DNA of 64,000 nucleotides from an uncultured Oscillospiraceae bacterium (GTDB taxonomy: Bacteria > Bacillota > Clostridia > Oscillospirales > Oscillospiraceae). Location of the stretch: assembly GCA_934589065.1 (NCBI GenBank), contig CAKTNN010000009.1:9230-73229 (forward strand). The letters run 5' to 3'. Under the pieces are notes generated by a model. It was not told the origin of the DNA. It ran no database searches and saw nothing but the letters and a program-made list of their open reading frames with translations. Every line of letters begins with the position of its first letter. The stretch's first letter is position 1. Shown here one piece after another: positions 1 to 64,000 of this stretch. A program made the position numbers and the translations under genes.

Positions 1-2
1 GC

Positions 3-359
3 CACCACTATGACGATGCAGTAGAAACCTTCCTCATGTCCCTGATCTACGAGGGACGGATCAACTGTTTCCAGCCGGTGACCCATCTGGACCGTACCGG
101 CATTACCCAGATTCGACCCATGCTCTATATTCACGAGAAGACGGTGGATGCCTTTGCCAAACGGGAGGGACTTCCGGTGCTGCAAAACCGCTGCCCTGTG
201 GATAAGCATACCAAGCGGGAGGAAATCAGGAAGCTCATCTATGATTTGGTGAAAACCTATCCCGATCTCAAGGAACGGATTTTCGGGGCAATGCAGCGCT
301 ATCCTCTGGAAGCATGGGAGCCCCAGGGCAGATACAAACGGCCTAAGGAGCAGGATTAA
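3..359 (+). CDS. TtcA-family PP-loop tRNA thiolase, 3' part (5' end outside the window)
   Basis: This is the C-terminal 118 residues of a protein whose start lies before the window; the frame is open from base 3. The visible part begins HHYDDAVETF, matching the GHHxDD segment of the TtcA/TilS PP-loop ATPases, and continues with an IRPMLYIHEK block and NRCPVDKHTKRE, as in TtcA-type tRNA 2-thiocytidine synthetases. These enzymes adenylate a tRNA base with ATP and transfer sulfur to it. The N-terminal PP-loop and CxxC cannot be seen, so the substrate base is unproved. It lies 53 bp before a small membrane-protein gene on the same strand. Confidence 0.8.
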   Translation, partial: HHYDDAVETFLMSLIYEGRINCFQPVTHLDRTGITQIRPMLYIHEKTVDAFAKREGLPVLQNRCPVDKHTKREEIRKLIYDLVKTYPDLKERIFGAMQRYPLEAWEPQGRYKRPKEQD

Positions 360-412
360 AGAAAAGCCAAGCTGGAAATACTTCCCATGATTTTTCTTTA
401 GGAGGTAAAACC

Positions 413-670
413 ATGGTCAAGGGTATTTCCCGGCAGGTGATTCTGGTGCATTCCCCGGATCCCAAGCTCTTTGAGCAGGCAATTTTTATTTTGAAGGATA
501 CGGCGGTATCCCAGGGCGTCAGTGAGGATGCCCTAATGAAAGAGGCCGAGCGGGTTATCCGCGGTGCAAGGCCGGAAAAGAAGCACGGTCTGGTGCGCTA
601 TGGAGCTTTTTGGGCAGGGCTGGGCGCGCTGCTGACCGGGGCGGTGTGGGCGCTGACCGTGATTCTGTAG
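413..670 (+). CDS. Small membrane protein of unknown function
   Basis: An 85-aa protein with a strong Shine-Dalgarno sequence (taggaggt) just upstream of the ATG. Residues 1-60 are soluble and mixed charge. Residues about 63-84 form one hydrophobic segment (FWAGLGALLTGAVWALTVIL) that ends the protein, so it looks tail-anchored with its N-terminus in the cytoplasm. It sits 29 bp before dusB and probably shares its transcript. I do not recognise a family and assign no function. Confidence 0.65.
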   Translation: MVKGISRQVILVHSPDPKLFEQAIFILKDTAVSQGVSEDALMKEAERVIRGARPEKKHGLVRYGAFWAGLGALLTGAVWALTVIL

Positions 671-699
671 CGCCCAATTCATGAGAAAGAGAGAAGCAA

Positions 700-1665
700 A
701 TGAATATTGGAACAATTTCAGTGGAGAATCCCTTGTTCCTTGCCCCCATGGCGGGGGTAACGGACTGGGCTTTCCGCACAATCTGTGCCCAGTTGGGTGC
801 AGGGGTAACGGTGACGGAGATGGTGTCCTCCCGGGCGCTGGTTTATAAGGATAAAAAGACCGCAAAGCTTCTGCGGAAAAACGAGGGGAGCATTTGCGGC
901 GCGCAGATTTTCGGCAACGACCCGGATACCATGGCAGAGGGCGCCCGGCTGGCATTGGAGATTTCTGGCTGTGATTTCGTGGATATCAACATGGGCTGCC
1001 CCATGCCGAAAATTGCCAATTCCGGGGACGGTTCCGGCCTGATGCGCACACCGGAGCTGGCAGGGAAGATTGTGGAGGCCGTGGAAAAGGCCGTTTCCGT
1101 TCCCGTGACGGTGAAGTGCCGCCTGGGCTGGGATAAGGGCAGCATCAATGTGCTGGACTTTACCCGCCGGATGGAGGAGAGCGGGGCTTCTATGGTCACC
1201 GTCCATGGGCGCACCAGAAGTCAGCTGTATTCCGGCGTTGCGGACTGGGATACCATCCGCAAGGTCAAGGAGCAGCTATCCATCCCCGTGATTGCCAACG
1301 GTGATATTACCGGAGCGGAGACTGGTCTGCGCTGCAAAAAATGGACCGGGGCAGACGGATTGATGATCGGCAGGAGCACCTTTGGTGACCCGTGGATCTT
1401 TTCGGAGGTTCGGGCTGCCCTGGAAGGGGAGCCGATCCCGGAGCGCCCGCCGCTTAAAGAGCGGATTGAAGTGGCTGTCCGGCAGTTTGAGCTGGCGGAG
1501 CAGGACCACGGGGAGCACATCGCCTGCCTGGAAGCCAGAAAGCATTTTGCCTGGTATCTGCGGGGCGTTTCCCACAGCGGTTTTTATAAGCAGCAAATCT
1601 CCGGCATGACCACTATGGAGGATATTTATCGCATTGCAAAGGAAATCTCCCGGGATTTGAAATAA
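700..1665 (+). CDS. dusB: tRNA-dihydrouridine synthase (DusB family)
   Basis: A 321-aa flavoenzyme that reduces uridines in the tRNA D-loop using FMN and NADPH. The family signature is complete: LAPMAGVTDWAFR near the N-terminus (FMN binding), DINMGCPMPK with the catalytic Cys at about residue 101, VTVKCRLGWD, VHGRTRSQ, and IANGDI followed by a GLMIGR segment for phosphate binding. The length is normal for DusB. The start has an agagagaag ribosome-binding site. A long hairpin just after the stop is probably its terminator, and it runs into the next gene's start. Confidence 0.93.
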   Translation: MNIGTISVENPLFLAPMAGVTDWAFRTICAQLGAGVTVTEMVSSRALVYKDKKTAKLLRKNEGSICGAQIFGNDPDTMAEGARLALEISGCDFVDINMGCPMPKIANSGDGSGLMRTPELAGKIVEAVEKAVSVPVTVKCRLGWDKGSINVLDFTRRMEESGASMVTVHGRTRSQLYSGVADWDTIRKVKEQLSIPVIANGDITGAETGLRCKKWTGADGLMIGRSTFGDPWIFSEVRAALEGEPIPERPPLKERIEVAVRQFELAEQDHGEHIACLEARKHFAWYLRGVSHSGFYKQQISGMTTMEDIYRIAKEISRDLK

Positions 1666-1685
1666 GTTCCATTCATAAAATTTTT

Positions 1686-1735
1686 GCCGCTTCACATCCT
1701 AATTTTCGAGGTGATGGATGTGAAGCGGCTTTTAT
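1686..1735 (+). terminator. Rho-independent terminator of dusB overlapping the next start codon
   Basis: A perfect inverted repeat with 14-base arms (1686-1699, GCCGCTTCACATCC, and 1716-1729, its exact complement) is followed by a T-rich run. The downstream arm contains the first codons of the M23 peptidase gene, so transcripts reading through from dusB would have that start region paired. Confidence 0.75.
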
Positions 1736-2664
1736 TATGGATTCTGATTTTTTCGGCCCTTGCCGTGCCCGCATCGGCAGACCCCATCCGCTGGGTGGAT
1801 TTGCAGGTGGATACCCCGGCGCTGAGCTATGCCATATCCCGGGATGTGGAAACCGCCCAGCAGGAAAAGCACCTTTCCTTTGTAGAAATTCTGGCTCTGG
1901 CTGCCTGCCGCACCGGGGGAAGGTGCCCATTGGATGCTGTAAAGAAAGCGGCAAAGGAGCTGGAAGGGGATAAAGAACCCAAAGAACTCCTGGGGGAGCT
2001 GGGAAAATACTATGACTATTACATGGAGGCCTATCGCTGCGCCTATGGCGGCCTGGTGGGGAGCTTTTCCATACAAAAAGATGGAGTGGAGTATCCCCAG
2101 TACGGGCTAAAGGCCTTTTCTCCCATTGCCGCCGGTTACGGCTACAGCCACTGTGATGATTTCGGCGTAGCCCGCTCCTTTGGCTTTAAGCGCAAGCACC
2201 TGGGAAACGATCTCATGGGCGCCCTGGGCACGCCCATTGTTGCGGTGGAGGGGGGCATTGTGGAGGCTATGGGCTGGAACCGCTACGGCGGCTGGCGGGT
2301 GGGAATCCGCTCCTTTGACGGGAAGCGCTATTACTATTATGCCCACCTGCAAAAGGACAAGCCCTTTGCCCCCGGCCTTTCCCAGGGGGATATGGTGCAG
2401 GCCGGGGATTTAATCGGCTTTATGGGAAGAACCGGCTATTCCGACCGGGAAAACGTGAATAATATCGAAACCGTACACCTGCATTTCGGCATGGAATTGA
2501 TTTTTGAGGAAAGCCAAAAGGAATGCAACAGTGAGATCTGGGTGGATGTTTACCCCATTGTAAAACTGCTGAGCCAGCACCGCAGCAGCATCCAAGGGAC
2601 AAAGGATGGCTATACGCGGGTGTATCCCTTCCGGGATTTGGATTGGAAGGAATTTTTAGGATGA
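1714..2664 (+). CDS. Secreted M23 family metallopeptidase
   Basis: About 316 residues: an N-terminal signal peptide (VKRLLLWILIFSALAVPASA), a helical region, then an LytM-type peptidase domain. The zinc ligands are visible as HLGNDLMG (H, D) and VHLHFGMEL (HxH). Such enzymes cut peptidoglycan cross-bridges outside the membrane. The start could be ATG 1714 or GTG 1720, the latter being better spaced from gaggtg; an upstream TTG at 1684 is less likely. The start lies inside the dusB terminator stem. The domain gap GRTGYSDRENVNN before HLHFG is typical of a small subgroup seen in Clostridia. Confidence 0.85.
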   Translation: MDVKRLLLWILIFSALAVPASADPIRWVDLQVDTPALSYAISRDVETAQQEKHLSFVEILALAACRTGGRCPLDAVKKAAKELEGDKEPKELLGELGKYYDYYMEAYRCAYGGLVGSFSIQKDGVEYPQYGLKAFSPIAAGYGYSHCDDFGVARSFGFKRKHLGNDLMGALGTPIVAVEGGIVEAMGWNRYGGWRVGIRSFDGKRYYYYAHLQKDKPFAPGLSQGDMVQAGDLIGFMGRTGYSDRENVNNIETVHLHFGMELIFEESQKECNSEIWVDVYPIVKLLSQHRSSIQGTKDGYTRVYPFRDLDWKEFLG

Positions 2665-2691
2665 AAGGCTTCTCAAATGCAGACAGTTGTG

Positions 2692-2703
2692 CTATCATGA
2701 TAG
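2692..2703. promoter_or_regulatory. 12-bp palindrome upstream of the ECF sigma gene
   Basis: CTATCATGATAG is a perfect palindrome 48 bp before the sigma factor start. It could be an operator or part of an autoregulated promoter; nothing else supports a specific regulator. Confidence 0.25.
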
Positions 2704-2750
2704 GGAAAATGTCTTATTAAGGACATCCAATCGGAAAGCAGGTGATTCTT

Positions 2751-3284
2751 GTGCTGGTGTATCTATCGATGATTGATACCCCTGAAGACAGGGATAAATT
2801 TGAGAGAATCTATATCCAATATCGAAACCTCATGTACCATGTGGCCTATGGCATCTTGGGTAACCATTTTGATGCGGAGGATGCTGTTCATCAGGCGTTT
2901 GTTGCAATCATTCGGAATCTACAAAAAATAGGCGAAATAAACAGTCCCCAAACGCGATCCTTCGTCGTTTTAATTACAGAAAGAAAAGCCATAGATATCA
3001 TCCGCACAAGTCACAGGGATAAAAACTTGCCAATAGAGGAGGAGTGTATTGGCGTAGAAGTACCCCCTCCCGGAGATTCTGGATTGGCGGATGTATTGGC
3101 TAAGCTTCCGGCACATTACCGGGAGATTCTACTTCTCCGATACGATAATGGATACAGCGTGGTAGAACTGGCACAAATCCTTGGCATGACACAATCCGGT
3201 GTTCGCAAGCTGATTGGTCGGGCAAAAAAGAAGCTGGAATGCTTATTGGAGGAAAACGACATTGCAAAAGATAATAACGGATGA
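2751..3284 (+). CDS. ECF-type RNA polymerase sigma factor
   Basis: A 177-aa sigma-70 family protein. Region 2 is visible as FERIYIQYRNLMYHVAYGILGN followed by DAEDAVHQAFVAII, and region 4 as LPAHYREILLLRY...SVVELAQILGMTQSGVRKLIGRAKKKL with its helix-turn-helix. Proteins of this kind direct a small regulon and are held inactive by a partner membrane protein. GTG 2751 is preferred because aggtga precedes it at 5 bp; GTG 2742 is also in frame. The next gene overlaps its end and encodes the probable anti-sigma factor. Confidence 0.85.
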   Translation: MLVYLSMIDTPEDRDKFERIYIQYRNLMYHVAYGILGNHFDAEDAVHQAFVAIIRNLQKIGEINSPQTRSFVVLITERKAIDIIRTSHRDKNLPIEEECIGVEVPPPGDSGLADVLAKLPAHYREILLLRYDNGYSVVELAQILGMTQSGVRKLIGRAKKKLECLLEENDIAKDNNG

Positions 3285-3954
3285 AAGTCTGCGTGTTGCG
3301 GCTGCGCTGGTTCGGGATTCCATGCTTTCCTCCCTCAACGATGAATATATCCCCGATTATCACTTTTCAGATGATTTTATGACGTCCATAGAAATCATGA
3401 AAAAACAGGAAAAGAGGCGGCAGAAGAGAATAAAAGCAGTCCACCGGTGTATTGCGGCGATTCTCACGATTGTCGTGGGAATCACTCTGTTTTTTACCAT
3501 CAATACCCGAGCCCGTGCTGCTGCAATCGGCTGGATCAAGAAAACTTTCTTTGGACAGACAGTATATTCTTTCCCTCAGGATACGGCACAAGTGCTTCCA
3601 AACTATCAGCTTACATGGCTCCCGGAGGGGATGCAATTGGAAAAAAGAATTACCACACCTGAATGCGATATGCGGCTTTATACCGATGTGGATGACCCAA
3701 ATCAAAGCTTTACAATCCAGTGCAGTACTCAGAACATCCACAGCAATCTGACCATCAGCCACGATGGAGCAGAATATACTGTTTACCCAGTGGAAATGAA
3801 TGGATTTTCTGGAGAAATGTACCAGTCGAATGATGAAAATTTTAGCCATGGACTTGTGTGGCTGGATGAAGACTGTGGGATAAGCTTTGCAATCGTCAGC
3901 TACCTGGATCCAAATGTCATTTTGCACATAGCGGAAGGTATAAAATTAGAATAA
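3262..3954 (+). CDS. DUF4367-type membrane anti-sigma factor
   Basis: About 230 residues if translation starts at TTG 3262, which follows tggagg at 9 bp and overlaps the sigma gene by 23 bp; overlap favours translational coupling. Residues 1-55 are cytoplasmic and basic at the end (KKQEKRRQKRIKAVHR), a single membrane segment follows (CIAAILTIVVGITLFFTI), and the rest is extracellular. The outer part has the pattern TWLPEGM...YTVYPVEMNGFSGEMYQ...GLVWLDEDCGISFAIVS seen in DUF4367 proteins. The inferred role is sequestering the upstream sigma factor until an envelope signal arrives. Confidence 0.75.
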   Translation: MQKIITDESLRVAAALVRDSMLSSLNDEYIPDYHFSDDFMTSIEIMKKQEKRRQKRIKAVHRCIAAILTIVVGITLFFTINTRARAAAIGWIKKTFFGQTVYSFPQDTAQVLPNYQLTWLPEGMQLEKRITTPECDMRLYTDVDDPNQSFTIQCSTQNIHSNLTISHDGAEYTVYPVEMNGFSGEMYQSNDENFSHGLVWLDEDCGISFAIVSYLDPNVILHIAEGIKLE

Positions 3955-4100
3955 ATGACAAAATAAAAAATTTTTCCGAAAAAGTGTCCCAAAGTATCTC
4001 CCTGCATCGTTTTTATGATTGAAACGGTGTAGGGAGATGTGCTATATGGCAGTTACCTACTGAATTGTGCAGTAGTATTCTTAATATTGTATTAAATCCA

Positions 4101-4129
4101 TTGACGGCCTGTTGCGGATTTGCTACTAT
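4101..4129 (+). promoter_or_regulatory. Promoter of the solute-binding protein gene
   Basis: A TTGACG -35 box and TACTAT -10 box with a 17-bp spacer, about 80 bp before the start codon. This looks like an ordinary vegetative promoter. The rest of the interval from 3955 is AT-rich with no gene. Confidence 0.6.
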
Positions 4130-4211
4130 CTAATTGCAGGATACAGATATGCACGATTTGATATATTTTATTCCCATTTCACGACCATTGTTTAGAAATC
4201 AGGAGGTTACT

Positions 4212-5660
4212 ATGAAACGAACGATTTGCATCCTTTCCGTCTTGGCAGTCCTTCTGCTTGCCGTTTTGGCGGTGGGAAAATCCGGCGTTCTCAGCCGGAA
4301 AGAGGAGACCCAGGAAGGGGAGAGAACCCTGTGGGTCATTACGGAGGAAACCGTCCAGGACGGCATGAATTCCATCGCCCGGCGTGTGGCAGATCAATTC
4401 ATGGAGCAGCAGGGAAATGTTACGGTAAAGCTGGATGTTCTCCCCAATTCTCAGGAGGAGCGCACTGCCTACCTGGCGCAAATAGAAAAACAAGCCGAGG
4501 AAGGAAACGGGCCGGATGTGTATCTGCTGCCGACAAATGATGTTTTGACGGTAGAGCACCCGGAGGTATATACATACTGCCGCATTACACCCCTTTTCCC
4601 GGATGTGGAGCAAGCCATGCACCAGGGAAAATTCCAGGATATTGGTCCGTACTATGAAGTGGACAGTCAGCTGGAAAAAGATGCTTTGGCAGAAAAAGTT
4701 ATGGACAGCGGCATCGTGAACGGAAGGCGGTATGTCATTCCACTGCGGTATAATTTGCCAGTGCTCTATTGCAGCCAGGAGCTCCTGCAGGAGCAAAACG
4801 TGGATACGGCAATCTTCCAGGCCAGCTTTGATCGGTGGATGGAGAATGCCGTTGAGAAGGGGGACAGAATCCTTGCCTGTGGCGCAGAATACCCGTCCCT
4901 GTATGTGTTCGGCGAGATCCTGGACTACAATCAGAAGAAGGTGCTGCTTTCTACCGAGGAAGTGGAGAATTACTTTTCCCTTTTCCGGAATGTGGAATCC
5001 CTGGTTGGCTCGCAGTATGTCCACAGAGGTGCGCCATCCCTGGAAAGCAGCATACTGGGTGGTGTGATGCTCTATCCTGCCGCAGTGGGAAAGCTGAATC
5101 AGGCCATGGATTATGCCGCTATTTCCACCATGGAAGGAAGGCAGTTTTCCATGGTTCCCATCCGGGCAACCAGCGGGGAAATCGTTGCCACGGTAACCTA
5201 CTATGCGGCAGTGGACGCCCAGTGCAGGACCCCGGAACTGGCATATTCCTTTATCCGTCAGTTCCTTTCCGAGGATGCCCAGTGGGATAGACTCTGTCAG
5301 GAGAATACGGAAGATAGCAGTTATGGAATGCTGGAAGACAGCTGGCCTGTAAGAAATGCTGGGGCAGTGCCGGAGCTGTGGAAAAATAAGAAAGAGCGGT
5401 TGGCGGTTCTGGAATACTCTTCCCAGGAACGGTATCAGGCACTTGAAGGATTCGAGCTTCCGGAGAAAGCCATTGAGGAGCTTTCCATGCAGATTGACCG
5501 GGTGCTGTTTCCTAGCCCCTTGGCGCGGGACTTTCGCACGGCACTCTATAGCCTGAATGATTCCCAACAGGAAGGGGTTCCAACTACGGTGAGTATTACG
5601 GAAGCTGCGGCCCAGTTTATGGAAATACTGAAAGCCCGATATCCGGACTTCTCCACTTGA
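4212..5660 (+). CDS. Extracellular solute-binding protein-like protein (orphan)
   Basis: 482 residues. An N-terminal hydrophobic segment (ICILSVLAVLLLAVLAVG) could be a signal peptide or anchor; no lipobox Cys is seen. The body resembles type 1 ABC solute-binding proteins: TLWVITEETVQDGM at the start, NGPDVYLLPTNDVL, a YVIPLRYNLPVLY segment, and helices in the C-terminal half. ATG 4212 follows aggaggttact, so it is preferred over an upstream TTG-type start. No permease or ATPase is adjacent. It may serve as a sensor or an extracytoplasmic binder related to the upstream sigma/anti-sigma pair. The ligand is unknown. Confidence 0.65.
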   Translation: MKRTICILSVLAVLLLAVLAVGKSGVLSRKEETQEGERTLWVITEETVQDGMNSIARRVADQFMEQQGNVTVKLDVLPNSQEERTAYLAQIEKQAEEGNGPDVYLLPTNDVLTVEHPEVYTYCRITPLFPDVEQAMHQGKFQDIGPYYEVDSQLEKDALAEKVMDSGIVNGRRYVIPLRYNLPVLYCSQELLQEQNVDTAIFQASFDRWMENAVEKGDRILACGAEYPSLYVFGEILDYNQKKVLLSTEEVENYFSLFRNVESLVGSQYVHRGAPSLESSILGGVMLYPAAVGKLNQAMDYAAISTMEGRQFSMVPIRATSGEIVATVTYYAAVDAQCRTPELAYSFIRQFLSEDAQWDRLCQENTEDSSYGMLEDSWPVRNAGAVPELWKNKKERLAVLEYSSQERYQALEGFELPEKAIEELSMQIDRVLFPSPLARDFRTALYSLNDSQQEGVPTTVSITEAAAQFMEILKARYPDFST

Positions 5661-5720
5661 TAATAGGAATGTCGGAATATATTAGGAATTCGCTATTTCT
5701 CCGGAGCAGATAAGAAATAA

Positions 5721-5780
5721 GGGACTGTTAAAACGATGTCACTGATACAGCAATGACGCGTTTTTAACAGTCCCTTTTTT
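5721..5780 (+). terminator. Terminator with TTAACAGTCC-type arms
   Basis: Arms GGGACTGTTAAAA (5721-5733) and its complement (5762-5774) are followed by six T. It can stop transcription from both sides, serving the solute-binding gene and, on the minus strand, trmO. The same arm sequence recurs at 9026, 23702 and 38524. Confidence 0.8.
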
Positions 5781-6477
5781 AGTGGCGTTTCTCGACTTTC
5801 TGCACTTCCAGAACCGTCAGTCGGTTTCCTTCCACGGTAAAACGGATATCAAAGCAGGAAAATTGCAGTCCGTAAATTCTTCCAGGCTTGCGCTGGTAGG
5901 AGGGGCGGGGATCGTGGCTGAGAACGCCAATGGCTGCCGCTCTTTTTTCTTCCGGCAAAAGCCGCAGCAGGTCTTCAGGGAAATCTACGGTTAGAAGAAA
6001 ATCTCCCACCCGGTCCGTAAAGCCGCCGGTGGCCTGAGGCTTGGAATCGCTATAGGGAATGTAGGGCTTTACATCAAAAATGGGTGTGCCGTCCATCAGG
6101 TCTGCACCGCCCACCACCAAGACGTCCCCATATTCCTGGGTATGCCGCACTTCCAGCAGCTTTACGCAGGAAAGGGCCAGATTGTTGGGGCGGAAAGGAG
6201 AGCGGGTGGCGAATACGCCCATCCTGGTGTTGCCTCCCAGCCGGGGCGGCCGAACGGTGGGGGACCACCCATCCCGCACGGCCTGGGAAAACTGCCAGAT
6301 AATCCACAGGTGGGAGTATTCCGCAATTCCCCGCAGAGCATCGGGATTGCGGAATTCCGGTTCAAAAACAAGGATGCTTTGCAGCTGCTCCACAAGGCCG
6401 CTCTGCCTGGGAATGCCAAATTTGCTGGGAAAATCGGAGTGCATCCGGGCGATAATCTGAATTTCTACCTGTTCCAT
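5779..6477 (-). CDS. trmO: tRNA (N6-threonylcarbamoyladenosine(37)-N6)-methyltransferase TrmO
   Basis: 232 residues of the YaeB/TsaA family, which methylates t6A37 in tRNA using S-adenosylmethionine. Signature segments are HSDFPSKFGIPRQSG, YSHLWIIWQF, RPPRLGGNTRMGVFATRSPFRPNN (SAM pocket), VVGGADLMDGTPIFDVKPYIPYSD and, in the C-terminal half, YGLQFSCFDIRFTV. The start ATG at 6477 lies one base after the stop of the metal ABC permease (TGATATG), so translation is probably coupled to the transporter operon. An in-frame GTG at 6489 is an alternative. Confidence 0.9.
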   Translation of the reverse strand: MEQVEIQIIARMHSDFPSKFGIPRQSGLVEQLQSILVFEPEFRNPDALRGIAEYSHLWIIWQFSQAVRDGWSPTVRPPRLGGNTRMGVFATRSPFRPNNLALSCVKLLEVRHTQEYGDVLVVGGADLMDGTPIFDVKPYIPYSDSKPQATGGFTDRVGDFLLTVDFPEDLLRLLPEEKRAAAIGVLSHDPRPSYQRKPGRIYGLQFSCFDIRFTVEGNRLTVLEVQKVEKRH

Positions 6478-6478
6478 A

Positions 6479-7318
6479 TCAGCCCACACGCCCCCGGAAG
6501 CAATAGGTTACGGCAAAAACGAACGTAAGAATCAGGCTGATCGCCGCACCGGCGGAACAGCCGAAGAAATAGGAGATGCTAAGCCCCAAAAGACTGCATA
6601 TCAGGGCAAACAAAATGGAAAACAGGTGGTATTGCTTCTGATTCCGGCTGATATTCCGGGAAGCAGCCCCCGGGAGCACCAGCAGGGAATTGAGAATCAG
6701 CAGACCCATACTGGAAATGGACAGGGTAACCACCACCGCAATGGCAACGGTAAAGAGCGTCTGGCTTATGTCCACAGGAATCCCCCGGGAGGAGGCCAGT
6801 TGAGGGTGCACCGCGCTGAGGGTCAGCCGGTTGGCATACAGGCACCAGAAAACCAGCACACCCAGGAGTACGACAGCCAAAAGACCGATTTCCTCCGGTG
6901 TGATGGAGAGTACATCTCCAATCAGGTATTTGTTGTATTTGGTAAAGCTACCACCCCCAAGAGTCGCCACCAGAATGCCCAGGGCTACGGCGGCACTGGA
7001 AAATACGCCAATCAGCGTATCGGAAGCATGGCTGCTTCCCCGGCGGATGTAGGAAAAGAGCAGCGCAAACAGAACGCTAAAGAGGACGGCTGCCCCCGTT
7101 GGGGCGGCAATGCCAAGAATAGAGCCAATGGCAATGCCCGTAAAGGCGGAGTGGCCCAGGGCATCGGAAAAGAAGCTCATGTGCCCGGTGACAATCATGG
7201 TGGAGAGAATGCCAAAGAGGGGGGCCATTAAAAGCAGGGCCAAAAGGGCATTCTTCATAAAGTCCCATTGGAGCATCTCAATGGGCAGGGCATTGCAAAG
7301 GGCGTACCAAATGCTCAT
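6479..7318 (-). CDS. Metal (zinc/manganese) ABC transporter permease
   Basis: 279 residues, strongly hydrophobic, with about eight membrane segments. It matches the ZnuB/MntB (ABC-3) family: ALLLMAPLFGILSTMIVTGHMSFFSDALGHSAFTG near the start and LILNSLLVLPGAASRNISRNQKQYH in the second half. It forms the membrane channel for the ATPase encoded just upstream, whose stop overlaps this start by 4 bp. The His-rich binding protein of the same operon suggests zinc, but manganese cannot be excluded from sequence alone. Confidence 0.9.
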   Translation of the reverse strand: MSIWYALCNALPIEMLQWDFMKNALLALLLMAPLFGILSTMIVTGHMSFFSDALGHSAFTGIAIGSILGIAAPTGAAVLFSVLFALLFSYIRRGSSHASDTLIGVFSSAAVALGILVATLGGGSFTKYNKYLIGDVLSITPEEIGLLAVVLLGVLVFWCLYANRLTLSAVHPQLASSRGIPVDISQTLFTVAIAVVVTLSISSMGLLILNSLLVLPGAASRNISRNQKQYHLFSILFALICSLLGLSISYFFGCSAGAAISLILTFVFAVTYCFRGRVG

Positions 7319-8067
7319 ACTGCCCCTCCTTTCGTATGGAAGATATCCCGGAAAGCCTGGGAAGAGAGCACCTCTTCCGGCGTTCCCTTGGCACGAATCG
7401 TGCTGTCAATCAGCACGGCCTGGTTGGCGTACCTGGGAAGCATGGAAAAATCGTGGGTGGTCATCAGGATGGAAAGGTCGTAGGTTTTGCGAATTTCGTC
7501 CAGCATATCCATCAGGGTCGTCATGCCCTCCACATCCACACCGGATAGGGGCTCGTCCAGAATCAGAATGTTGGGAATGGGTTCCAGAGCCAGGGCCAGC
7601 AGCACCCGCTGCAGCTCGCCGCCGGAGAGTGTGCCCACCCGTTTGTCAATCAAATCCGTGGCGTGCACCCGATCCAGGCATTCCAGGATGGTGCTGCGCA
7701 TGGCTTTGGAAATACCCAGAAAGGCGGGACGCTTGCTCATGCAGCAGGCGAAGAGATCCGCAACGGAGATGGGCTCTCCGGGGTCAAAGCTGGGGCTCTG
7801 GGGCACATAGCCGATTCTGGGCTTGTGGCTGCGCTGCCCGGGCTGGGAAAAGGCAATCACCCCGGAATACTCCCGCTGGCCCAGAATGGCTTTTAAAAAG
7901 GTGCTTTTTCCTGCGCCGTTGGGCCCGATCAAGGCGACCATTTCCCCGCAGTGGACGTGCAGATTCATGTCCGTAAGGATTTCCGAGCCGCCGATTTTTA
8001 CGGATAGATTCTCCACCCGCAAACAGCAGGCCTGCCCGCAGGAGCCGCCATAGTGGATTTCGTTCAT
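7315..8067 (-). CDS. Metal ABC transporter ATP-binding protein
   Basis: 250 residues with one ABC domain: Walker A GPNGAGKST, Q-loop in IGYVPQSP, signature LSGGELQRV, Walker B ILILDEPLSGVD and an H-switch in MTTHDF. It energises the ABC-3 permease next to it. It overlaps the binding-protein gene and the permease gene by 4 bp each (ATGA), so the three are co-translated. The N-terminal MNEIHYGGSCGQACC extension before the ABC core has three Cys, which is unusual and could be a metal-responsive tail. Confidence 0.92.
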   Translation of the reverse strand: MNEIHYGGSCGQACCLRVENLSVKIGGSEILTDMNLHVHCGEMVALIGPNGAGKSTFLKAILGQREYSGVIAFSQPGQRSHKPRIGYVPQSPSFDPGEPISVADLFACCMSKRPAFLGISKAMRSTILECLDRVHATDLIDKRVGTLSGGELQRVLLALALEPIPNILILDEPLSGVDVEGMTTLMDMLDEIRKTYDLSILMTTHDFSMLPRYANQAVLIDSTIRAKGTPEEVLSSQAFRDIFHTKGGAV

Positions 8068-8948
8068 TCCATTGCCTCCTTAATGGCATCGATGTTATGC
8101 TTCATTGCGTTAAAATAGCTTTCTCCTGCCATTGCCATATCCAGGGTGAAGATTTTGGTGCCGGTTTCGGCGGTAATCACCCCTGCAGCGGAGGCACTTC
8201 CGTTTTTTTCCACAAACACCCCGGGCAGATTGTGACCGCGCACCAGCTGAATCAGGGAAATCAGGTCTTTGGCAGAGGCCTCACTGCCGGATTCCTCCTC
8301 AACGGCTGCCAGAATATCCAAGTCAAAGGCCTGGGCAAAGTAGGCAAAGCCGTCATGAAAGGTGATGAGCTCCCAGCAGGATAGGCTTTCCAGCTGTGTT
8401 TTTCCATAGAGCTCCAGCTCGTCCAGCTTTTGAAGCAGTGGGGAGAGATTTTCTTCAAAGGTATCTTTATATTGTGGATATTTCCGGCTGAGGCCCTGAC
8501 AGATATTTTGGGCCATTGCCTTGGCATTTTCCGGGGAGAGCCAGATGTGGGGATCCTGCTCGTGGTGATGCCCGTCTTCCTCGTGATGGTGCTGCCCATC
8601 CTCGGTGTGTGCATCCTCTCCCAAAAGCAGGTCAATTCCCTGGGAGGCATCGATGGTTTTGGAGGAATCCAGAATATCTTCCATGAATTCTTCCAAACCG
8701 GCACCGGAAATCACCACCGTTTCGGCACGCTCTGCCATTTTTACCTGATCTACCTTTAGCGAGTAGTCATGCAGGCAGGATACGGATTCCGTAATCAGCC
8801 GCCCTACGGTCAGAGGCGTGCCCTGGCACAGCGCCTGGGTAAATTCGTACACAGGCAGGGTCGTGGCAGCGATCTGAGGGGTGGGAGGAGCGCTGCAGCC
8901 GGAAAGCAGCAGCAAAGCCGCAATGAAAATGGAAATCAGTTTTTTCAT
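8064..8948 (-). CDS. Metal ABC transporter substrate-binding lipoprotein, ZnuA-like
   Basis: 294 residues. The lipobox LSGC puts the acylated Cys at residue 18. A His-rich acidic loop occupies residues 111-134 (EDAHTEDGQHHHEED then GHHHEQDPH), followed by IWLSPENAKAMA. Likely metal ligands are H60, H134, the His in TFHDGFAYF and a C-terminal Asp in TLDMA. The His loop is typical of zinc-specific ZnuA/AdcA rather than manganese binders. It is the first gene of the operon, followed by the ATPase, permease and trmO. Confidence 0.9.
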   Translation of the reverse strand: MKKLISIFIAALLLLSGCSAPPTPQIAATTLPVYEFTQALCQGTPLTVGRLITESVSCLHDYSLKVDQVKMAERAETVVISGAGLEEFMEDILDSSKTIDASQGIDLLLGEDAHTEDGQHHHEEDGHHHEQDPHIWLSPENAKAMAQNICQGLSRKYPQYKDTFEENLSPLLQKLDELELYGKTQLESLSCWELITFHDGFAYFAQAFDLDILAAVEEESGSEASAKDLISLIQLVRGHNLPGVFVEKNGSASAAGVITAETGTKIFTLDMAMAGESYFNAMKHNIDAIKEAME

Positions 8949-8980
8949 ATTTACACCTGAACCAATTGTTTTCTACCGAT

Positions 8981-9010
8981 AGTCTATCACAATTCTACAA
9001 AGAAATCCAA
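8981..9010 (-). promoter_or_regulatory. Probable promoter of the metal ABC operon
   Basis: On the minus strand a TTGGAT box (9005-9010) and TAGACT box (8981-8986) are 18 bp apart. The -10 overlaps GATAGTCTATC, an 11-bp palindrome that could be bound by a metal-responsive repressor. It does not match a Zur consensus I know. Confidence 0.45.
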
Positions 9011-9023
9011 CAAAAAAGAGACT

Positions 9024-9112
9024 GCCAAAAACGAATTGTCATGGAATCCAGCGAAACCTACCGGTGTGCTGGTTCGCATTTGACGCGTTTCTTAACAGTC
9101 CCTTTTCTTAGG
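9024..9112 (-). terminator. Terminator-like repeat, second copy of the TTAACAGTCC family
   Basis: Arms AGAGACTGCCAAAAACG and CGTTTCTTAACAGTCC with runs of A and T outside them. It follows the 76-aa gene on the minus strand. The arms differ from each other by a few bases, unlike the copy at 5721. Confidence 0.6.
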
Positions 9113-9120
9113 ATGCGACT

Positions 9121-9351
9121 TTAGTGCTTTTCAGTCCACTCGCCAACCTTGGTCTTAGCCAGGCGCAGGATATCCTCAGTGGGATAGGGAGAAGCCTCGC
9201 CGCCTGCTACGTACAGGAAGTAAAGGCCGCCTTCGGTCTGGTACAGGCACTCCTCGTAACCGGCAGGATCACCCAGTTCACCGCAGGTGTACTTTTTGAT
9301 CAGAGTAGAAGTTTCGGTATCGTACTCTTTCTTGCAGATGATCTTTTTCAT
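9121..9351 (-). CDS. Small conserved-looking protein of unknown function
   Basis: 76 residues, no signal peptide or membrane segment. The sequence MKKIICKKEYDTETSTLIKK begins the protein, followed by YTCGELGDPAGYEECLYQT and GGLYFLYVAGGE, which suggests a small beta-rich fold, then PYPTEDILRLAKTKVGEW at the end. It has its own good ribosome-binding site (aaaggaggc), promoter and terminator. Short proteins of this pattern are common in gut Firmicutes, but no function is known to me. Confidence 0.6.
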   Translation of the reverse strand: MKKIICKKEYDTETSTLIKKYTCGELGDPAGYEECLYQTEGGLYFLYVAGGEASPYPTEDILRLAKTKVGEWTEKH

Positions 9352-9386
9352 GGAACAAGCCTCCTTTCATTGGCGCTTATGTTTAT

Positions 9387-9414
9387 ATTATACATGGAAT
9401 AATTGGGAAATCAA
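9387..9414 (-). promoter_or_regulatory. Promoter of the 76-aa protein gene
   Basis: On the minus strand TTGATT (9409-9414) and TATAAT (9387-9392) with a 16-bp spacer, about 30 bp before the ribosome-binding site. Confidence 0.6.
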
Positions 9415-9534
9415 GTGAATAGTGTGGCAAAACTTAAACATTTCCAAAAAATTGGAGGATTCCAAGAGAATAAACCCCGCTGCTTTGGGGCCTTCACAGC
9501 ACTTTGCACAAAGATTTTCTCCGTTTGCGCCAAT

Positions 9535-9575
9535 AAAAACCGGGGGAATGGCCCGCTCTCCCGGATTTTTCCTAC
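9535..9575 (-). terminator. Probable terminator of the S66 peptidase gene
   Basis: On the minus strand an A-rich stretch, CCGGG, a 15-base loop, CCCGG and a T-run. The stem is short. Between 9415 and 9583 I see no other feature. Confidence 0.5.
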
Positions 9576-9583
9576 AATTGCCG

Positions 9584-10591
9584 TCAGCCGTTGCCTTCCA
9601 GTGGGGATTCCAGCAGGGTCACACGTTTGCGTGTTGCGTCCAATTCCACCTGGCAGCCAATGGGGAGCGTAAACATTGGATGGGTGTGGCAGCAATCGAA
9701 TTCCGCAAGAAAGGGAATGCGCAGGCCATTCAGCACTTCCAGCAGAATTTCGTAGGGTTTTCTGCCTGTCCCATTGTCATCAAACTGTTCGTGCTTTCCC
9801 AGAAGAATTCCGCCGATTTTCTCAAATACCCCAGCCAGTTTCAAAAGAGAAAAGGAACGCTCGATGGTGCAGGCATCCTTTAAAGAATCTTCCAGAAACA
9901 GAATGTCTCCTTCTTGGATTTCCGGCATATACTCGGTACCAAAGAACCCTTCCATTGTGTTTAGATTGCCGCCAATCAGTCTGCCTCTGCAAATCCCCGG
10001 AATGACGCTTACCCAGTTGTTTGGATATTCCGGCTTTCCATGGTTCTGGGTGCTCCAGTTTAGGTATGCATCCGTCCAGACAGAAGGTATCCGGTATTCG
10101 TATGGGAGCGCAGGACTATGGAGAAGGATCGACTGAAACGAGCGGAACGTCATATCAACAAATGGCGGAAATTCCCCAAAGGAAGAGGCCAGCGCAGGGC
10201 CATAGAATGTGACCAGTCCGGTTTTTGCATAGATTCCCAGCAATAAAGCGGTGGTATCCGAATACCCAATTATTATTTTGGGATGCTGTTTCAAATAGGC
10301 ATAATCGATATAGGGCAGGATGGAATTTGTGTTATTCTCGCCGATGGAAGCCATCAATATTTGTATATCACTGCGATATAGCAATTGGTTAAATTCATCG
10401 GCACGTGCCTGGATGCTGCCGGAACGATAGAAATCCTGTTTCCCATAGAGCATTCCGTCCACAATGCGGATGCCCTTGGAGCGAAGAAATTCCCGCCCTC
10501 TGTTGTACCGCACAGGAACGGTTGCCGAAATAGGGGAGGAGGATGAGAAAACACCAATGGTTAGAGTATCATCTATCTTTTTGGCCTTCAT
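9584..10591 (-). CDS. S66 family peptidase, LD-carboxypeptidase/MccF-like
   Basis: 335 residues of the serine peptidase family S66. The nucleophile Ser sits in IIGYSDTTALLLGIYAKTG, after an ASIGENNTNSILPYIDY segment; the Glu and His of the triad are expected in GDILFLEDSL and ECDFCHTHPMF-like positions (FDCCHTHPMFTLPIG is seen). Cytosolic members either trim the murein tetrapeptide for recycling or, as MccF, hydrolyse microcin C-type peptide nucleotides. The start has aaggaaggga upstream. The choice between recycling and immunity cannot be made here. Confidence 0.85.
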   Translation of the reverse strand: MKAKKIDDTLTIGVFSSSSPISATVPVRYNRGREFLRSKGIRIVDGMLYGKQDFYRSGSIQARADEFNQLLYRSDIQILMASIGENNTNSILPYIDYAYLKQHPKIIIGYSDTTALLLGIYAKTGLVTFYGPALASSFGEFPPFVDMTFRSFQSILLHSPALPYEYRIPSVWTDAYLNWSTQNHGKPEYPNNWVSVIPGICRGRLIGGNLNTMEGFFGTEYMPEIQEGDILFLEDSLKDACTIERSFSLLKLAGVFEKIGGILLGKHEQFDDNGTGRKPYEILLEVLNGLRIPFLAEFDCCHTHPMFTLPIGCQVELDATRKRVTLLESPLEGNG

Positions 10592-10619
10592 TTTAGGTCT
10601 GCTCCCTTCCTTTTGTGTT

Positions 10620-10647
10620 GATATATCGTTTTCAGCGGCATGGGCAA
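10620..10647 (-). promoter_or_regulatory. Possible promoter of the S66 peptidase gene
   Basis: On the minus strand TTGCCC (10642-10647) and TATATC (10620-10625) with a 16-bp spacer. The -35 is weak. Confidence 0.35.
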
Positions 10648-10686
10648 AAGCTGGAATGCGTTCGCTGAATCCAATATACTGTATAG

Positions 10687-10720
10687 AAAAAGTGCAGCCG
10701 TCAGCGGCTGCACTTTTCTA
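10687..10720 (-). terminator. Terminator of the yebC-like gene
   Basis: Arms AAAAAGTGCAGCCG and its complement surround a four-base loop, with T or A runs on both sides, so it can work in both directions. Confidence 0.85.
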
Positions 10721-10783
10721 TTCGCAGTTAGCCCCAACCTCTGTGGCAGTTCAGCGCACAGGGGAGGTGCTCATGTTATTCGG

Positions 10784-11518
10784 TTACTCCTCATCCCAGT
10801 TGTGCCAGGTGTTCTGAACGTCATCGTCGTCATCGAACAGATCCAGCATCTTCTCCATCTTTTCGGCATCCTCGGGGGACAGCTTTACGTAGTTCTGGGG
10901 AACCATTTCAATCTGGGCGGAGACGAAGCTGTACTTCTTGGCGGTCAGGGCATCTGCCACAGCGTTGAAATCATCGGGAGTGGTGTAAACGGTGAATACA
11001 TCGCCGTCGGCTTCAAAGTCATCGGCGCCGCAGTCCATGGCGTCCATCATGACCTGGTCTTCCTCGTAGTCGCCGTCTTCGTTGTCGATCACCAGAACGC
11101 CCTTCTTATCGAAGCTCCAGCTGACACAGCCGTTGGCGCCCAGGTTCCCGCCGTATTTGTCAAAGTGGTGGCGGACGGAGCCGGCGGTACGGTTGCGGTT
11201 GTCGGTCATGGTTTCTACGATCACGGCAACACCGCCGGGGCCATAGCCTTCGTAGGTGATGGATTCGTAGTTGTCGCCGGTACCGGCAGAGCTTGCTTTT
11301 TCCAGCACACGCTTGATGTTGTCATTGGGCATATTGGCAGCCTTTGCCTTGGTAATGACGGTAGCCAGCCGGGAGTTGTAGGCGGGATCGGCAGAGCCGC
11401 CGCCTTCCTTCACGGCTACGATCATTTCCTTTGCGATTTTGGTAAAGGAAGCGGCACGCTTGGCGTCCTGTGCGCCCTTGGTTTTCTGAATGTTATGCCA
11501 TTTGGAATGTCCGGACAT
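10784..11518 (-). CDS. YebC/PmpR family protein
   Basis: 244 residues of the YebC/TACO1 family, starting MSGHSKWHNIQKTKGAQDAKR, with the hallmark FTKIAKEMIVAVKEGG, ANMPNDNIKRVLEKA, YEGYGPGGVAVIVE and NRTAGSVRHHFDKYGG segments. YebC proteins have been described as transcriptional regulators, and more recently as translation factors that relieve ribosome stalling at difficult motifs. The full length is normal. It is monocistronic, with a good promoter and a terminator. The acidic tail (DLFDDDDDVQNTWHNWDEE) is longer and more acidic than usual. Confidence 0.92.
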   Translation of the reverse strand: MSGHSKWHNIQKTKGAQDAKRAASFTKIAKEMIVAVKEGGGSADPAYNSRLATVITKAKAANMPNDNIKRVLEKASSAGTGDNYESITYEGYGPGGVAVIVETMTDNRNRTAGSVRHHFDKYGGNLGANGCVSWSFDKKGVLVIDNEDGDYEEDQVMMDAMDCGADDFEADGDVFTVYTTPDDFNAVADALTAKKYSFVSAQIEMVPQNYVKLSPEDAEKMEKMLDLFDDDDDVQNTWHNWDEE

Positions 11519-11564
11519 AGGTTAAATCTTCCCTTTCTGGAGTGTTTTCAAAAATGTTCAATCT

Positions 11565-11593
11565 ATTCTAGCACTGCTTTCCGGAAAAATCAA
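11565..11593 (-). promoter_or_regulatory. Promoter of the yebC-like gene
   Basis: On the minus strand TTGATT (11588-11593) and TAGAAT (11565-11570) with a 17-bp spacer. Confidence 0.55.
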
Positions 11594-11600
11594 CGGGTAA

Positions 11601-12365
11601 TCAGAAGAATTTCATGCAGTCTGTGTGACTATCTGAAATTTTTACGATTAACTGGGGGAAAGCAGCACGGATTTTGTCCGCCAGCACGGCACATACCGGG
11701 TTTTCCGTCCAGAAGTGACCGGCATCGATGAGATTGAGCCCGGAGTCGAAGCCGTCCCAGAACTGGTTGTATTTCACATCCGAGGTCACAAAGGTGTCGC
11801 ATCCGGCATCGATTGCCGCTTCCAGCTCGCCGCCGCAGGCACCGCCGCCTACGGCGATTTTCCGGCAGGGCTTGCCGGAGCTTACATAGCGCAGGCCGGG
11901 GCAGCCAAGGCGCTCCTTCACGCGGGAAAGAAAATGCTCCAGGCTTTGCTCTGCTACGGTTCCGGTGCGCAGGAGGTTCTCCGGGGGGACAGGGGAGATG
12001 TCTGCCAGGCCAAGGGCCTCAGCCAGCACATCATTTACGCCGCCCGGGGCAACATCTACGTTGGTGTGCCCGCTCCACAGGCTGATGCGGTTTTCCAAAA
12101 GAAGCTGGATGGATCTGCCAACGGAGGTTTCGTCCGTAATTTGCTTGGCGGGAGTAAACAGCAGCGGGTGGTGGGTTACGACCAGCTGCGCGCCAAAAGC
12201 CACGGCCTCCCGGGCTACATCCTCAAAGGGATCCAGGGCTACCAGGACCTTGGCAACAGGGGCTTTTCGGGAGCCAACCTGCAGGCCGGGATTATCCCAG
12301 CTGTAGGCAAGATCCAGAGGGGCAAAGCTTTCCAGTACATGGATGATTTCTGAAACGCTGGTCAT
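11601..12365 (-). CDS. Nif3-like dinuclear metal centre protein
   Basis: 254 residues of the DUF34/NIF3 (YqfO) family, which form toroidal hexamers with two metals per subunit. Metal ligands are visible in VTHHPLLF near residue 65 and GHTNVDVAPGGVND near residue 100, with a C-terminal INLIDAGHFWTENPV segment. The molecular activity is not settled; a GTP cyclohydrolase I type 2 name is sometimes used without good support. It overlaps trmK by 4 bp, a pairing common across Firmicutes that links it to tRNA modification or metal trafficking. Confidence 0.9.
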   Translation of the reverse strand: MTSVSEIIHVLESFAPLDLAYSWDNPGLQVGSRKAPVAKVLVALDPFEDVAREAVAFGAQLVVTHHPLLFTPAKQITDETSVGRSIQLLLENRISLWSGHTNVDVAPGGVNDVLAEALGLADISPVPPENLLRTGTVAEQSLEHFLSRVKERLGCPGLRYVSSGKPCRKIAVGGGACGGELEAAIDAGCDTFVTSDVKYNQFWDGFDSGLNLIDAGHFWTENPVCAVLADKIRAAFPQLIVKISDSHTDCMKFF

Positions 12366-13036
12366 AGATTTTCCTCCTTTATTTGTTCCAGTTCTGCCAG
12401 TGCCAGGGCCTCCCAGCTATCGGCGGCCTCGGCCTGACCGGTCACACTGAGGGCCAGGTGCTTCCGCACCCAGCAGATGTATTCCGGCAGGAGGGGACTG
12501 CCGCACAGGAGAAGGGCGGGGGACACATAGCACCCACCGGGGGTGAGAACCGGGCCGGGCGCCCAGACTGCCTCTATAACGGTATAGAGGAATCTGCCGT
12601 CCCGCAGCACCGTTTCCCTGGAAATGCGCCAGCCGGTTTCACACAGATATCTGCGCAGCATGGGGGTTTTGGATTGGCATTGCAGCACCAGCCGATACTG
12701 GGCGGAATGCAGCCAGGGCGCTTTTTCCAGAATGGAAATCATGACATCCGCCCCCATTCCGGCGCACACCAGGGTATCGAAATCCCGGGGAACGGACTGA
12801 ACGCCATCGGAAAGGCAAAAGGTCATTTTGTCCGCGCAGCCATATTTGCTTCCGTTTTTCACGGCGCATTCCAAGGGAGCGGGGCGAATGTCTGCGGCGA
12901 TTACGTGACTGGCCATTCCGCTGAGAAGAAGATGAATGCCCAGGTAGCCGTGGTCACAGCCTATATCGGCGATCCGGTCTCCGGGGGCAACATAGTCGCA
13001 GCAGGCCAGAAGTCTGGAAGAAATGGGTGTTTTCAT
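12362..13036 (-). CDS. trmK: tRNA (adenine(22)-N1)-methyltransferase TrmK
   Basis: 224 residues, a class I methyltransferase that places m1A at position 22 of tRNA. The SAM motif is VAPGDRIADIGCDHGYLGIHLLLSG; VIAADIRPAPLECAVKNGSKYG and LVCAGMGADVMISIL follow, and the C-terminal helices have AEAADSWEALALAELEQI. ATG 13036 is chosen because ggaggc precedes it closely; a longer form from 13057 lacks support. Its stop overlaps the Nif3-like gene start (ATGA). Confidence 0.9.
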   Translation of the reverse strand: MKTPISSRLLACCDYVAPGDRIADIGCDHGYLGIHLLLSGMASHVIAADIRPAPLECAVKNGSKYGCADKMTFCLSDGVQSVPRDFDTLVCAGMGADVMISILEKAPWLHSAQYRLVLQCQSKTPMLRRYLCETGWRISRETVLRDGRFLYTVIEAVWAPGPVLTPGGCYVSPALLLCGSPLLPEYICWVRKHLALSVTGQAEAADSWEALALAELEQIKEENL

Positions 13037-13061
13037 AAAGCCTCCGTAAACTGACAAAAAC

Positions 13062-13098
13062 CGTCATTGCAAGCCAGCCGGCCCGGAATGACGGTTTC
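13062..13098 (-). terminator. Terminator of the DUF1858 gene
   Basis: Arms AAACCGTCATTGC and GAATGACGGTTT, read on the minus strand into a run of T. The arm shares CGTCATT with the larger repeats at 34017 and 51751. Confidence 0.65.
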
Positions 13099-13125
13099 TG
13101 CGATTGGTGCTACATTTCCGGCAAA

Positions 13126-13347
13126 TCAGCCGTTCTCAGCCTCGTAGGCCTCCAGGAAATGGTTCAACTGAGCCAGGAAGGGCTCGCAGTCAACGCCGTG
13201 AACCATGCAGGCCTCTTCAACGGTCTCACCCCGGGAAGAGGGACAGCCCAGGCAGTGCATACCAATGGCGAAGAACAGGGGAGCAGCCTGAGGAGCTACA
13301 TCCAGAATGTCGCCAATGATGGTTTCTTTTTCAATTTTAACAGCCAT
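13126..13347 (-). CDS. DUF1858 domain protein, redox-disulfide type
   Basis: 73 residues. It matches the small DUF1858 family, known as the hybrid-cluster-protein-associated redox disulfide domain: a start MAVKIEKETIIGDILDVAPQ, then FFAIGMHCLGCPSSRGETVEEACMVHGVD. The CxxC (HCLGCP) at residues 32-35 may be redox active. No hybrid cluster protein is adjacent. It has its own promoter, diverging from the topoisomerase operon, and a terminator. Its role in vivo is unknown. Confidence 0.88.
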   Translation of the reverse strand: MAVKIEKETIIGDILDVAPQAAPLFFAIGMHCLGCPSSRGETVEEACMVHGVDCEPFLAQLNHFLEAYEAENG

Positions 13348-13378
13348 TACAATGACCTCCTATTTTCTTTACTGGCTT

Positions 13379-13407
13379 ATTATAACCGCTGCTCCGGTAA
13401 ATTACAA
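13379..13407 (-). promoter_or_regulatory. Promoter of the DUF1858 gene
   Basis: On the minus strand TTGTAA (13402-13407) and TATAAT (13379-13384), 17 bp apart, followed by aggaggt before the start. Confidence 0.65.
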
Positions 13408-13467
13408 GAGCTATTTGGAAAAATCCCAGAGCTTTCTGCCGGAAACCGTCGGAGAAAATGCCCAAGG

Positions 13468-13496
13468 TTGACTTTACCGCAAAAAACGGATATAAT
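13468..13496 (+). promoter_or_regulatory. Promoter of the topoisomerase operon
   Basis: TTGACT and TATAAT with a 17-bp spacer, about 40 bp before the start codon. A strong vegetative promoter. Confidence 0.75.
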
Positions 13497-13536
13497 ACAT
13501 GGAATAAAATAGGATAACTATGGCAGGTAATGTTTT

Positions 13537-15519
13537 ATGGCAAAAAAACAGCAAGAAATTTATGGCAACTCCAGTATCTCCATGCTGAAGGGAGAAGACC
13601 GGGTGCGCAAGCGTCCGGCAGTTATCTTTGGCTCCGATGATCTGGAGGGCTGCAAGCACGCGGTATTTGAAATTCTCTCCAATGCAATCGACGAAGCCCG
13701 GGAAGGCTATGGCGATACTATCATTGTCACCCGCTATCAGGATTTGAGCGTTGAAGTGGAAGACTTCGGTCGCGGCTGCCCCGTGGACTACAACGAAAAG
13801 GAAAAGCGCTACAACTGGGAGCTTGTTTTCTGCGAGATGTACGCCGGCGGCAAGTACGGCGAAAACGGCGAAAACTATGAGTATTCCTTAGGTCTCAACG
13901 GTTTGGGCTCCTGCGCCACCCAGTATGCCTCCGAGTTCTTCGATGCCACCATCCGCCGGGACGGTTTCCGGTACGATCTGCACTTTGAAAAGGGCAGAAA
14001 TGTTGGCGGCCTGAAAAAAGAACCCACCGACCGGAAAAAGACCGGTTCCACCTTCCACTGGCGGCCTGACAAAGATGTTTTTACGGAAATTGATATTCCG
14101 GTGGAATATTTCCGGGACGTGCTGCGCCGTCAGGCAGTGGTGAATAAGGGGATTACCTTCCGTTTCCGCAATCAGGTGGGCGGCAAGTTTGAAACCGAGG
14201 AATTCTGCTATACCGATGGCATCCGCCAGTATGTGGAGGAGCTGGTAGGGGACAATGCCTTTACCATGCCCACCTATTGGGAGACGGAGCGCCGGGGCCG
14301 GGATGCGGAAAACCGTCCGGAGATGAAGCTGAAAATCACCGCCTCCTTCTGCTTCAGCAAGCAGGTTTCTCATATTGAGTTCTATCACAATTCCTCCTGG
14401 CTGGAGTATGGCGGCAGCCCGGATAAGGCAGTGCGCAGCGGCTTCACGGCAGCCTTTGATAAATACCTCCGGGATAACAATAAATATACCAAGAGTGAGA
14501 GCAAAATCATTTTCCAGGATATTCAGGATAGCCTGGTGATGGTGACCAACTGCTTCTCCACCATCGGCTGCTTTGAAAATCAGACGAAAAAGTCCGTCAA
14601 TTCCAAGTTTACCCAGGATGCCATGACTGCTTTTTTCAAAGAGCAGCTCCAGGTTTGGTTTATTGAAAATAAACAGGAGGCCGACCGGGCAGCGGATCAG
14701 ATTCTTGTGAACAAGCGGGCCAGAGAGTCCGCAGAAAAGACCAAGTCCAATGTAAAGAAGAAGCTCTCCGGCAATGTGGATATTTCCAACCGGGTACAGA
14801 AGTTTGTGGATTGCCGCAGCAAGGATGCTTCCGTCCGGGAGCTGTACATCGTGGAGGGCGATTCCGCTTTGGGCTCCGTTAAGATGGGGCGGGATGCGGA
14901 GTTCCAGGGCATTATGCCCGTCCGCGGCAAAATCCTCAACTGCTTGAAGGCAGACTATACCAAGATTTTTGCCTCGCCCATTATTACAGACTTGATTAAG
15001 GTTCTGGGCTGCGGCGTAGAGGTTCAGGGCAAGCGCGCCAAGGAGCTTTCCAGCTTCGATATTTCCTCTCTGCGTTGGAACAAGGTGGTTATCTGTACCG
15101 ATGCGGACGTGGATGGATTCCAGATCCGCACCCTGATTCTCACCATGCTATACAGACTTTGCCCCACGCTGATCCGGGACGGCTATGTGTATATTGCAGA
15201 GTCTCCTCTGTTTGAGATCACCTGTAAGGATAAAACCTGGTTTGCCTACAATGAGCAGGAAAAGGTGAAAATCCTCAAGGAACTGGAAGGGAAAAAGGTT
15301 ACCATCCAGCGCTCCAAGGGCTTGGGTGAAAACGACCCTGCCATGATGTGGATGACCACCATGAATCCCGAAACCCGGCGGCTCATCAAGGTCATGCCGG
15401 AAGATGCTGAGCGTACTGCCCACTACTTTAACGTGCTGCTGGGGGACGGCCTCCAGGAGCGTAAGAATTTTATTGCGGAAAACGGTTCCAAATATCTGGA
15501 GCTGGCGGATATTTCCTGA
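13537..15519 (+). CDS. Type IIA DNA topoisomerase subunit B (gyrase/topo IV B), divergent
   Basis: 660 residues. The GHKL ATPase is visible: Asn in EILSNAIDEA (residue 49), DFGRG (76-80) and a lid GLNGLGSCATQYAS in place of the usual GLHGVGA. The TOPRIM domain starts about residue 436 with VEGDSALGS (the usual form is EGDSAGGS), continues with GRDAEFQGIMPVRGKILN, and has the metal DxD in TDADVDG near 521-526. It pairs with the A subunit 12 bp downstream; together they form an A2B2 enzyme. Whether it acts as gyrase or decatenase is not decided; it is more divergent than a normal GyrB, so I leave the symbol empty. Confidence 0.88.
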   Translation: MAKKQQEIYGNSSISMLKGEDRVRKRPAVIFGSDDLEGCKHAVFEILSNAIDEAREGYGDTIIVTRYQDLSVEVEDFGRGCPVDYNEKEKRYNWELVFCEMYAGGKYGENGENYEYSLGLNGLGSCATQYASEFFDATIRRDGFRYDLHFEKGRNVGGLKKEPTDRKKTGSTFHWRPDKDVFTEIDIPVEYFRDVLRRQAVVNKGITFRFRNQVGGKFETEEFCYTDGIRQYVEELVGDNAFTMPTYWETERRGRDAENRPEMKLKITASFCFSKQVSHIEFYHNSSWLEYGGSPDKAVRSGFTAAFDKYLRDNNKYTKSESKIIFQDIQDSLVMVTNCFSTIGCFENQTKKSVNSKFTQDAMTAFFKEQLQVWFIENKQEADRAADQILVNKRARESAEKTKSNVKKKLSGNVDISNRVQKFVDCRSKDASVRELYIVEGDSALGSVKMGRDAEFQGIMPVRGKILNCLKADYTKIFASPIITDLIKVLGCGVEVQGKRAKELSSFDISSLRWNKVVICTDADVDGFQIRTLILTMLYRLCPTLIRDGYVYIAESPLFEITCKDKTWFAYNEQEKVKILKELEGKKVTIQRSKGLGENDPAMMWMTTMNPETRRLIKVMPEDAERTAHYFNVLLGDGLQERKNFIAENGSKYLELADIS

Positions 15520-15531
15520 TAGGAGTCCAGT

Positions 15532-17778
15532 ATGGCGAAGAAGAAACAACAAGATAAGGAAGAAAAGAAAGTTAATCTGGATGGGGTAGTGGGGCTGGTT
15601 GGGTCTACCACCGAGCAGGCGGTTTCCGAAACGCTGGAAGTCAACTATATGCCCTATGCCATGTCTGTCATTGTGTCCCGGGCCATTCCGGAAATCGATG
15701 GTTTTAAACCCTCTCACCGGAAGCTCCTGTACACCATGTATAAGATGGGCCTGCTTAATGGCAGCAGAACCAAGTCTGCAAACATTGTAGGCCAGACCAT
15801 GCGCTTAAATCCCCACGGTGATGCCGCCATTTACGAAACGATGGTTCGCCTTGCCAAGGGAAACGAAACGCTGCTGCATCCTTTTGTGGATTCCAAGGGT
15901 AACTTTGGCAAGGTATACTCCCGGGACATGGCTTATGCTGCCTCCCGGTACACCGAGGCAAAACTGGACGGTATCTGTGCAGAGCTGTTCCGGGACATTG
16001 ATTCCGATACCGTGGATATGGTGGATAACTACGATGCCACCATGAAGGAACCCAGCCTGCTTCCCACAACTTTTCCCAATGTGCTGGTTTCTGCAAACCA
16101 GGGCATTGCCGTGGGCATGGCAAGCAATATATGCTCCTTTAATCTGAAAGAGGTTTGCGACACTGCCATTGCCCGGATGAAGAACCCGGAGCACGATATT
16201 CTGGAAACCCTGCCGGGGCCGGATTTTTCCACCGGAGCCCAACTTCTCTTTGATGAAGCAACCACCAGGGAGATCTACTCCACCGGTCGGGGCAGCTTCC
16301 GTCTGCGCTCCAAGTGGCGCTATGTGAAGGAAAACAACCTGATTGAAATCACGGAGATTCCCTACAGCACCGCAACCGAAGTGATTATGGATAAGGTGGC
16401 GGAGCTGATCAAGGCCGGGAAAATCCGGGAAATCTCCGATATGCGTGACGAGACGGATTTGGGCGGCCTAAAGCTGACCATTGACTTAAAGCGGGGCGTG
16501 GATCCGGACAAGCTGATGCAAAAGCTGTTCCGGCTGACCCCCTTGCAGGATAGCTTTGCCTGCAACTTTAACATTCTGATTGCCGGAATGCCCAGGGTAA
16601 TGGGCATCGGGGAAATTCTGGACGAATGGACGGCTTGGCGAATCGACTGTGTCAAGCGGCGGCTATACTTCCAGATTCAGAAAAAGCAGGAGCGGCTGCA
16701 CCTGCTCAAGGGCCTGGAGCGGATTTTGCTGGATATCGACAAGGCCATCACCATCATCCGGGAGACGGAGCTGGACAGCGAGGTTGTGCCAAACCTGATG
16801 ATCGGCTTTGGCATTGATGAGGTTCAGGCCAACTTCGTGGCGGAAATCAAGCTGCGCAACATCAACAAGGAGTATATCCTCAAGCAGACCAAGGCCACCT
16901 CTCAGCTGGAGCAGGAGATCGAGCAGATGCAGGATACTCTGAATAGCTCCCGCAAACTGAAAAACGTGATCATTTCCGAGCTTCAGGAGGTTTCCAAAAA
17001 GTACGGTCAGCCCAGAAAGACGGAAATCGTCTACAATGCCGAGGAGCTGGAGGTAGAGGCAGAGGAGGAACAGGCCCCCGATTATCCTGTTACCGTTTTC
17101 CTTTCCAAGGAGGGGTATCTGAAAAAGATTACCGCCCAGTCCCTGCGCATGAGCGGTGAGCAGAAGTTTAAGGAGGGGGATAGCCTCAGCGATACCATGG
17201 AGGCTACCAATCGCGCGGAAATGCTGGTGTTTACCGACCAGTGTCAGTGCTACAAAACCCGCCTGTCGGACTTTGAGGACGGCAAAGCCTCCCAGCTTGG
17301 AGACTATCTGCCCCAGAAGCTGGGCATGGATTCCGGTGAAAATGTGTTGCAGGTGGTATTCCCGGGAGATAGCAAGGGCTTTGTGCTCTTCTTCTTTGAA
17401 AACGGCAAGGTTGCCAAGGTATCTTTGTCTGCTTACGAAACCAAAACCAACCGGAAAAAGCTTACCGGTGCATTCTCCGATAAGAGTCCTGTGGTTCGCA
17501 TACTCGCCCTCCAAAGCGATGCTCAGATAGCGCTGTATTCCTCCGACGGGCGGGCCATGATCTTCTCTACGGCAGACCTGCTGCCCAAGACCACCCGCAA
17601 TACCATCGGTGTGGCGGTGATGAGCCTGAAAAAGAAGGCAGTGCTACAGAATGCGCTGCGTTTGGAAGAGAGCGGCATTGAAAATCAGAGCCGCTACCGT
17701 ACCAAGACCATTCCCGCCGCTGGCGCAATTCTGAAAGAAGAGGATTCCCAGGAAAAACAGGCCACCTTCGATGTATAG
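15532..17778 (+). CDS. Type IIA DNA topoisomerase subunit A (gyrase/topo IV A)
   Basis: 748 residues. The catalytic Tyr is Y140 in AASRYTEAKL, following SYVIVSRAIP-type, GFKPSHRKLLYTMY, and HGDAAIYETMVRLAK segments of the breakage-reunion domain. A central coiled coil (about 385-495) is clear, and from about residue 510 the C-terminal part forms beta-propeller-like repeats. A GyrA box (QRRGGKG) is not seen, which favours topoisomerase IV over gyrase, as do the modest length and weakly conserved blades. It is co-transcribed with subunit B upstream and yitT-like downstream (11 bp). Confidence 0.88.
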   Translation: MAKKKQQDKEEKKVNLDGVVGLVGSTTEQAVSETLEVNYMPYAMSVIVSRAIPEIDGFKPSHRKLLYTMYKMGLLNGSRTKSANIVGQTMRLNPHGDAAIYETMVRLAKGNETLLHPFVDSKGNFGKVYSRDMAYAASRYTEAKLDGICAELFRDIDSDTVDMVDNYDATMKEPSLLPTTFPNVLVSANQGIAVGMASNICSFNLKEVCDTAIARMKNPEHDILETLPGPDFSTGAQLLFDEATTREIYSTGRGSFRLRSKWRYVKENNLIEITEIPYSTATEVIMDKVAELIKAGKIREISDMRDETDLGGLKLTIDLKRGVDPDKLMQKLFRLTPLQDSFACNFNILIAGMPRVMGIGEILDEWTAWRIDCVKRRLYFQIQKKQERLHLLKGLERILLDIDKAITIIRETELDSEVVPNLMIGFGIDEVQANFVAEIKLRNINKEYILKQTKATSQLEQEIEQMQDTLNSSRKLKNVIISELQEVSKKYGQPRKTEIVYNAEELEVEAEEEQAPDYPVTVFLSKEGYLKKITAQSLRMSGEQKFKEGDSLSDTMEATNRAEMLVFTDQCQCYKTRLSDFEDGKASQLGDYLPQKLGMDSGENVLQVVFPGDSKGFVLFFFENGKVAKVSLSAYETKTNRKKLTGAFSDKSPVVRILALQSDAQIALYSSDGRAMIFSTADLLPKTTRNTIGVAVMSLKKKAVLQNALRLEESGIENQSRYRTKTIPAAGAILKEEDSQEKQATFDV

Positions 17779-17789
17779 GGAGGAAGAAT

Positions 17790-18653
17790 ATGAAACGCTT
17801 CTGGCAAAATACTCGCTGGCTGGTGCTGACGACCCTTGGCAGCGCCCTGTTTGCCCTGGGCTTTGCGCTGTTCCTCATTCCCAATGACATCAATACCGGC
17901 GGCATTTCCGGTTTGGCAATGATCCTGCGGGAGCTTCTCGGCTTCGGAAGCGTGGGTTCTCTGACCCTGATTATCAATATTCCGCTGTTCTTGATCGGCG
18001 GCCTGAAAATCGGCAAACGGTTCTTTGCAGGGTCACTTGTGGGAATGATTGTCAGTTCTGTACTGATGGATGTATTCACGATGATTTCCGTCCAGACTCC
18101 GGATCCCCTATTGGGGGGACTTTACGGCGGCGTGCTCTGCGGCGCGGGGCTGGGACTGGTGTTTATGGCGGGCGCTTCCACAGGCGGTTCGGATATTGTG
18201 GTACGGCTGGTAAAGAAAAAATACCGTAACCTTCCCATCGGGCGGATTTCCATGATGTTCGATACCGTGGTGGTGCTGCTGACAGGCGTTGTGTTCCGGG
18301 ACGTCAGTAAGGCACTGTATTCCGGGGTCGTCGTTTTTGTCTGTGGGCAGGTAATTGACGCGGTGGTTTACCGCTTTGACTATTCCAGGGTCGCGCTTAT
18401 TATCTCCAGGGAGCACGAGGCAATTGCCCAGGCCATTGGAGAAAAGCTGGATCGCGGCGCAACCTACCTCCACGGGGCAGGTTCTTACAGTGGGCAGAAT
18501 ATGGAAATTGTCCTGACGGTTGTCCGGAAGGGGCAGCTGGCAGAGCTGAAGGAACTGGTTATGGATATCGACAGAAGTGCCTTTGTGATTGTCCAGGAAG
18601 CTCACCAGGTTCTGGGCGATGGTTTTTCCGATTATTCTCCCGATTCCCTGTAA
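17790..18653 (+). CDS. YitT family membrane protein
   Basis: 287 residues. About five membrane segments fill residues 10-175 (first SALFALGFALFLIP, then NDINTGGISGLAMIL, typical of YitT), followed by a cytosolic DUF2179 domain (residues about 210-285: ALIISREHEAIAQAIGEKLDRGATYLHGAGSYSG...). Members are widespread in Firmicutes with no settled function; DUF2179 resembles nucleotide- or ligand-binding regulatory domains. It lies in the topoisomerase operon and precedes a lipoprotein gene by 22 bp. Confidence 0.88.
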   Translation: MKRFWQNTRWLVLTTLGSALFALGFALFLIPNDINTGGISGLAMILRELLGFGSVGSLTLIINIPLFLIGGLKIGKRFFAGSLVGMIVSSVLMDVFTMISVQTPDPLLGGLYGGVLCGAGLGLVFMAGASTGGSDIVVRLVKKKYRNLPIGRISMMFDTVVVLLTGVVFRDVSKALYSGVVVFVCGQVIDAVVYRFDYSRVALIISREHEAIAQAIGEKLDRGATYLHGAGSYSGQNMEIVLTVVRKGQLAELKELVMDIDRSAFVIVQEAHQVLGDGFSDYSPDSL

Positions 18654-18675
18654 TTCCAGGAAAGGAGGCCATATC

Positions 18676-19767
18676 ATGAAAAAAGCGGCTGTATTCCTTT
18701 TGGTAATGGCATTGGGCCTGTCGGGGTGTGATGCCTTTGATGGCGAGTATGTGCGGGTAACGCCCCACACGATCCAGTCTACCAAGGCGGCAGAAGAGGC
18801 GGTGGCTGCGGAAACCTATACGGATTTGCGGGATGCCCTTTGCCAGATGGTGGCCTCCGGCACGGAATCCGGCGTGATTCTTACCCAGAATTATGCGGAA
18901 AGCGCCCTTTCCGACGGCATGGCGATTGCCAAGCGCCACGTCTGCAATTATGATCCCATTGGCTCCTACGCGGTGGAAAATCTGAACTATGAGATTGGCT
19001 CTAAAAACGGTGGTCTGGCGGTTGCGGTAGAGATAAGCTATCTGCACAGCCGCTCGGATATCCGCAATATCACCCGGCTTGCCAGCCGGGACGATGTGGA
19101 AGGCGTGATTATGAAATCTCTGGAAAATCTGGATTCCAGAAAGGTGCTTCTGGTGCCGGACTACGAATCCATGGATATTCCTCAGATGGTTCAGAGCCTT
19201 GCTCAGGCCAATCCCCAAACCGTAATGGAGTGCCCTGCGGTAACCTGCGACCTCTATGGCCTGGGAACATCCCGATTGCTGGAGCTGACATTCACTTATG
19301 AAAACAGCACCGATGCCCAGCGGCAGATGCGCACCCAGGTAAAGGCCGTGTTTGATTCCGCTTCTCTGTATGTCAGCGGGGATGGCTCGGACAATCAGAA
19401 ATACGCTCAGCTGTATTCCTTCCTGATGGATCGCTTCCGGTATAAGCTGGAAACTTCCATTACCCCATCTTATAGCCTTCTGCGCCACGGGGTGGGGGAT
19501 AGCCGGGCATTTGCCACCGTCTATGCGGCAATGTGCCACAGTGCCGGGTTGGAGTGCCTGGTTGTCACCGGAACCCAGAATGCAGAGCCCTGGACCTGGA
19601 ATATTATTTGTGAGGATGGGGTTTACTACCATCTGGACTTAACCCGGTGCAAGGAAAACGGAGGTTTCCGGGAAAAGCCAGATAATGCTATGGACGGTTA
19701 TGTTTGGGATTATTCGGCCTTCCCTGTTTGCGGAAGGCCCGGAGAGAATGCTGTCCCGGAGGAATAA
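18676..19767 (+). CDS. Transglutaminase-fold lipoprotein with missing catalytic residues
   Basis: 363 residues. ATG 18676 follows aaaggaggcc. The signal peptide ends in LSGC with Cys at residue 16, so the protein is lipid-anchored outside. The C-terminal third aligns with transglutaminase-like domains: AFATVYAAMCHSAGLECLVVTG, then WTWNIICEDGVYYHLDLT. In active members the first segment starts GVCxGYA and the second HAWN. Here they read GVGDSRA and WTWN, so the Cys and His are lost while the Asp (YHLDLT) remains. It is probably a binding or structural protein rather than an enzyme. Confidence 0.75.
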   Translation: MKKAAVFLLVMALGLSGCDAFDGEYVRVTPHTIQSTKAAEEAVAAETYTDLRDALCQMVASGTESGVILTQNYAESALSDGMAIAKRHVCNYDPIGSYAVENLNYEIGSKNGGLAVAVEISYLHSRSDIRNITRLASRDDVEGVIMKSLENLDSRKVLLVPDYESMDIPQMVQSLAQANPQTVMECPAVTCDLYGLGTSRLLELTFTYENSTDAQRQMRTQVKAVFDSASLYVSGDGSDNQKYAQLYSFLMDRFRYKLETSITPSYSLLRHGVGDSRAFATVYAAMCHSAGLECLVVTGTQNAEPWTWNIICEDGVYYHLDLTRCKENGGFREKPDNAMDGYVWDYSAFPVCGRPGENAVPEE

Positions 19768-19810
19768 TCCGGGACAGCAGAAAAACTTTTTCCAAATATG
19801 AAAAAACCTC

Positions 19811-19838
19811 TTGACATTTTCTAAAAATCTGATATAAT
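19811..19838 (+). promoter_or_regulatory. Promoter of tRNA-Gly
   Basis: TTGACA and TATAAT with a 16-bp spacer, both boxes perfect consensus, 12 bp before the tRNA. Confidence 0.85.
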
Positions 19839-19850
19839 TCATCGTGTTCC

Positions 19851-19926
19851 GCGGGTGTAGCTCATCCGGTAGAGCGCCACCTTGCCAAGGTGGAGGTAGC
19901 GAGTTCGAGCCTCGTCACCCGCTCCA
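19851..19926 (+). tRNA. tRNA-Gly (anticodon GCC)
   Basis: A 76-base cloverleaf: acceptor arms GCGGGTG and CACCCGC, D-arm with CTCATCCGGTAGAG, anticodon stem CCACC/GGTGG around TTGCCAA, and T-arm GCGAG TTCGAGC CTCGT. The 3' CCA is encoded. The anticodon GCC reads glycine codons GGC and GGU. Confidence 0.95.
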
Positions 19927-19928
19927 TA

Positions 19929-19962
19929 AACCTCTTTCCTAGTTTGGAAAGAGGTTTTCTTT
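19929..19962 (+). terminator. Terminator of tRNA-Gly
   Basis: Arms AACCTCTTTCC and its complement around a six-base loop, followed by ttctttttgc. Confidence 0.85.
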
Positions 19963-19972
19963 TTGCTTTTTT

Positions 19973-20005
19973 GCCGCAGTACAGGCCTGTACTGCGGCGT
20001 TTTAT
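19973..20005 (+). terminator. Second hairpin after tRNA-Gly, perfect 26-bp palindrome
   Basis: Bases 19973-19998 are a perfect palindrome (GCCGCAGTACAG and its complement, no free loop beyond the centre) followed by gttttat. It may be a back-up terminator or a protein-binding site. Between here and 20125 I see nothing else. Confidence 0.5.
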
Positions 20006-20125
20006 ATACATATATGAATTATTGAATGGGAAAAACGGCGCGATTTCGGCAATGGAATACGATTATGCTTGCAATATGCACATATCCAAAAGAGAAATGC
20101 AATCCCTTTCCGGCAAAATTTCATA

Positions 20126-20154
20126 TTGCTTTCTTAATTGTCTAGTGATATGAT
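20126..20154 (+). promoter_or_regulatory. Promoter of the apgM-like/serC/serA operon
   Basis: TTGCTT and TATGAT with a 17-bp spacer, about 50 bp before the TTG start. Confidence 0.5.
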
Positions 20155-20207
20155 AGGGAAAACCGTTGCACGGGCAGCTTGTCCGGGCTGGAGAGGAGAG
20201 AAAAACC

Positions 20208-21404
20208 TTGAAGTATATTGTCATTCTGGGTGACGGTATGGCGGATGAGCCCATAGAAAGTCTGGGCGGCAAAACCCCTATGGAATATGCCGAAACCCCC
20301 ACCATGGATGCCATGGCCTGTAAGGGCTCTATGGGCATGGTTCAGAATGTGCCGGATGGTATGGCACCGGGATCCGATGTAGCCAATCTTTCTGTGTTGG
20401 GCTACGATCCTGCACGATCTTACTCAGGACGATCTCCCCTGGAGGCCCTTAGTGTCGGGGTAGACATGGAGCCGGAGGATGTTATTTTCCGCTGCAATCT
20501 TGTCACCCTGACTCAGCCGGAAAGCTACCGGGAGAAGACCATTTTGGATCACAGCTCCGGCGAGATTTCCACCGAGGACGCGGATGTTTTGATGGATACC
20601 GTCCGGGAGCATTTTCAGTCGGATACGGTGCAGTTTTACACCGGCACCAGCTATCGGCATATTATGGTGTGGAAGCATGGCAAGGTGGTGGCCTTGGAGC
20701 CACCCCATGATCACCTGGGCAGTAAAATCGGCCCGTGGCTTCCCAAAGAGGCTATGCTGGAAAAATTCATGGAGGAGAGCTTCCCGCTGCTCAACGAGCA
20801 TCCGCTGAATGTGGAGCGGGAAAAGGCAGGGAAGAACAAGGCCAATTCCCTGTGGTTCTGGGGCGCAGGAACAAAGCCCAGCCTGCAGAACTTTCAGGAG
20901 AAAACAGGACTTAAGGGCGCTATGATTTCTGCCGTGGATTTGCTCAAGGGCATTGCCGTTGGAGCAGGGATGAAGGTATACCATGTCCCTGGCGCTACCG
21001 GCTCCATCGATACCAATTACGAGGGCAAGGCCCAGGCGGCTGCTCAGGCTCTGCTGGAAGATGGGTGCGATTTTGTCTATGTTCACGTGGAGGCCCCGGA
21101 TGAGATGGGCCACCAGGGCCTGGTTGAGGAGAAGGTTAAATCCATTGCTTACCTGGATAGTCGCCTGATTGCCCCCCTGAAAAAAGCGCTGGATGATTCC
21201 GGGGAGGATTACCGGATGCTCATCCTGCCGGATCACCCTACGCCCATCCGGCTGCGTACCCACACCGGCGACCCTGTGCCGTATCTAGTGTATGACAGCA
21301 CCAGGCAGGAGAAGAAGATTGCCAGATTTTCCGAAGCGGAGGCCAGGGCAACGGGAAGATTCCAGCCTGATGGCTATAAGCTGATTGATGAATTGCTGAA
21401 ATAG
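20208..21404 (+). CDS. Cofactor-independent phosphoglycerate mutase family protein (ApgM type)
   Basis: 398 residues from TTG 20208, chosen because gagaggagag precedes it and the family starts MKYIVILGDGMADEP. The alkaline phosphatase-superfamily metal site is seen as LGDGMAD near the N-terminus, GSDVANLSVLGYDP with the nucleophile Ser around residue 60, and VHVEAPDEMGHQG and ILPDHPTP for the other metal ligands. Archaeal-type ApgM interconverts 2- and 3-phosphoglycerate; relatives have become homoserine kinases or other phosphotransferases. It heads serC-serA, so its substrate may be a serine-pathway intermediate. Confidence 0.82.
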   Translation: MKYIVILGDGMADEPIESLGGKTPMEYAETPTMDAMACKGSMGMVQNVPDGMAPGSDVANLSVLGYDPARSYSGRSPLEALSVGVDMEPEDVIFRCNLVTLTQPESYREKTILDHSSGEISTEDADVLMDTVREHFQSDTVQFYTGTSYRHIMVWKHGKVVALEPPHDHLGSKIGPWLPKEAMLEKFMEESFPLLNEHPLNVEREKAGKNKANSLWFWGAGTKPSLQNFQEKTGLKGAMISAVDLLKGIAVGAGMKVYHVPGATGSIDTNYEGKAQAAAQALLEDGCDFVYVHVEAPDEMGHQGLVEEKVKSIAYLDSRLIAPLKKALDDSGEDYRMLILPDHPTPIRLRTHTGDPVPYLVYDSTRQEKKIARFSEAEARATGRFQPDGYKLIDELLK

Positions 21405-21420
21405 AAAGGAGAGGGCATTT

Positions 21421-22500
21421 ATGTCCAGAGTATATAATTTTTCCGCAGGCCCTGCGGTTTTGCCGGAAGAGGTTTTGAAGGAAGCCGCCGCTGAAATGCT
21501 GGATTACCGGGGAACCGGTATGTCCGTTATGGAAATGAGTCACCGCTCAAAGCCCTATCAGAAGATCATTGATGAGGCAGAGGCTGACCTGCGTACCCTG
21601 ATGGGGATTCCCGATAACTATAAGGTACTCTTTATGCAGGGGGGCGCCAGTCAGCAGTTTGCCATGGTTCCAATGAACCTGATGCACGCTCGGGTTGCGG
21701 ACTACATCATCACCGGTCAGTTCTCCAAGAAGGCCTGGAAAGAGGCGCAGCTTTTCGGTCAGGCCAATGCCGTTGCGTCTTCGGCGGATAAGAATTTTAC
21801 ATATATCCCGGATTGTTCCGATTTGCCCATCAGCGAAAACAGCGACTATGTGTATATCTGTGAGAACAATACCATCTACGGCACCAAGTTCCATACCCTG
21901 CCCAATACCAAGGGGAAGCCTTTGGTTTCCGACGTGTCCTCCTGCTTCCTGTCCGAGCCGGTTAAGGTCACGGACTACGGCCTTGTTTATGGCGGCGCTC
22001 AGAAAAATGTGGGCCCTGCCGGTGTGGTGATTGCCATCATCCGGGAAGACCTGATCCGGGAGGATGTGCTCCCCGGGACGCCGACCATGCTTCGCTATAA
22101 GACCCACGCCGATGCAGGCTCTATGTACAATACCCCGCCTACCTACGGCATTTATATCTGCGGCAAGGTCTTCAAGTGGCTGCTGCGCAACGGCGGGCTG
22201 GAAGAGATGGAAAAATACAATCGGGAAAAGGCCGCAATCCTTTATGATTATCTGGATTCCAGCAAGGTCTTCCATAACCAGGTGGTGAAGGCTGACCGCT
22301 CTATGATGAATGCCACCTTTGTAACCGGCGACACGGAATTGGATGCCCGGTTTGTGACCGAGGCAGCCGAGGCAGGTTTTGTAAACCTGAAGGGCCACCG
22401 CAGTGTAGGCGGTATGCGGGCCAGCATCTACAATGCCATGCCCATAGAGGGCGTGAAAAAGCTGACGGCTTTTATGGAAGAATTTGAAAAGAAAATCTGA
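21421..22500 (+). CDS. serC: Phosphoserine aminotransferase
   Basis: 359 residues, a full-length SerC. Signature: YNFSAGPAVLPEEVLKEAA at the start, FMQGGASQQFAMVPMNL, the PLP Lys in YGGAQKNVGPAG, NTPPTYGIYICGKVFKWL and GHRSVGGMRASIYNAMP at the end. It converts 3-phosphohydroxypyruvate to 3-phosphoserine with glutamate, using pyridoxal phosphate. The ATG follows aaaggagagggc. Its stop (TGA) runs into the next ORF's first ATG, so translation with serA is likely coupled. Confidence 0.96.
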   Translation: MSRVYNFSAGPAVLPEEVLKEAAAEMLDYRGTGMSVMEMSHRSKPYQKIIDEAEADLRTLMGIPDNYKVLFMQGGASQQFAMVPMNLMHARVADYIITGQFSKKAWKEAQLFGQANAVASSADKNFTYIPDCSDLPISENSDYVYICENNTIYGTKFHTLPNTKGKPLVSDVSSCFLSEPVKVTDYGLVYGGAQKNVGPAGVVIAIIREDLIREDVLPGTPTMLRYKTHADAGSMYNTPPTYGIYICGKVFKWLLRNGGLEEMEKYNREKAAILYDYLDSSKVFHNQVVKADRSMMNATFVTGDTELDARFVTEAAEAGFVNLKGHRSVGGMRASIYNAMPIEGVKKLTAFMEEFEKKI

Positions 22501-22523
22501 TGGGCAGAGAAGAGGACAAGAAA

Positions 22524-23687
22524 ATGTTTCAGGTAAACTATCTTAATAAGATTTCCTCCAAGGGTACTGCCCTGTGGACGGAAAACTATCGGCAGTCCGA
22601 AAAAATAGAGGATGCCGATGCACTGCTGGTGCGCAGTGCGGCTATGCATGAAATGGATTTTTCCGATAAGCTCCTGGCGGTTGCCAGAGCCGGCGCAGGT
22701 GTAAATAACATCCCCCTGGAGCGCTGCGCCCAGAAGGGAATTGTGGTGTTCAATACCCCCGGTGCCAACGCCCGCAGCGTGATGGAGCTGACCCTTTGCG
22801 GCCTGCTTTTGGGCTGCCGGGATGTGGTTGGCGGGATCAACTGGGTTCAGACCATTGCGTCCGATCCGGATGTTGCAAAAAAGGTAGAAAAGGGCAAGTC
22901 TCAGTTTGCCGGTCATGAGATGCTGGGAAAATCTCTGGGCGTTGTGGGCCTGGGCGCGGTCGGCGGCCCCTTTGCCAATGCAGCCCGCAAGCTGGGAATG
23001 CAGGTTTACGGCTGCGACCCCTTTATTTCCATTGATGCCGCGTGGCACCTGGATAGCCAGATTCATCGGGTGGGCAGCCGGGAAGAGGTTTTTTCCACCT
23101 GCGATATCATCTCTCTGCACACCCCCCTGGTGGAGGATACCAAGCACATGATCAACCGGGATACCATTGCCAAGATGAAGGACGGCGTGATTATTTTGAA
23201 CTTTGCCCGGGATTTGCTGGTGGACGACGATGCTATGGCAGAAGCACTGGCTTCCGGCAAGGTGAAGCGGTATATTACCGATTTCCCCAACGAAAAAACC
23301 GCTGCAATGCCCGGCTGCATTGCCATTCCCCATCTGGGCGCTTCTACGGAGGAATCCGAGGATAACTGCGCCAAAATGGCAGTGAACCAGGTGATGAATT
23401 ATCTGGAAAACGGCAATATCGTCAACTCTGTCAATTTCCCCAACTGTGATATGGGCGTGTGCACCAGTCAGGGAAGAATCACCATACTCCACCGGAACAT
23501 CCCCAATTCTCTGGGACGGTTTACGACGGCTCTGGCAGGGGAGAATGTAAACATTGCCGGCCTGATGAATAAGAGCCGGGGAGAGTATGCCTATACCATG
23601 CTGGACCTGGATCATCTGCCCTCCGAAAAGCTGGTGGAAGGGCTTCGCCAGATCGACGGCGTTCTCCGTGTCCGGGTTATCCGCTGA
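22524..23687 (+). CDS. serA: D-3-phosphoglycerate dehydrogenase (single ACT domain)
   Basis: 387 residues from ATG 22524, which follows gaagagga and gives the usual MFQVNYLNKIS start; an in-frame ATG at 22500 is an alternative. It oxidises 3-phosphoglycerate with NAD, the first step of serine synthesis. The Rossmann segment is VVGLGAVGGPFANAARKLGM, the catalytic His lies in IPHLGASTEESEDN, and a short C-terminal ACT domain (GENVNIAGLMNKSRGEYAYTMLDLD) likely binds serine for feedback control. A phosphoserine phosphatase gene is absent from the cluster. Confidence 0.95.
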   Translation: MFQVNYLNKISSKGTALWTENYRQSEKIEDADALLVRSAAMHEMDFSDKLLAVARAGAGVNNIPLERCAQKGIVVFNTPGANARSVMELTLCGLLLGCRDVVGGINWVQTIASDPDVAKKVEKGKSQFAGHEMLGKSLGVVGLGAVGGPFANAARKLGMQVYGCDPFISIDAAWHLDSQIHRVGSREEVFSTCDIISLHTPLVEDTKHMINRDTIAKMKDGVIILNFARDLLVDDDAMAEALASGKVKRYITDFPNEKTAAMPGCIAIPHLGASTEESEDNCAKMAVNQVMNYLENGNIVNSVNFPNCDMGVCTSQGRITILHRNIPNSLGRFTTALAGENVNIAGLMNKSRGEYAYTMLDLDHLPSEKLVEGLRQIDGVLRVRVIR

Positions 23688-23701
23688 AATTGAGTAAAAA
23701 T

Positions 23702-23783
23702 AAGGACTGTTAAAAACCGCTCCGTCGTAAGAATTCAGCGTTTGCGCTGGTTTCCAATGACCGGTTTTTAACAGTCCTTTTTG
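23702..23783 (+). terminator. Terminator, third copy of the TTAACAGTCC family
   Basis: Arms AAGGACTGTTAAAAACCG (23702-23719) and complement (23762-23779) with a 42-base loop, followed by a T-run. It serves serA and also the convergent aldo/keto reductase gene. Confidence 0.8.
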
Positions 23784-23791
23784 CGTTTGGG

Positions 23792-24799
23792 TTATGCGCC
23801 GAAGGAAGCGGCAGCTTTTTTCAGCATCTCCCGAATGGGAAGATGGTAGGGGCAGCGGGTCTCACACAGCCCGCACGCGACACAGTCGGATGCTTTTGCA
23901 GGCATGGTATCGTATCGGGCATGGGCCCATTGACCCAGGCCGTAGCGGGAAAGGTAGCCCTCCAGGGTAAACACCTGGGGAATGGCAATGCCAACGGTGC
24001 AGGGAGCGCAGTAGCCGCAGCGGCGGCAGAATTGGGTGCCCAGGCTTTTCCGGATGGCATCCAGTTTTTCCGTTTCTTCAGGGGCCAGCGGCGTGGGATC
24101 CAGGGCAGCGCTTACATTCTGCTCCAATTCCTGACTGTTTGCCATACCGGGAATGATGACGCTGACATTTTGGTTTTGGGCAATATAGCGCATGGCAAGG
24201 GCCGCATCCTCGATTGCGCCTCCTGCCAGGGGCTTCATGCAGATAAAGCCGATGTTCTTCTCCCCACAGGCCTTGATCAGTTCCTCACCCTGGGACTCTA
24301 CAATGTTGTAGGGGAACATAATGGTTTCCACCCAATCCAGATTTAACGCCCGCCGGAAGACCTCCGTAGAGTGGGCTGTGATGCCGATATGGCGGACGAC
24401 TCCTGTCTGCTTGGCCTCCTGCAAGGCTTCCAGTGCACCGCCGGGAGCCAGAATTTTATCCAGGTTTTCCATGGAAGGATCGTGGAACTGATAGAGATCA
24501 ATGTAGTCGGTGCGGAGGTTTTTCAGACTGATGGCAACATCCTTTGCCATCTCTTCCTTGGTCAGGCCTCTGCCCTTTGTTGCCAGAATAAATTTATCCC
24601 GGATGCCTTCCAGACCATAGCCCAGGTATTCCTCGGATACAGTGTAGCCTCTGGCGGTATCGATGTAGTTTACACCCTTTTGGAGAAGCTCCTGCATGAG
24701 CTTTTTCGTTCCCTCCGGATCAATCCGCTGGATGGGAATTCCGCCGCATCCAACGCGGGATACGCGCAGACCGGTTTTGCCAAGAGTTTTGTATTCCAT
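23792..24799 (-). CDS. Aldo/keto reductase with C-terminal 4Fe-4S cluster domain
   Basis: 335 residues. The (beta/alpha)8 reductase part has GKTGLRVSRVGCGGIPIQ, the catalytic tetrad region DTARGYTVSE (Asp, Tyr), ATKGRG (Lys) and YQFHDPS (His). From about residue 265 it has CRRCGYCAPC and CVACGLCETRCPYHLPIREML, two four-Cys ferredoxin-type motifs. Such proteins are common in anaerobes and take electrons from iron-sulfur carriers rather than NADPH alone. It is the last gene after proC (12 bp), so it may be co-expressed with proline synthesis. The substrate is unknown. Confidence 0.85.
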   Translation of the reverse strand: MEYKTLGKTGLRVSRVGCGGIPIQRIDPEGTKKLMQELLQKGVNYIDTARGYTVSEEYLGYGLEGIRDKFILATKGRGLTKEEMAKDVAISLKNLRTDYIDLYQFHDPSMENLDKILAPGGALEALQEAKQTGVVRHIGITAHSTEVFRRALNLDWVETIMFPYNIVESQGEELIKACGEKNIGFICMKPLAGGAIEDAALAMRYIAQNQNVSVIIPGMANSQELEQNVSAALDPTPLAPEETEKLDAIRKSLGTQFCRRCGYCAPCTVGIAIPQVFTLEGYLSRYGLGQWAHARYDTMPAKASDCVACGLCETRCPYHLPIREMLKKAAASFGA

Positions 24800-24811
24800 T
24801 TTTTTCTCCCT

Positions 24812-25597
24812 TCATTCGCCCAGTTTCTTGTTTTTTTCGTATGCGGCAATGACGCAGTCCATGGCAGCTCCCCGGAAGCCGTGCTCCTCCAGAACTCTTA
24901 CGCCTGCTATGGTACTGCCGCCGGGGGAGCACACGGCATCTTTTAGTGCACCTGGGTGCCGCTTGGTTTCCAGTGCCAGTTTGGCAGCGCCCTCCATGGT
25001 TGCGGCGGCATACTCCATTGCTTTGGCTCTGGGAATGCCGCAGGCAACTGCACCATCGGCAAGGGCCTCCAGAAACAGATACATATAGGCCGGGCCGCAG
25101 CCGGAAAGGGCGCTGGCGGCATCAATCAGGTGCTCGTCCAGCTTGTCCAGATGTCCGGTGCGGGCCATATCTGCCAGAAAGCTTTCTTCTTCTTCTGGGC
25201 TTACCAGGGCATTGCAGCAGTATTGGGTCATGCCCGCTCCCACACGGACGGGGGTATTGGGCATAATGCGGATGATTGGTAAATCGCACCCCACCAGGGA
25301 TTGAATGCGCTCCATGGTCAGTCCTGCTGCCATGGTAATCAGCAAGGGTTTGCGCTGCTGTAATATTCCCTGCAGAGGTTTTAGAGCCTGGGCCATCATC
25401 TGGGGCTTAACCGCAAGAAAAATTCGTTGGCTTTGGGCGGCAATGGTCTGGGCGTCGGTGTAGAGAATGCCCAGATCCCGGGCAAGATCCCGGGCGCTTC
25501 CGGAGCGGTCTGTAATTGCAATGTCTTTCGTCACCTGGCTGACGGCCCGGGCGATGGCCCCGCCCATATTGCCGCAGCCGATAAATCCGTATTTCAT
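24812..25597 (-). CDS. proC: Pyrroline-5-carboxylate reductase
   Basis: 261 residues. The start MKYGFIGCGNMGGAIARAVSQ is a Rossmann nucleotide-binding motif; the C-terminal DAASALSGCGPAYMYLFLEAL and DAVCSPGGSTIAGVRVLEEHGFRGAAMDCVIAAYE segments are the ProC signature. It reduces pyrroline-5-carboxylate to proline with NAD(P)H, the last step of the pathway. It lies 10 bp after proA in a proB-proA-proC order. Confidence 0.95.
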   Translation of the reverse strand: MKYGFIGCGNMGGAIARAVSQVTKDIAITDRSGSARDLARDLGILYTDAQTIAAQSQRIFLAVKPQMMAQALKPLQGILQQRKPLLITMAAGLTMERIQSLVGCDLPIIRIMPNTPVRVGAGMTQYCCNALVSPEEEESFLADMARTGHLDKLDEHLIDAASALSGCGPAYMYLFLEALADGAVACGIPRAKAMEYAAATMEGAAKLALETKRHPGALKDAVCSPGGSTIAGVRVLEEHGFRGAAMDCVIAAYEKNKKLGE

Positions 25598-25607
25598 AGC
25601 AGCCTCC

Positions 25608-26846
25608 TTATCGGATATGTCCGTTTCCGCGAATGCAGTAGTGGTAGGTAGTCAGCTCCCGCAGACCCATAGGCCCTCTGGCATGAAGCTTCTGGGTGGA
25701 AATGCCCATTTCACAGCCAAGACCGAATTCACCGCCATCGGTAAATCGGGTAGAGGCGTTTACATACACCGCGGCGCTGTCTACGCTTTGGGTAAACAGC
25801 CGGGCGGCAGCATTGCTGCTCGTGACAATGGCCTCACTGTGTCCGGTGGAGTGAGCGGCAATGTGCGCTATGGCTTCGTCAATCCCACTGACCACCTTTA
25901 CTGCCAGAATATAGTCCAGAAATTCCGTATCGAAGTCTTTTTCCCCTGCAGGTGTGCCGGGGATGATTTTTGTTGCTTTGGGATCCAGTCGAAGTTCCAC
26001 AGGATGGGGGGTATTCTCCGTCAGGCAGGCGCGGAGCTTTGGCAGAAATTCCCGGGCAATGGCCTCATCCACCAGAAGTACCTCTTCGGCATTGCACACA
26101 CTGGGGCGGCTGGTCTTGGCGTTTTTCACAATGGACAGCGCCATAGCCTGATCGGCGCTTTTTTCAACATACACGTGGCAAATACCTGTGCCGGTGGCAA
26201 TACAGGGTACGGTGGCAGTGCGCAGGCAGGTGCTGATCAGCCCTGCACCGCCTCTGGGAATCAGAAGGTCTACGTAGCCATTGGCAGTCATCAGCTCCTC
26301 TGCGCCTTGATGTGAGGGATCTTCTACCAGAAGGACGGCGCTTTTTGGCAGCCCTGCCTTTTCCAGTCCTGCCTGCATTGCCGTTACAATGGCGGCGGCG
26401 CTCCCCAGTGCGTCCCGACCGCTGCGGAGAATACACACGTTTCCGCTTTTCAGAGCCAGGGCTGCGGCATCACTGGTTACGTTGGGCCGACTTTCGTAAA
26501 TGATGGCAATAACGCCCATGGGGACGGAAACCTTTTGGATGTTCAGCCCGTCCGGGCGGGTGTGTTCCTCCAAAATCTGTCCTACGGGATCCGGCAGCTT
26601 CGCAACGGCCCGGATGCCTTCTGCCATAGCCTGAATCCGCGGGGCGGTGAGGGTCAGCCGATCCAGCATTACAGGGGTGATGTGACTCCGGGCGTTTTCC
26701 ACATCCCGACGATTGGCTTCTAAAATGGCAGGAGCCTGGTCTTCCAGGGCCTGTGCCATGGCAAGAAGTCCCCGGTTCTTTTCTTGGGTGGAAAGCCGGG
26801 AGACGATGGCTTTGGTTCGCTTTGCTTCCTCTAAAAGTTCTTTCAT
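25608..26846 (-). CDS. proA: Glutamate-5-semialdehyde dehydrogenase
   Basis: 412 residues, an aldehyde dehydrogenase-fold enzyme that reduces glutamyl-5-phosphate with NADPH. Signature: [31 protein letters not shown] Rossmann region, [14 protein letters not shown], catalytic Cys in [13 protein letters not shown], and [31 protein letters not shown] near the end. Its start overlaps the proB stop by 4 bp (ATGA), so ProB and ProA are translated together, which fits their known product channelling. Confidence 0.95.
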
Positions 26847-27613
26847 AGACTGTCCCTCCTGAAACGTGTGCCGATGTCTTTTCCTTCCAGAATGCCGTAA
26901 AGGTTATCCGGGTCAGCGCCGTTGGCAATGACCATTTCACAGCCACAGTCCATGCAGATTTTAGCCGCCTGGAGCTTGGTTCCCATTCCGCCGGTTCCCT
27001 GGGTGGATGCGCTGCCGCCACCCAGAGCCAGAATGGACGAATCGATTGCGGTCACCAACGGGATTCTCTTTGCATCACTATGGGTGTGGGGGTCGGCGGT
27101 ATAGAGCCCCTCAATGTCTGAAAGCAGCACCAACAGGTTTGCGTGGATGCTTTGGGAAACGATGGCAGCCAGGGTATCGTTGTCGCCGATTACGATCTCT
27201 TCCGTGGCAACGGTGTCGTTTTCGTTAATCACCGGCAGGGCGTTCATTTCTAAAAGACGGCACAGGGTGTTTTCAAAGTTCCGGTGGCGCTTTTCATCGG
27301 CAACGTCTTCGCCGGTGATCAGCAGCTGGGCAACGGTGTGATGATATTCGCCGAAGAGTTTATCGTAAATGTACATCAGCTCGCACTGGCCCACGGCGGC
27401 AGCTGCCTGTTTGCCTGGGATATCCTTTGGGCGGCTTAGCAGCCCCAGCTTGCCTACGCCCATGCCGATGGCACCGGAGGAGACCAGAATCACCTGATGT
27501 CCTGCGTTTTTTATGTCGCTGATTACCTGGCACAGCTGAGCCACCCGGCGAATATTCAGGTGCCCGCTGGGGTGGGTCAGGGTCGTTGTGCCCACTTTTA
27601 TCACGATGCGCAT
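26843..27613 (-). CDS. proB: Glutamate 5-kinase without PUA domain
   Basis: 256 residues, only the amino-acid kinase domain; E. coli ProB is 367 residues with a C-terminal PUA domain. Signature: [55 protein letters not shown] and [19 protein letters not shown]. It phosphorylates glutamate, the committing step of proline synthesis, and is usually feedback-inhibited by proline. Short PUA-less forms are known in Firmicutes. It opens the proB-proA-proC operon. Confidence 0.93.
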
Positions 27614-27645
27614 TGCCTTTGCCTCCTGAATGGATAGATGGTGCT

Positions 27646-27651
27646 ATTATA
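27646..27651 (-). promoter_or_regulatory. Possible -10 box of the pro operon
   Basis: A perfect TATAAT on the minus strand, with no good -35 at 16-18 bp; a GGCGGAATCCGC dyad lies just upstream of it and may bind a regulator or help the promoter. Confidence 0.35.
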
Positions 27652-27683
27652 GCGGATTCCGCCGACTAAATAAAGAGGAAATG

Positions 27684-27726
27684 ACAAAAAAATTCCACGC
27701 CAAGGTAAGCTTCGGCGTGGAATTCG
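27684..27726 (-). terminator. Terminator of the RibU-like gene
   Basis: Arms AATTCCACGCC and its complement around a loop, with a T-run on the minus strand. Confidence 0.85.
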
Positions 27727-27728
27727 GC

Positions 27729-28448
27729 TTATTCATGAATGCGGAACAGAGGGCCGGCAACCCGTTTATAAAGCAGCCAGGTTAGCAGGGAAACGACAGC
27801 ACCTTTGACTAGATTCAGAGGCGCTACGCACAGAGCAACAAAGGAGAAAACACCGTGTACGCCCTTGTGTACGGCTGTGCCCATTCCAATCAGTACGTCC
27901 ATGGGGATGCCGTAAAGTACGGAAAACTTTGGCAGCAGGTATACGGCGTTAAAGGCTGTGCCGAGAATGGTCATGGTCAGCGTTCCCAGAATGAGGCCGA
28001 CGATGGCGCCCCGCTTATTCTTATGGGTGTGATACCAGATGGTGGCAGGCAGGGCGAAGCAGCAGCCTACAAAGAAATTGGCAAAATCCCCAACGAATGC
28101 GGTGGAGGTTCCCTTCAGCAGAAGCTTCAAAAGAATCTTAATGCCCTCAATGGCAACGGCGGCGCTGGGCCCAAGGAAGAAGCCGCCCAAAAGCACGGGT
28201 ACTTCAGAAAAGTCCAGTTTGTAGAATTCCGGAGCCAGGAACAGCAGGGGAAAGTCCAGAATGTGCAGCACTACAGCGATAGCAGAGCATATTCCGATAA
28301 TGCTCACTCTTCGGGCTGCGGTTACGTTCCGAAGGTGGGGGAGCTTCTTTTCCGTCAGATGGCTCAGCAGTGCAACGACAATAATGATAATGCCGGTTAT
28401 CAGTACAAATGCTGCGTTCTTCTGAAATTGCGTCCAAAGTTTTTCCAT
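27729..28448 (-). CDS. ECF transporter S component, riboflavin-type (RibU-like)
   Basis: 239 residues with about six core membrane segments. The RibU family pattern is seen in VLHILDFPLLFLAPEFYKLDFSEVPVLLGGF, then GPSAAVAIEGIKILLKLLLKGTSTAFVGDFANFFVGC. The substrate call rests mainly on the FMN riboswitch just upstream, which is the usual control of riboflavin uptake. It needs a shared EcfT/EcfA1A2 module, not adjacent here. The N-terminal 45 residues include an extra hydrophobic segment (AAFVLITGIIIIVVALL), a small extension compared with the usual RibU. Confidence 0.88.
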   Translation of the reverse strand: MEKLWTQFQKNAAFVLITGIIIIVVALLSHLTEKKLPHLRNVTAARRVSIIGICSAIAVVLHILDFPLLFLAPEFYKLDFSEVPVLLGGFFLGPSAAVAIEGIKILLKLLLKGTSTAFVGDFANFFVGCCFALPATIWYHTHKNKRGAIVGLILGTLTMTILGTAFNAVYLLPKFSVLYGIPMDVLIGMGTAVHKGVHGVFSFVALCVAPLNLVKGAVVSLLTWLLYKRVAGPLFRIHE

Positions 28449-28477
28449 GTTACGGTCACCTCATAGGTAAAAAATTC

Positions 28478-28503
28478 GCCCTGAGCATACACTCAGGGCG
28501 CGA
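28478..28503 (-). terminator. Expression-platform terminator of the FMN riboswitch
   Basis: On the minus strand CGCCCTGAG, a six-base loop, CTCAGGGCG, then aatttttt. It lies between the aptamer and the RibU-like start, as expected for transcriptional attenuation when FMN is bound. Confidence 0.85.
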
Positions 28504-28519
28504 AAAAACGCATACGCGT

Positions 28520-28630
28520 ATCTTCTTCCATCCAGACTATACTGTCGGTATCGGAATTTCACCGATTCGGCACTTGCGCGCTCGCGGACTTTACCGCCGG
28601 TGGGGAATTGCACCCCGCCCTGAAGATATT
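28520..28630 (-). ncRNA. FMN (RFN) riboswitch
   Basis: The minus strand carries the conserved RFN elements in order: ATCTTCAGGGCGGGGTG, AATTCCCCACCGGCGGT, AAAGTCCGCGAGC, GAATCGGTGAAATTCCG, then ACCGACAGTATAGTCTGG and ATGGAAGAAGAT. The closing P1 arms (ATCTTC/GAAGAT) pair. FMN binding would expose the downstream terminator and switch off riboflavin import. No anti-terminator is resolved by eye. Confidence 0.95.
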
Positions 28631-28646
28631 CTATTCAGTTGCCACA

Positions 28647-28675
28647 AGCATAGCACGGCAGGGCTTTCTTGTCAA
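28647..28675 (-). promoter_or_regulatory. Promoter of the FMN riboswitch/RibU-like transcript
   Basis: On the minus strand TTGACA (28670-28675) and TATGCT (28647-28652), 17 bp apart, about 15 bp before the aptamer. Confidence 0.75.
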
Positions 28676-28697
28676 GAAAGAAAATGTGTGTTATAGT

Positions 28698-29237
28698 TTA
28701 TTGCGTGGGCTGCGTGGATTCGAGCGTCGGTGCTTCCGTTTCCGGGGGAACGGTTGCAACAGAGGGGGCAGGTGCAGCCTTTGGCATGGCAAAGCCCTGG
28801 ATTTTTCCGCCGGGGGCAGTATTGGTTACATCCCCGCCCACCACCGTGTTTTTATAAACCAACAATGTTGCCAGCACCGGCTCCGTGGCACCGGGATAAT
28901 TTTTGATTTCGTAAACATAGCGCATCAGCTTTTTTCCGGCGAACTTACTCAGATCGTAGCCCTGGCATTTTTGCAGGGCGTTGTATCGGTCAAATACCTG
29001 GTTCGGTTCGGACGGAATCAAAACCTGGCTGGATTCCTTTGGGGAGCTGATTACCTCCCAACCGTAATCCTGCAAAAAATTCACCCTGGAATCGTTGTTC
29101 GTCACCTTTCCGCCTCCGGGGGCCAGGGTTTCCTTGCTTCCCCCCAGCAGATAAATTGCGGCAATAAGCACCACAGCCGCAATGCCGATGATCAGCATTA
29201 TTTTCTTGAAATCGACCTTGGCGGTCATAACAACCAT
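28698..29237 (-). CDS. DUF4830 domain membrane-anchored protein
   Basis: 179 residues from ATG 29237, which has aggaggg 8 bp before it. A single hydrophobic segment follows the start (KIMLIIGIAAVVLIAAIYLLGG); the rest is outside. The DUF4830 pattern is clear: RVNFLQDYGWEVISSP, FDRYNALQKCQGYDLSKFAGKKLMRYVYEIKNYPG and ATLLVYKNTVVGGDVT. The C-terminus is a Pro/Thr/Ala-rich tail without a sorting signal. The function is unknown. It is divergent from the RsuA-like gene. Confidence 0.82.
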   Translation of the reverse strand: MVVMTAKVDFKKIMLIIGIAAVVLIAAIYLLGGSKETLAPGGGKVTNNDSRVNFLQDYGWEVISSPKESSQVLIPSEPNQVFDRYNALQKCQGYDLSKFAGKKLMRYVYEIKNYPGATEPVLATLLVYKNTVVGGDVTNTAPGGKIQGFAMPKAAPAPSVATVPPETEAPTLESTQPTQ

Positions 29238-29271
29238 AGAATCATCCCTCCTGTAGTCTACCATGATTTGG

Positions 29272-29288
29272 ATACCATAGCTTATGGT
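29272..29288. promoter_or_regulatory. Palindrome between the divergent DUF4830 and RsuA-like genes
   Basis: TACCATA and its complement TATGGTA separated by three bases, in the 81-bp gap between two divergent starts. It could be a shared operator; no regulator is identified. Confidence 0.3.
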
Positions 29289-29318
29289 ACTGCCGGTGGG
29301 GGTAGAACGGAGTTTTTG

Positions 29319-30020
29319 ATGGATAGACTGGATAAATTTCTCTGCGACAGCGGCGTTGGAACCCGCAGTCAGGTAAAGCAGATTCTGAAAACCGGGCGGG
29401 TTCAGGTGGACGGCGGTCCGGAAAAGGACGGAAGCCGGAAAATTGACCCCCAGAAAAATCAGATTTCCCTGGACGGACAACCTCTGGGAGGAAAGCGCAG
29501 GCTGGTTGTGCTGATGAATAAACCCGCAGGATTTATTACCGCCACCGAGGACGCCGAGAATAAAACCGTTATGGAGCTATTGCCGCAGGAGCTGCAAAAC
29601 CAGGACTTAAAGCCCATAGGAAGGCTGGACAAGGCAACGGAGGGGCTGCTGCTCTTCACCAATGACGGTGACCTTCTCCATCGGCTGATTTCTCCCAAAA
29701 AGGATGTGCCGAAAATCTACTATGCCCGCCACGAGGGGCAGACAACCCAGGAGGATGTGGAGGCCTTTGCACAGGGGCTGACACTGCGGGACGGAACGGT
29801 GTGCCGCAGCGCCCGACTGGTCCCCTTAGGGCCGGGAGAAAGCCAAATTACCCTGTGCGAAGGAAAGTATCACCAGGTGCGCCGGATGATGGCCTCCCGG
29901 AATATGACCGTAACCTATCTGGAACGGATTCAGGAAGGAAATCTCACCCTGGAAAACCTACCCAGGGGTGCTTGCCGCTGTCTGACTGAGGAAGAAATGC
30001 AGGAGCTTGGCGGCTTTTAA
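29319..30020 (+). CDS. RsuA/RluB family rRNA pseudouridine synthase
   Basis: 233 residues from ATG 29319. An S4 RNA-binding domain comes first (MDRLDKFLCDSGVGTRSQVKQIL...GRVQVDG), then the synthase core with the catalytic Asp in the GRLDKATEGLLLFTNDGDLLHRL motif and C-terminal CEGKYHQVRRMMA. This RsuA-type family modifies U516 of 16S rRNA or a 23S site; which one is not decided here. The length matches RsuA. A weak ggag precedes the start. Confidence 0.92.
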   Translation: MDRLDKFLCDSGVGTRSQVKQILKTGRVQVDGGPEKDGSRKIDPQKNQISLDGQPLGGKRRLVVLMNKPAGFITATEDAENKTVMELLPQELQNQDLKPIGRLDKATEGLLLFTNDGDLLHRLISPKKDVPKIYYARHEGQTTQEDVEAFAQGLTLRDGTVCRSARLVPLGPGESQITLCEGKYHQVRRMMASRNMTVTYLERIQEGNLTLENLPRGACRCLTEEEMQELGGF

Positions 30021-30156
30021 CGCAAAACCCGGATAATTCTATCCATTATCGGCAAAATGCCGTGAAAATTACCGTGCTTTTATGATGCTTGCCAGAAATA
30101 CTGGGAAGAATATCTAAAAAGCGGGCCGCAATTTGCAATAAAATGTCAATTGGTAC

Positions 30157-30185
30157 TTGCAAAATGCGCAAAACTTGTGTATAAT
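30157..30185 (+). promoter_or_regulatory. Promoter of the PucR/CdaR-type regulator gene
   Basis: TTGCAA and TATAAT with a 17-bp spacer. The rest of the gap between 30021 and 30242 holds no other feature that I see. Confidence 0.65.
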
Positions 30186-30242
30186 AACACTGCAATTTTG
30201 TGGAATGCGTATTTATGCAACATTCTAAGGAGGAGCGGCAAT

Positions 30243-31328
30243 ATGTCCAACAGTGTGTTTCAGAGCGTGATCGTACAATTAAAAGATATTTCCGACAGAA
30301 CATTCGGGGTCATCGACACTGAGGGCTGTGTTGTATCCTGCACCGATGTTTCCCTGCTTGGAGAGCGCTGGCCGGATGCAGCCCTGCGTTTGGGCGGTGC
30401 AGAGGGTGTGGTTACCTTCGGCGGAAAGTGCTTTAAGGCGATTATCGGCAGCTCCAATTTCTTTGAGTATGCGGTGTTCTGCTCCGGTGATGACGAGAAT
30501 GCCAAGGCTTTCTGCTCTGTTGCCTATATTGCCCTGAACGATGCCAAGGTCTTCTACGAGGAGAAGCATGACCGGGGCACGTTTGTCAAGAACATTATTA
30601 TGGATAATATCCTTCCCGGTGATATTTATATCCGGGCGAAGGAGCTGCACTTTGCCACCGATGCACCTCGCGCCGTGTTCCTGATTCGGCAGGTGGGGCG
30701 CAGTGATGTGGCAATGGTGGATATCCTGTCCGGTATGTTCCCGGATAAGATGCAGGACTTTGTTCTGAGCATCAACGAAACCGATATTGCCGTCGTAAAG
30801 CAGATCACGGTCAATACCCCCAGTGAAGAGCTGGAGAAGATTGCCGTCAACATTGAAAATACCCTGAAAAATGAGCTGCGCATCAAGACTTCCATCGGCA
30901 TCGGCACCATTTCCGAGCACCTGCGGGAGCTGGCGGATTCCTATAAGGAAGCCCAGACCGCAATTGAGGTCGGCAAGGTATTCGATACCGAAAAGAGCAT
31001 TATGCGCTACGAAAATCTGGGTATCGGGCGCTTGATTTACCAGCTCCCTACCACCTTGTGTGAGATTTTCCTGAGTGAAATTTTCAAGAAGTCCTCCATC
31101 GATTGCCTGGATCAGGAGACGCTGTTTACCATCAATAAGTTCTTTGAGAACAACCTGAATGTCTCCGAAACTTCCCGGAAGCTGTTTGTCCACCGGAATA
31201 CCCTGGTTTATCGTCTGGAGAAGATCAAAAAGCTGACAGGGCTGGACCTGCGGCAGTTTGATCATGCAATCGTGTTTAAGGTTGCCCTGATGGTCAGAAA
31301 GTATCTGGCTTCCAGAGAGACAAGATGA
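30243..31328 (+). CDS. PucR/CdaR-type helix-turn-helix transcriptional regulator
   Basis: 361 residues from ATG 30243 (aaggaggagcgg upstream). The C-terminal 60 residues carry the PucR-type HTH: FFENNLNVSETSRKLFVHRNTLVYRLEKIKKLTGLDLRQFDHAIVFKVAL. The central part has a GGDEF-like degenerate fold typical of CdaR regulators (SIGIGTISEHLRELADSYKEAQTAIEVGK), and residues 1-110 form a ligand-sensing domain of unknown specificity. No enzyme of an obvious regulated pathway is adjacent; the next gene is a hybrid histidine kinase. Confidence 0.85.
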   Translation: MSNSVFQSVIVQLKDISDRTFGVIDTEGCVVSCTDVSLLGERWPDAALRLGGAEGVVTFGGKCFKAIIGSSNFFEYAVFCSGDDENAKAFCSVAYIALNDAKVFYEEKHDRGTFVKNIIMDNILPGDIYIRAKELHFATDAPRAVFLIRQVGRSDVAMVDILSGMFPDKMQDFVLSINETDIAVVKQITVNTPSEELEKIAVNIENTLKNELRIKTSIGIGTISEHLRELADSYKEAQTAIEVGKVFDTEKSIMRYENLGIGRLIYQLPTTLCEIFLSEIFKKSSIDCLDQETLFTINKFFENNLNVSETSRKLFVHRNTLVYRLEKIKKLTGLDLRQFDHAIVFKVALMVRKYLASRETR

Positions 31329-31342
31329 TGTGATGTTTTCTT

Positions 31343-31377
31343 GCCGGCGTCGGTTCCTGAACCGGCGTCGGCTTTTG
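31343..31377 (+). terminator. Terminator after the PucR-type regulator gene
   Basis: Arms GCCGGCGTCGGTTC and GAACCGGCGTCGGC pair over 14 positions with two G-U pairs, then tttt. Confidence 0.75.
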
Positions 31378-31407
31378 CAGGTTAACGGCGAATCACGGAG
31401 GAATGGT

Positions 31408-34011
31408 ATGAATCAGCAGGAAAATGGTGTTTCGGCGGCTACGGAGCTGATGCTTCTGCTTCAAAAGCTGGGGCATGCGGAAACAGACAAGGAGCGGGTC
31501 GATTGCTTCCATGGATTTTTGCAGGCGCTTTGCACCGCGTCCGCTGCCGAACGGGTTGTTGTTTTTGAGCGGGCCAACGGCAGCTTCCAGGAGCAGACGG
31601 AGTGCTTCCAACGGGAGCGCGGTTTCCTCACAGGGGAAAAACCGGAATCTCTGGCGCTTCCGGATTACCCCAGATGGTTCTGCGCCATGGACGACGGTCA
31701 GAATGTACAGGCCCAGTTGAGGGAGGTGCAGCTATACTGCCGCAAAAGCAAACGCAAGGTGGAAGCTCTGGAAATGCTGCCCATTACCTACGGCAAGTGG
31801 AATTATAGCTGCATTGTGCTGGAAAACCCCAATCAGGCTCTGATGGAGGGGATGCGGGCCTTCCTGAACCTGATCGGTTCGTACATTGGAGCTTACCGGG
31901 ATAACCTGCGCAAGCAAATGCTTTTGGCGGATCGTCCGGGCAACCGCGTCTTCCAGGGAGGAAAAATTGATCCTGCCCAGGTGCTGAACGTATTGTGCAA
32001 AGAATATACCTCCGTCTATTATATGGACTTATCTAGGGATGAGCTCTATCCCATTCGGGTAGACAGTGTGGCAAATGTGGCCCAGATTCCGGATGTGCGG
32101 GATATGAAAGTGGCATCCATGTCCAAGGTAGTGGAAAGCTATTGCAAAAACTACGTAGTTCCGGGGCAGCAGCAGAGACTTCTGGATTTCTTTCAAAAGG
32201 ACAATCTGATTCGGGAGCTTTCCGAAAGCGAGCGCTGCTTCTGCCGCTATCGCTGCAAACCCAATCTATCCGGGCAGCAGTTTTTCGAGGCACAGGTGAT
32301 CAAGATATCCCAGGATGCGGAAGGCGGGATTAAGGTTCTTGCAGCGTTCCAGCACGTAGATGATCTGATGCTTGCCGAGCAGCGCCACCAGCAGGAGCTG
32401 GAGGAAATGCTGCAAAAGGAGCGGGTTAACAACGAGGTGCTCTCCGCAATCAGTAAGATCTACTATGCCATCTTCCGCATTGATTTGGAGCAGGACCACT
32501 ACGAGGAAATCACCAGCGACAGCGCAGTGCATCACCTTACCGGGAAGAGCGGAAAAGCCTCCACAGAGATGATCGAGCTGTGCAATACCTTTGTGGTGCC
32601 GGAGTACCGTGCCAGAATCCTTCGATTTTTTGACTTATCAACCCTGGCAGACCGACTGCAGGACGAGGGTACCGTTGCCAATGAATATCTGGCGACGGAT
32701 GGCAACTGGCATACCGCACGGTTTATCGCCAAGCGGCGCAATGATGCCGGGCGGGTGACCCATGTGCTGTATGTAACCCGGCTCATCAGCGATACCAAAC
32801 GCCGGGAGCAGAACTGGGTTCTCATTGCAGAGGAGGCCAACAAGGCCAATATCGCAAAGACGGAATTTATTTCCCAGATTGCCCATGACATCCGCACGCC
32901 CCTGAATGCCATCCTTGGCTTTCTTGCCATTACGAGGGCGCATATCTCTGACCCGGAGCAGGTAAAATACGGGCTGGATAAAATCCAGGTGGCGGGAGAT
33001 TTCCTCCATGCACTGGTGGATGATGTGCTGGATATTTCCCGGATTGAAAACGGGCAGATGAAGCTTCAACCGGAGAAGGTGGATATCGCTCAGTTTTTTG
33101 ATGAGATTCCAAACACCATAGCCCACAACAAAATGGGGAAGGACCTGTCCTTCCGAATGGATATCCATGATATCTCCAAAAAGTATCTCCTGGCAGACCC
33201 TTTGCGATTAAAGCAGATCTATTCCAATATTCTGACCAATTCCATTAAATATACCCCCACCGGCGGAAGCTTTGGGCTGGAAGCCTACGAAACTCCCGGA
33301 AAAACACCGGGAAAGGTGTGTCTGGTGGCAGAATTGTGGGATACGGGCATTGGAATGTCCAAGGAATATATGGAAAAGATGTATTCCAAATTCACCCGGG
33401 AGACGGATACCCGAATTAATAAAGTCAGTGGCTATGGCCTGGGCCTTTCCATCGTGAAGGATTTAACCGATTTGATGGGCGGCAGCATCCAGGTAACCAG
33501 CCAGCCGGGGAAGGGCACACGGTTCCGCTTGGAGTATGAGCTGCCATACTGTGAAGAAGAGCCTGCGAAAGCGGGGACGGAAGCTTCCACGGATTTCCGG
33601 GCGGCCTGTCAGGGAATGCGGGTGCTGATTGCCGAGGATAACGACCTGAATTATGAGGTTCTGAAGGAAATCCTTGCAATGTACGGCGTTGCCTGCGATT
33701 GGACTTCCGATGGTGCCGCCTGTGTGGAGCGATTCCGGGAGGCAAAGCCGCACACCTACGATGCCATTCTCATGGATATGCAGATGCCTAATATGAATGG
33801 CCTGGAGGCAACCGTGGCAATTCGCCGGATGCCCCTGCCGGAGGCGCACTCCATTCCCATTCTGGCGCTGACTGCCAATGCCTTCCAGGAGGATGTGCAG
33901 CGATGCATTAATGCCGGAATGAATGCCTATCTATCCAAACCGGTGGATGTGAACAAGCTTATGACAGCGCTGTGCTGCATTCGTGAGCAGCGGGATATTC
34001 CCCAAACATAA
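31408..34011 (+). CDS. Hybrid sensor histidine kinase/response regulator
   Basis: 867 residues from ATG 31408 (ggaggaatggt). No membrane segment is seen, so it is cytosolic. Residues about 1-480 hold GAF/PAS-like sensory regions. The phosphoacceptor is H493 in SQIAHDIRTPLNAILGF. The ATPase has NILTNSIKYTPTGG, DTGIGMSKEY, GYGLGLSIVKDL and GKGTRFRLEY. A receiver follows from about residue 738: VLIAEDNDLNYEV, phosphorylated D790 in ILMDMQMPN, and a Lys in AYLSKPVD. No separate response regulator or output protein is adjacent, so the partner is unknown. Confidence 0.92.
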   Translation: MNQQENGVSAATELMLLLQKLGHAETDKERVDCFHGFLQALCTASAAERVVVFERANGSFQEQTECFQRERGFLTGEKPESLALPDYPRWFCAMDDGQNVQAQLREVQLYCRKSKRKVEALEMLPITYGKWNYSCIVLENPNQALMEGMRAFLNLIGSYIGAYRDNLRKQMLLADRPGNRVFQGGKIDPAQVLNVLCKEYTSVYYMDLSRDELYPIRVDSVANVAQIPDVRDMKVASMSKVVESYCKNYVVPGQQQRLLDFFQKDNLIRELSESERCFCRYRCKPNLSGQQFFEAQVIKISQDAEGGIKVLAAFQHVDDLMLAEQRHQQELEEMLQKERVNNEVLSAISKIYYAIFRIDLEQDHYEEITSDSAVHHLTGKSGKASTEMIELCNTFVVPEYRARILRFFDLSTLADRLQDEGTVANEYLATDGNWHTARFIAKRRNDAGRVTHVLYVTRLISDTKRREQNWVLIAEEANKANIAKTEFISQIAHDIRTPLNAILGFLAITRAHISDPEQVKYGLDKIQVAGDFLHALVDDVLDISRIENGQMKLQPEKVDIAQFFDEIPNTIAHNKMGKDLSFRMDIHDISKKYLLADPLRLKQIYSNILTNSIKYTPTGGSFGLEAYETPGKTPGKVCLVAELWDTGIGMSKEYMEKMYSKFTRETDTRINKVSGYGLGLSIVKDLTDLMGGSIQVTSQPGKGTRFRLEYELPYCEEEPAKAGTEASTDFRAACQGMRVLIAEDNDLNYEVLKEILAMYGVACDWTSDGAACVERFREAKPHTYDAILMDMQMPNMNGLEATVAIRRMPLPEAHSIPILALTANAFQEDVQRCINAGMNAYLSKPVDVNKLMTALCCIREQRDIPQT

Positions 34012-34016
34012 AAAGG

Positions 34017-34103
34017 AAAAACGTCATTGCCTTTACGCGCGGCTTTCCGGAAACTCTTTTATGGGAGGAGACGGAGGTTCGCCCGGCCGGCAATGACGTT
34101 TTT
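34017..34103 (+). terminator. Terminator of the hybrid kinase gene
   Basis: Arms AAAACGTCATTGCC (from 34018) and GGCAATGACGTTTTT (34089-34103) with a long 57-base loop that holds further small stems. The arms share the CGTCATTGC core of the repeats at 51751. In the remaining gap to 34232 I see nothing. Confidence 0.65.
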
Positions 34104-34232
34104 GTTCGGAAAAGGGAAAGTGCCCAAACAACCCAAAACAGAAAATCCTGAAATCAGTCTGAAAAATCATGGATGAAAAATAGTATATTTTGTTAAAAAA
34201 TATGTAATTCCACCCGGATTCCCGGTAAGTGA

Positions 34233-34261
34233 TTGACTTTTTGGACGATTTGTGTTACAAT
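34233..34261 (+). promoter_or_regulatory. Promoter of the ftsEX operon
   Basis: TTGACT and TACAAT with a 17-bp spacer, leaving an untranslated leader of about 75 bases before ftsE. Confidence 0.7.
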
Positions 34262-34342
34262 CCACTTACATTGCGCGCAGGGAGCTGTTATGTCATCCTT
34301 TCGGAAGCCGACTTTTCCCTGCGGAACTTCGACTGGAGATAG

Positions 34343-35035
34343 ATGCAAATGATTGAATTTACAGATGTCGTGAAATGCTATGAGCAGGGCAACCGGGCAC
34401 TCAATGGCGTTTCTATGCGCATTGATGACGGAGAGTTCTGCTTCCTGGTGGGCCCTTCCGGTTCCGGCAAATCTACGATTATCAAACTGATTACAGGGGA
34501 ACTAAGGCCCACTTCCGGTACGGTCCACGTGAATTCCTTCTTCCTGGAGCGGATCCGTAAGCGGGAGATTCCCATGCTGCGCCGTACCGTCGGCGTTGTG
34601 TTCCAGGATTTCCGACTGATCAACAACATGACGGTGTACGATAACGTGGCCTTTGCCATGCGGGTTATCGGTGCCCGGGAGAGTGAAATTCGGGAGCGCG
34701 TACCTTACGTTCTGGAGCTGGTCGGCCTGGAGAATAAGGGCAACCGCCACCCCGGCGAAATGTCCGGCGGTGAACAGCAGCGTCTGGCAATCGCCCGGGC
34801 TCTGGTGAACAATCCGTCCACCATCATCGCTGACGAGCCCACCGGTAACCTGGACCCTGCCCGTTCCTTTGAAATTATGGCACTGCTCCAGGAAATCAAT
34901 AACCTGGGCACGACGGTGCTGGTGGTTACCCATGAAAAGAACCTAGTGGAGCTGTTTGCAAAGCGCGTCATCGCCATTGATGACGGCTATGTGGTCAGCG
35001 ACGGCAGAGAGGGGTACTACGGAAATGAAAATTAA
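34343..35035 (+). CDS. ftsE: Cell division ATP-binding protein FtsE
   Basis: 230 residues with Walker [11 protein letters not shown], signature [19 protein letters not shown], Walker [13 protein letters not shown] and H-switch VTHEKN. FtsE pairs with FtsX as an ABC-type signalling complex that activates cell-wall hydrolases at the septum. ATG 34343 has ggagat close by; ATG 34349 would give the usual MIEF start and is equally possible. It overlaps ftsX by 11 bp. Confidence 0.94.
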
Positions 35036-35912
35036 CAATATCGGCTACCTTCTGAAAGAAGGCATCCGTGGAATCTTTCTGCACGGGTTTATGTCCTTCG
35101 CCGCCGTGTGCGTCACGGTAGCCTGCCTGATTATTGTGGGCAGCTTTTCCATTCTGGCCTATAACCTGGATGTGATGGTTACGGAGCTGAACCAGACCAG
35201 TGAAATCCTGGTGTACATCGACAGCGACCTTTCCGATGCCGAGGCAAGAAGCATCGGAACGAAAATCAATGCTCTGAGCAATGTTCAGCAGGCAACCTTT
35301 ATTTCCCGGGAAGAGGCACTGGATAGCTTTGTAAAGGATCACAACGAGGATTCCGCCTTCAATGGCGTTCAGGCAAGCGACCTGCGCCACCGGTATGAGG
35401 TGACGCTGGAAGACAATACCCTGATGGATCAGACCGATGCCCAGCTGCAGCAGATCCCCGGTGTAGCAAAGACCAACGCCGCGTATGAGCTGGCCCAGGG
35501 CTTTACCACCATTCAGCAGGTGCTGCACATTGTGTCCATTGCTATGATTGCGGTGCTGCTGGTGATTTCTCTGTTGATTATTTCCAATACCGTTAAGCTG
35601 GCAATGTACGATCGCCGGGATGAGATCTTCATTATGAAAATGGTGGGTGCTACCAATGGATTCATCCGCCTGCCCTTTATTGTGGAAGGCTTTACCCTGG
35701 GCATGATGGGCGCTGTGTTGGCCTTCGGCTTGGAATGGGTGGCATACGACACCCTGGTGGAGAAAATCTCCCATGTGGATGCACTGAAGCTCTTTACCTT
35801 CGTGCCCTTTGAGAGCCTGCTGGTTCCCATGCTGATTGTCTTCGGCGCAGCCGGTCTGTTCGTTGGCATTGTGGGCAGCTGGACTTCCATCCGCAAGTTT
35901 ATGGATGTGTAA
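35025..35912 (+). CDS. ftsX: Cell division protein FtsX
   Basis: 295 residues. Topology is typical of FtsX: a first membrane segment (ITVACLIIVGSFSILAYNL region), a large extracellular loop (residues about 45-165, with the SEILVYIDSDLSDAEARSI start), then three segments at about 170-190, 220-245 and 265-290. The motif KLAMYDRRDEIFIMKMVGATNGFIRLPFIVEG is conserved. The loop probably contacts the coiled coil of the PcsB-like protein encoded next. It starts inside the ftsE end. Confidence 0.93.
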   Translation: MKINNIGYLLKEGIRGIFLHGFMSFAAVCVTVACLIIVGSFSILAYNLDVMVTELNQTSEILVYIDSDLSDAEARSIGTKINALSNVQQATFISREEALDSFVKDHNEDSAFNGVQASDLRHRYEVTLEDNTLMDQTDAQLQQIPGVAKTNAAYELAQGFTTIQQVLHIVSIAMIAVLLVISLLIISNTVKLAMYDRRDEIFIMKMVGATNGFIRLPFIVEGFTLGMMGAVLAFGLEWVAYDTLVEKISHVDALKLFTFVPFESLLVPMLIVFGAAGLFVGIVGSWTSIRKFMDV

Positions 35913-35936
35913 CCGGCAAGGTTAAAGAAAAACATC

Positions 35937-35970
35937 GTATGTTTGTATCCCATCCGGGATGCAAACATAC
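35937..35970 (+). repeat. Stem-loop between ftsX and the first PcsB-like gene
   Basis: Arms GTATGTTTGTATCCC and GGGATGCAAACATAC pair over 15 positions with one G-U. No T-run follows, so it is more likely an mRNA stability or partial attenuation element than a terminator. Confidence 0.5.
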
Positions 35971-35988
35971 AATCATTCGGAGAATGAA

Positions 35989-37206
35989 ATGAACATACCC
36001 AAGTTTCACCGCCTATGTGGAGCGCTATTGGTGCTGAGTATGTGCCTGTTTGAGCTCCCGGTTCCCGGATTTGCCGCGGCATCTTCCCAGGCAATCAAGG
36101 AGGAATTGGGAGCCTTAAAGGATAAAAATGCAGAAATTAAGGCGGAAATTGACGGAATCCGGCAGCAATATGATGCGACTGCCAACCAGATTCAGGACTT
36201 AGTAAACAGGAAGGATGCAGTAGATCAGGAGATTGGCCTGCTGCACGAGCAGATTCAGGTGACTTCCGACCAGATTACGGCGTACGCTCAGCTGATTGCC
36301 GACAGCCAGGATGACCTGGATGATGCCCAGCAGCGGCTGGATGAACTGAACGAAAAACACAAAGAGCGCATTCGGGCTATGGAAGAGGCCGGAACCGTTA
36401 CCTATTGGCAGGTCCTGTTTGAAGCCAACAGCTTTACGGACTTCCTGGATCGGCTGGAGATGATTCGCGAGATTTCCGCTGCAGACCAAAGGCGGATTCA
36501 GGAAATTCAGCAGGTGGCCCAGGAGGTTTCCGGAGCTCGCCAGCAGATGCAGGAGGAGCTTTCCGGTTTGAGCCTTGCCCAGGCCCAGCTCCAGGAAAGT
36601 CAATCGGAGCTGGAAATCAAACGAACGGAATCCGACGAACTCTTGCGCAGCCTTGCGGTGCAGGAAGAGGAATTCCAGCTGCTGCTGGACGATTCCGAGG
36701 CCAAGCAGGATGCTTTGATGCAGGAGATAGCCCAAAAGCAAAAGGAGCTATCCAACGCAGAATATGAAGAAAAACTTGCCAAGCTTGCCCTCCAGGGCCA
36801 AAACCCGCCTTCTTCTGCCACCTGGATCACTCCGGTATCCGGCTATACCATCACCAGTCCCTTTGGGATGCGGGTGCATCCCGTTTATAAGTACCAGCTG
36901 ATGCACAACGGCATTGATATGGCCTGCCCCTCCGGCACGCCCATCTATGCCACCCGGGCTGGTACGGTTACCCGGGCTGCCTACCAAGCAGGGGGCGCGG
37001 GTTATTATGTCAGCCTGAACCACGGGGATGGCTTTGGCAGTATTTATATGCACATGACGAACTATGTTGTCTCTGCCGGTCAAACCGTCACGGCAGGGCA
37101 GCTCATTGGCTATGTGGGCAGCACCGGCGTATCTACCGGTCCCCACCTTCATTTTGGCGTTTCCTACGCCGGAACCTACGTCAATCCGATGGCCTACATA
37201 GGCTAA
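35989..37206 (+). CDS. PcsB/EnvC-like peptidoglycan hydrolase with M23 domain (copy 1)
   Basis: 405 residues from ATG 35989 (ggagaatgaa). A signal peptide ends near VPGFAAA. Residues about 30-250 are a long coiled coil that FtsX could hold and regulate. The C-terminal M23 domain has zinc ligands in HNGIDMACPSG and GPHLHFGVSYAG and a GDGFGSIYMHMTNYV segment. It cuts peptidoglycan at division once activated. It shares strong similarity with the next gene over the whole length, indicating tandem duplication. Confidence 0.9.
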   Translation: MNIPKFHRLCGALLVLSMCLFELPVPGFAAASSQAIKEELGALKDKNAEIKAEIDGIRQQYDATANQIQDLVNRKDAVDQEIGLLHEQIQVTSDQITAYAQLIADSQDDLDDAQQRLDELNEKHKERIRAMEEAGTVTYWQVLFEANSFTDFLDRLEMIREISAADQRRIQEIQQVAQEVSGARQQMQEELSGLSLAQAQLQESQSELEIKRTESDELLRSLAVQEEEFQLLLDDSEAKQDALMQEIAQKQKELSNAEYEEKLAKLALQGQNPPSSATWITPVSGYTITSPFGMRVHPVYKYQLMHNGIDMACPSGTPIYATRAGTVTRAAYQAGGAGYYVSLNHGDGFGSIYMHMTNYVVSAGQTVTAGQLIGYVGSTGVSTGPHLHFGVSYAGTYVNPMAYIG

Positions 37207-37226
37207 CATCGGGCAAAGGAGGCACT

Positions 37227-38507
37227 ATGAAAAACCGTAAAAAAATGGTAAAGCTGCTGGCTGGTATTATGGCAGCCATTATGCTGATTACGCTGATTTT
37301 CAGCCTGATTCCCACCAGAGCCTTTGCCGCATCCTCCAGCGAGATCCGCAAGCAGATTAACGGCCTAAAGGATCAAAAGGCGGAGCTGCAGAAGGACATC
37401 AAGGATTTGCAGGCCCAGTATGACGCGAACGAAGGCGATATCGAAGATATTGTCACGAAGAAAAACGTTATCGATCAGGAGATCGGCAACCTCCATGCCC
37501 AGATTATCAATATCAATGAGCAGATTACGGCCTACGGCGTTCTGATTGCGGACAAGCAGGACGAGCTGGATAACGCCCAGGAGCACTACGACACGCTGAA
37601 CGAGGAATACAGGGTGCGCGTGCGCACCATGGAGGAAGAAGGGAGCCTGACCTATTGGGAGGTGCTCTTTAAGGCCAACAATTTCTCCGATCTGCTGGAT
37701 CGGCTGAACATGGTGGAGGAGATTGCCGCCTCCGATAACCGCCGCCTGCAGGAGCTGGACGAGGCCACCAAGGCGGTGGAGGTCGCTCAGTCGGAGCTGG
37801 CAACGGAGAAGGCAGACCTGGAAACCACCAAGCAGGAGCTAAACGAAACCCAGGCGGAACTGGATGACAAGCGTGCCGAGGCCGATGAGGTCATTAAGGA
37901 ACTGGTTGCCAAAGGTGAGGAAATCCAGGGCTTAAAGGATAAGCTGGAAGAGGAAGATCAGGATCTTCTGTCCCAGATTGCCTCTATGGAGAAGGAATAC
38001 AATACCGCCAAGCACCAGGAGTGGCTGGCCTATATGGCGACCTACACCACGGTACCCCCTGCAACCGCTGCCCCCTCCGGAGGAAATACGAACGGAACCA
38101 GCACACCCAGCTCCGGCGGCAGCTGGCTGCGCCCCTGCAGCTATGTATATATGTCCAGCCCCTTTGGCTTCCGGCAGTCGCCTACCTCAGGTGCTTCCAC
38201 GTATCACCAGGGTGTTGACCTGGCGGCTCCGGCGGGCACGCCGATCTATGCCAGCCGCAGCGGTGTGGTTACGGCGGCGACCTATTCCAATTCTGCTGGT
38301 TACTACGTGACCATTAACCATGGTGATGGATTCTCTTCCATCTACATGCACATGACAAACTACGTAGTGGGCGCAGGTGCTGCCGTTTCTGCAGGTCAGC
38401 TCATTGGCTATGTGGGCAGCACCGGTATCTCCACCGGCAACCACTTGCATTTCGGCATTGCCTATAATGGCGCCTATGTAAACCCCTGCGCCTATGTTTC
38501 CCTGTAA
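37227..38507 (+). CDS. PcsB/EnvC-like peptidoglycan hydrolase with M23 domain (copy 2)
   Basis: 426 residues; signal peptide ends near RAFAA. The coiled coil matches copy 1, with shared ...VIDQEIG...LHAQI and ...TYWEVLFKANNFSDLLDRL... stretches. Between coil and enzyme there is a TTVPPATAAPSGGNTNGTSTP linker absent from copy 1, which should add reach. M23 ligands: YHQGVDLAAPAG and GNHLHFGIAYNG. It follows copy 1 by 20 bp. Different linkers and coils suggest division of labour under one FtsEX. Confidence 0.9.
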   Translation: MKNRKKMVKLLAGIMAAIMLITLIFSLIPTRAFAASSSEIRKQINGLKDQKAELQKDIKDLQAQYDANEGDIEDIVTKKNVIDQEIGNLHAQIININEQITAYGVLIADKQDELDNAQEHYDTLNEEYRVRVRTMEEEGSLTYWEVLFKANNFSDLLDRLNMVEEIAASDNRRLQELDEATKAVEVAQSELATEKADLETTKQELNETQAELDDKRAEADEVIKELVAKGEEIQGLKDKLEEEDQDLLSQIASMEKEYNTAKHQEWLAYMATYTTVPPATAAPSGGNTNGTSTPSSGGSWLRPCSYVYMSSPFGFRQSPTSGASTYHQGVDLAAPAGTPIYASRSGVVTAATYSNSAGYYVTINHGDGFSSIYMHMTNYVVGAGAAVSAGQLIGYVGSTGISTGNHLHFGIAYNGAYVNPCAYVSL

Positions 38508-38523
38508 AATCCCATGAAAAATT

Positions 38524-38594
38524 GGGGCTGTTAAAAACATATCCCTGCAATCCGTTTGCGGTTCAGCGGGATGGATGTTTATAACAGCCCCATT
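38524..38594 (+). terminator. Stem-loop between PcsB-like copy 2 and the S41 gene, fourth copy of the TTAACAG family
   Basis: Arms GGGGCTGTTAAAAACAT (38524-38540) and ATGTTTATAACAGCCCC (38575-38591). Only a short T-run follows, so termination may be partial and the S41 gene may still be read from the ftsEX operon. Confidence 0.6.
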
Positions 38595-38612
38595 TGTTGT
38601 AAGGAGTTTCCG

Positions 38613-39764
38613 ATGAAGAAAAAAGCTTTGATCATTCTATCCTATTTTGCAACGGCGGTGTGCACCTGCTCACTGACCATTTTCCTGATTCAGCGCCAGA
38701 TTCCCTCCATGAAACTGGTATCCCTGGAAAACCTGATTTTGGAGCGGTTTCCCAATGAAGTGGATAAAACCTATATTGAAGATGCGGCAGCCAACGCCAT
38801 GGTAGAGGCGCTGGGTGACCGGTGGAGCTACTATGTTCCAGCCAGCAGCTATGAGCAGCTGGAGGAATCCATGAACAATAGCTATGTGGGCATTGGCATC
38901 ACCCTGGAGGATGCCCAGAAAACCGGCGCTTTCCGGGTGCTGGCAGTTGCGGAAGGCGGCCCTGCCCAGCAGGCCGGGATGCTGCCGGAGGATGAGATTA
39001 TCCGGGTGGATGGGGAAGACGTGGATGGCCTTAGTCTGGATGACCTCTCTGCCCGGATCAAGGGAGAAGCCGGAAGCCAGGTTACTCTGGTGGTAAACCG
39101 GCAGGGAGAAGAGGTCACTCTGGTGGTCACCCGGAATCAGGTGAATACGGTGGTCGCCAAAGGAAACCTTATTAACGGGGAAATCGGTTATGTGCGCATT
39201 GAAAACTTTGTTGCACGGAGTTCTGAGGAAACCATTGGAGTGATTGACGACCTGATTTCCCAGGGGGCAACCAAGCTGATTTTCGATGTGCGCAGCAATT
39301 CCGGCGGCTATGAAGAGAAGCTGATCAAGATCCTGGACTATCTGCTGCCGGAGGGAACGCTGCTGAGCAATGCGGATAAGGCAGGGGAGGAGGAGACCTT
39401 TGTTTCCGATGCAGAATGCATTGATCTTCCTATGGCGGTGCTCATCAACGAGGATTCCTATTCCGCTGCGGAGCTCTTTGCCGCCGTGCTCAGCGAGTAC
39501 GGTGCTGCAAAAACCGTTGGCAGTCACACCGTGGGCAAGGGCTACTATCAGAATCTTTTTCGCCTGGATGACGGTTCTGCCGTGGATCTTTCCGTGGGCA
39601 GATACTTTACTTCCAAAGGAGAAAATCTGGAGGGCGTGGGCCTGACCCCGGATGTGCAGGTGGAGATGAACGACGAAGACTATGCCCTGTTCTATTACGG
39701 AATGCTGGATCAAGAGCAGGATGCACAGCTTCAGGCCGCCGTGGATCTGTTGACGGAAAACTAA
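38613..39764 (+). CDS. S41 family C-terminal processing peptidase
   Basis: 383 residues from ATG 38613. An N-terminal anchor (ALIILSYFATAVCTCSLTIFLI) puts the enzyme outside. A PDZ domain spans about residues 95-175 (GIGITLEDAQ...VNRQGEEVTLVVTR). The catalytic dyad is S284 in DSYSAAELF and K309 in TVGKGYYQ, the 25-residue spacing of CtpA-type enzymes. It lies next to two cell-wall hydrolases and may trim them or other division proteins; this is inference from position. Confidence 0.9.
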   Translation: MKKKALIILSYFATAVCTCSLTIFLIQRQIPSMKLVSLENLILERFPNEVDKTYIEDAAANAMVEALGDRWSYYVPASSYEQLEESMNNSYVGIGITLEDAQKTGAFRVLAVAEGGPAQQAGMLPEDEIIRVDGEDVDGLSLDDLSARIKGEAGSQVTLVVNRQGEEVTLVVTRNQVNTVVAKGNLINGEIGYVRIENFVARSSEETIGVIDDLISQGATKLIFDVRSNSGGYEEKLIKILDYLLPEGTLLSNADKAGEEETFVSDAECIDLPMAVLINEDSYSAAELFAAVLSEYGAAKTVGSHTVGKGYYQNLFRLDDGSAVDLSVGRYFTSKGENLEGVGLTPDVQVEMNDEDYALFYYGMLDQEQDAQLQAAVDLLTEN

Positions 39765-39770
39765 AGAATA

Positions 39771-39826
39771 AAACGGCTGCCGATGTAGTCCGGTCACTGT
39801 GACCGGATTTGCAACGGCAGCCGTTT
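39771..39826. terminator. Bidirectional terminator between the S41 gene and the phosphohexomutase gene
   Basis: Outer arms AACGGCTGCCG and CGGCAGCCGTT with an inner hairpin TCCGGTCACTGTGACCGGA; it lies between two convergent genes and has A/T runs on both sides. Confidence 0.75.
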
Positions 39827-39840
39827 GCAGCTAAAATCAA

Positions 39841-41532
39841 TCAGGCGAGAATGGGCTTTAGGGCTTCTGCCAGCTTGTCCTTCTGGGCCTGGGCCTGGGC
39901 AAGATCCTTCCCCAGAGTGGTAAAGTAGGTTTTAATCTTGGGCTCTGTGCCGGAGGGACGCACCACCACCGTTGCGCCGCCCTCCAGGGAATAAATCAGC
40001 ACATTGGCTGCGGGCAGGCCAGTTTCCTGGCTCTTTTCGTAATCCGTGACCTTTGTAACCTTGTAGCCGCCGATTTCGGCAGGGGGAGCCTTTCGCAGGC
40101 CATCCATAATGGAGGCCATTTTGTCCATGCCGGAAAGACCGGGGAACTCAAAGGAATCCACCTTGTTGAGGTAGCGACCGTACTTTGCATAGATGGCTTC
40201 CAGCCGCTCTTTGATGGAAGAGCCGATGGAGCGATAGTAAGCAGCCATTTCGCAGATAAGCATAGAGCCAATGATAGCGTCCTTGTCCCGGACGTAAGGG
40301 CCGGCAAGGTAGCCGTAGCTTTCCTCAAAACCAAAGATAAACCGGTCAACTTCCCCGGCCTTTTCCAGCCGGGCAATCTGGTCGCCGATCCACTTAAAGC
40401 CGGTGAGCACATTGCGCATCTCCACGCCGTAGTTGGCGGCAACGGCATCGGCAAGGGGAGTGGAAACAATGGACTTGACAGCTACGGGACGCTCGGGCAT
40501 GGTGCCGGTTTCAATGCGACCCTGACAGATATAGTCCAGCAGCAGCACGCCAACCTCGTTGCCGGATACCAGCTCATAGCTTCCATCCGGGCAGCGGATG
40601 GCGATGCCCACGCGGTCGGCATCCGGGTCGGTAGCCAGCATCAGGTCAGCGCCCTCTTTCTTTGCCAGCTCCAGGCCAAGACGGAGGGCTTCAAAAATTT
40701 CGGGATTGGGATAGGGACAGGTGGGGAAATTGCCGTCAGGATCTTTCTGTTCCGGCACAATGGTGATATCCGTAATGCCGATATCCTTTAGAACACGGGT
40801 TACGGGAACCAGACCGGAGCCGTTCAGGGGAGAGTAGACCAGCTTGAGCCCGGCAGTTTTGCACAGGCCGGGGCGCACGGAGCGGGCCTTGATGGCATCA
40901 TACAGGGCTTCCTTGCAGCTATCCTCCACATACCGGATGAGGCCGGAGGAGAGGCCCTCTTCAAAGGAGACGCGCTTTGCGCCGGTCAGAACATCCGTTT
41001 TCTGGATCTCTGCGTACACCACGGCAGCGGCATCGTCGGTCATCTGGCAGCCATCGGGGCCGTAGGCCTTGTAGCCGTTGTATTTTGCCGGGTTGTGGGA
41101 GGCAGTGATCATAATGCCGGCGTTGGCTCCATAGTAGCGTGTGGCAAAGCTCAGGGCGGGAACGGGCATCAGGGCATCGTAAATCCGAACGCGGATCCCG
41201 TTGGCAGCCAGCACACAGGCGGCTTCCTTGGCAAATACATCGGAATTGATGCGGCTGTCATAAGAAATGGCAACCAGCTGATTGCCTCCCTGAGTTTTTA
41301 CCCAGTTTGCAAGACCCTGGGTGGCCTGACGAACCACATAAATATTCATGCGGTTTGTGCCTGCCCCCAAAACACCCCGCAGGCCAGCAGTGCCAAACTT
41401 CAGCGCTACGGCAAAGCGCTCTTTGATCTGCTGATCATCCCCGGCGATTTCCTGCAGCTCTTTTTGCAGGGCGGGATCTTCCAGGTCGGCCTGGGCCCAG
41501 CGCTTATACTCATCCAAATACATTTTCGTCAC
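39841..41532 (-). CDS. Phosphoglucomutase/phosphomannomutase family protein
   Basis: 563 residues of the alpha-D-phosphohexomutase superfamily. The phosphoserine lies in MITASHNPAKYNGYKAYGPDG, the metal loop is ATDPDADRVGIAIRC, sugar-binding GFEESYGYLAGPYVRDKDAI, and the phosphate loop VVVRPSGTEPKIK. The length and GTAGLRGVLGAGTNRMN start fit the PgcA-like (about 580-residue) phosphoglucomutase group in Firmicutes, which links glucose-6-phosphate to cell-wall and polysaccharide precursors. The substrate is not proved. Confidence 0.92.
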   Translation of the reverse strand: MTKMYLDEYKRWAQADLEDPALQKELQEIAGDDQQIKERFAVALKFGTAGLRGVLGAGTNRMNIYVVRQATQGLANWVKTQGGNQLVAISYDSRINSDVFAKEAACVLAANGIRVRIYDALMPVPALSFATRYYGANAGIMITASHNPAKYNGYKAYGPDGCQMTDDAAAVVYAEIQKTDVLTGAKRVSFEEGLSSGLIRYVEDSCKEALYDAIKARSVRPGLCKTAGLKLVYSPLNGSGLVPVTRVLKDIGITDITIVPEQKDPDGNFPTCPYPNPEIFEALRLGLELAKKEGADLMLATDPDADRVGIAIRCPDGSYELVSGNEVGVLLLDYICQGRIETGTMPERPVAVKSIVSTPLADAVAANYGVEMRNVLTGFKWIGDQIARLEKAGEVDRFIFGFEESYGYLAGPYVRDKDAIIGSMLICEMAAYYRSIGSSIKERLEAIYAKYGRYLNKVDSFEFPGLSGMDKMASIMDGLRKAPPAEIGGYKVTKVTDYEKSQETGLPAANVLIYSLEGGATVVVRPSGTEPKIKTYFTTLGKDLAQAQAQKDKLAEALKPILA

Positions 41533-41548
41533 CTATCCTTACTTTCGG

Positions 41549-41576
41549 ATTTTATTTGCGAAATTGACAATTACAA
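41549..41576 (-). promoter_or_regulatory. Promoter of the phosphohexomutase gene
   Basis: On the minus strand TTGTAA (41571-41576) and TAAAAT (41549-41554), 16 bp apart. Confidence 0.45.
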
Positions 41577-41610
41577 TATAAAGCATTTTGCTGCTATTGT
41601 CAATATCAGC

Positions 41611-41645
41611 AAAAAACCCCTCCGGCGATGCCGCCGGAGGGGTAG
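41611..41645 (-). terminator. Terminator of the DUF4430 lipoprotein gene
   Basis: Arms CCCCTCCGGCG and complement with a 6-base loop and a T-run on the minus strand. Confidence 0.88.
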
Positions 41646-41656
41646 TAATGCGCAGC

Positions 41657-42067
41657 TTATTCTGCAACCATTGCGTAAACGGCCCCCTCTTCAATGGGGG
41701 TGGAATCCACGCCGGTCATGGCGTATTCCCCGTTTACATAGAAAGCCCAGTATTTGCCGTCCTTGTCGTAGTCCAGAGTGACACCGTTGACGGTTTTAAC
41801 GTACAGGCCAAAATCGCTGTCTTCTCCGGCGACCAGACCCAGCTCCACCAGGGCGGCGCCCACGGTATCTTTGTTCGTTTTTACGGTTGCGGAGGTTTCT
41901 GTGCCATCGGGGGTGGTGACGGCAAACTCAAAGCTCTTGCTGCCGCTGCCGTAGGTCTGACCGGAGACCATGGTGACGGTGGTGGGCTCTGCAGGCGCTT
42001 TCTCTCCGCAGGCTACCAGGGTAAACAGCATAATTACGCACAGCGCAATGGATAAAAATTTCTTCAT
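41657..42067 (-). CDS. DUF4430 domain lipoprotein, transcobalamin-like
   Basis: 136 residues. Lipobox LVAC puts the acylated Cys at residue 20. After a short Pro/Thr linker comes one DUF4430 domain (residues about 30-136): TVGAALVELGLVAGED, then YVKTVNGVTLDYDKDGKYWAFYVNGEYAMTGVDSTPIEEGAVYAMVAE, the pattern shared with the C-terminal part of vitamin B12 carrier proteins. It is divergent from the cobalamin operon at 42248, 180 bp away. The domain and location together suggest cobalamin or another corrinoid binding outside the cell; that is inference. Confidence 0.82.
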   Translation of the reverse strand: MKKFLSIALCVIMLFTLVACGEKAPAEPTTVTMVSGQTYGSGSKSFEFAVTTPDGTETSATVKTNKDTVGAALVELGLVAGEDSDFGLYVKTVNGVTLDYDKDGKYWAFYVNGEYAMTGVDSTPIEEGAVYAMVAE

Positions 42068-42128
42068 ATCGGTATTCTCCTGTTAAAAATTTGGGAAAAA
42101 TCTTTGGCTAAGGATTACCCTGGAAAAA

Positions 42129-42157
42129 ATTCTACCATATTCAGTTCAAAAAATCAA
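42129..42157 (-). promoter_or_regulatory. Promoter of the DUF4430 lipoprotein gene
   Basis: On the minus strand TTGATT (42152-42157) and TAGAAT (42129-42134), 17 bp apart. Confidence 0.6.
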
Positions 42158-42185
42158 CTTGTTTATGGTTGCAGAGCCGGCAGTA

Positions 42186-42214
42186 TTGCATTTTGCGGGT
42201 AAAATCGGTATAAT
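42186..42214 (+). promoter_or_regulatory. Promoter of the cobalamin operon
   Basis: TTGCAT and TATAAT with a 17-bp spacer. Only about 30 bases separate the -10 from the first start codon, leaving no room for a cobalamin riboswitch. Confidence 0.75.
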
Positions 42215-42247
42215 AAAGAAAATCTTTGCAAGGGGGGGCAGTGCTCT

Positions 42248-43117
42248 ATGTATGAAGACCCGTTTTCCCGCTGCCACCCGGCAGTGAATTTTTGTTACTT
42301 TGCTGCGGTCATTGGATTTGGTGTTGTGGTGCAGCACCCGGCTTATGCCGTGGCATCCCTGGTCTGCGGCGGAATCTATTACCTGATTCTCCATGGCGGA
42401 CAGGGCCGTTCCTTCCTTTTGGGGCTTTTGGGCTTTATGCTGGTAATTACTGCCCTCAACCCCTTGCTGAATACCTCCGGGCGGCATATCCTGTTCTGGC
42501 TGTTCGGCAGGCCTTATACCCTGGAGGCTTTGTGCTATGGGGGAATCCTGGCGGCGATTTTTGCCCTGACGCTGATTTGGTTCGGCTGCTACAGCCGCGT
42601 GCTGACCAGCGACAAATTTACGGCGTTGTTTGGCAACCTGATTCCGGCGCTTTCGCTGCTTTTGGTGATGGTGCTGCGGCTGATTCCGGCTTTCAGCAGG
42701 AAAGCCAGCCAGATATCCACTGCCAGAAGCGCCATCGGAAAGGGAAACGAGAATGCCCAAACCCTCAAGAACCGACTCTACAGCGCCGCAGGGATTCTCT
42801 CCGCGCTGACGGACTGGGCCCTGGAGGGCAGCATCGTCACCGCCGACTCCATGCGCTGCCGGGGCTATGGCTGCGGAAAGAGAACCAATTTTACCCTGTA
42901 CCGCCTGACGGTGCGGGACTGTATCCTCCTTGCATTAATTTCAGGATTGTGTGCCCTTGTCCTGGCCTTTGGCGGGATGGAAGCCACGTATACGCCTTAT
43001 TTGTATGTCAGTTACATTTCCGGTGGGTTCATTGCTTACTGCGTGCTCCTTTTGATCCCTCCCGTGATGTATTTGTGGGAGAGAATTCTATGGAACAGTT
43101 TCAAATTCAAAACCTGA
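42248..43117 (+). CDS. ECF transporter T component (EcfT-like)
   Basis: 289 residues, about six to seven membrane segments. The start MYEDPFSRCHPAVNF and the cytoplasmic coupling helices around SRKASQISTARSAIGKG and ADSMRCRGYGCGKRTNF carry the two small-residue-rich A-R-G motifs typical of EcfT/CbiQ. It joins the ATPases to the S component. It is the first gene of the operon and overlaps the fused ATPase gene by 28 bp, so the module is dedicated rather than shared. Confidence 0.88.
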   Translation: MYEDPFSRCHPAVNFCYFAAVIGFGVVVQHPAYAVASLVCGGIYYLILHGGQGRSFLLGLLGFMLVITALNPLLNTSGRHILFWLFGRPYTLEALCYGGILAAIFALTLIWFGCYSRVLTSDKFTALFGNLIPALSLLLVMVLRLIPAFSRKASQISTARSAIGKGNENAQTLKNRLYSAAGILSALTDWALEGSIVTADSMRCRGYGCGKRTNFTLYRLTVRDCILLALISGLCALVLAFGGMEATYTPYLYVSYISGGFIAYCVLLLIPPVMYLWERILWNSFKFKT

Positions 43118-44739
43118 CCTTTTCCTATCCCGGAGCACAGAGCCCTTGCCTGGAGGACGTTTCCTTTTCCATCGGCAAGGGGGAGTATGTGCTCTTGTGT
43201 GGAACCAGCGGGTGCGGGAAAACGACGCTTTTGCGGCATCTGAAATCCGTACTCACCCCCAGGGGGGCTGGGAGCGGCAGAATTCTCTATTGCGGCACGC
43301 CCTTAGATCAGGTGGAGGATGCCCGCCAAGCCCAGGCCATCGGCTTTGTGATGCAGAACCCGGACGATCAGATTGTCACCGATAAGGTCTGGCACGAATT
43401 GGCCTTTGGGCTGGAAAACCTGGGAGTTGACCGGGATGTGATCGGTGCCCGGGTTGCGGAAATGGCAAGCTTTTTCGGAATACAAAGCTGGTTCCACCGG
43501 GATATATCCCAGCTTTCCGGCGGTCAAAAGCAGCTTCTGAATTTGGCCTCCATTATGGCGATGCAGCCGGAAATACTGATTCTGGATGAGCCCACCGGTC
43601 AGCTGGACCCCATTGCCGCCGGTGATTTCCTGAATACCCTGAAAAAGATCAATCGGGAGCTGGGCACCACTGTGCTGATTACCGAGCATCGGGTGGAGGA
43701 GATTTTTCCCGTTGCAGACCGGGTGCTGGTAATGGAGCAGGGGAAGCTCACGGTAGATGCGCCCCCAAGGCAGGCAGGGCGGCTCTTGATTCAGCGGAGC
43801 AGCCCCCTTTGCGATATGCTCCCTGCCCCTATGCGGGTTTATTTTGAGGTAGAGGACGGCCCCAATCCGCCGCTGACCGTGCGGGAGGGCCGCAGCTGGC
43901 TGGAAGCGCAGCAGCCTTTTTATGCTGCCCAGTGCCCTCCTCCGGAAACGGAGCCCTGGGGGGAGACGGCGGTGGAAGCAAAGGACGTGTGGTTTCGCTA
44001 CGAGCGCCAGTCCCCGGATGTGCTGAATGGGCTGAGTATGCGCATACCGGCAGGCAGTCTCTATGCCATTGTGGGCAGCAACGGCGGGGGAAAATCCACT
44101 GCGCTGCGGACGATATGCGGAATCTGTAAGCCCTATCGGGGATCTATTGAAGTTTTGGGGAAGAATATCCAAAAGTATCCCAAGGCCAGCCTGTTTCAGA
44201 ACTGCCTGACCATGCTGCCCCAGGACCCCAGAAACCTGTTTGTCAAGCAGACGGTAGAAGAAGAGCTGGAGGAAATGACCCATTCTCCGGATGCCCGGCA
44301 GAAAGCTGCCGCAATATGCCAAATTGGCCGCCTGATGAAGGCAAACCCTTATGACCTTTCCGGCGGTGAGCAGCAGCGTGTGGCCCTTGCCAAGGTGCTG
44401 CTTACAAACCCCAGGGTTCTGCTGCTGGACGAGCCCACCAAGGGGCTGGATTGCTGCTTTAAAAGAAGCTTTGCCGCCACGCTGAAAGAGCTGACAGGGG
44501 AAGGAATGACCATTCTTATGGTCTCCCACGACATTGAATTCTGCGCAGAGTACGCGGATATGGCAGCCATGTTCTTTGACGGCAGACTGATTGCTTCCGG
44601 CACACCAAAAAGCTTTTTTGGCGGCAACAGCTTTTATACCACCGCTGCCAGCCGCATGAGCAAGGGTGTCTTTGAAAACGCAGTGACGGCCCGGGATGTG
44701 GCGGCGCGCCTTCGGAAGAACCGGGGGGAGGGGCAATGA
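43090..44739 (+). CDS. Fused ECF transporter ATPase with two ABC domains (EcfA1-EcfA2 in one chain)
   Basis: 549 residues from ATG 43090. Domain 1 has Walker A CGTSGCGKTT, Q-loop FVMQNPDDQ, signature LSGGQKQ and Walker B ILILDEPTGQLDP. Domain 2 has Walker A VGSNGGGKST, LPQDPRNLF, signature LSGGEQQR and VLLLDEPTKGLD. Most ECF systems use two separate ATPases; here they are covalently joined. The upstream frame is open for another 800 bp through the EcfT gene, but that is a shadow. The next start overlaps by 4 bp. Confidence 0.92.
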   Translation: MEQFQIQNLTFSYPGAQSPCLEDVSFSIGKGEYVLLCGTSGCGKTTLLRHLKSVLTPRGAGSGRILYCGTPLDQVEDARQAQAIGFVMQNPDDQIVTDKVWHELAFGLENLGVDRDVIGARVAEMASFFGIQSWFHRDISQLSGGQKQLLNLASIMAMQPEILILDEPTGQLDPIAAGDFLNTLKKINRELGTTVLITEHRVEEIFPVADRVLVMEQGKLTVDAPPRQAGRLLIQRSSPLCDMLPAPMRVYFEVEDGPNPPLTVREGRSWLEAQQPFYAAQCPPPETEPWGETAVEAKDVWFRYERQSPDVLNGLSMRIPAGSLYAIVGSNGGGKSTALRTICGICKPYRGSIEVLGKNIQKYPKASLFQNCLTMLPQDPRNLFVKQTVEEELEEMTHSPDARQKAAAICQIGRLMKANPYDLSGGEQQRVALAKVLLTNPRVLLLDEPTKGLDCCFKRSFAATLKELTGEGMTILMVSHDIEFCAEYADMAAMFFDGRLIASGTPKSFFGGNSFYTTAASRMSKGVFENAVTARDVAARLRKNRGEGQ

Positions 44740-45437
44740 AAAAAGCATCCATTTTCAGCCTGTTGACCATTTTCCTGCTGGTTCCTGCCACGCTTTACTT
44801 TGGCAGTCACATGAAGGGACGGTGGTATTATCTGACCAGCACCCTGGTGATTCTGGAGATCATGCTGCCATTTTTTGCTTCCTTTGAGCGCAGAGCCCCC
44901 AAATCCAGGGAGCTTGTGACCATTGCGGTGATGGCGTCCCTGGCGGCAGCGTCCCGGGTGGCCTTTGCGGCGATCCCGTGTTTTAAGGCCATCACCGGGA
45001 TCATTATGATCACAGGCATTGCCTTTGGCCCCCAGACGGGATTCCTGACGGGAGCGATTGCTGCTTTCGCCAGTAATTTCTTCTTTGGACAGGGGCCCTG
45101 GACGCCCTGGCAGATGTTTGCCTACGGCTTTGCCGGATTTTGGGCAGGCCTCTTTTTCCACAAGCACCCTACCTGGCGTAACCCCTGGGTGCTGGGAATT
45201 TTTGGCTTTCTCTCCATTTTGCTGGTGGTTGGCCCCATGCTGGATAGCTGCACGGTGTTTACGGTGCTGCCCAAGCTGACCAAGGAAAATGTACTGTTTA
45301 TCTATGGGCAGGGCGTTCCGGTGAATGTGATTCACGGCTTGGGCTGTGGGGCAACGCTGCTGGTACTGACCAAGCCTCTGCTGCAAAAGCTGGACAGGCT
45401 TCAGCGAAAATACGGTATTTTGGAGGATTCTCAATGA
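44736..45437 (+). CDS. ECF transporter S component, probably for cobalamin or its precursors
   Basis: 233 residues, about six membrane segments, starting MKKASIFSLLTIFLLVP. It carries VTIAVMASLAAASRVAFAAIPCFKAITGIIMITGIAFGPQTGFLTGAIAAFASNFFFGQGPWTPWQMFAYGFAGF, a conserved block of the CbrT-type substrate proteins. The substrate call comes from the adjacent cobT, cobU, cobS and cobC genes: corrinoid import feeding salvage. The fusion ATPase and EcfT next to it form the rest of the transporter. The start overlaps by 4 bp. Confidence 0.85.
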   Translation: MKKASIFSLLTIFLLVPATLYFGSHMKGRWYYLTSTLVILEIMLPFFASFERRAPKSRELVTIAVMASLAAASRVAFAAIPCFKAITGIIMITGIAFGPQTGFLTGAIAAFASNFFFGQGPWTPWQMFAYGFAGFWAGLFFHKHPTWRNPWVLGIFGFLSILLVVGPMLDSCTVFTVLPKLTKENVLFIYGQGVPVNVIHGLGCGATLLVLTKPLLQKLDRLQRKYGILEDSQ

Positions 45438-46192
45438 AACGGCAGAGGCTTTATCTCTCTACCATCGACCCTTCCGCCGGGGAGACTGCCCGGAAGTACG
45501 GCCTGGGGATAGAGATTGCCCAGTTCTGCACGGCAGTGAATATGGACGAGGGGGTTGCGCAGACGGATACCCAGGTGCAGCGGGAGCTGGCGGGAATAGA
45601 CAGATGCGTTTTCCATGGCCCTTTTAACGAGCTGTTTCCCTGCGCCATTGATCCCAAGGCCAGAGCTTTGGCTATGGCGCGATACCGGCAGGCAAGCAAT
45701 TTGGCTGCCCGGTATGGGGCAAGGAAGACGGTATTTCATGCAGGGTTTGTCCCGAATGTCTATTTCCCGGCGTGGTTTACGGAGCAATCGGTAACCTTTT
45801 GGAAAGAATTTTTAGGGGAGCAACCGCAAACCTGCGTTTTCTGCCTGGAAAACGTGATGGAATCTGATCCTCAGTGGCTAAAGGAGATTGTCCAGGGGAT
45901 AGACGATCCCCGATTGGGTATCTGTCTGGATGTGGGCCATGCAAATGTCTGCTCCCGGATGGATGTGTTTTCCTGGCTGGAAACCCTTGCCCCCTGGATT
46001 CGGCATTTTCATATCCACAATAACGATGGTACCTGGGATACCCACAGCCCCCTGGGGCAAGGCAGCATCCCAATGGAGAATTTTTTAACCGAGGCCGCAT
46101 CCCTGTGCAGCGCCGCCAGTTTTACGCTGGAGGTATCGGATGCCCAGGGGGAAGTAAGCTGGCTTCTGGAACATGAACAATTGGAGGACTGA
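45434..46192 (+). CDS. Sugar phosphate isomerase/epimerase-like TIM-barrel protein
   Basis: 252 residues of the AP-endonuclease-2/xylose isomerase-like superfamily. Metal-site patterns are seen: VFHGPFNELFP, KTVFHAGFVPN, CLENVMESDP, CLDVGHANV and FHIHNNDGTWDTHSPLGQGSIPMENF. These TIM barrels bind one or two metals and act as epimerases, isomerases or endonuclease-like enzymes. It sits between the transporter S component and cobT with 4-bp overlap upstream, so a cobalamin-linked role is likely, but the reaction is unknown. Confidence 0.8.
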   Translation: MKRQRLYLSTIDPSAGETARKYGLGIEIAQFCTAVNMDEGVAQTDTQVQRELAGIDRCVFHGPFNELFPCAIDPKARALAMARYRQASNLAARYGARKTVFHAGFVPNVYFPAWFTEQSVTFWKEFLGEQPQTCVFCLENVMESDPQWLKEIVQGIDDPRLGICLDVGHANVCSRMDVFSWLETLAPWIRHFHIHNNDGTWDTHSPLGQGSIPMENFLTEAASLCSAASFTLEVSDAQGEVSWLLEHEQLED

Positions 46193-46196
46193 AACA

Positions 46197-47285
46197 ATGA
46201 CACTGGAAACGCTGATTGCATCCGTTGCACCCCTGGATCAGGAGACAATGGAAAAGGCCAGACTTCGCCAAATGGCTCTGGCAAAGCCCCCGGAGAGCCT
46301 GGGGCGGCTGGAAGACCTGTCCATTCAGCTGGCGGGCATTACCGGGCAAGTGCACAATACCATGGAGAAAACCCATTTGCTGGTATTTGCGGCGGACAAT
46401 GGTGTTGTTGAAGAGGGGGTGTCCAGCGCGCCCCAGTCCGTGACCCTAATGCAGACCATCAATCTGACCAGAGCGAAAACCGGCGCATCTGTCCTTGCCA
46501 AGCATTTTGGCGCGGGCATTACCGTGTGCGACGTAGGGGTCAATGCGGTAATCACCGACCCAAAGGTTCTGAACCGGAAAATCGCCATGGGCACACAAAA
46601 TATCTGTAAAGGCCCGGCAATGACCCGTGCCCAGGCGGAACAGGCCATTCTGACGGGTGCGCAGCTTGCCATGGAAACGGAGGCAAATGCTTTGGGCATT
46701 GGGGAGATGGGCATCGGCAACACCACCACCTCCTCTGCTGTGCTGGCAGTGCTGCTGGGTGTGCCGGTGGAGACCGTCACCGGTCGTGGCGGCGGCATTA
46801 CCGACGATGCCTTCCGGAAGAAAAAGGAGGTCATTTCCCAGGCAATTGCCGTCAATGCGCCCAATCCTCAGGATGCCGTGGATGTTTTGCAAAAGGTGGG
46901 CGGCTTTGACCTGGCTGCCATGTGCGGCGCATTTCTGGGAGCTGCCGCCAGCCGCCGTCCGGTGGTGATCGATGGCTTCATTTCCGTAGTGGCGGCATTG
47001 TGCGCAGTGCAGCTTTGCCCGAAGGTGCGGGACTATCTGATTCCCAGCCACGCTTCTTACGAGATTGGCTACCGTTTGGCGATGGAGAAGCTCTCCTTGC
47101 AGCCCCTGTTTATGCTGGGAATGCGCCTGGGCGAGGGCAGCGGCTGCCCCTTGGCGTTCCAGGTGCTCTCTGCCGCCTGCGCCATCATCAACGATATGGC
47201 GACCTTTGACCAGGCGGGAATTGACGATGGCTACCTGGAAGAAATCCGGGAAGGAGATAAGTTTACGGTGGAGGGCGCAGAATGA
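46197..47285 (+). CDS. cobT: Nicotinate-nucleotide-dimethylbenzimidazole phosphoribosyltransferase CobT
   Basis: 362 residues from ATG 46197 (ttggagg upstream). It activates the lower ligand base by transferring ribose-phosphate from nicotinate mononucleotide. Conserved: RLEDLSIQLAGITG, VFAADNGVVEEGVS, GIGEMGIGNTTTSSAVL, VTGRGGGITDDAF, and LGMRLGEGSGCPLAFQVL, which holds the catalytic Glu region. The length is that of CobT. It overlaps cobU by 4 bp. Confidence 0.95.
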   Translation: MTLETLIASVAPLDQETMEKARLRQMALAKPPESLGRLEDLSIQLAGITGQVHNTMEKTHLLVFAADNGVVEEGVSSAPQSVTLMQTINLTRAKTGASVLAKHFGAGITVCDVGVNAVITDPKVLNRKIAMGTQNICKGPAMTRAQAEQAILTGAQLAMETEANALGIGEMGIGNTTTSSAVLAVLLGVPVETVTGRGGGITDDAFRKKKEVISQAIAVNAPNPQDAVDVLQKVGGFDLAAMCGAFLGAAASRRPVVIDGFISVVAALCAVQLCPKVRDYLIPSHASYEIGYRLAMEKLSLQPLFMLGMRLGEGSGCPLAFQVLSAACAIINDMATFDQAGIDDGYLEEIREGDKFTVEGAE

Positions 47286-47827
47286 TCGTCTTCATCACCG
47301 GGGGGGCAAAAAACGGGAAATCCTCCTTTGCCCAAAATCTGGCAGTGAAGCTTGCCCAGGGGGGGAAGCACTATTATATCGCCACCATGATTCCCTGTGA
47401 CGAGGAGGACTTGGCACGGATTGCCCACCACGTTGCCGACCGGGACGGCCTGGGATTTGAAACGCTGGAATGCGGCAGAGACATTGCTGCCTGCCTCAAA
47501 ATGGCGGACGGAAACGCAAGCTTTCTGCTCGATAGCGTTACGGCGCTGCTGATGAACGAGCTCTACCCAGACCCCACGACCTGGGCCCTGGACGAAACGG
47601 CGCCGGAACGGTGCGAAAAGGGGCTAATGGCGCTGTGCCGCGGAGTAAAAAATATCGTGCTGGTCAGCGACTATATCTATTCCGATGCCGCCAAATATGA
47701 CCCTGAAACGGAAGTTTTCCGCAGGGGACTGGCGCGGCTGGATAGAAGTATTGCAAAAATCGCGGATACGGTCATAGAAGTATCTGCCGGAAATCTTGTC
47801 TACCTGAAAGGGGAACTGCCACTATGA
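47282..47827 (+). CDS. cobU: Adenosylcobinamide kinase/guanylyltransferase CobU
   Basis: 181 residues. The P-loop is TGGAKNGKSSFAQ; IATMIP and RIAHHVADRDG follow, with the His pair where Salmonella CobU carries its guanylylated His. The Walker B region is SFLLDSVTALLMNELY and VLVSDYIYSDAAKY replaces the usual VSNEVGMGIVP. It phosphorylates cobinamide and adds GMP. The missing VGxGIVP motif is present in the short CobU-like protein encoded at 48577, which is odd. It overlaps cobT and cobS by 4 bp each. Confidence 0.88.
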   Translation: MIVFITGGAKNGKSSFAQNLAVKLAQGGKHYYIATMIPCDEEDLARIAHHVADRDGLGFETLECGRDIAACLKMADGNASFLLDSVTALLMNELYPDPTTWALDETAPERCEKGLMALCRGVKNIVLVSDYIYSDAAKYDPETEVFRRGLARLDRSIAKIADTVIEVSAGNLVYLKGELPL

Positions 47828-48564
47828 AAACCTTTTTTCATGCCTTTGTAATGTGTCAGTCCATGTTCTGCGCCATTCCGTTCCCTTGCAAAATCTGGGA
47901 CGAAAAAGCGAGGGATAAGCTGCTATGGTGCCTGCCGCTGGTGGGCCTGGAAATTGGCTTTATTTGGTGGCTGATCTATCTGGTGTGCGACTCTTTTGCT
48001 CTGCCCATGCTGTTGCAGGGGGCAGTTCTTTGCGCATCTCCTTTTTTGCTTACCGGGTGCATTCACCTGGATGGCTTTATGGATGTGACGGATGCCGTGG
48101 GCTCTTGCCGGGATTTGGAGCGCCGCCGGGAGATTTTAAAGGATTCCCATGTGGGCTCTTTTGCGGTGATCGGCTGCGTGCTGCTGATTGTGTTTCAGTT
48201 TGCCTGTTGCGCCGGTGTATATAACTGGGTGGATAGCCGGATGCTCATTCTCATTCCCGTGGTCAGCCGCAGCTGCAGCGCCCTTGCGGTGGCGGTTTTG
48301 CCCAAGATGTCTACCAGTCAGTATGTACAGAAAAAAGCCGGGACAGCGGATATCTATATTCCGGTTGCCTTTCTGCTGCTTTGCCTGACGGCTGCGGCAT
48401 TGCTTTCACCTGCGTGCGGCTGGGCGGTTTTCATCCAGCTGGCGGTTTACGCCCTTGCCCTTCGGAAGGGATTCAAAAACCTTGGGGGCATGAACGGCGA
48501 TATTTCCGGCTATGCCCTGACCCTTTCGGAGCTGGGCGCGCTGGCGGCAATGGCAATTCTGTAA
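47824..48564 (+). CDS. cobS: Adenosylcobinamide-GDP ribazoletransferase CobS
   Basis: 246 residues, about six membrane segments. The conserved active-site region is CIHLDGFMDVTDAVGSCRDLERRREILKDSHVGSFAVIG, with the Asp-rich metal site; PLVGLEIGFIWW precedes it. It joins adenosylcobinamide-GDP to alpha-ribazole phosphate at the membrane, making cobalamin phosphate. It overlaps cobU by 4 bp and precedes the CobU-like gene by 12 bp. Confidence 0.93.
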   Translation: MKTFFHAFVMCQSMFCAIPFPCKIWDEKARDKLLWCLPLVGLEIGFIWWLIYLVCDSFALPMLLQGAVLCASPFLLTGCIHLDGFMDVTDAVGSCRDLERRREILKDSHVGSFAVIGCVLLIVFQFACCAGVYNWVDSRMLILIPVVSRSCSALAVAVLPKMSTSQYVQKKAGTADIYIPVAFLLLCLTAAALLSPACGWAVFIQLAVYALALRKGFKNLGGMNGDISGYALTLSELGALAAMAIL

Positions 48565-48576
48565 GGAGGGGACAAG

Positions 48577-48945
48577 ATGGATTTGATTATCGGCGGAGCT
48601 TACCAGGGCAAGCGGGCGTTTGCCGTAAATACCCTGGGCATCCCGGAAAGTGATATTTTTACCTGCACGGATACCCATATTGATTTTTCAAAGCCCTGCA
48701 TCGACCGGCTGGAAGACTATGTGCTCTCCTGCATCCAGGGAGGAATCGACCCGTTGACGGAGCTGAAAAATCAGGATTTGCAGGATAAGACCATCATTTG
48801 CATGGATATCTTTTGCGGTGTGGTGCCCATCGATTCCGAAATGCGTCTGTGGCGGCACACCACGGGCCTTGTTTGCCAGTATCTTGCCGGGAAAGCCGCC
48901 CGGGTTCACCGGATTGTGTGCGGATTGGAGCAAAGGCTAAAATGA
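48577..48945 (+). CDS. Short CobU-like protein
   Basis: 122 residues. It begins IIGGAYQGKRAFA, a P-loop form weaker than in CobU, and ends with MDIFCGVVPIDSEMRLWRHTTGLVCQYLAGKAARVHRIVCGLEQRLK, which matches the C-terminal VGxGIVPxxxxxRxFRDxxGRxNQxLA block of CobU. The middle about 60 residues of a normal CobU, with the guanylylated His region, are missing. It may complement the CobU at 47282 or have another nucleotide-binding role. Spacing of 12 bp after cobS and 4-bp overlap with cobC keep it in the operon. Confidence 0.75.
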   Translation: MDLIIGGAYQGKRAFAVNTLGIPESDIFTCTDTHIDFSKPCIDRLEDYVLSCIQGGIDPLTELKNQDLQDKTIICMDIFCGVVPIDSEMRLWRHTTGLVCQYLAGKAARVHRIVCGLEQRLK

Positions 48946-49487
48946 GTACCCTATATTTGATTCGCCACGGAAAGACGGAAGCAAACCTGCAGCACCGCTA
49001 CTGCGGCAGTACGGATTTGCCCTTGTCGGAGGTGGGCCTGGAAGAACTACAGGGCCTGCACTATGATATCCGGGGGGCAAAATTTATTGTCAGCGGAATG
49101 CGCCGGACGGAGCAGACGCTGCGTGCGCTCTTTGGGGACGTAGCATACACCGTAAACCCTGCCTTTCGGGAGGTGGACTTTGGCGCTTTTGAAATGAAGA
49201 CCTACCAGGATCTGAAAGACCGCCCGGACTATCAGCGGTGGCTCACAGGGGACAATATGGTCAATGTCCCGCCGGAAGGGGAGAGCGGCGCGCAAATGAC
49301 CGCCCGGGTGCTCTCGGCTCTGCCGGAGCTTATGGGGGAAGATACGGTGCTTGTAACCCATGGGGGCGTGATTGCGGCAATTATGGAGGCGCTCTTTCCT
49401 CAGGAGGGGAAGAACCGCTACCAGTGGCAGCCCACCCCCGGACACGGCTATGCCGTCACCGGAAAAACCTATCGCCCGATCCCGTAA
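48942..49487 (+). CDS. Histidine phosphatase family protein, alpha-ribazole phosphatase (CobC-like)
   Basis: 181 residues from ATG 48942. The phosphoglycerate mutase-like signature LYLIRHGKTEANLQHRYCGSTDLPLSEVG holds the catalytic His; the other His is in VTHGGVIAAIMEALFP, and EVDFGAFEMKTYQDLKD is typical of CobC. It would remove phosphate from alpha-ribazole phosphate or cobalamin phosphate. It is the last gene of the operon. A general phosphatase role is possible. Confidence 0.88.
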   Translation: MSTLYLIRHGKTEANLQHRYCGSTDLPLSEVGLEELQGLHYDIRGAKFIVSGMRRTEQTLRALFGDVAYTVNPAFREVDFGAFEMKTYQDLKDRPDYQRWLTGDNMVNVPPEGESGAQMTARVLSALPELMGEDTVLVTHGGVIAAIMEALFPQEGKNRYQWQPTPGHGYAVTGKTYRPIP

Positions 49488-49494
49488 AAAAGGA

Positions 49495-49523
49495 TTGACA
49501 AAAGAGGGGAAATAGGGTACAAT
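49495..49523 (+). promoter_or_regulatory. Promoter of tRNA-Leu
   Basis: TTGACA and TACAAT with a 17-bp spacer, 12 bp before the tRNA. The -35 overlaps the region just after the cobC stop. Confidence 0.8.
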
Positions 49524-49535
49524 ATCCAAGCACTT

Positions 49536-49618
49536 GCGAGAGTGTTGGAATGGTAGACAAGCACGTTTGAGGTGCGTGTGGTAATCCCGTGGGGGTTCGA
49601 GTCCCCTCTCTCGCACCA
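49536..49618 (+). tRNA. tRNA-Leu (anticodon GAG)
   Basis: An 83-base class II tRNA: acceptor GCGAGAG/CTCTCGC, anticodon stem CACGT/GCGTG around TTGAGGT, a variable arm TGGTAATCCCGTG, T-loop GTTCGAG and an encoded CCA. The anticodon GAG reads CUC and CUU leucine codons. Confidence 0.93.
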
Positions 49619-49621
49619 TGC

Positions 49622-49655
49622 AAAAAGGCACTTGCTTTTGGCAAGTGCCTTTTTG
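49622..49655 (+). terminator. Terminator of tRNA-Leu
   Basis: Arms AAAAAGGCACTTGC and its complement around a five-base loop, followed by ttttt. Confidence 0.88.
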
Positions 49656-49657
49656 CA

Positions 49658-49816
49658 GTGAAATCCGCCCTTTGGACGGGAGAAATCCACGGAAGTGGAT
49701 GAAATCCCTTCGGGAGGAAATCCGCCTGTCGGCGGGAGAGATGGATTTCTTTCACCCGCCTTTTGCGGATTTCGTCTATAAAACAGATTTCACCCTTGCG
49801 CCAGCAAGGATTTCAT
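49658..49816. repeat. Dyad array of eight GAAATCC-type modules with small hairpins
   Basis: Four copies of GAAATCC on the plus strand start at 49660, 49682, 49701 and 49717; four on the minus strand (GGATTTC or AGATTTC) lie at 49743, 49767, 49785 and 49808. Short self-complementary stretches lie between them, such as ATCCAC/GTGGAT, TCCC/GGGA and CCGCC/GGCGG. The whole block has an overall dyad centre near 49733. It ends 25 bp before the S23-type gene. Confidence 0.7.
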
Positions 49817-49841
49817 TATAGAATGAACGTGGGAGATTGAT

Positions 49842-50198
49842 ATGCCAGAGAACACGCTTGCGGATTTATCTATGGAGTTCGCGGTAAACATTTTAAAACT
49901 GACGGGACAAATCAAGGGACACTATTCTCTTATAAATCAGCTGGAACGCAGTGCAACATCCATTGGTGCCAATATTCGAGAGGCAAAGTATGCCCACAGC
50001 CGACCGGATTTTATTTCAAAGCTGCAAATCGCGTTAAAAGAGTGCTATGAATCGGAATATTGGTTGGAACTGATGGTACGTGCAGAATTGATCGATGGTG
50101 ATTCCGCAAAAAAATATTTGCATGACTGCGGCACATTACGCCGTATCCTGATTGCGTCTGTCAATACGGCAAAAGCGCATTCCTCCAAAACTAAGTAG
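49842..50198 (+). CDS. Four-helix-bundle protein, S23/Avd-like
   Basis: 118 residues, all-helical. It matches the S23 four-helix family: LADLSMEFAVNILKLTGQIKGHYSLINQLERSATSIGANIREAKYAHSRPDFISKLQIALKECYESEYWLELMVRAELI. Relatives include the 23S rRNA intervening-sequence proteins and the Avd proteins of diversity-generating retroelements, but no reverse transcriptase is nearby. The start has gggag upstream. It lies between a tRNA and rsmE, next to a dyad repeat array, and may be part of a small mobile or repetitive unit. Its biochemical role is unknown. Confidence 0.85.
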   Translation: MPENTLADLSMEFAVNILKLTGQIKGHYSLINQLERSATSIGANIREAKYAHSRPDFISKLQIALKECYESEYWLELMVRAELIDGDSAKKYLHDCGTLRRILIASVNTAKAHSSKTK

Positions 50199-50222
50199 CA
50201 ATACGGAAACGAGGCCACCTTT

Positions 50223-50948
50223 ATGATTCGATTTTTCATCACCCCGGAGGAGCTTTCCGGGGAAACCATAACCCTAACCGGAGAAAACGCCAAGCATGCC
50301 AGGGTGTTGCGGCTCAAGCAGGGGGAAGAAGTTCTGGTGTGCGATGGCAGGGGAGAGGAGTGCCTCTGCCGGGTAGTAAGCCCGGAGGATTTAACCCTGG
50401 AAGCAGTGCAGCGGCGGCCCTCTTCCTCAGAAGCCGCCGTACAGGTCAGTGCGTATATGGCCTTTCCCAAGGCGGATAAGCTGGAGCACGTGATCCAGAA
50501 AGCAACGGAGCTGGGGGCAAGGGAAATCGTCGCTTTCCCCTCGGAGCGGTGCGTGTCCCGCCCGGACGAAAAGAGCCTGAAAAAGAAGCTGGAGCGGTGG
50601 CAGAAGATCGCCGCCTCGGCAGCGGAGCAATCCGGGCGCGGGGTGATTCCCCAGGTTGTGGTGCTGAATTCCTACCGGGAGGCTCTGCAGCGGGCCGCAA
50701 AAGCCGACAAGGCTCTGCTTTTTTACGAGCACGAGGATACCGTCACATTGCATGACGCACTGGAAAGCAGCCCATGGAAGACGGTCAGTCTGCTTACCGG
50801 CCCGGAGGGCGGCCTGGAAGAGCGGGAAGTGCAGCTGGCGCTGGATGCCGGCCTTACGGTGTGCACTCTGGGAAAGAGAATCCTGCGGTGCGAAACCGCC
50901 CCCCTGTGCGCCCTGTCTGCCGTGATGTACGCCGCCGGGGAGTACTAA
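50223..50948 (+). CDS. rsmE: 16S rRNA (uracil(1498)-N3)-methyltransferase RsmE
   Basis: 241 residues. An N-terminal PUA-like domain (MIRFFITPEELSGETITLTGENAKHARVLRLKQGEEVLVCDG) precedes a SPOUT methyltransferase domain with KATELGAREIVAFPSERCVSR, KLERWQKIAASAAEQSGRGVIP, LTGPEGGLEEREVQLALDAG and the knot segment LGKRILRCETAPLCALSAVMY. It methylates U1498 of 16S rRNA with SAM. The start follows gaggccacctt. Confidence 0.94.
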   Translation: MIRFFITPEELSGETITLTGENAKHARVLRLKQGEEVLVCDGRGEECLCRVVSPEDLTLEAVQRRPSSSEAAVQVSAYMAFPKADKLEHVIQKATELGAREIVAFPSERCVSRPDEKSLKKKLERWQKIAASAAEQSGRGVIPQVVVLNSYREALQRAAKADKALLFYEHEDTVTLHDALESSPWKTVSLLTGPEGGLEEREVQLALDAGLTVCTLGKRILRCETAPLCALSAVMYAAGEY

Positions 50949-50975
50949 AAGGGAATCGCAATCCCGCCGACCGGC

Positions 50976-51458
50976 CTACTTATGATACCTGCTTCCTGCC
51001 TGGATGGCCTCGGCCCGATAGAGCTGCTCCAGCACCATGATCCGGGCCAGGTGGTGGGGGAAGGTCATGGGCCCCATGGATAGGCGGAAGTCCGCCCGCT
51101 GCTTTACCCGCGGCGCCATGCCGAAGGAGGAGCCGATCAAAAAGCAGGCGCTGCTCTTGCCGGATAGCTTAATATCTGCTATTCTTTGCGCAAAGGATTC
51201 GCTGCTCAGTTCCTTCCCCTCCGGGGTGAAAACGCAGAACCATGCCCCCTTGGGGATCCTTGCAAGAATATCCTCAGCCTCTTTTTCCAGCCCGGCGGCA
51301 ATTTCCGCCGGGCTTGGATTTTCTGCAAGGCGGTATTCGGGCAGCTCCACCAGGGTAAACCTGCAATAGCCGGAAAGACGCTTGGCGTATTCCTGGGCGG
51401 CGGAAATATAGAATTTTTCTTTCAGCTTTCCCAGGGTGATTAGGGTAATTTCAAACAT
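50976..51458 (-). CDS. rlmH: 23S rRNA (pseudouridine(1915)-N3)-methyltransferase RlmH
   Basis: 160 residues of the RlmH/YbeA SPOUT family, starting MFEITLITLGKLKEKFY. The knot region is CFLIGSSFGMAPRVKQRADFRLSMGPMTFPHHLARIMVLEQLYRAEAIQAGSRYHK, an almost complete family signature ending at the last residue, as usual. It modifies helix 69 of 23S rRNA. ATG 51458 is chosen because ttggagg precedes it. It converges with rsmE. Confidence 0.96.
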   Translation of the reverse strand: MFEITLITLGKLKEKFYISAAQEYAKRLSGYCRFTLVELPEYRLAENPSPAEIAAGLEKEAEDILARIPKGAWFCVFTPEGKELSSESFAQRIADIKLSGKSSACFLIGSSFGMAPRVKQRADFRLSMGPMTFPHHLARIMVLEQLYRAEAIQAGSRYHK

Positions 51459-51565
51459 AGTTTCCTCCAAAAAGGTTTTCTATATAGTAGCATGGATTTC
51501 CCGGGAAAGCAACGGCGCATATTGTGCGCCCATGGGGGAAAGCTGAGGCTATGGAGGTGAAAAAC

Positions 51566-51709
51566 ATGAAAAAGAGCAGAATTTTGCCGGGATTTCCCCC
51601 GCAGTTCTTGCCTCCGGAGGAAGAGATCCGGACAGACCCCCAGGGAAGCTATACCGGCATCCCGGAGGAAACGGATGAAAAACCCGTCCAGGACGTGGAC
51701 GATCTGTAG
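51566..51709 (+). CDS. Small Pro- and acid-rich protein of unknown function
   Basis: 47 residues with ATG 51566 after tggaggtg. The protein is MKKSRILPGFPPQF then LPPEEEIRTDPQGSYTGIPEE and TDEKPVQDVDDL at the end. The DPxGSYTG...PVQDxDDL end resembles small proteins I have seen repeatedly in Oscillospiraceae. No membrane segment; likely unstructured. The function is unknown. It lies just before a tandem repeat. Confidence 0.6.
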   Translation: MKKSRILPGFPPQFLPPEEEIRTDPQGSYTGIPEETDEKPVQDVDDL

Positions 51710-51750
51710 CGGCTGCACTTCTTTCCTTATTGTGAACCAGGACTACCCCT

Positions 51751-52182
51751 CGTCATTGCGAACCACTACGCCCGCAGGCGTGTACAGAGCGCAACCGCCG
51801 CAGGCGGCTCTTAGCGCGAGTAGTGCCGTAGACTACCACCCTCGTCATTGCGAACCAGTGCCGCAGCACTGGTGTGGCAATCTTCCTCCGGACAAGCGAG
51901 GCAGCCGGTGCAAAAAGAAGATTCCCACGGCAGTGCGCGCACTGCCTCGGAATGACGAAAAGGGGTGTCATTGCGAACCACTACGCCCGCAGGCGTGTAC
52001 AGAGCGCAACCGCCAAAGGCGGCTCTTAGCGCGAGTAGTGCCGCAGACTACCACCTTCGTCATTGCGAACCAGTGCCGCAGCACTGGTGTGGCAATCTTC
52101 TCCCGGACAACTGGGGCAGCCGGTGCAAAAAGAAGATTCCCACGGCAGTGCGCGCACTGCCTCGGAATGACGAAAAGGGGTG
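51751..52182. repeat. Two tandem copies of a 215-bp palindrome-rich repeat
   Basis: Copy 1 begins at CGTCATTGCG (51751) and copy 2 at 51966, a period of 215 bp, with only a few differences. Each copy holds two sub-blocks beginning CATTGCGAACCA and ends near CGGAATGACG, so the ends CGTCATT/AATGACG form inverted repeats. Inner palindromes include CACTACGC...GTAGTG and CAGTGCGCGCACTG. It resembles a non-autonomous MITE-like element. It encodes no believable protein. The end abuts the spoIIID stop codon. Confidence 0.75.
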
Positions 52183-52197
52183 TCAGCCTGCCCCTTT
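52173..52197 (-). terminator. Possible terminator of spoIIID, formed partly by the repeat end
   Basis: On the minus strand AAAGGGG, a loop holding the stop codon, CCCCTTTT. The stem joins the last spoIIID codons to the edge of the tandem repeat. Confidence 0.45.
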
Positions 52198-52434
52198 ATA
52201 TTTTCTTCTGGTCGCCATCCCGCCCCGGATGTGCCGCTCCTCTTTGTTTTTGTCCAGAATGGCCCGTACCTGGGCGTAGAGCGCCCGGTCGGCCTCTTTG
52301 AGCCGATGGGTCAGCTCTTTGTGCACCGTAGATTTGGAGATGCCAAAGTGTCCGGCGGTGGCCCGGACGGTGGCACCGGTTTCGATCATGTACTGGGCCA
52401 TCTCCCGGGCCCGGGCGTCCATATCTTCCTTCAC
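52183..52434 (-). CDS. spoIIID: Sporulation transcription factor SpoIIID
   Basis: 83 residues. The HTH region TVRATAGHFGISKSTVHKELTHRLKEADRALYAQVRAILDKNKEERHIRGG matches SpoIIID of Bacillus and Clostridia almost across its length. SpoIIID controls mother-cell genes during spore formation. Its presence is the main evidence that the organism belongs to a sporulating lineage. The upstream promoter cannot be assigned; a mother-cell sigma factor site is expected. The end abuts a tandem repeat. Confidence 0.95.
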   Translation of the reverse strand: MKEDMDARAREMAQYMIETGATVRATAGHFGISKSTVHKELTHRLKEADRALYAQVRAILDKNKEERHIRGGMATRRKYKGAG

Positions 52435-52496
52435 AGATCTCCCCTCCGATGCAGTTTGCTAAAGGCTATGCCCGTTCCTTCCCGGCTATTCCGCAC

Positions 52497-52525
52497 TTGA
52501 CACCAATCTTTCCCGGAGGTACAAT
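52497..52525 (+). promoter_or_regulatory. Promoter of the threonine aldolase-family gene
   Basis: TTGACA and TACAAT with a 17-bp spacer, about 40 bp before the start. Confidence 0.75.
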
Positions 52526-52567
52526 ACAGAAAAAACAGGGGCCTTGCCCGGAGAAAAGAGGAAACTT

Positions 52568-53614
52568 ATGCTTTACTTCAATAATGATTATGCAGAGGGC
52601 TGCCACCCCAAGGTGCTGGAAGCGCTGACGCAGACCAACATGGAGCAAACCCCCGGCTACGGCACGGATGCCCACTGCGCTGCCGCAGCGGATAAAATCC
52701 GCGCCCTGTGCAAGGACGATACCCTGGCGGTTCACTTTTTGGTGGGGGGAACCCAGGCAAATCTTACGGTGATTGATGCCGCTCTGCGGCCCCATCAGGG
52801 GGTAATTGGTGCGGACTGCGCCCACATCAATTGCCACGAAACCGGTGCGGTGGAGGCAACGGGCCACAAGGTGCTGGGTTTATCCAGTGTGGACGGGAAA
52901 ATCACCGGGCAGCAGATCCGGGATTATGTCCGCGCCCACTATGCCAGCGACAGCTTTGAGCACACGGTGCAGCCGAAAATGGTGTATCTTTCCAATCCTT
53001 CGGAGCTGGGAACCCTTTATAGCCTTTCCGAGCTGACGGATATTTCCCGGGCCTGCCGGGATACGGGGCTCTACCTCTTTGTGGATGGCGCGCGCCTGGG
53101 CTATGGCCTGACGGCCCAGGGGAACGATGTGACCTTGGAAGACCTGGCAAGGCTGACGGATGTATTCTACATCGGCGGTACCAAGGTCGGGGCGCTCTTT
53201 GGGGAGGCGGTGGTGATTTCCAACCCCGAACTTAAGCAGGATTTCCGCTATATGATCAAGCAGCACGGGGGAATGCTGGCAAAGGGACGGCTCCTGGGGG
53301 TGCAGTTTGAGGCGCTTTTGGAGGATGACCTGTATTTTACCGTTGCAGCCCACGCCAACCGTCTGGCGGATAAAATCCGGGACTGCCTGGGAGAGCTAAA
53401 CTATCCGCTGCTGGTTCCCGGCGTGACCAACCAGATTTTCCCCATCTTGCCGGACGCTCTTCTGGAAAAGCTCAGCCGGGATTTTGTCTTCTGCGAGCAG
53501 GAGCGGGTGGATGAAACCCATCGGGCCGTCCGTTTTTGCACCAGCTGGGCCACACGGGAAGAGGCGGTGGATGCCCTTTGCACCGCTCTGCGGCGGCTGA
53601 GCAGCGGGAACTGA
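52568..53614 (+). CDS. Low-specificity threonine aldolase/beta-eliminating lyase family protein
   Basis: 348 residues from ATG 52568 (gaggaaactt). Fold type I PLP enzyme: YFNNDYAEGCHPKVLEAL start, VGGTQANLTVIDAALRPHQGVIGADCAHINCHETGAVEATG, FVDGARLGYGLTAQ, and the PLP Lys in FYIGGTKVGALFGEAVV. It could cleave threonine to glycine and acetaldehyde or act on related beta-hydroxy amino acids. It is a single-gene transcript with promoter and terminator. Confidence 0.88.
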   Translation: MLYFNNDYAEGCHPKVLEALTQTNMEQTPGYGTDAHCAAAADKIRALCKDDTLAVHFLVGGTQANLTVIDAALRPHQGVIGADCAHINCHETGAVEATGHKVLGLSSVDGKITGQQIRDYVRAHYASDSFEHTVQPKMVYLSNPSELGTLYSLSELTDISRACRDTGLYLFVDGARLGYGLTAQGNDVTLEDLARLTDVFYIGGTKVGALFGEAVVISNPELKQDFRYMIKQHGGMLAKGRLLGVQFEALLEDDLYFTVAAHANRLADKIRDCLGELNYPLLVPGVTNQIFPILPDALLEKLSRDFVFCEQERVDETHRAVRFCTSWATREEAVDALCTALRRLSSGN

Positions 53615-53635
53615 AACGATTTCGTAAAAACTACG

Positions 53636-53678
53636 AAAATTGCGCAAGCAAACCCACCAGTTTGTTTGCGCAATTTTT
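53636..53678 (+). terminator. Terminator of the threonine aldolase-family gene
   Basis: Arms AAAATTGCGCAAGCAAAC and its near complement GTTTGTTTGCGCAATTTTT around a six-base loop. Confidence 0.88.
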
Positions 53679-53765
53679 GTTAATTTTATCCATCAAACTA
53701 TGAGAAAAATAATACAACGTGGCATTGAATCTGTTGCATAACTTTGCCCCGACAACTTTTGTTGG

Positions 53766-53794
53766 TTGAACGAACCGGAAAAATATGGTATAAT
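53766..53794 (+). promoter_or_regulatory. Promoter of the pilus operon
   Basis: TTGAAC and TATAAT with a 17-bp spacer, followed by a leader of about 315 bases before the first large gene at 54117. No other promoter is evident for the operon. Confidence 0.65.
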
Positions 53795-53801
53795 TACCCC
53801 G

Positions 53802-54116
53802 CAAAAAGGGATGGAAGAATACATATCGGAATGTGATTACTGTGCAGAGGAAGGTTTGTGCAGCATTTTGCTATGCAAAAGCATAGCAAAACAAGTAATG
53901 TGCCATTTCCTCGCCCCTGCGGGGCAACCGGAAATGATGCACAAAAACTTCATGCAATAACATTTGTGCATTTTCGTGGTGCAGCGCTCATGCATGAAGT
54001 TTTATACCAAGTCGCTTTTGAAACGGACGGTCTTAAATTGGCAAGTTTCATTTGCGAGTCACAATACATTTTATTAGAAAATCGTATTACACCCGGAAAG
54101 GCAGGCTTTCCCACCA
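53802..54116 (+). promoter_or_regulatory. Long structured 5' leader of the pilus operon
   Basis: Three clear hairpins: 53866-53891 (TTTTGCTATGC/GCATAGCAAAA), 53903-53936 (CATTTCC.../GGAAATG with inner GCCCC/GGGGC) and 53947-54000 (ACTTCATGCA/TGCATGAAGT, 34-base loop). None is followed by a T-run long enough for a simple terminator. A short Cys-rich frame (53811-53960) runs through the first two hairpins. No known riboswitch motif is recognised. The leader may be regulatory. Confidence 0.5.
53811..53960 (+). CDS. Possible leader peptide (uncertain)
   Basis: 49 codons starting at an ATG just downstream of the predicted promoter, with only a weak ribosome-binding site (aaaaaggg too close). The frame encodes a Cys-rich start, SECDYCAEEGLCSILLC. 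It crosses two hairpins of the leader, as attenuator peptides do, but it may equally be chance. An overlapping frame 53858-54154 is also open. Confidence 0.25.
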   Translation: MEEYISECDYCAEEGLCSILLCKSIAKQVMCHFLAPAGQPEMMHKNFMQ

Positions 54117-54605
54117 ATGGCAGATCGGGAACTGAAAAAACTCAGCCGTGCTGAGTTGATCGATATTATTTATGCGCTAAAAGAGCGAGAAGAGTCGCTT
54201 TCTAATCAGGTTGCGGCCCTGCAAGAGGCCCTTTCCCGCCGGGAAATCGAAATCAACCAGGCGGGCTCTATCGCAGAGGCTGCCTTAAAAATCAATCAGG
54301 TGTTCGAGCAGGCTCAGAAAGCGGCGGATGACTATTTGCGTTCCGTTCGCCTGGCGGCGGATAAGGGCACTCTGGAGCCCTCGGCGCTCCCGGAAGAAAA
54401 GCCGGAGGAGCCCCCAAAAGCGGCGGAAGCGGCAGGGCAGGATAAGCCGGAGCTTCCCCGGAAAGAAGAAAAAGTGCAGCCCGACGAGACGGGGAAAATG
54501 TATATGGCGCCGCCGGAAGACCGCACCGCCCAGGCAAGGCAGAAGTTTGAATCCCGCCTTTCCGGTCTGATTTGCCGCACGGAGAAGGGCGGTGGGCGGC
54601 AGTGA
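54117..54605 (+). CDS. Coiled-coil protein at the head of the pilus operon
   Basis: 162 residues. Residues 1-80 form a coiled coil (LSRAELIDIIYALKEREESLSNQVAALQEALSRREIEIN, then AGSIAEAALKINQVFEQAQKAADDYL). The rest is Glu/Pro/Lys-rich and probably unstructured, ending KFESRLSGLICRTEKGGGRQ. Proteins with this start are common just before signal peptidase genes in Firmicutes and are sometimes annotated as DNA repair proteins without support. A DivIVA-like or scaffold role is possible. It overlaps the next gene by 4 bp (GTGA). Confidence 0.75.
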   Translation: MADRELKKLSRAELIDIIYALKEREESLSNQVAALQEALSRREIEINQAGSIAEAALKINQVFEQAQKAADDYLRSVRLAADKGTLEPSALPEEKPEEPPKAAEAAGQDKPELPRKEEKVQPDETGKMYMAPPEDRTAQARQKFESRLSGLICRTEKGGGRQ

Positions 54606-55192
54606 GAAAAGACGTATCCATTCCCTCCATGGCAGAGGTTCAGGCGGAAAAAAAGCGCCTTTCCTTTCGCCAGAAGTTTTGGCGCACCGTGGGCAGCACC
54701 TTGGCAATGCTCATTGTGGTGGCTGCCATCGCGGCCCTGGCGGCAACGCTGTTTCTGCCGGTGCTGAAAGTGTCCGGCGACAGTATGACCCCGGCCCTGC
54801 AGGATCAGGATGTGATCCTGTTGTGGAAAACCGGCAAGCTGAAAGCCGGTGATCTGGTGGGCTTTTCCTGGCAGAATAAGCTCCTGCTGAAACGGGTCAT
54901 CGGTCTGCCGGGGGATGTGATTTCCATTGACGAAACCGGGGCGGTTACCCGCAACGGGGAAGTGCTGGAGGAACCCTATGTGGATGAATCGGCCCTGGGG
55001 GAGTGCAGCATTGCCTTTCCCTATCAGGTGCCGGAAAACCGCTATTTTGTGCTGGGTGACCATCGGGCCACCTCCATCGATAGCCGAAGCTCGGTCATCG
55101 GCTGCGTGGAAAAAGAACAGTTGGTCGGCAGAGTCGTTTTAAAGGTTTGGCCCTTGCCGATGCATATCATAAGATCTTACGATTTGGGGTGA
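54602..55192 (+). CDS. Type I signal peptidase of the pilus operon
   Basis: 196 residues starting at GTG 54602 inside the preceding stop. One N-terminal membrane segment (STLAMLIVVAAIAALAATLFL). The catalytic Ser is S61 in VSGDSMTP, the general base Lys is K97 in LLKRVIGLPGD, and GDHRATSIDSRSS is the conserved D/E box. It removes signal peptides from the adhesin and pilins, a dedicated role typical of pilus islands. It precedes the adhesin gene by 4 bp. Confidence 0.93.
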   Translation: MRKDVSIPSMAEVQAEKKRLSFRQKFWRTVGSTLAMLIVVAAIAALAATLFLPVLKVSGDSMTPALQDQDVILLWKTGKLKAGDLVGFSWQNKLLLKRVIGLPGDVISIDETGAVTRNGEVLEEPYVDESALGECSIAFPYQVPENRYFVLGDHRATSIDSRSSVIGCVEKEQLVGRVVLKVWPLPMHIIRSYDLG

Positions 55193-55196
55193 GAAC

Positions 55197-58100
55197 ATGG
55201 GGGATATTACCCGTGAAAAAGTGAGGGGCTACCGTGCAAGGCGCAAGCGAGCCCAGCGGTGCACTGCCGCATTCCTGGCTTTTGCAACGCTCGTGGGCTG
55301 CGGTGTGGGCTGGAGCCTGCGGCAGACGGGTATTTCTGCAACGGCAGAAGCGTTCTGCGGCGCCGAGGAGCACACCCATACCCAGGAGTGCTATGAAAAG
55401 GTGCTGATTTGCGGCTTGGAGGAAGGAGAGACTCTGCCTACCGAAGCGCCCCACGAGCATACGGATCGCTGCTACGAGGAAAAGCTGGTGGCTGCCTGCG
55501 CCCAGGAGGAGCACACCCACACGGATGGCTGCTATGCCATGCAGCGCAATCTTACCTGCACGGCCCAGGAGCACAGCCATACGGACGCCTGCTATACCCC
55601 GACCGGCGGCAGCCTGGTTTGTGCTGCCCAGGAGCATACCCATAGCGATGCGTGCAAGGATGCCGAGGGAAATATCGTCTGCGGCCTGTCTGAGCATACC
55701 CATGGGGACGGCTGCTATAGCCCGGTAGAGAAGGTGCTCTCCTGCACCCTGCAGGAGCATACCCACGGCGACAGCTGCTATGGCCCTGCCCAGAAGACCC
55801 TGATTTGCGGTCATGCCGAGCACACCCATACGGCGGAGTGCATGAAGAATGAAAAGGTGCTTGTTTGCACCCTGCCCACCCAGCAGGAGCCCCAGGAGCC
55901 CCATGTGCATACGGATGCCTGCTACGAAGAAAAGCTGATTTGCGGCAAAACCCAGCACACCCACAGTGAGCTCTGCTTTAGCAATCCCGCTGCCCGGGAG
56001 ACCGAGGAGCAGTGGGCTGCCGCTGCGGGAAACCCCGGCAGCGGAATCTGGGCAATTGACCTTCTGGGCGTTGCCTCCAGCCAGCTGGGCTACGAAGAGG
56101 TGAAGGAAAACTTCACCCTGGATGAAAATGGTGCGAAGAAATTCTATACCCGCTATGGCGATTCCTACGGCGACCCCTACGGCAGCTGGAACGGGATGTT
56201 CCTGGCCTACTGCCTGAAATATGCCGGAGTGCCGGAGGTTGTGGTTCCCCGCCGGGCAGGCGTGGCTGCGCTCCTTGCGGATATGGCCTCCTCTGCGCAT
56301 TTAAAGAACCCCGGGGAGTATGATCCTCAGCCCGGCGACATCGCCGTATTTGGCGACCGGGTGGGCGTCATCGGCGAGTCCGGTGACCCGCTCACCGTGA
56401 TCTGCGGCAATGTGGATGGCAAGGTAGCGGAAATTCAGGTAGCCGCTGCCTCCGTGAGCAAGTACATCCAGGTTGCGGTAGCCGCCGCCTCCATGAGCAA
56501 GCGCATCCGGGTTGCGGTAGGGCAGAAGAATAAGGTTGCAACGTATGATCAGGATAGTGCAAGCTCTTTTCCAGAGGGTTCCTTTGAGTTAAAGGATAAG
56601 ATTACTTCCGGATCAATGGAACTCAAGAAAAAGCAAGGAAATGATTGGATTTCGGCAACAAATGAGAATGTGAAAGATGGAGACGAAATTCGGCTGTCGT
56701 TTCGGTATACTGTAGAACAGGCAGATATCAGAAAGCATGCAACTTACCAGCTTCCGGCAGCCTTCAAAATAACCAAAGTTAAGACCGGTAAGATTTACGA
56801 CCTGAATAATGACGAGGTCGGCGAATATAAAATTGATACCAATGGCCTGGTTACTCTGACCTATGAGGATACGGAGATTTTGAAGCAGGAATCCTTTGTG
56901 GGAACCTTCGGCTGCTCTGGTTCGGCTGACCGCAGTAAGGCTGAGGAGGATGGCAGTGTGTCGTTCCCCGGTGGCCTGGATGTTAAGATTAATCCTAAAA
57001 CGTCAAGCGAGGAATTCTGGTCTATTTCTAAAGGCCATGAGAATGCACAGGCCGGGGAAGATGGCAAGCTGTATGTAAAGTATAACGTGATTGTGAAAGC
57101 TGGTTCGGATGCGCCAAGTGAATCTGTATCCATTATGGATAAACTGAATTCCGGCAGCGGCAACCAAATCAAGGGCAGCTATGCCGAAAGCAAGGGAATA
57201 ACCCTGGTTAAGCATAACGCAGATGGTACGAACCAGACGGTTCAATTGACAGATGCCAACTATACGCTGAATAATACCGGTGATACACCAACCCTGTCTA
57301 TCACCAATCTTCCTGCACTTGCCAATGGTGAGTATTATCAGCTGAACTATTGGGTCGAAGTCCCTCAGAGTTCCTTTACGGATGTTCCTAATGGTGAAGG
57401 TTCTCTTAACAATAGCGCTGAGGGAAAGATTGGCGATGAAACCAAGCTGAAAACGGATCGTATTGATTACGGAAAGCGAATCAAGAAGACGGGCAATTAT
57501 GACAGCGATACAGGAACGGTCAAGTGGACAATTGAATTAAACAATATTGGAAACAAGATGGATGGTTCGGTATTGAAGGATTTGCTCCCGGATGGCGTGT
57601 CCATTGTAGGAAATCCGAAGCTGTACTGGAACTATTATGGTTCCGGTGGTAACTACATCGGAGAGATTACGCCTGAGCAGCTAAAGGATGGGTATACATT
57701 CCCAGCTGGTTCCGATAAAAACTGGTATAGTGTGGAATTGGAAACGACGTTACCCGCCAGCGGCTCGCTTATTAATAAAGCTCAGCTTACACCACCAGGT
57801 TCCACAGAATCCTTTGAAACCTCTGCTGAGGTTACACAGACACAGGACAAGTGGTCACATAGTAAGAAGTTACTTGGTGAGAATGGAAGCCTGATTCGCT
57901 GGTCTTTGGATGCCGTTAATACGACAGGCGCTAAAAAGTTTGAGGTTACAGACAGAATCATCAATGCGAAGAGTGACGATGGTGTAACTGCCCCTAATAC
58001 GCACTATGCAATCGCATCCGAATTGGATAGTCAGCTCCGCGCAATGACCATTGTTTGGGTGGATATCAATGGAAACCAGGTAACACCGCAGAATCCAACT

Positions 58101-60191
58101 ATAGATATACACTATTACGGTGCAGCACAGGTGGATGGCACTTCCCAGGAGATTCCGGCAGCAGACACACAAACGCCGGTTCAGTCCTTTAAAATTACGG
58201 TGACCAGCGGAGATGAAAATATCTTTGTTAAGTCTGTAAAGGTATCGAATTATACGACGCATTGGAGCAGCAAAGTTGAGGACGGAAAAAACTGGGTGTA
58301 CCGCAATGAGGCAACTATCGAGGAGACATCTGTGGGGGACGAACTCCCTTATAGAAAAGCGGTCGATTTCGAGAAGCTTGTTTCTATTGACGGAGTGAAT
58401 TATTCACAGGATGCCGCAAAAGATCTGGATAATAATAAACTTCAGTACCAGATCATTCTCAAGATTCCGGCAGATTATGATGGCAGCATTATAACCGTGG
58501 AAGATGTATTGCCGGATGGTGCTGTGTATCAGGATGGAAGTGCAGTTCTGGCGCGGGATAATGATTGCCCCGGTACATTAACCGTTACCAAGACAGATAC
58601 CGGTATTGCGTTTAAGATCAGCGATTATCAAGGAAATCAGAAAGAGCATGTTGTTTCGCTGCGTTACTCTGTGAGCATTGCAGATGACCCCTATTGGAAA
58701 GATCTTTCGGTTGAGCACAATAGCAAGCGTTACGTGAATTCTGCCAAGTGGAAGGAACTTGAGAAGGACGCATCGGCAGATGTTGCGGTTACTCGTAAGG
58801 ACAACAAGAACATCCTTAAAGATGTCCAGCAGGAAAGCTCTACGGATGCAAACGGGAAAACGACTTACTCTAATGTGCTGCACTATACGGTGACCATTAA
58901 TCCGCAAAAGAAGCAGCTTGGCCCGTATCCGGAATACCTGGAAATTTATGATGAGTTGCATCCGGAAACCGGTGCTTCTGCAGAAGGCGACTTGTCCTCT
59001 GTGCGTTTGTACTATTACCATGTAGTCAATGGTGAGTTGAGCCTTGATCGACCGGTGCCAACAGGACTCTATCAGATATTGGATTCCGAAGGCAATAGTT
59101 GGCTGAGAATGCGCATTCCAAACAGTGAGGCATTTGTCCTTTGCTACGATTGTATTATTGATCCTGGCAATAAAGCGTCCGTAAATATGGGCAACTGGGC
59201 GGGAATAAGATCTGGTGATGGAGCGCCTAGATGGTTCTCTGTTCAGCAGAATGCGGATTTCGCAACGGTTAGCTATGGTCAGCTTCAGATCAATAAGGTT
59301 GATAGCTTCAGCGGAACGGCTCTCCCTGGTGCAGAATTCCAAATCCAGAAGTACAACAAGGATACTCAGAGTTGGGAAGCGGCGAAAGAGATTTCTCCCG
59401 ATGAATCTGGCGCGAAATTTAATTTGACCGTTGGGGAATCGGAGAATGCAACCTTGAAGCCGGAGACGCTATATAGAGTTGTAGAAACCAGGGCTCCGAA
59501 AAACTATCGGCTGGAAGAAGTTCCGTATTACGTAATTTTCTACACGGAAAGGCGTGATGAACAGGGAAACATTACTCAGAGTGCGGTTGGTGCATTTAAG
59601 CGTGCTACCGGCTCGGATACTGTGATCTACGGTACCGACGAAACGATTACTCAAGATCGGGTTACCATTTCCCGGTCTACCGGCATGATTCAGTTGACCA
59701 TTAAAAACACCATGGATAAGCTGATGGTTCATAAAAACTGGCTGGATAAAGACAATAACATTTGTGGGGCACCGGTAAATGAGATTCAGATTCAGCTGTA
59801 TCGCTACACGGATAACATTCAAAATGCACAGCCGATTACAGATCAGTTGGTAAAGCTGAATGACGCAAACAATTGGGAATACGCTTGGTCTGTTGGGGGC
59901 ACGGATGGCCTACAGGAATCTGATGAGAATGGAAAGCCTTACCATTACTATGTAGAAGAGGTAGAAACATCCAATATCTGGCAGGTAACCTACGGAAACA
60001 ATCGAGGCATCACATCGGGCATTATCACAGTAACAAATAAAGTTACCGTTGATTATACCTACGAGCTTCCCAGGACCGGTGGGAGCGGCACGAAAAACTT
60101 TGTACTCTTTGGCGCGTTCGCCATGATCCTCGCCGGGTGCGGCATGATTGTCACCCGTAAAAAACATTATACAGGAGTGTATGAAAGATGA
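55197..60191 (+). CDS. Giant LPXTG-anchored adhesin with His/Cys repeats and a degenerate CHAP-like domain
   Basis: 1664 residues. N-terminal basic and hydrophobic segment (RAQRCTAAFLAFATLVGCGVGW) for export. Residues about 57-263 hold ten EHTHTxxCY-type repeats. Residues about 281-441 resemble a CHAP/NlpC amidase but read YGSWNGMFLAYCLKYAG where an active one has a Cys after Trp, and DRVGVIG where a His is expected. A 39-bp tandem duplication (56439-56516) ends this part. Residues 442-1360 are many beta-sandwich isopeptide-type domains. A SpaA-type domain (about 1361-1455) and a Cna-B-type domain (about 1500-1618) precede the LPRTG signal at 1624-1628, a membrane segment and RKKH. GC is higher at both ends than in the body. 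Confidence 0.85.
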   Translation: MGDITREKVRGYRARRKRAQRCTAAFLAFATLVGCGVGWSLRQTGISATAEAFCGAEEHTHTQECYEKVLICGLEEGETLPTEAPHEHTDRCYEEKLVAACAQEEHTHTDGCYAMQRNLTCTAQEHSHTDACYTPTGGSLVCAAQEHTHSDACKDAEGNIVCGLSEHTHGDGCYSPVEKVLSCTLQEHTHGDSCYGPAQKTLICGHAEHTHTAECMKNEKVLVCTLPTQQEPQEPHVHTDACYEEKLICGKTQHTHSELCFSNPAARETEEQWAAAAGNPGSGIWAIDLLGVASSQLGYEEVKENFTLDENGAKKFYTRYGDSYGDPYGSWNGMFLAYCLKYAGVPEVVVPRRAGVAALLADMASSAHLKNPGEYDPQPGDIAVFGDRVGVIGESGDPLTVICGNVDGKVAEIQVAAASVSKYIQVAVAAASMSKRIRVAVGQKNKVATYDQDSASSFPEGSFELKDKITSGSMELKKKQGNDWISATNENVKDGDEIRLSFRYTVEQADIRKHATYQLPAAFKITKVKTGKIYDLNNDEVGEYKIDTNGLVTLTYEDTEILKQESFVGTFGCSGSADRSKAEEDGSVSFPGGLDVKINPKTSSEEFWSISKGHENAQAGEDGKLYVKYNVIVKAGSDAPSESVSIMDKLNSGSGNQIKGSYAESKGITLVKHNADGTNQTVQLTDANYTLNNTGDTPTLSITNLPALANGEYYQLNYWVEVPQSSFTDVPNGEGSLNNSAEGKIGDETKLKTDRIDYGKRIKKTGNYDSDTGTVKWTIELNNIGNKMDGSVLKDLLPDGVSIVGNPKLYWNYYGSGGNYIGEITPEQLKDGYTFPAGSDKNWYSVELETTLPASGSLINKAQLTPPGSTESFETSAEVTQTQDKWSHSKKLLGENGSLIRWSLDAVNTTGAKKFEVTDRIINAKSDDGVTAPNTHYAIASELDSQLRAMTIVWVDINGNQVTPQNPTIDIHYYGAAQVDGTSQEIPAADTQTPVQSFKITVTSGDENIFVKSVKVSNYTTHWSSKVEDGKNWVYRNEATIEETSVGDELPYRKAVDFEKLVSIDGVNYSQDAAKDLDNNKLQYQIILKIPADYDGSIITVEDVLPDGAVYQDGSAVLARDNDCPGTLTVTKTDTGIAFKISDYQGNQKEHVVSLRYSVSIADDPYWKDLSVEHNSKRYVNSAKWKELEKDASADVAVTRKDNKNILKDVQQESSTDANGKTTYSNVLHYTVTINPQKKQLGPYPEYLEIYDELHPETGASAEGDLSSVRLYYYHVVNGELSLDRPVPTGLYQILDSEGNSWLRMRIPNSEAFVLCYDCIIDPGNKASVNMGNWAGIRSGDGAPRWFSVQQNADFATVSYGQLQINKVDSFSGTALPGAEFQIQKYNKDTQSWEAAKEISPDESGAKFNLTVGESENATLKPETLYRVVETRAPKNYRLEEVPYYVIFYTERRDEQGNITQSAVGAFKRATGSDTVIYGTDETITQDRVTISRSTGMIQLTIKNTMDKLMVHKNWLDKDNNICGAPVNEIQIQLYRYTDNIQNAQPITDQLVKLNDANNWEYAWSVGGTDGLQESDENGKPYHYYVEEVETSNIWQVTYGNNRGITSGIITVTNKVTVDYTYELPRTGGSGTKNFVLFGAFAMILAGCGMIVTRKKHYTGVYER
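56439..56516 (+). repeat. 39-bp tandem duplication inside the adhesin gene
   Basis: Units 56439-56477 and 56478-56516 differ at only a few bases and encode VAAASVSKYIQVA and VAAASMSKRIRVA. The pair sits at the switch from the GC-rich N-terminal part to the AT-richer body, so it may mark a recombination joint or a flexible linker expansion. Confidence 0.85.
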
Positions 60192-61666
60192 AAGCATTGA
60201 AAAAAGTCCTTGCTCTCTGCCTGGCAGCCATCCTGCTGCTGGCCCTGTCCCCCGCCGCGTTTGCAGATGGGGAGACGGCAATCATTAATGTCACAAATGC
60301 CTTGAAGGGTGAAATTTACACGGTTTATCGCATCTTTGATGTAAGCGGTGTGATTACAGGTGACGATGGGGAAATCACCAATGTAGCTTATGTTGCAAAC
60401 TCGGAATGGGTTTCTGCTATCCCGGAATTAAAAAATAGTAACGGAGAAGTTTATATCACTCTGGATTCTAACAATGCTCCTGAGGACATTACGAAGTTGC
60501 AGGCTGATCCTGCCGGCTTTGCGGCTGCGGCAATTAAATATGCGAACGACCACAGTTCCAGCTTTACCAATTCTAAGAAATCAATAAAAGCAACAGGTAC
60601 TACTGTAAGTTTTACAGGACTTCCCCTTGGCTATTATCTGCTGGATTCCACTGTCGGTTCCCTTTGCAGTCTGGATACGGCCTATCAGACTGTTACGATT
60701 AATGACAAGAACGAAGTTCCCACGGTGGATAAGCTAGTTAAAGAAGGAGATTCTTACGGCACTACAAGCACTGCAAAAATTGGCGATACAGTCGAGTTTA
60801 AATCTGTGATTACTTTGAAGAAAGGCACAGAGAATCTTGTTTTCCATGATAAAATGGAGGACGGTTTGACCCTTAACGTTGGTTCGATAACTGTAACTTG
60901 CAGCGATACAAGGAAACCATGTGCCGGTAAATATGATGTAAAAATAACCGGGTTAGTACATAGTGATTGCACCTTTGAAATTGAGTTCGCAGATAATGAC
61001 TACATTACCTCTCTTGCAGAGAATACAACCCTCACTGTAACCTATACCGCTATCCTGAATGACAAGGTAGATGTAGAGAATGGCGAAAACAACACCGCAT
61101 GGCTGAAATACGGTGAGGCAAGCAAAACAGAAGATCATTCCACTAAAACAAAGACACTGGCGTTTGATCTTGTGAAGTGGCACGCTGGTGCGAATAATAC
61201 AAAGCCTTTGCTTGCTGATGTTAAGTTTAAGCTTTACGAGGACGCTCAGGGAACTAAGGAAATCCAGGTTGTAAAGGTTGAGGGGCAGGAGAATACTTAC
61301 CGTGTTGCTTTGACTAATGAGACAGGTGTGGAAATCGAAACGGTTGCTTCAGGCGTTACTACAATTTATGGCTTGGATAATAAGACTTATTATCTGAAGG
61401 AAACCTTTGCTCCGGGGGGCTTCAATAAGCTTACAGGATTGGTAAAGGTTGATCTGACCGGTGGCAATAATCTCAAGGCAACTAAAGCAGGGACTGAATG
61501 GGATGGAAATGCTACTGGTGGTGTTATTGTAGAGAATAAAGCCGGTACAACCCTTCCCTCCACCGGCGGCATGGGCACCACCCTCTTCTATGTGGTGGGC
61601 GGCCTGCTGATGGTCTGTGCCGTGGTGCTGCTGGTCACCAAAAAGCGGATGGAGAAAAATGCATAA
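60188..61666 (+). CDS. Isopeptide-forming fimbrial backbone pilin
   Basis: 492 residues, starting in a 4-bp overlap with the adhesin stop. Signal peptide ends near SPAAFADG. The pilin Lys is probably in TVDKLVKEG (residues near 180-190), an E-box is seen as YYLKETFAPGGF, and the sorting signal is LPSTGG followed by a membrane segment and KKRMEKNA. The class C sortase downstream would polymerise it. Three Cys in CSDTRKPC and HSDC are unusual for a Gram-positive pilin. As in the adhesin, ends are GC-rich and body AT-richer. Confidence 0.9.
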   Translation: MKALKKVLALCLAAILLLALSPAAFADGETAIINVTNALKGEIYTVYRIFDVSGVITGDDGEITNVAYVANSEWVSAIPELKNSNGEVYITLDSNNAPEDITKLQADPAGFAAAAIKYANDHSSSFTNSKKSIKATGTTVSFTGLPLGYYLLDSTVGSLCSLDTAYQTVTINDKNEVPTVDKLVKEGDSYGTTSTAKIGDTVEFKSVITLKKGTENLVFHDKMEDGLTLNVGSITVTCSDTRKPCAGKYDVKITGLVHSDCTFEIEFADNDYITSLAENTTLTVTYTAILNDKVDVENGENNTAWLKYGEASKTEDHSTKTKTLAFDLVKWHAGANNTKPLLADVKFKLYEDAQGTKEIQVVKVEGQENTYRVALTNETGVEIETVASGVTTIYGLDNKTYYLKETFAPGGFNKLTGLVKVDLTGGNNLKATKAGTEWDGNATGGVIVENKAGTTLPSTGGMGTTLFYVVGGLLMVCAVVLLVTKKRMEKNA

Positions 61667-61690
61667 CCCATTCCCGGAAGGGAAGACGCA

Positions 61691-62536
61691 ATGAAAAAAC
61701 GTTTTAGCACAATTTTATTGGTTCTGGTCTTCCTGGTGGGCCTTTCCGTCATGCTGTACCCCACGGTCAGCGATGCGGTGAACCGGGCCCACCAGACCAG
61801 AGCCGTGGTGGATTATGAGCACAGCGTTGCTTCCATGGCGGATACGGACTATACGGCCCTCTTTGCTGCGGCGGAGAACTACAATGCAGCCCTTGCGTCC
61901 AACCCGGAAATGCTGTATCGTCCCAGCGAATTGCCGGATTATTCCGGTACACTGGATGTCACCGGTACGGGGATCATGGGCTATCTGTCCATCCCCAAAA
62001 TCAACGTGTCCCTGCCCATCTACCATGGCACGGAGGAGTCCGTGCTGCAGATTGCCGTGGGCCACCTGGAGGGCTCCTCTTTTCCCATCGGCGGCAAGAG
62101 CACCCATGCGGTTCTCTCCGCCCACCGGGGGCTGCCCAGCGCCCGGCTGTTCACCGACCTGGATAAACTGGAAACAGGGGATACCTTTGAAATCACCGTC
62201 CTGAACCGGGTGCTCACCTACGAGGTGGACAATATCTCCATCGTTCTGCCCCAGGAGGCGGAAGGGCTGCTGGTGCAGCAGGGGAAGGATTTGGTCACCC
62301 TCATGACCTGCACCCCCTACGGCATCAATTCCCACCGGCTGCTGGTTCGGGGACGGCGGATTGAAAACGGGGAGCGGATACACAAGGTAAACGTGACCTC
62401 GGAGGCGGTGAAGCTGGACCCTGTGCTTATCGCCCCCATCCTGGCAGCGCCGCTGCTTCTGGTGCTGCTGATCTGGCTGATTTTGCCAGGAAAACGTAAG
62501 AAGAAGGGAGGATCGCCCAATGAAGATATTCTCTAA
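61691..62536 (+). CDS. Class C (pilin-polymerising) sortase
   Basis: 281 residues, with an N-terminal membrane segment (STILLVLVFLVGLSVMLYP) and a second hydrophobic segment near the end (LIAPILAAPLLLVLLIWLILPG), the usual class C topology. Catalytic H145 in SAHRGLPS, C207 in VTLMTCTPYG and R216 in SHRLLVRG are seen. A lid-like PDYSG motif lies at about 82-86. It joins pilins through Lys isopeptide bonds. Its start follows aagggaagacgca; the next gene overlaps its end by 17 bp. Confidence 0.93.
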   Translation: MKKRFSTILLVLVFLVGLSVMLYPTVSDAVNRAHQTRAVVDYEHSVASMADTDYTALFAAAENYNAALASNPEMLYRPSELPDYSGTLDVTGTGIMGYLSIPKINVSLPIYHGTEESVLQIAVGHLEGSSFPIGGKSTHAVLSAHRGLPSARLFTDLDKLETGDTFEITVLNRVLTYEVDNISIVLPQEAEGLLVQQGKDLVTLMTCTPYGINSHRLLVRGRRIENGERIHKVNVTSEAVKLDPVLIAPILAAPLLLVLLIWLILPGKRKKKGGSPNEDIL

Positions 62537-63212
62537 ATGCATGAGCCTTCTGGGCTCCATCCTTGCACTGCTGCTGTGCATCACCCCCGCCTTTGCGGCG
62601 GCGGGCACAACGGCGGATTTGGATTTATCCAAAACCGGCTCCATCACGCTGACCTTGAAGGATGGGGACGGAAACGTAAAAACCGGCGGTTTTTTGGACT
62701 GCATCGAGGTGGCTCAGGTTGCCGATAACGGCAATGGCCTGACCTACATCCTGTCCAACGGCTTTGAAGATACCGATGTTTCCCTGCAGGATTTCCTGGC
62801 AGGGAAGGAGAGCGCTGCCAGCCTGGCAGAGCGGCTCAGCAAGGTTGTGCCCAAGGATGCCGAAAAGGTTGCCCGCCGCCCGGATAAAAACGGTACGGTC
62901 ACATTCCCGGATTGCGAGCTGGGAATGTATCTCATCCGTCAGCGCACCAAGTCCGGCTACTACGAGGCCATCACCCCCTTTGTGGTGACCGTGCCCCTGA
63001 ATACGGAGGACGGCTGGGTATATGATGTCACCGCAACCCCGAAGGTGGGGACGGTAACTCCCACCACCCCAACCAAAAAGAAGTGGGGCTTCCGTCTGCC
63101 TCAGACCGGTCAGCTCAATTGGCCTGTGCCGGTGCTGGCGGTATCCGGCGTGGCTCTCTTCACCCTGGGCTGGGTGCTGACCAAGGATAAGCATGAAAAA
63201 GATTCTCGGTAG
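62520..63212 (+). CDS. Minor LPXTG pilin or basal pilin subunit
   Basis: 230 residues. Signal peptide ends at TPAFAAAG. One isopeptide/beta-sandwich domain (KTGSITLTLKDGDGNVKTGG start) is followed by a Thr/Pro/Lys linker (TVTPTTPTKKKWGF), sorting signal LPQTG at about 194-198, a hydrophobic segment and a charged tail (KDKHEKDSR). Its small size and place after the sortase suggest a tip or cell-wall base subunit. It overlaps both neighbours, so all three are translationally coupled. Confidence 0.85.
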   Translation: MKIFSKCMSLLGSILALLLCITPAFAAAGTTADLDLSKTGSITLTLKDGDGNVKTGGFLDCIEVAQVADNGNGLTYILSNGFEDTDVSLQDFLAGKESAASLAERLSKVVPKDAEKVARRPDKNGTVTFPDCELGMYLIRQRTKSGYYEAITPFVVTVPLNTEDGWVYDVTATPKVGTVTPTTPTKKKWGFRLPQTGQLNWPVPVLAVSGVALFTLGWVLTKDKHEKDSR

Positions 63213-63822
63213 ATTCTTTATGATCCTGGGCTTGCTGCTGGTGCTTGGCGCGGCAGGACTGCTGGGCTACAACACCTGGGATTCCAGTCGGGCAGGGGAG
63301 GAGTCGGCGTCCCTTCTTGCCCAGCTGGAACTCTCTGAGACGGGGAAGCCCCCTTCGGATGCGGAGGAAACGGAGCCTCACCCGGTTGTGCAGCGGGAAA
63401 TGACGGTAAAGACCATCGAAAATCTGGATTTTATCGGTTATCTTTCCATTCCGGAGCTGAATTTGGAGCTTCCGGTGCAGGACTGGTGGAGCTACGATGG
63501 TCTGCAAAAAAGCCCCGGCAGATACACGGGAACCACCTTTACCGATGATATGACGGTCTGCGCCCACAATTACGCCGCCCATTTTGGCAGACTCCGCTCC
63601 CTTCCCCTGGGGGCAGAGGTGCGGTTTACGGATATGGACGGCGTGGTATGGCTGTATGCGGTATCGGAGATCACGGTTTTAGAGCCGGAAGACGTGCTGG
63701 CCTTGACGGAAAAGGGCCCGGAGGATACCTGGGGCCTGACCCTCTTCACCTGCACCCCCGGCGGCGAACAGCGCGTCACCGTCCGCTGCGACCGGACAGG
63801 CGTTGTCGCAAAAGAAGCATAA
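63193..63822 (+). CDS. Second sortase, not class C
   Basis: 209 residues, one N-terminal membrane segment (FFMILGLLLVLGAAGLLGY) and no C-terminal one. Catalytic H125 in CAHNYAAHFG, C187 in LTLFTCTPGG and R194 in EQRVTVRCDR are seen. The missing C-terminal anchor and short form fit a housekeeping-like or class B/D enzyme that anchors the finished pilus to the wall, while the class C enzyme polymerises it. Exact class is not proved. It overlaps the minor pilin gene by 20 bp and ends the operon. Confidence 0.85.
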   Translation: MKKILGRFFMILGLLLVLGAAGLLGYNTWDSSRAGEESASLLAQLELSETGKPPSDAEETEPHPVVQREMTVKTIENLDFIGYLSIPELNLELPVQDWWSYDGLQKSPGRYTGTTFTDDMTVCAHNYAAHFGRLRSLPLGAEVRFTDMDGVVWLYAVSEITVLEPEDVLALTEKGPEDTWGLTLFTCTPGGEQRVTVRCDRTGVVAKEA

Positions 63823-63846
63823 AAGCGCCCCCTTTGGAATGTGATA

Positions 63847-64000
63847 TGTACCCAGTTTTCTGGACACCGTTATTTGAACTAAATAGTTAGTTTTTCATCA
63901 TGGATGCTTCCCGGAATTTTACGGGAGGCATCCATTTTGTTTTTGCTTGAATTCTCCTGTTGTTGTAGTAATCAATATAGTCAGCGATTGCTTTAGAGAA
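63847..64000 (-). mobile_element. End of an IS3-family insertion sequence (runs out of the window)
   Basis: The element edge is TGTACCCAGTTTTCTGGACA at 63847, a typical IS3-group terminal repeat beginning with TG. The transposase gene on the minus strand runs beyond the window. It inserted 25 bp after the second sortase gene, so it closes the pilus cluster. The other end and target duplication cannot be seen. Confidence 0.8.
63887..64000 (-). CDS. IS3-family transposase, C-terminal end (5' part outside the window)
   Basis: The last 37 codons are visible: SKAIADYIDYYNNRRIQAK, then TKWMPPVKFREASMMKN and a stop. YIDYYNNRRIQ...PVxFR is the standard end of the IS3/IS150 orfB DDE transposase. The catalytic residues lie outside. 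It is encoded on the minus strand and would be read towards the pilus operon. Confidence 0.85.
   Translation of the reverse strand, partial: FSKAIADYIDYYNNRRIQAKTKWMPPVKFREASMMKN

Follow-up and report, generated by a model that had tools for sequence, protein, structure and literature searches.

Symmetric hairpin arrays and four-helix-bundle genes behind tRNA genes as probable parts of a non-autonomous mobile cassette family in Clostridia

The 3' ends of tRNA genes are classic integrase targets. In the REP/RAYT systems a GTAG-type foot is combined with a Y1 transposase, and Avd of the diversity-generating retroelements works with structured RNA and a reverse transcriptase. A retroelement paper describes Avd with these two partners, and according to it the protein family PF05635 resembles Avd (PMC10053308). 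S23 proteins occur in intervening sequences (IVS) of rRNA, and the IVS of Coxiella is cut out of 23S rRNA by RNase III (PMC4990558). The Rfam family Gut-1 (RF01706) was published as a human-gut noncoding RNA from environmental sequences only (PMC2864571).

The DNA analysed in this work, referred to as the window, is a stretch of 64,000 nt from an uncultured Oscillospiraceae bacterium (GCA_934589065.1, contig CAKTNN010000009.1, positions 9,230-73,229, forward strand). A preliminary description had reported four GAAATCC modules on one strand facing four on the other, with small hairpins between most of them, ahead of a four-helix-bundle (4HB) gene, gene and array lying between a tRNA terminator and rsmE as if inserted there. 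The features of this locus are as follows.

49536..49618, + strand: tRNA-Leu(gag), ending in CCA, the anchoring tRNA (ARAGORN; Rfam tRNA 47.3 bits)
49619..49657, + strand: Rho-independent terminator AAAAAGGCACTTGC / GCAAGTGCCTTTTT, the left edge of the unit (sequence, fold)
49658..49731, + strand: left half-array of four GAA-linked hairpins (motif positions; Gut-1 match)
49739..49818, - strand: right half-array of TTC-linked hairpins (motif positions; Gut-1 match)
49796..49824, + strand: tentative candidate for a weak sigma-70 promoter, TTGCGC-17-TAGAAT (4/12 mismatches; relatives have promoter-like sites nearby)
49842..50198, + strand: 4HB protein gene, 118 aa (PF05635 / TIGR02436 profiles, structure matches)
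50223..50948, + strand: frame which we take from its sequence to be rsmE, in the cargo position, starting 24 bp past the 4HB stop

The reported order of terminator (49619-49657), array, 4HB gene and rsmE frame (from 50223) was borne out, and so were the hairpins: a fold energy of -104.7 kcal/mol (z -8.6) was obtained for 49618-49850, a region that takes in the terminator, and none of 200 shuffled sequences folded equally low. The count of modules needs a small correction, as four exact GAAATCC copies are present on the + strand (49660, 49682, 49701, and 49717) but three on the - strand (49743, 49767, and 49808), where the fourth copy, near 49790, has one mismatch. The motif occurs 31 times in the whole window against 14.2 expected, seven of these occurrences lying within 155 bp, and the array has the maximum symmetric-linker score of 8. 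A chance origin is ruled out by shuffles of motif count, fold, linker score and hairpin slots, and the array is confirmed as real and far beyond chance. The -35 of the promoter candidate is located within the last array hairpin. Despite its cargo position, the rsmE gene is probably a host gene.

The gene following the array encodes, as had been proposed, a four-helix-bundle protein. It scores 86.3 bits against PF05635 (cut-off 33.8) and 95.6 bits against TIGR02436 (cut-off 24), and these scores above the curated cut-offs, together with its fold, place it in these families. The AlphaFold model (pLDDT 92.7) consists of four helices and matches the structures 2rld and 2gsc; its match to Avd (4dwl) is weaker, the fold being similar (Foldseek E 0.08, TM 0.80) but the identity 12%. 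As in the 23S rRNA IVS with S23 protein, a homologous 4HB gene accompanies a structured sequence that has entered at the gene of a stable RNA; however, the units described here lie behind the RNA gene, contain arrays of repeated linkers and cargo, and have copies at several tRNAs, and no rRNA match was found in 49400-50400 or in the whole window. In G262:C1, seven PF05635 matches were observed, four of them equal in score, and the near-equal copies are possibly 23S rRNA intervening sequences. With the REP/BIME elements and their RAYT the array shares short-motif hairpins in opposed orientations, several copies and a partner protein, whereas its linkers are GAAAT/ATTTC, or the words of other classes, rather than GTAG, its neighbouring gene encodes a 4HB rather than a Y1 transposase, and the unit is anchored to a tRNA.

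The Gut-1 model matches both halves of the window array, the left on the + strand (49656-49726, 35.3 bits, E 6e-5) and the right on the - strand (49744-49818, 43.2 bits, E 6e-7). Both scores are under the gathering score of 50, and the window halves are thus not counted as Gut-1 members; in relatives, the left halves exceed this score in 10 of the 15 loci scanned. The Gut-1 consensus corresponds to the left half of a GAA-class array, but it was described as a free noncoding RNA, whereas here it forms one of two opposed halves, often linked to a tRNA and in part to a 4HB gene. Elsewhere in the window, an FMN riboswitch is present at 28516-28631 (- strand, 118.7 bits).

Relatives of the window locus were obtained by a profile scan of genome contigs, from which the best 80 of at least 527 confirmed loci were taken; almost all of these come from metagenome assemblies, and most of their titles name Clostridia or Oscillospiraceae. 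To these were added 30 PF05635 loci, of 51 listed, from 12 genomes already showing a 4HB of the window type. With the window this gave 111 records, or 103 after eight duplicates were dropped. The 100 with 200 bp or more of upstream sequence were testable, most having been picked by similarity to the 4HB protein of the window. Within this set, a symmetric array lies upstream of the 4HB gene with a score of at least 7 in 76/100 loci and at least 6 in 84/100; the corresponding numbers were 0/500 and 2/500 for shuffled sequences, and 2/341 and 7/341 for windows elsewhere. Upstream of most listed relatives, hairpins closed by AT...AT are joined by GAA linkers first and TTC linkers after; L054 and L254 show the opposite order, and in L063 the 4HB gene is flanked by one half-array on each side. 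Slots between linkers close with at least 5 bp in 247/357 cases (262 slots being distinct) against 388/7140 after shuffling. Compensatory changes were found at 11 of 21 consensus pairs in 39 aligned arrays, the pairs with changes on both sides including those of an outer helix, AAATCCGTCC/GGACGGATTT, around the left half.

The preliminary description had tied the array to the protein family, and this holds for one clade of 4HB proteins but not for the whole of PF05635. Among the 29 top PF05635 matches from genomes not chosen by the array, which favour other subfamilies in the class genomes, a convincing array was seen by eye in two (L355 and L360); four reach a score of 6, and two of these resemble chance. 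A rule that arrays accompany all PF05635 proteins was rejected with these 2/29, and the link is limited to one 4HB clade. PF05635 proteins are present in 28 of 36 genomes with Gut-1 and in 49 of 255 without it (Fisher p 6e-12). The linker varies by group (GAAATC, GAAATA, TGATG, TGAAGC, GTGATG, TGATAT, GCTAAAT, and others), with 14 labels and about ten different cores; 15 loci were labelled manually on the basis of their DNA, and six rows are mixed. On a 4HB tree made by a quick method (100 proteins, 92 labelled, nine starred branches), linker class changes 20 times, against a mean of 43.3 for shuffled labels and with none of 200 shuffles as low. This co-diversification of linker and 4HB clade suggests a sequence-specific role of the 4HB protein, although joint inheritance may give part of the signal.

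The units of this clade are also anchored to tRNA genes. Of the 81 4HB loci considered, 72 have 400 bp upstream, and in 50 of these 72 a tRNA gene on the same strand lies within 300 bp upstream, compared with 0/72 on the other strand and 0/72 within 300 bp downstream. The tRNA genes, of 22 species among the loci listed, lie at distances of 145-276 bp. When all loci with 300 bp upstream are considered, a tRNA or tmRNA ends no more than 70 bp from the left edge in 77 of 143, a proportion biased upwards by loci fetched via their tRNA flank. A single terminator arm recurs at 10 left edges, which follow eight tRNA species. In L093, an array-bearing locus, a tRNA-Thr and tRNA-Tyr pair is present in three tandem copies at steps of ~500 bp.

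Arrays were also collected independently of the 4HB gene. A search of 291 class genomes for Gut-1 gave 36 positives at E 1e-7, and the best array was fetched for 29 of the 35 besides G013. A tRNA or tmRNA gene on the + strand lies within 400 bp upstream of 15 of these 29 arrays; none lies there on the - strand, and one lies downstream. For the remaining 14, no tRNA is present upstream or downstream, whichever strand is considered; contig ends cut some of these loci short. A 4HB gene adjoins 7/29 arrays and is lacking in 22/29, some of which have little downstream sequence. In two genomes, 40 Gut-1 matches include seven opposed pairs within 50 bp, and once opposed halves, and matches for which there is no locus, are set aside, 27 array loci remain, of which three have a 4HB gene and 24 do not. 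All nine of these loci with a complete GAA-class right half follow a tRNA, compared with one of 18 in other classes (either side or strand), a split that was made after the data had been seen and in which the weakest of the 18 are possibly not arrays. In G013, arrays with GTGATATT-like linkers (L268, L270, L276, L280, L282, L286) lie off tRNAs, and array classes therefore seem to have different target sites. The preliminary description had held that its reading would be refuted by wide occurrence of the array without the gene, or by a lack of association of the gene with the array elsewhere; the first of these two was found, as arrays are common without the gene, and "array joined to gene" is accordingly recast as a cassette that is often without its 4HB gene. 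This kind of tRNA-end hairpin-array cassette appears widespread; we found no earlier description of it, nor, among the papers listed, any link between Gut-1, tRNA ends and four-helix-bundle genes, in a search largely of papers outside subscription.

Insertion could be followed at both ends at one site, tRNA-Gly(tcc). In L010 (G006) the tRNA, ending in ...CTCCA, is followed by GAAAAGAAACACC..., a terminator, an array, the 4HB gene, cargo and a right end, then by a second terminator and array, and last by a terminator resembling the relatives' own near tRNA-Gly(tcc), a resemblance given by a BLAST match for L215 and judged by eye for L213 and L214. The upstream flanks of L213, L214, and L215 are 79-82% identical to that of L010 over about 945 bp and the downstream flank aligned also in L213 (69%), but these three loci have no array: the L214 site is bare, and a small element of another kind is present in L213 and L215. 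It follows from this comparison that units lie between the CCA and the native terminator and bring a terminator of their own. At tRNA-Gly(gcc), before what by eye is the same downstream gene, L321 has no array, L322 has an array of the TGATG class and L324 an element of the TTCAT class. At tRNA-Arg(cct), L018 contains a unit, L227 another 4HB gene without a GAA array, and L219 an array without a 4HB gene, and in L217 and L218, where the tRNA is inverted, neither is present. Relative to conserved flanking genes, the anchoring tRNA points one way in L217, L218, and L221 and the other way in L018, L219, and L220, whether or not an array is present. Units in tandem were observed in L010 and L012.

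At the window itself the site is less clear. Neither the array nor a window-type 4HB gene was seen by eye before rsmE in 30 family relatives (up to 330 bp each), and thus the window either gained array and 4HB gene there or the whole tRNA unit moved. The inserted look noted in the preliminary description is supported to this extent. However, in 16 of these 30 relatives the rsmE homologue lies beside a tRNA-Leu(gag) on the opposite strand, 109-219 bp away, and since its direction differs the window site does not form a clean occupied and empty pair; no clean empty site was obtained from these relatives, in which tRNA-Leu(gag) is divergent. The first close rsmE relative, L111, has no tRNA, and a search for rsmE on plasmids gave no match. 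In L130, a relative of the organism of the window, the gene immediately before rsmE is also a 4HB gene, but a different one.

Downstream of the 4HB gene a variable gene is often found. Among the loci listed, 76 have enough downstream room, and in 34 of these the next frame overlaps the 4HB stop (25 by ATGA, four by one base, five by more); in 12 it starts within 60 bp, and in 30 none was found. A scan of 20 among the 46 next frames gave Pfam matches above the cut-off for 10 (two GNAT, and one each of pyrophosphatase, DMP19, WapI immunity, DUF4279, methyltransferase, ASCH, AAA, and a membrane domain), matches below it for two, and no match for eight. In L007 and L059 the cargo is 91% identical and the 4HB proteins 69%; linker class and tRNA differ. 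In L107 the 4HB gene is, by eye, cut down to its first codons ahead of the next gene. A 50-nt right end is present in 13/81 loci, in 12 of them at 351-1142 bp past the 4HB gene and in one before the array, and was not found at the window unit. A T-arm-like right end follows 11/126 arrays, compared with 60/4000 random windows. A common right end with this T-arm-like word, GAGTTCGAA(T)TCATACGCA..GCAAAAATATCTTTTT, was observed in L031, L082, L083, L086, L260, L266, and L304, which are mostly gene-less. Within 75 bp before the 4HB start, a -35/-10 pair occurs with at most two mismatches in 35/75 loci (shuffled 3.3%) and with at most three in 47/75 (shuffled 25.5%). Of the 55 loci with a site of at most three mismatches in the last 110 bp, 36 have a -35 that starts no more than 12 nt ahead of the point where the last linker ends and no more than 6 nt beyond it. 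Viral contigs gave no exact match to the right-end pattern, one 4HB and one array pattern, and a phage collection one weak match of 110 bp; a reading as phage cargo is not supported by these matches.

We consider that the array and the 4HB gene belong to mobile gene cassettes that form a non-autonomous family, with a probability of roughly 0.65. A mobile unit of this kind had been suggested in the preliminary description, and it fits the occupied and unoccupied sites at tRNA-Gly(tcc), at both ends, and at tRNA-Gly(gcc) by eye; the tRNA 3' end as the site, the travelling terminator, the cargo, the linker co-diversification and the Gut-1 match go beyond that description. Units of the GAA class lie on the sense strand directly past the CCA of tRNA (and tmRNA) genes. 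As read from the sequences, a unit carries its own terminator and a symmetric array, in which the right-half linker is the reverse complement of the left, and many units have a promoter-like site, the 4HB gene and a variable gene overlapping its stop, some also the conserved 50-nt right end. The co-diversification and position of the 4HB suggest that the array is bound by it and that it has a role in movement: a 4HB oligomer may recognise its cognate linker-hairpin modules as ssDNA, dsDNA or RNA, it may control its own promoter and guide insertion or excision, and an enzyme in trans would supply the catalysis. Derived units of this kind, either stranded or moved in trans, would explain the copies without a 4HB gene and the 4HB remnant.

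Other explanations must be weighed against this one. The units might be satellites of an ordinary tyrosine or serine integrase that acts in trans at tRNA 3' ends, with the array and 4HB merely regulatory or stabilising. This agrees with the known preference of integrases for such ends, with the tandem units of L010 and L012, with the T-arm-like word (GAGTTCGAA..) after some arrays, which is possibly the imprint of an attachment site, and with the different element at the same tRNA-Gly site of L213 and L215, which duplicates the tRNA 3' end. However, no long tRNA repeat flanking the array units was seen by eye, an identical 50-nt right end occurs behind different tRNAs, the array and the 4HB are nearly missing from viral contigs (one locus each), and the linker co-diversification points to a sequence-specific role of the 4HB; we regard this explanation as unlikely. 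That the array is an operator to which the 4HB binds as autorepressor, with copies spreading by homologous recombination between tRNA terminators and no dedicated mobility, would account for the promoter-like sites close before the 4HB gene, for the siting of the -35 at the last linker and for the tracking of 4HB clade by linker. It is nonetheless improbable, as most arrays found outside the 4HB-based searches have no adjoining 4HB gene, orthologous sites are both occupied and unoccupied, and the sense-strand siting behind 22 tRNA species and tmRNA, and the travelling terminator, are left unexplained. Gut-1 as first proposed, a stand-alone noncoding RNA gene cotranscribed with tRNAs or lying behind them, is in keeping with the conserved single-strand structure and its compensatory changes, but the model fits the other half on the opposite strand as well, both in the window and in the opposed pairs of the two genomes, and at most loci read by eye a terminator separates tRNA and array, which makes this the least credible reading, with very little chance of being correct.

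The mobile cassette reading invites comparison with integron cassettes, which are likewise tandem units with small variable genes (here GNAT, immunity-like, ASCH, and DUF) and folded landmarks; however, they enter one attI, whereas here many tRNA 3' ends are used, and the units bring a terminator and in many cases also a promoter-like site and 4HB gene. For tRNA-targeting integrative elements (genomic islands, tycheposons) the tRNA 3' end is a safe site as well, but the present units are short and carry the terminator along, which would be a neat way of inserting behind an essential tRNA. By analogy with Avd one may speculate on a cassette system of gut Clostridia lacking its own integrase, in which the 4HB is the sequence-specific adaptor for its cognate array and mobility proceeds via RNA. 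As the left border is the tRNA 3' processing site, tRNA maturation would in this case make the 5' end of a cassette RNA, and a complex of 4HB and array would pass this RNA to a reverse transcriptase or another enzyme in trans, a proposal that is at present doubtful. Gut-1, an orphan Rfam family, gains a context from these observations, and the S23/TIGR02436 proteins gain a candidate nucleic-acid partner with natural specificity variants. If the mobility is true, small genes such as acetyltransferases and immunity-like genes would be exchanged behind tRNA genes in gut bacteria.

Two further kinds of element were observed behind tRNA genes. A second small element of ~150 bp (L213, L215, L084) has a hairpin GGAAGAAAACAGTC..GGACTGTTTT and ..GCGATAGGCGCGTTGCGCCGG and lies after tRNA-Gly and upstream of an array; in L213 and L215 it ends with a copy of the tRNA 3' end, in which the array units differ from it. 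In the other element (L233, L253, L256, and L324), TTCAT-rich arms replace the small hairpins, and a 4HB gene follows in three of the four loci.
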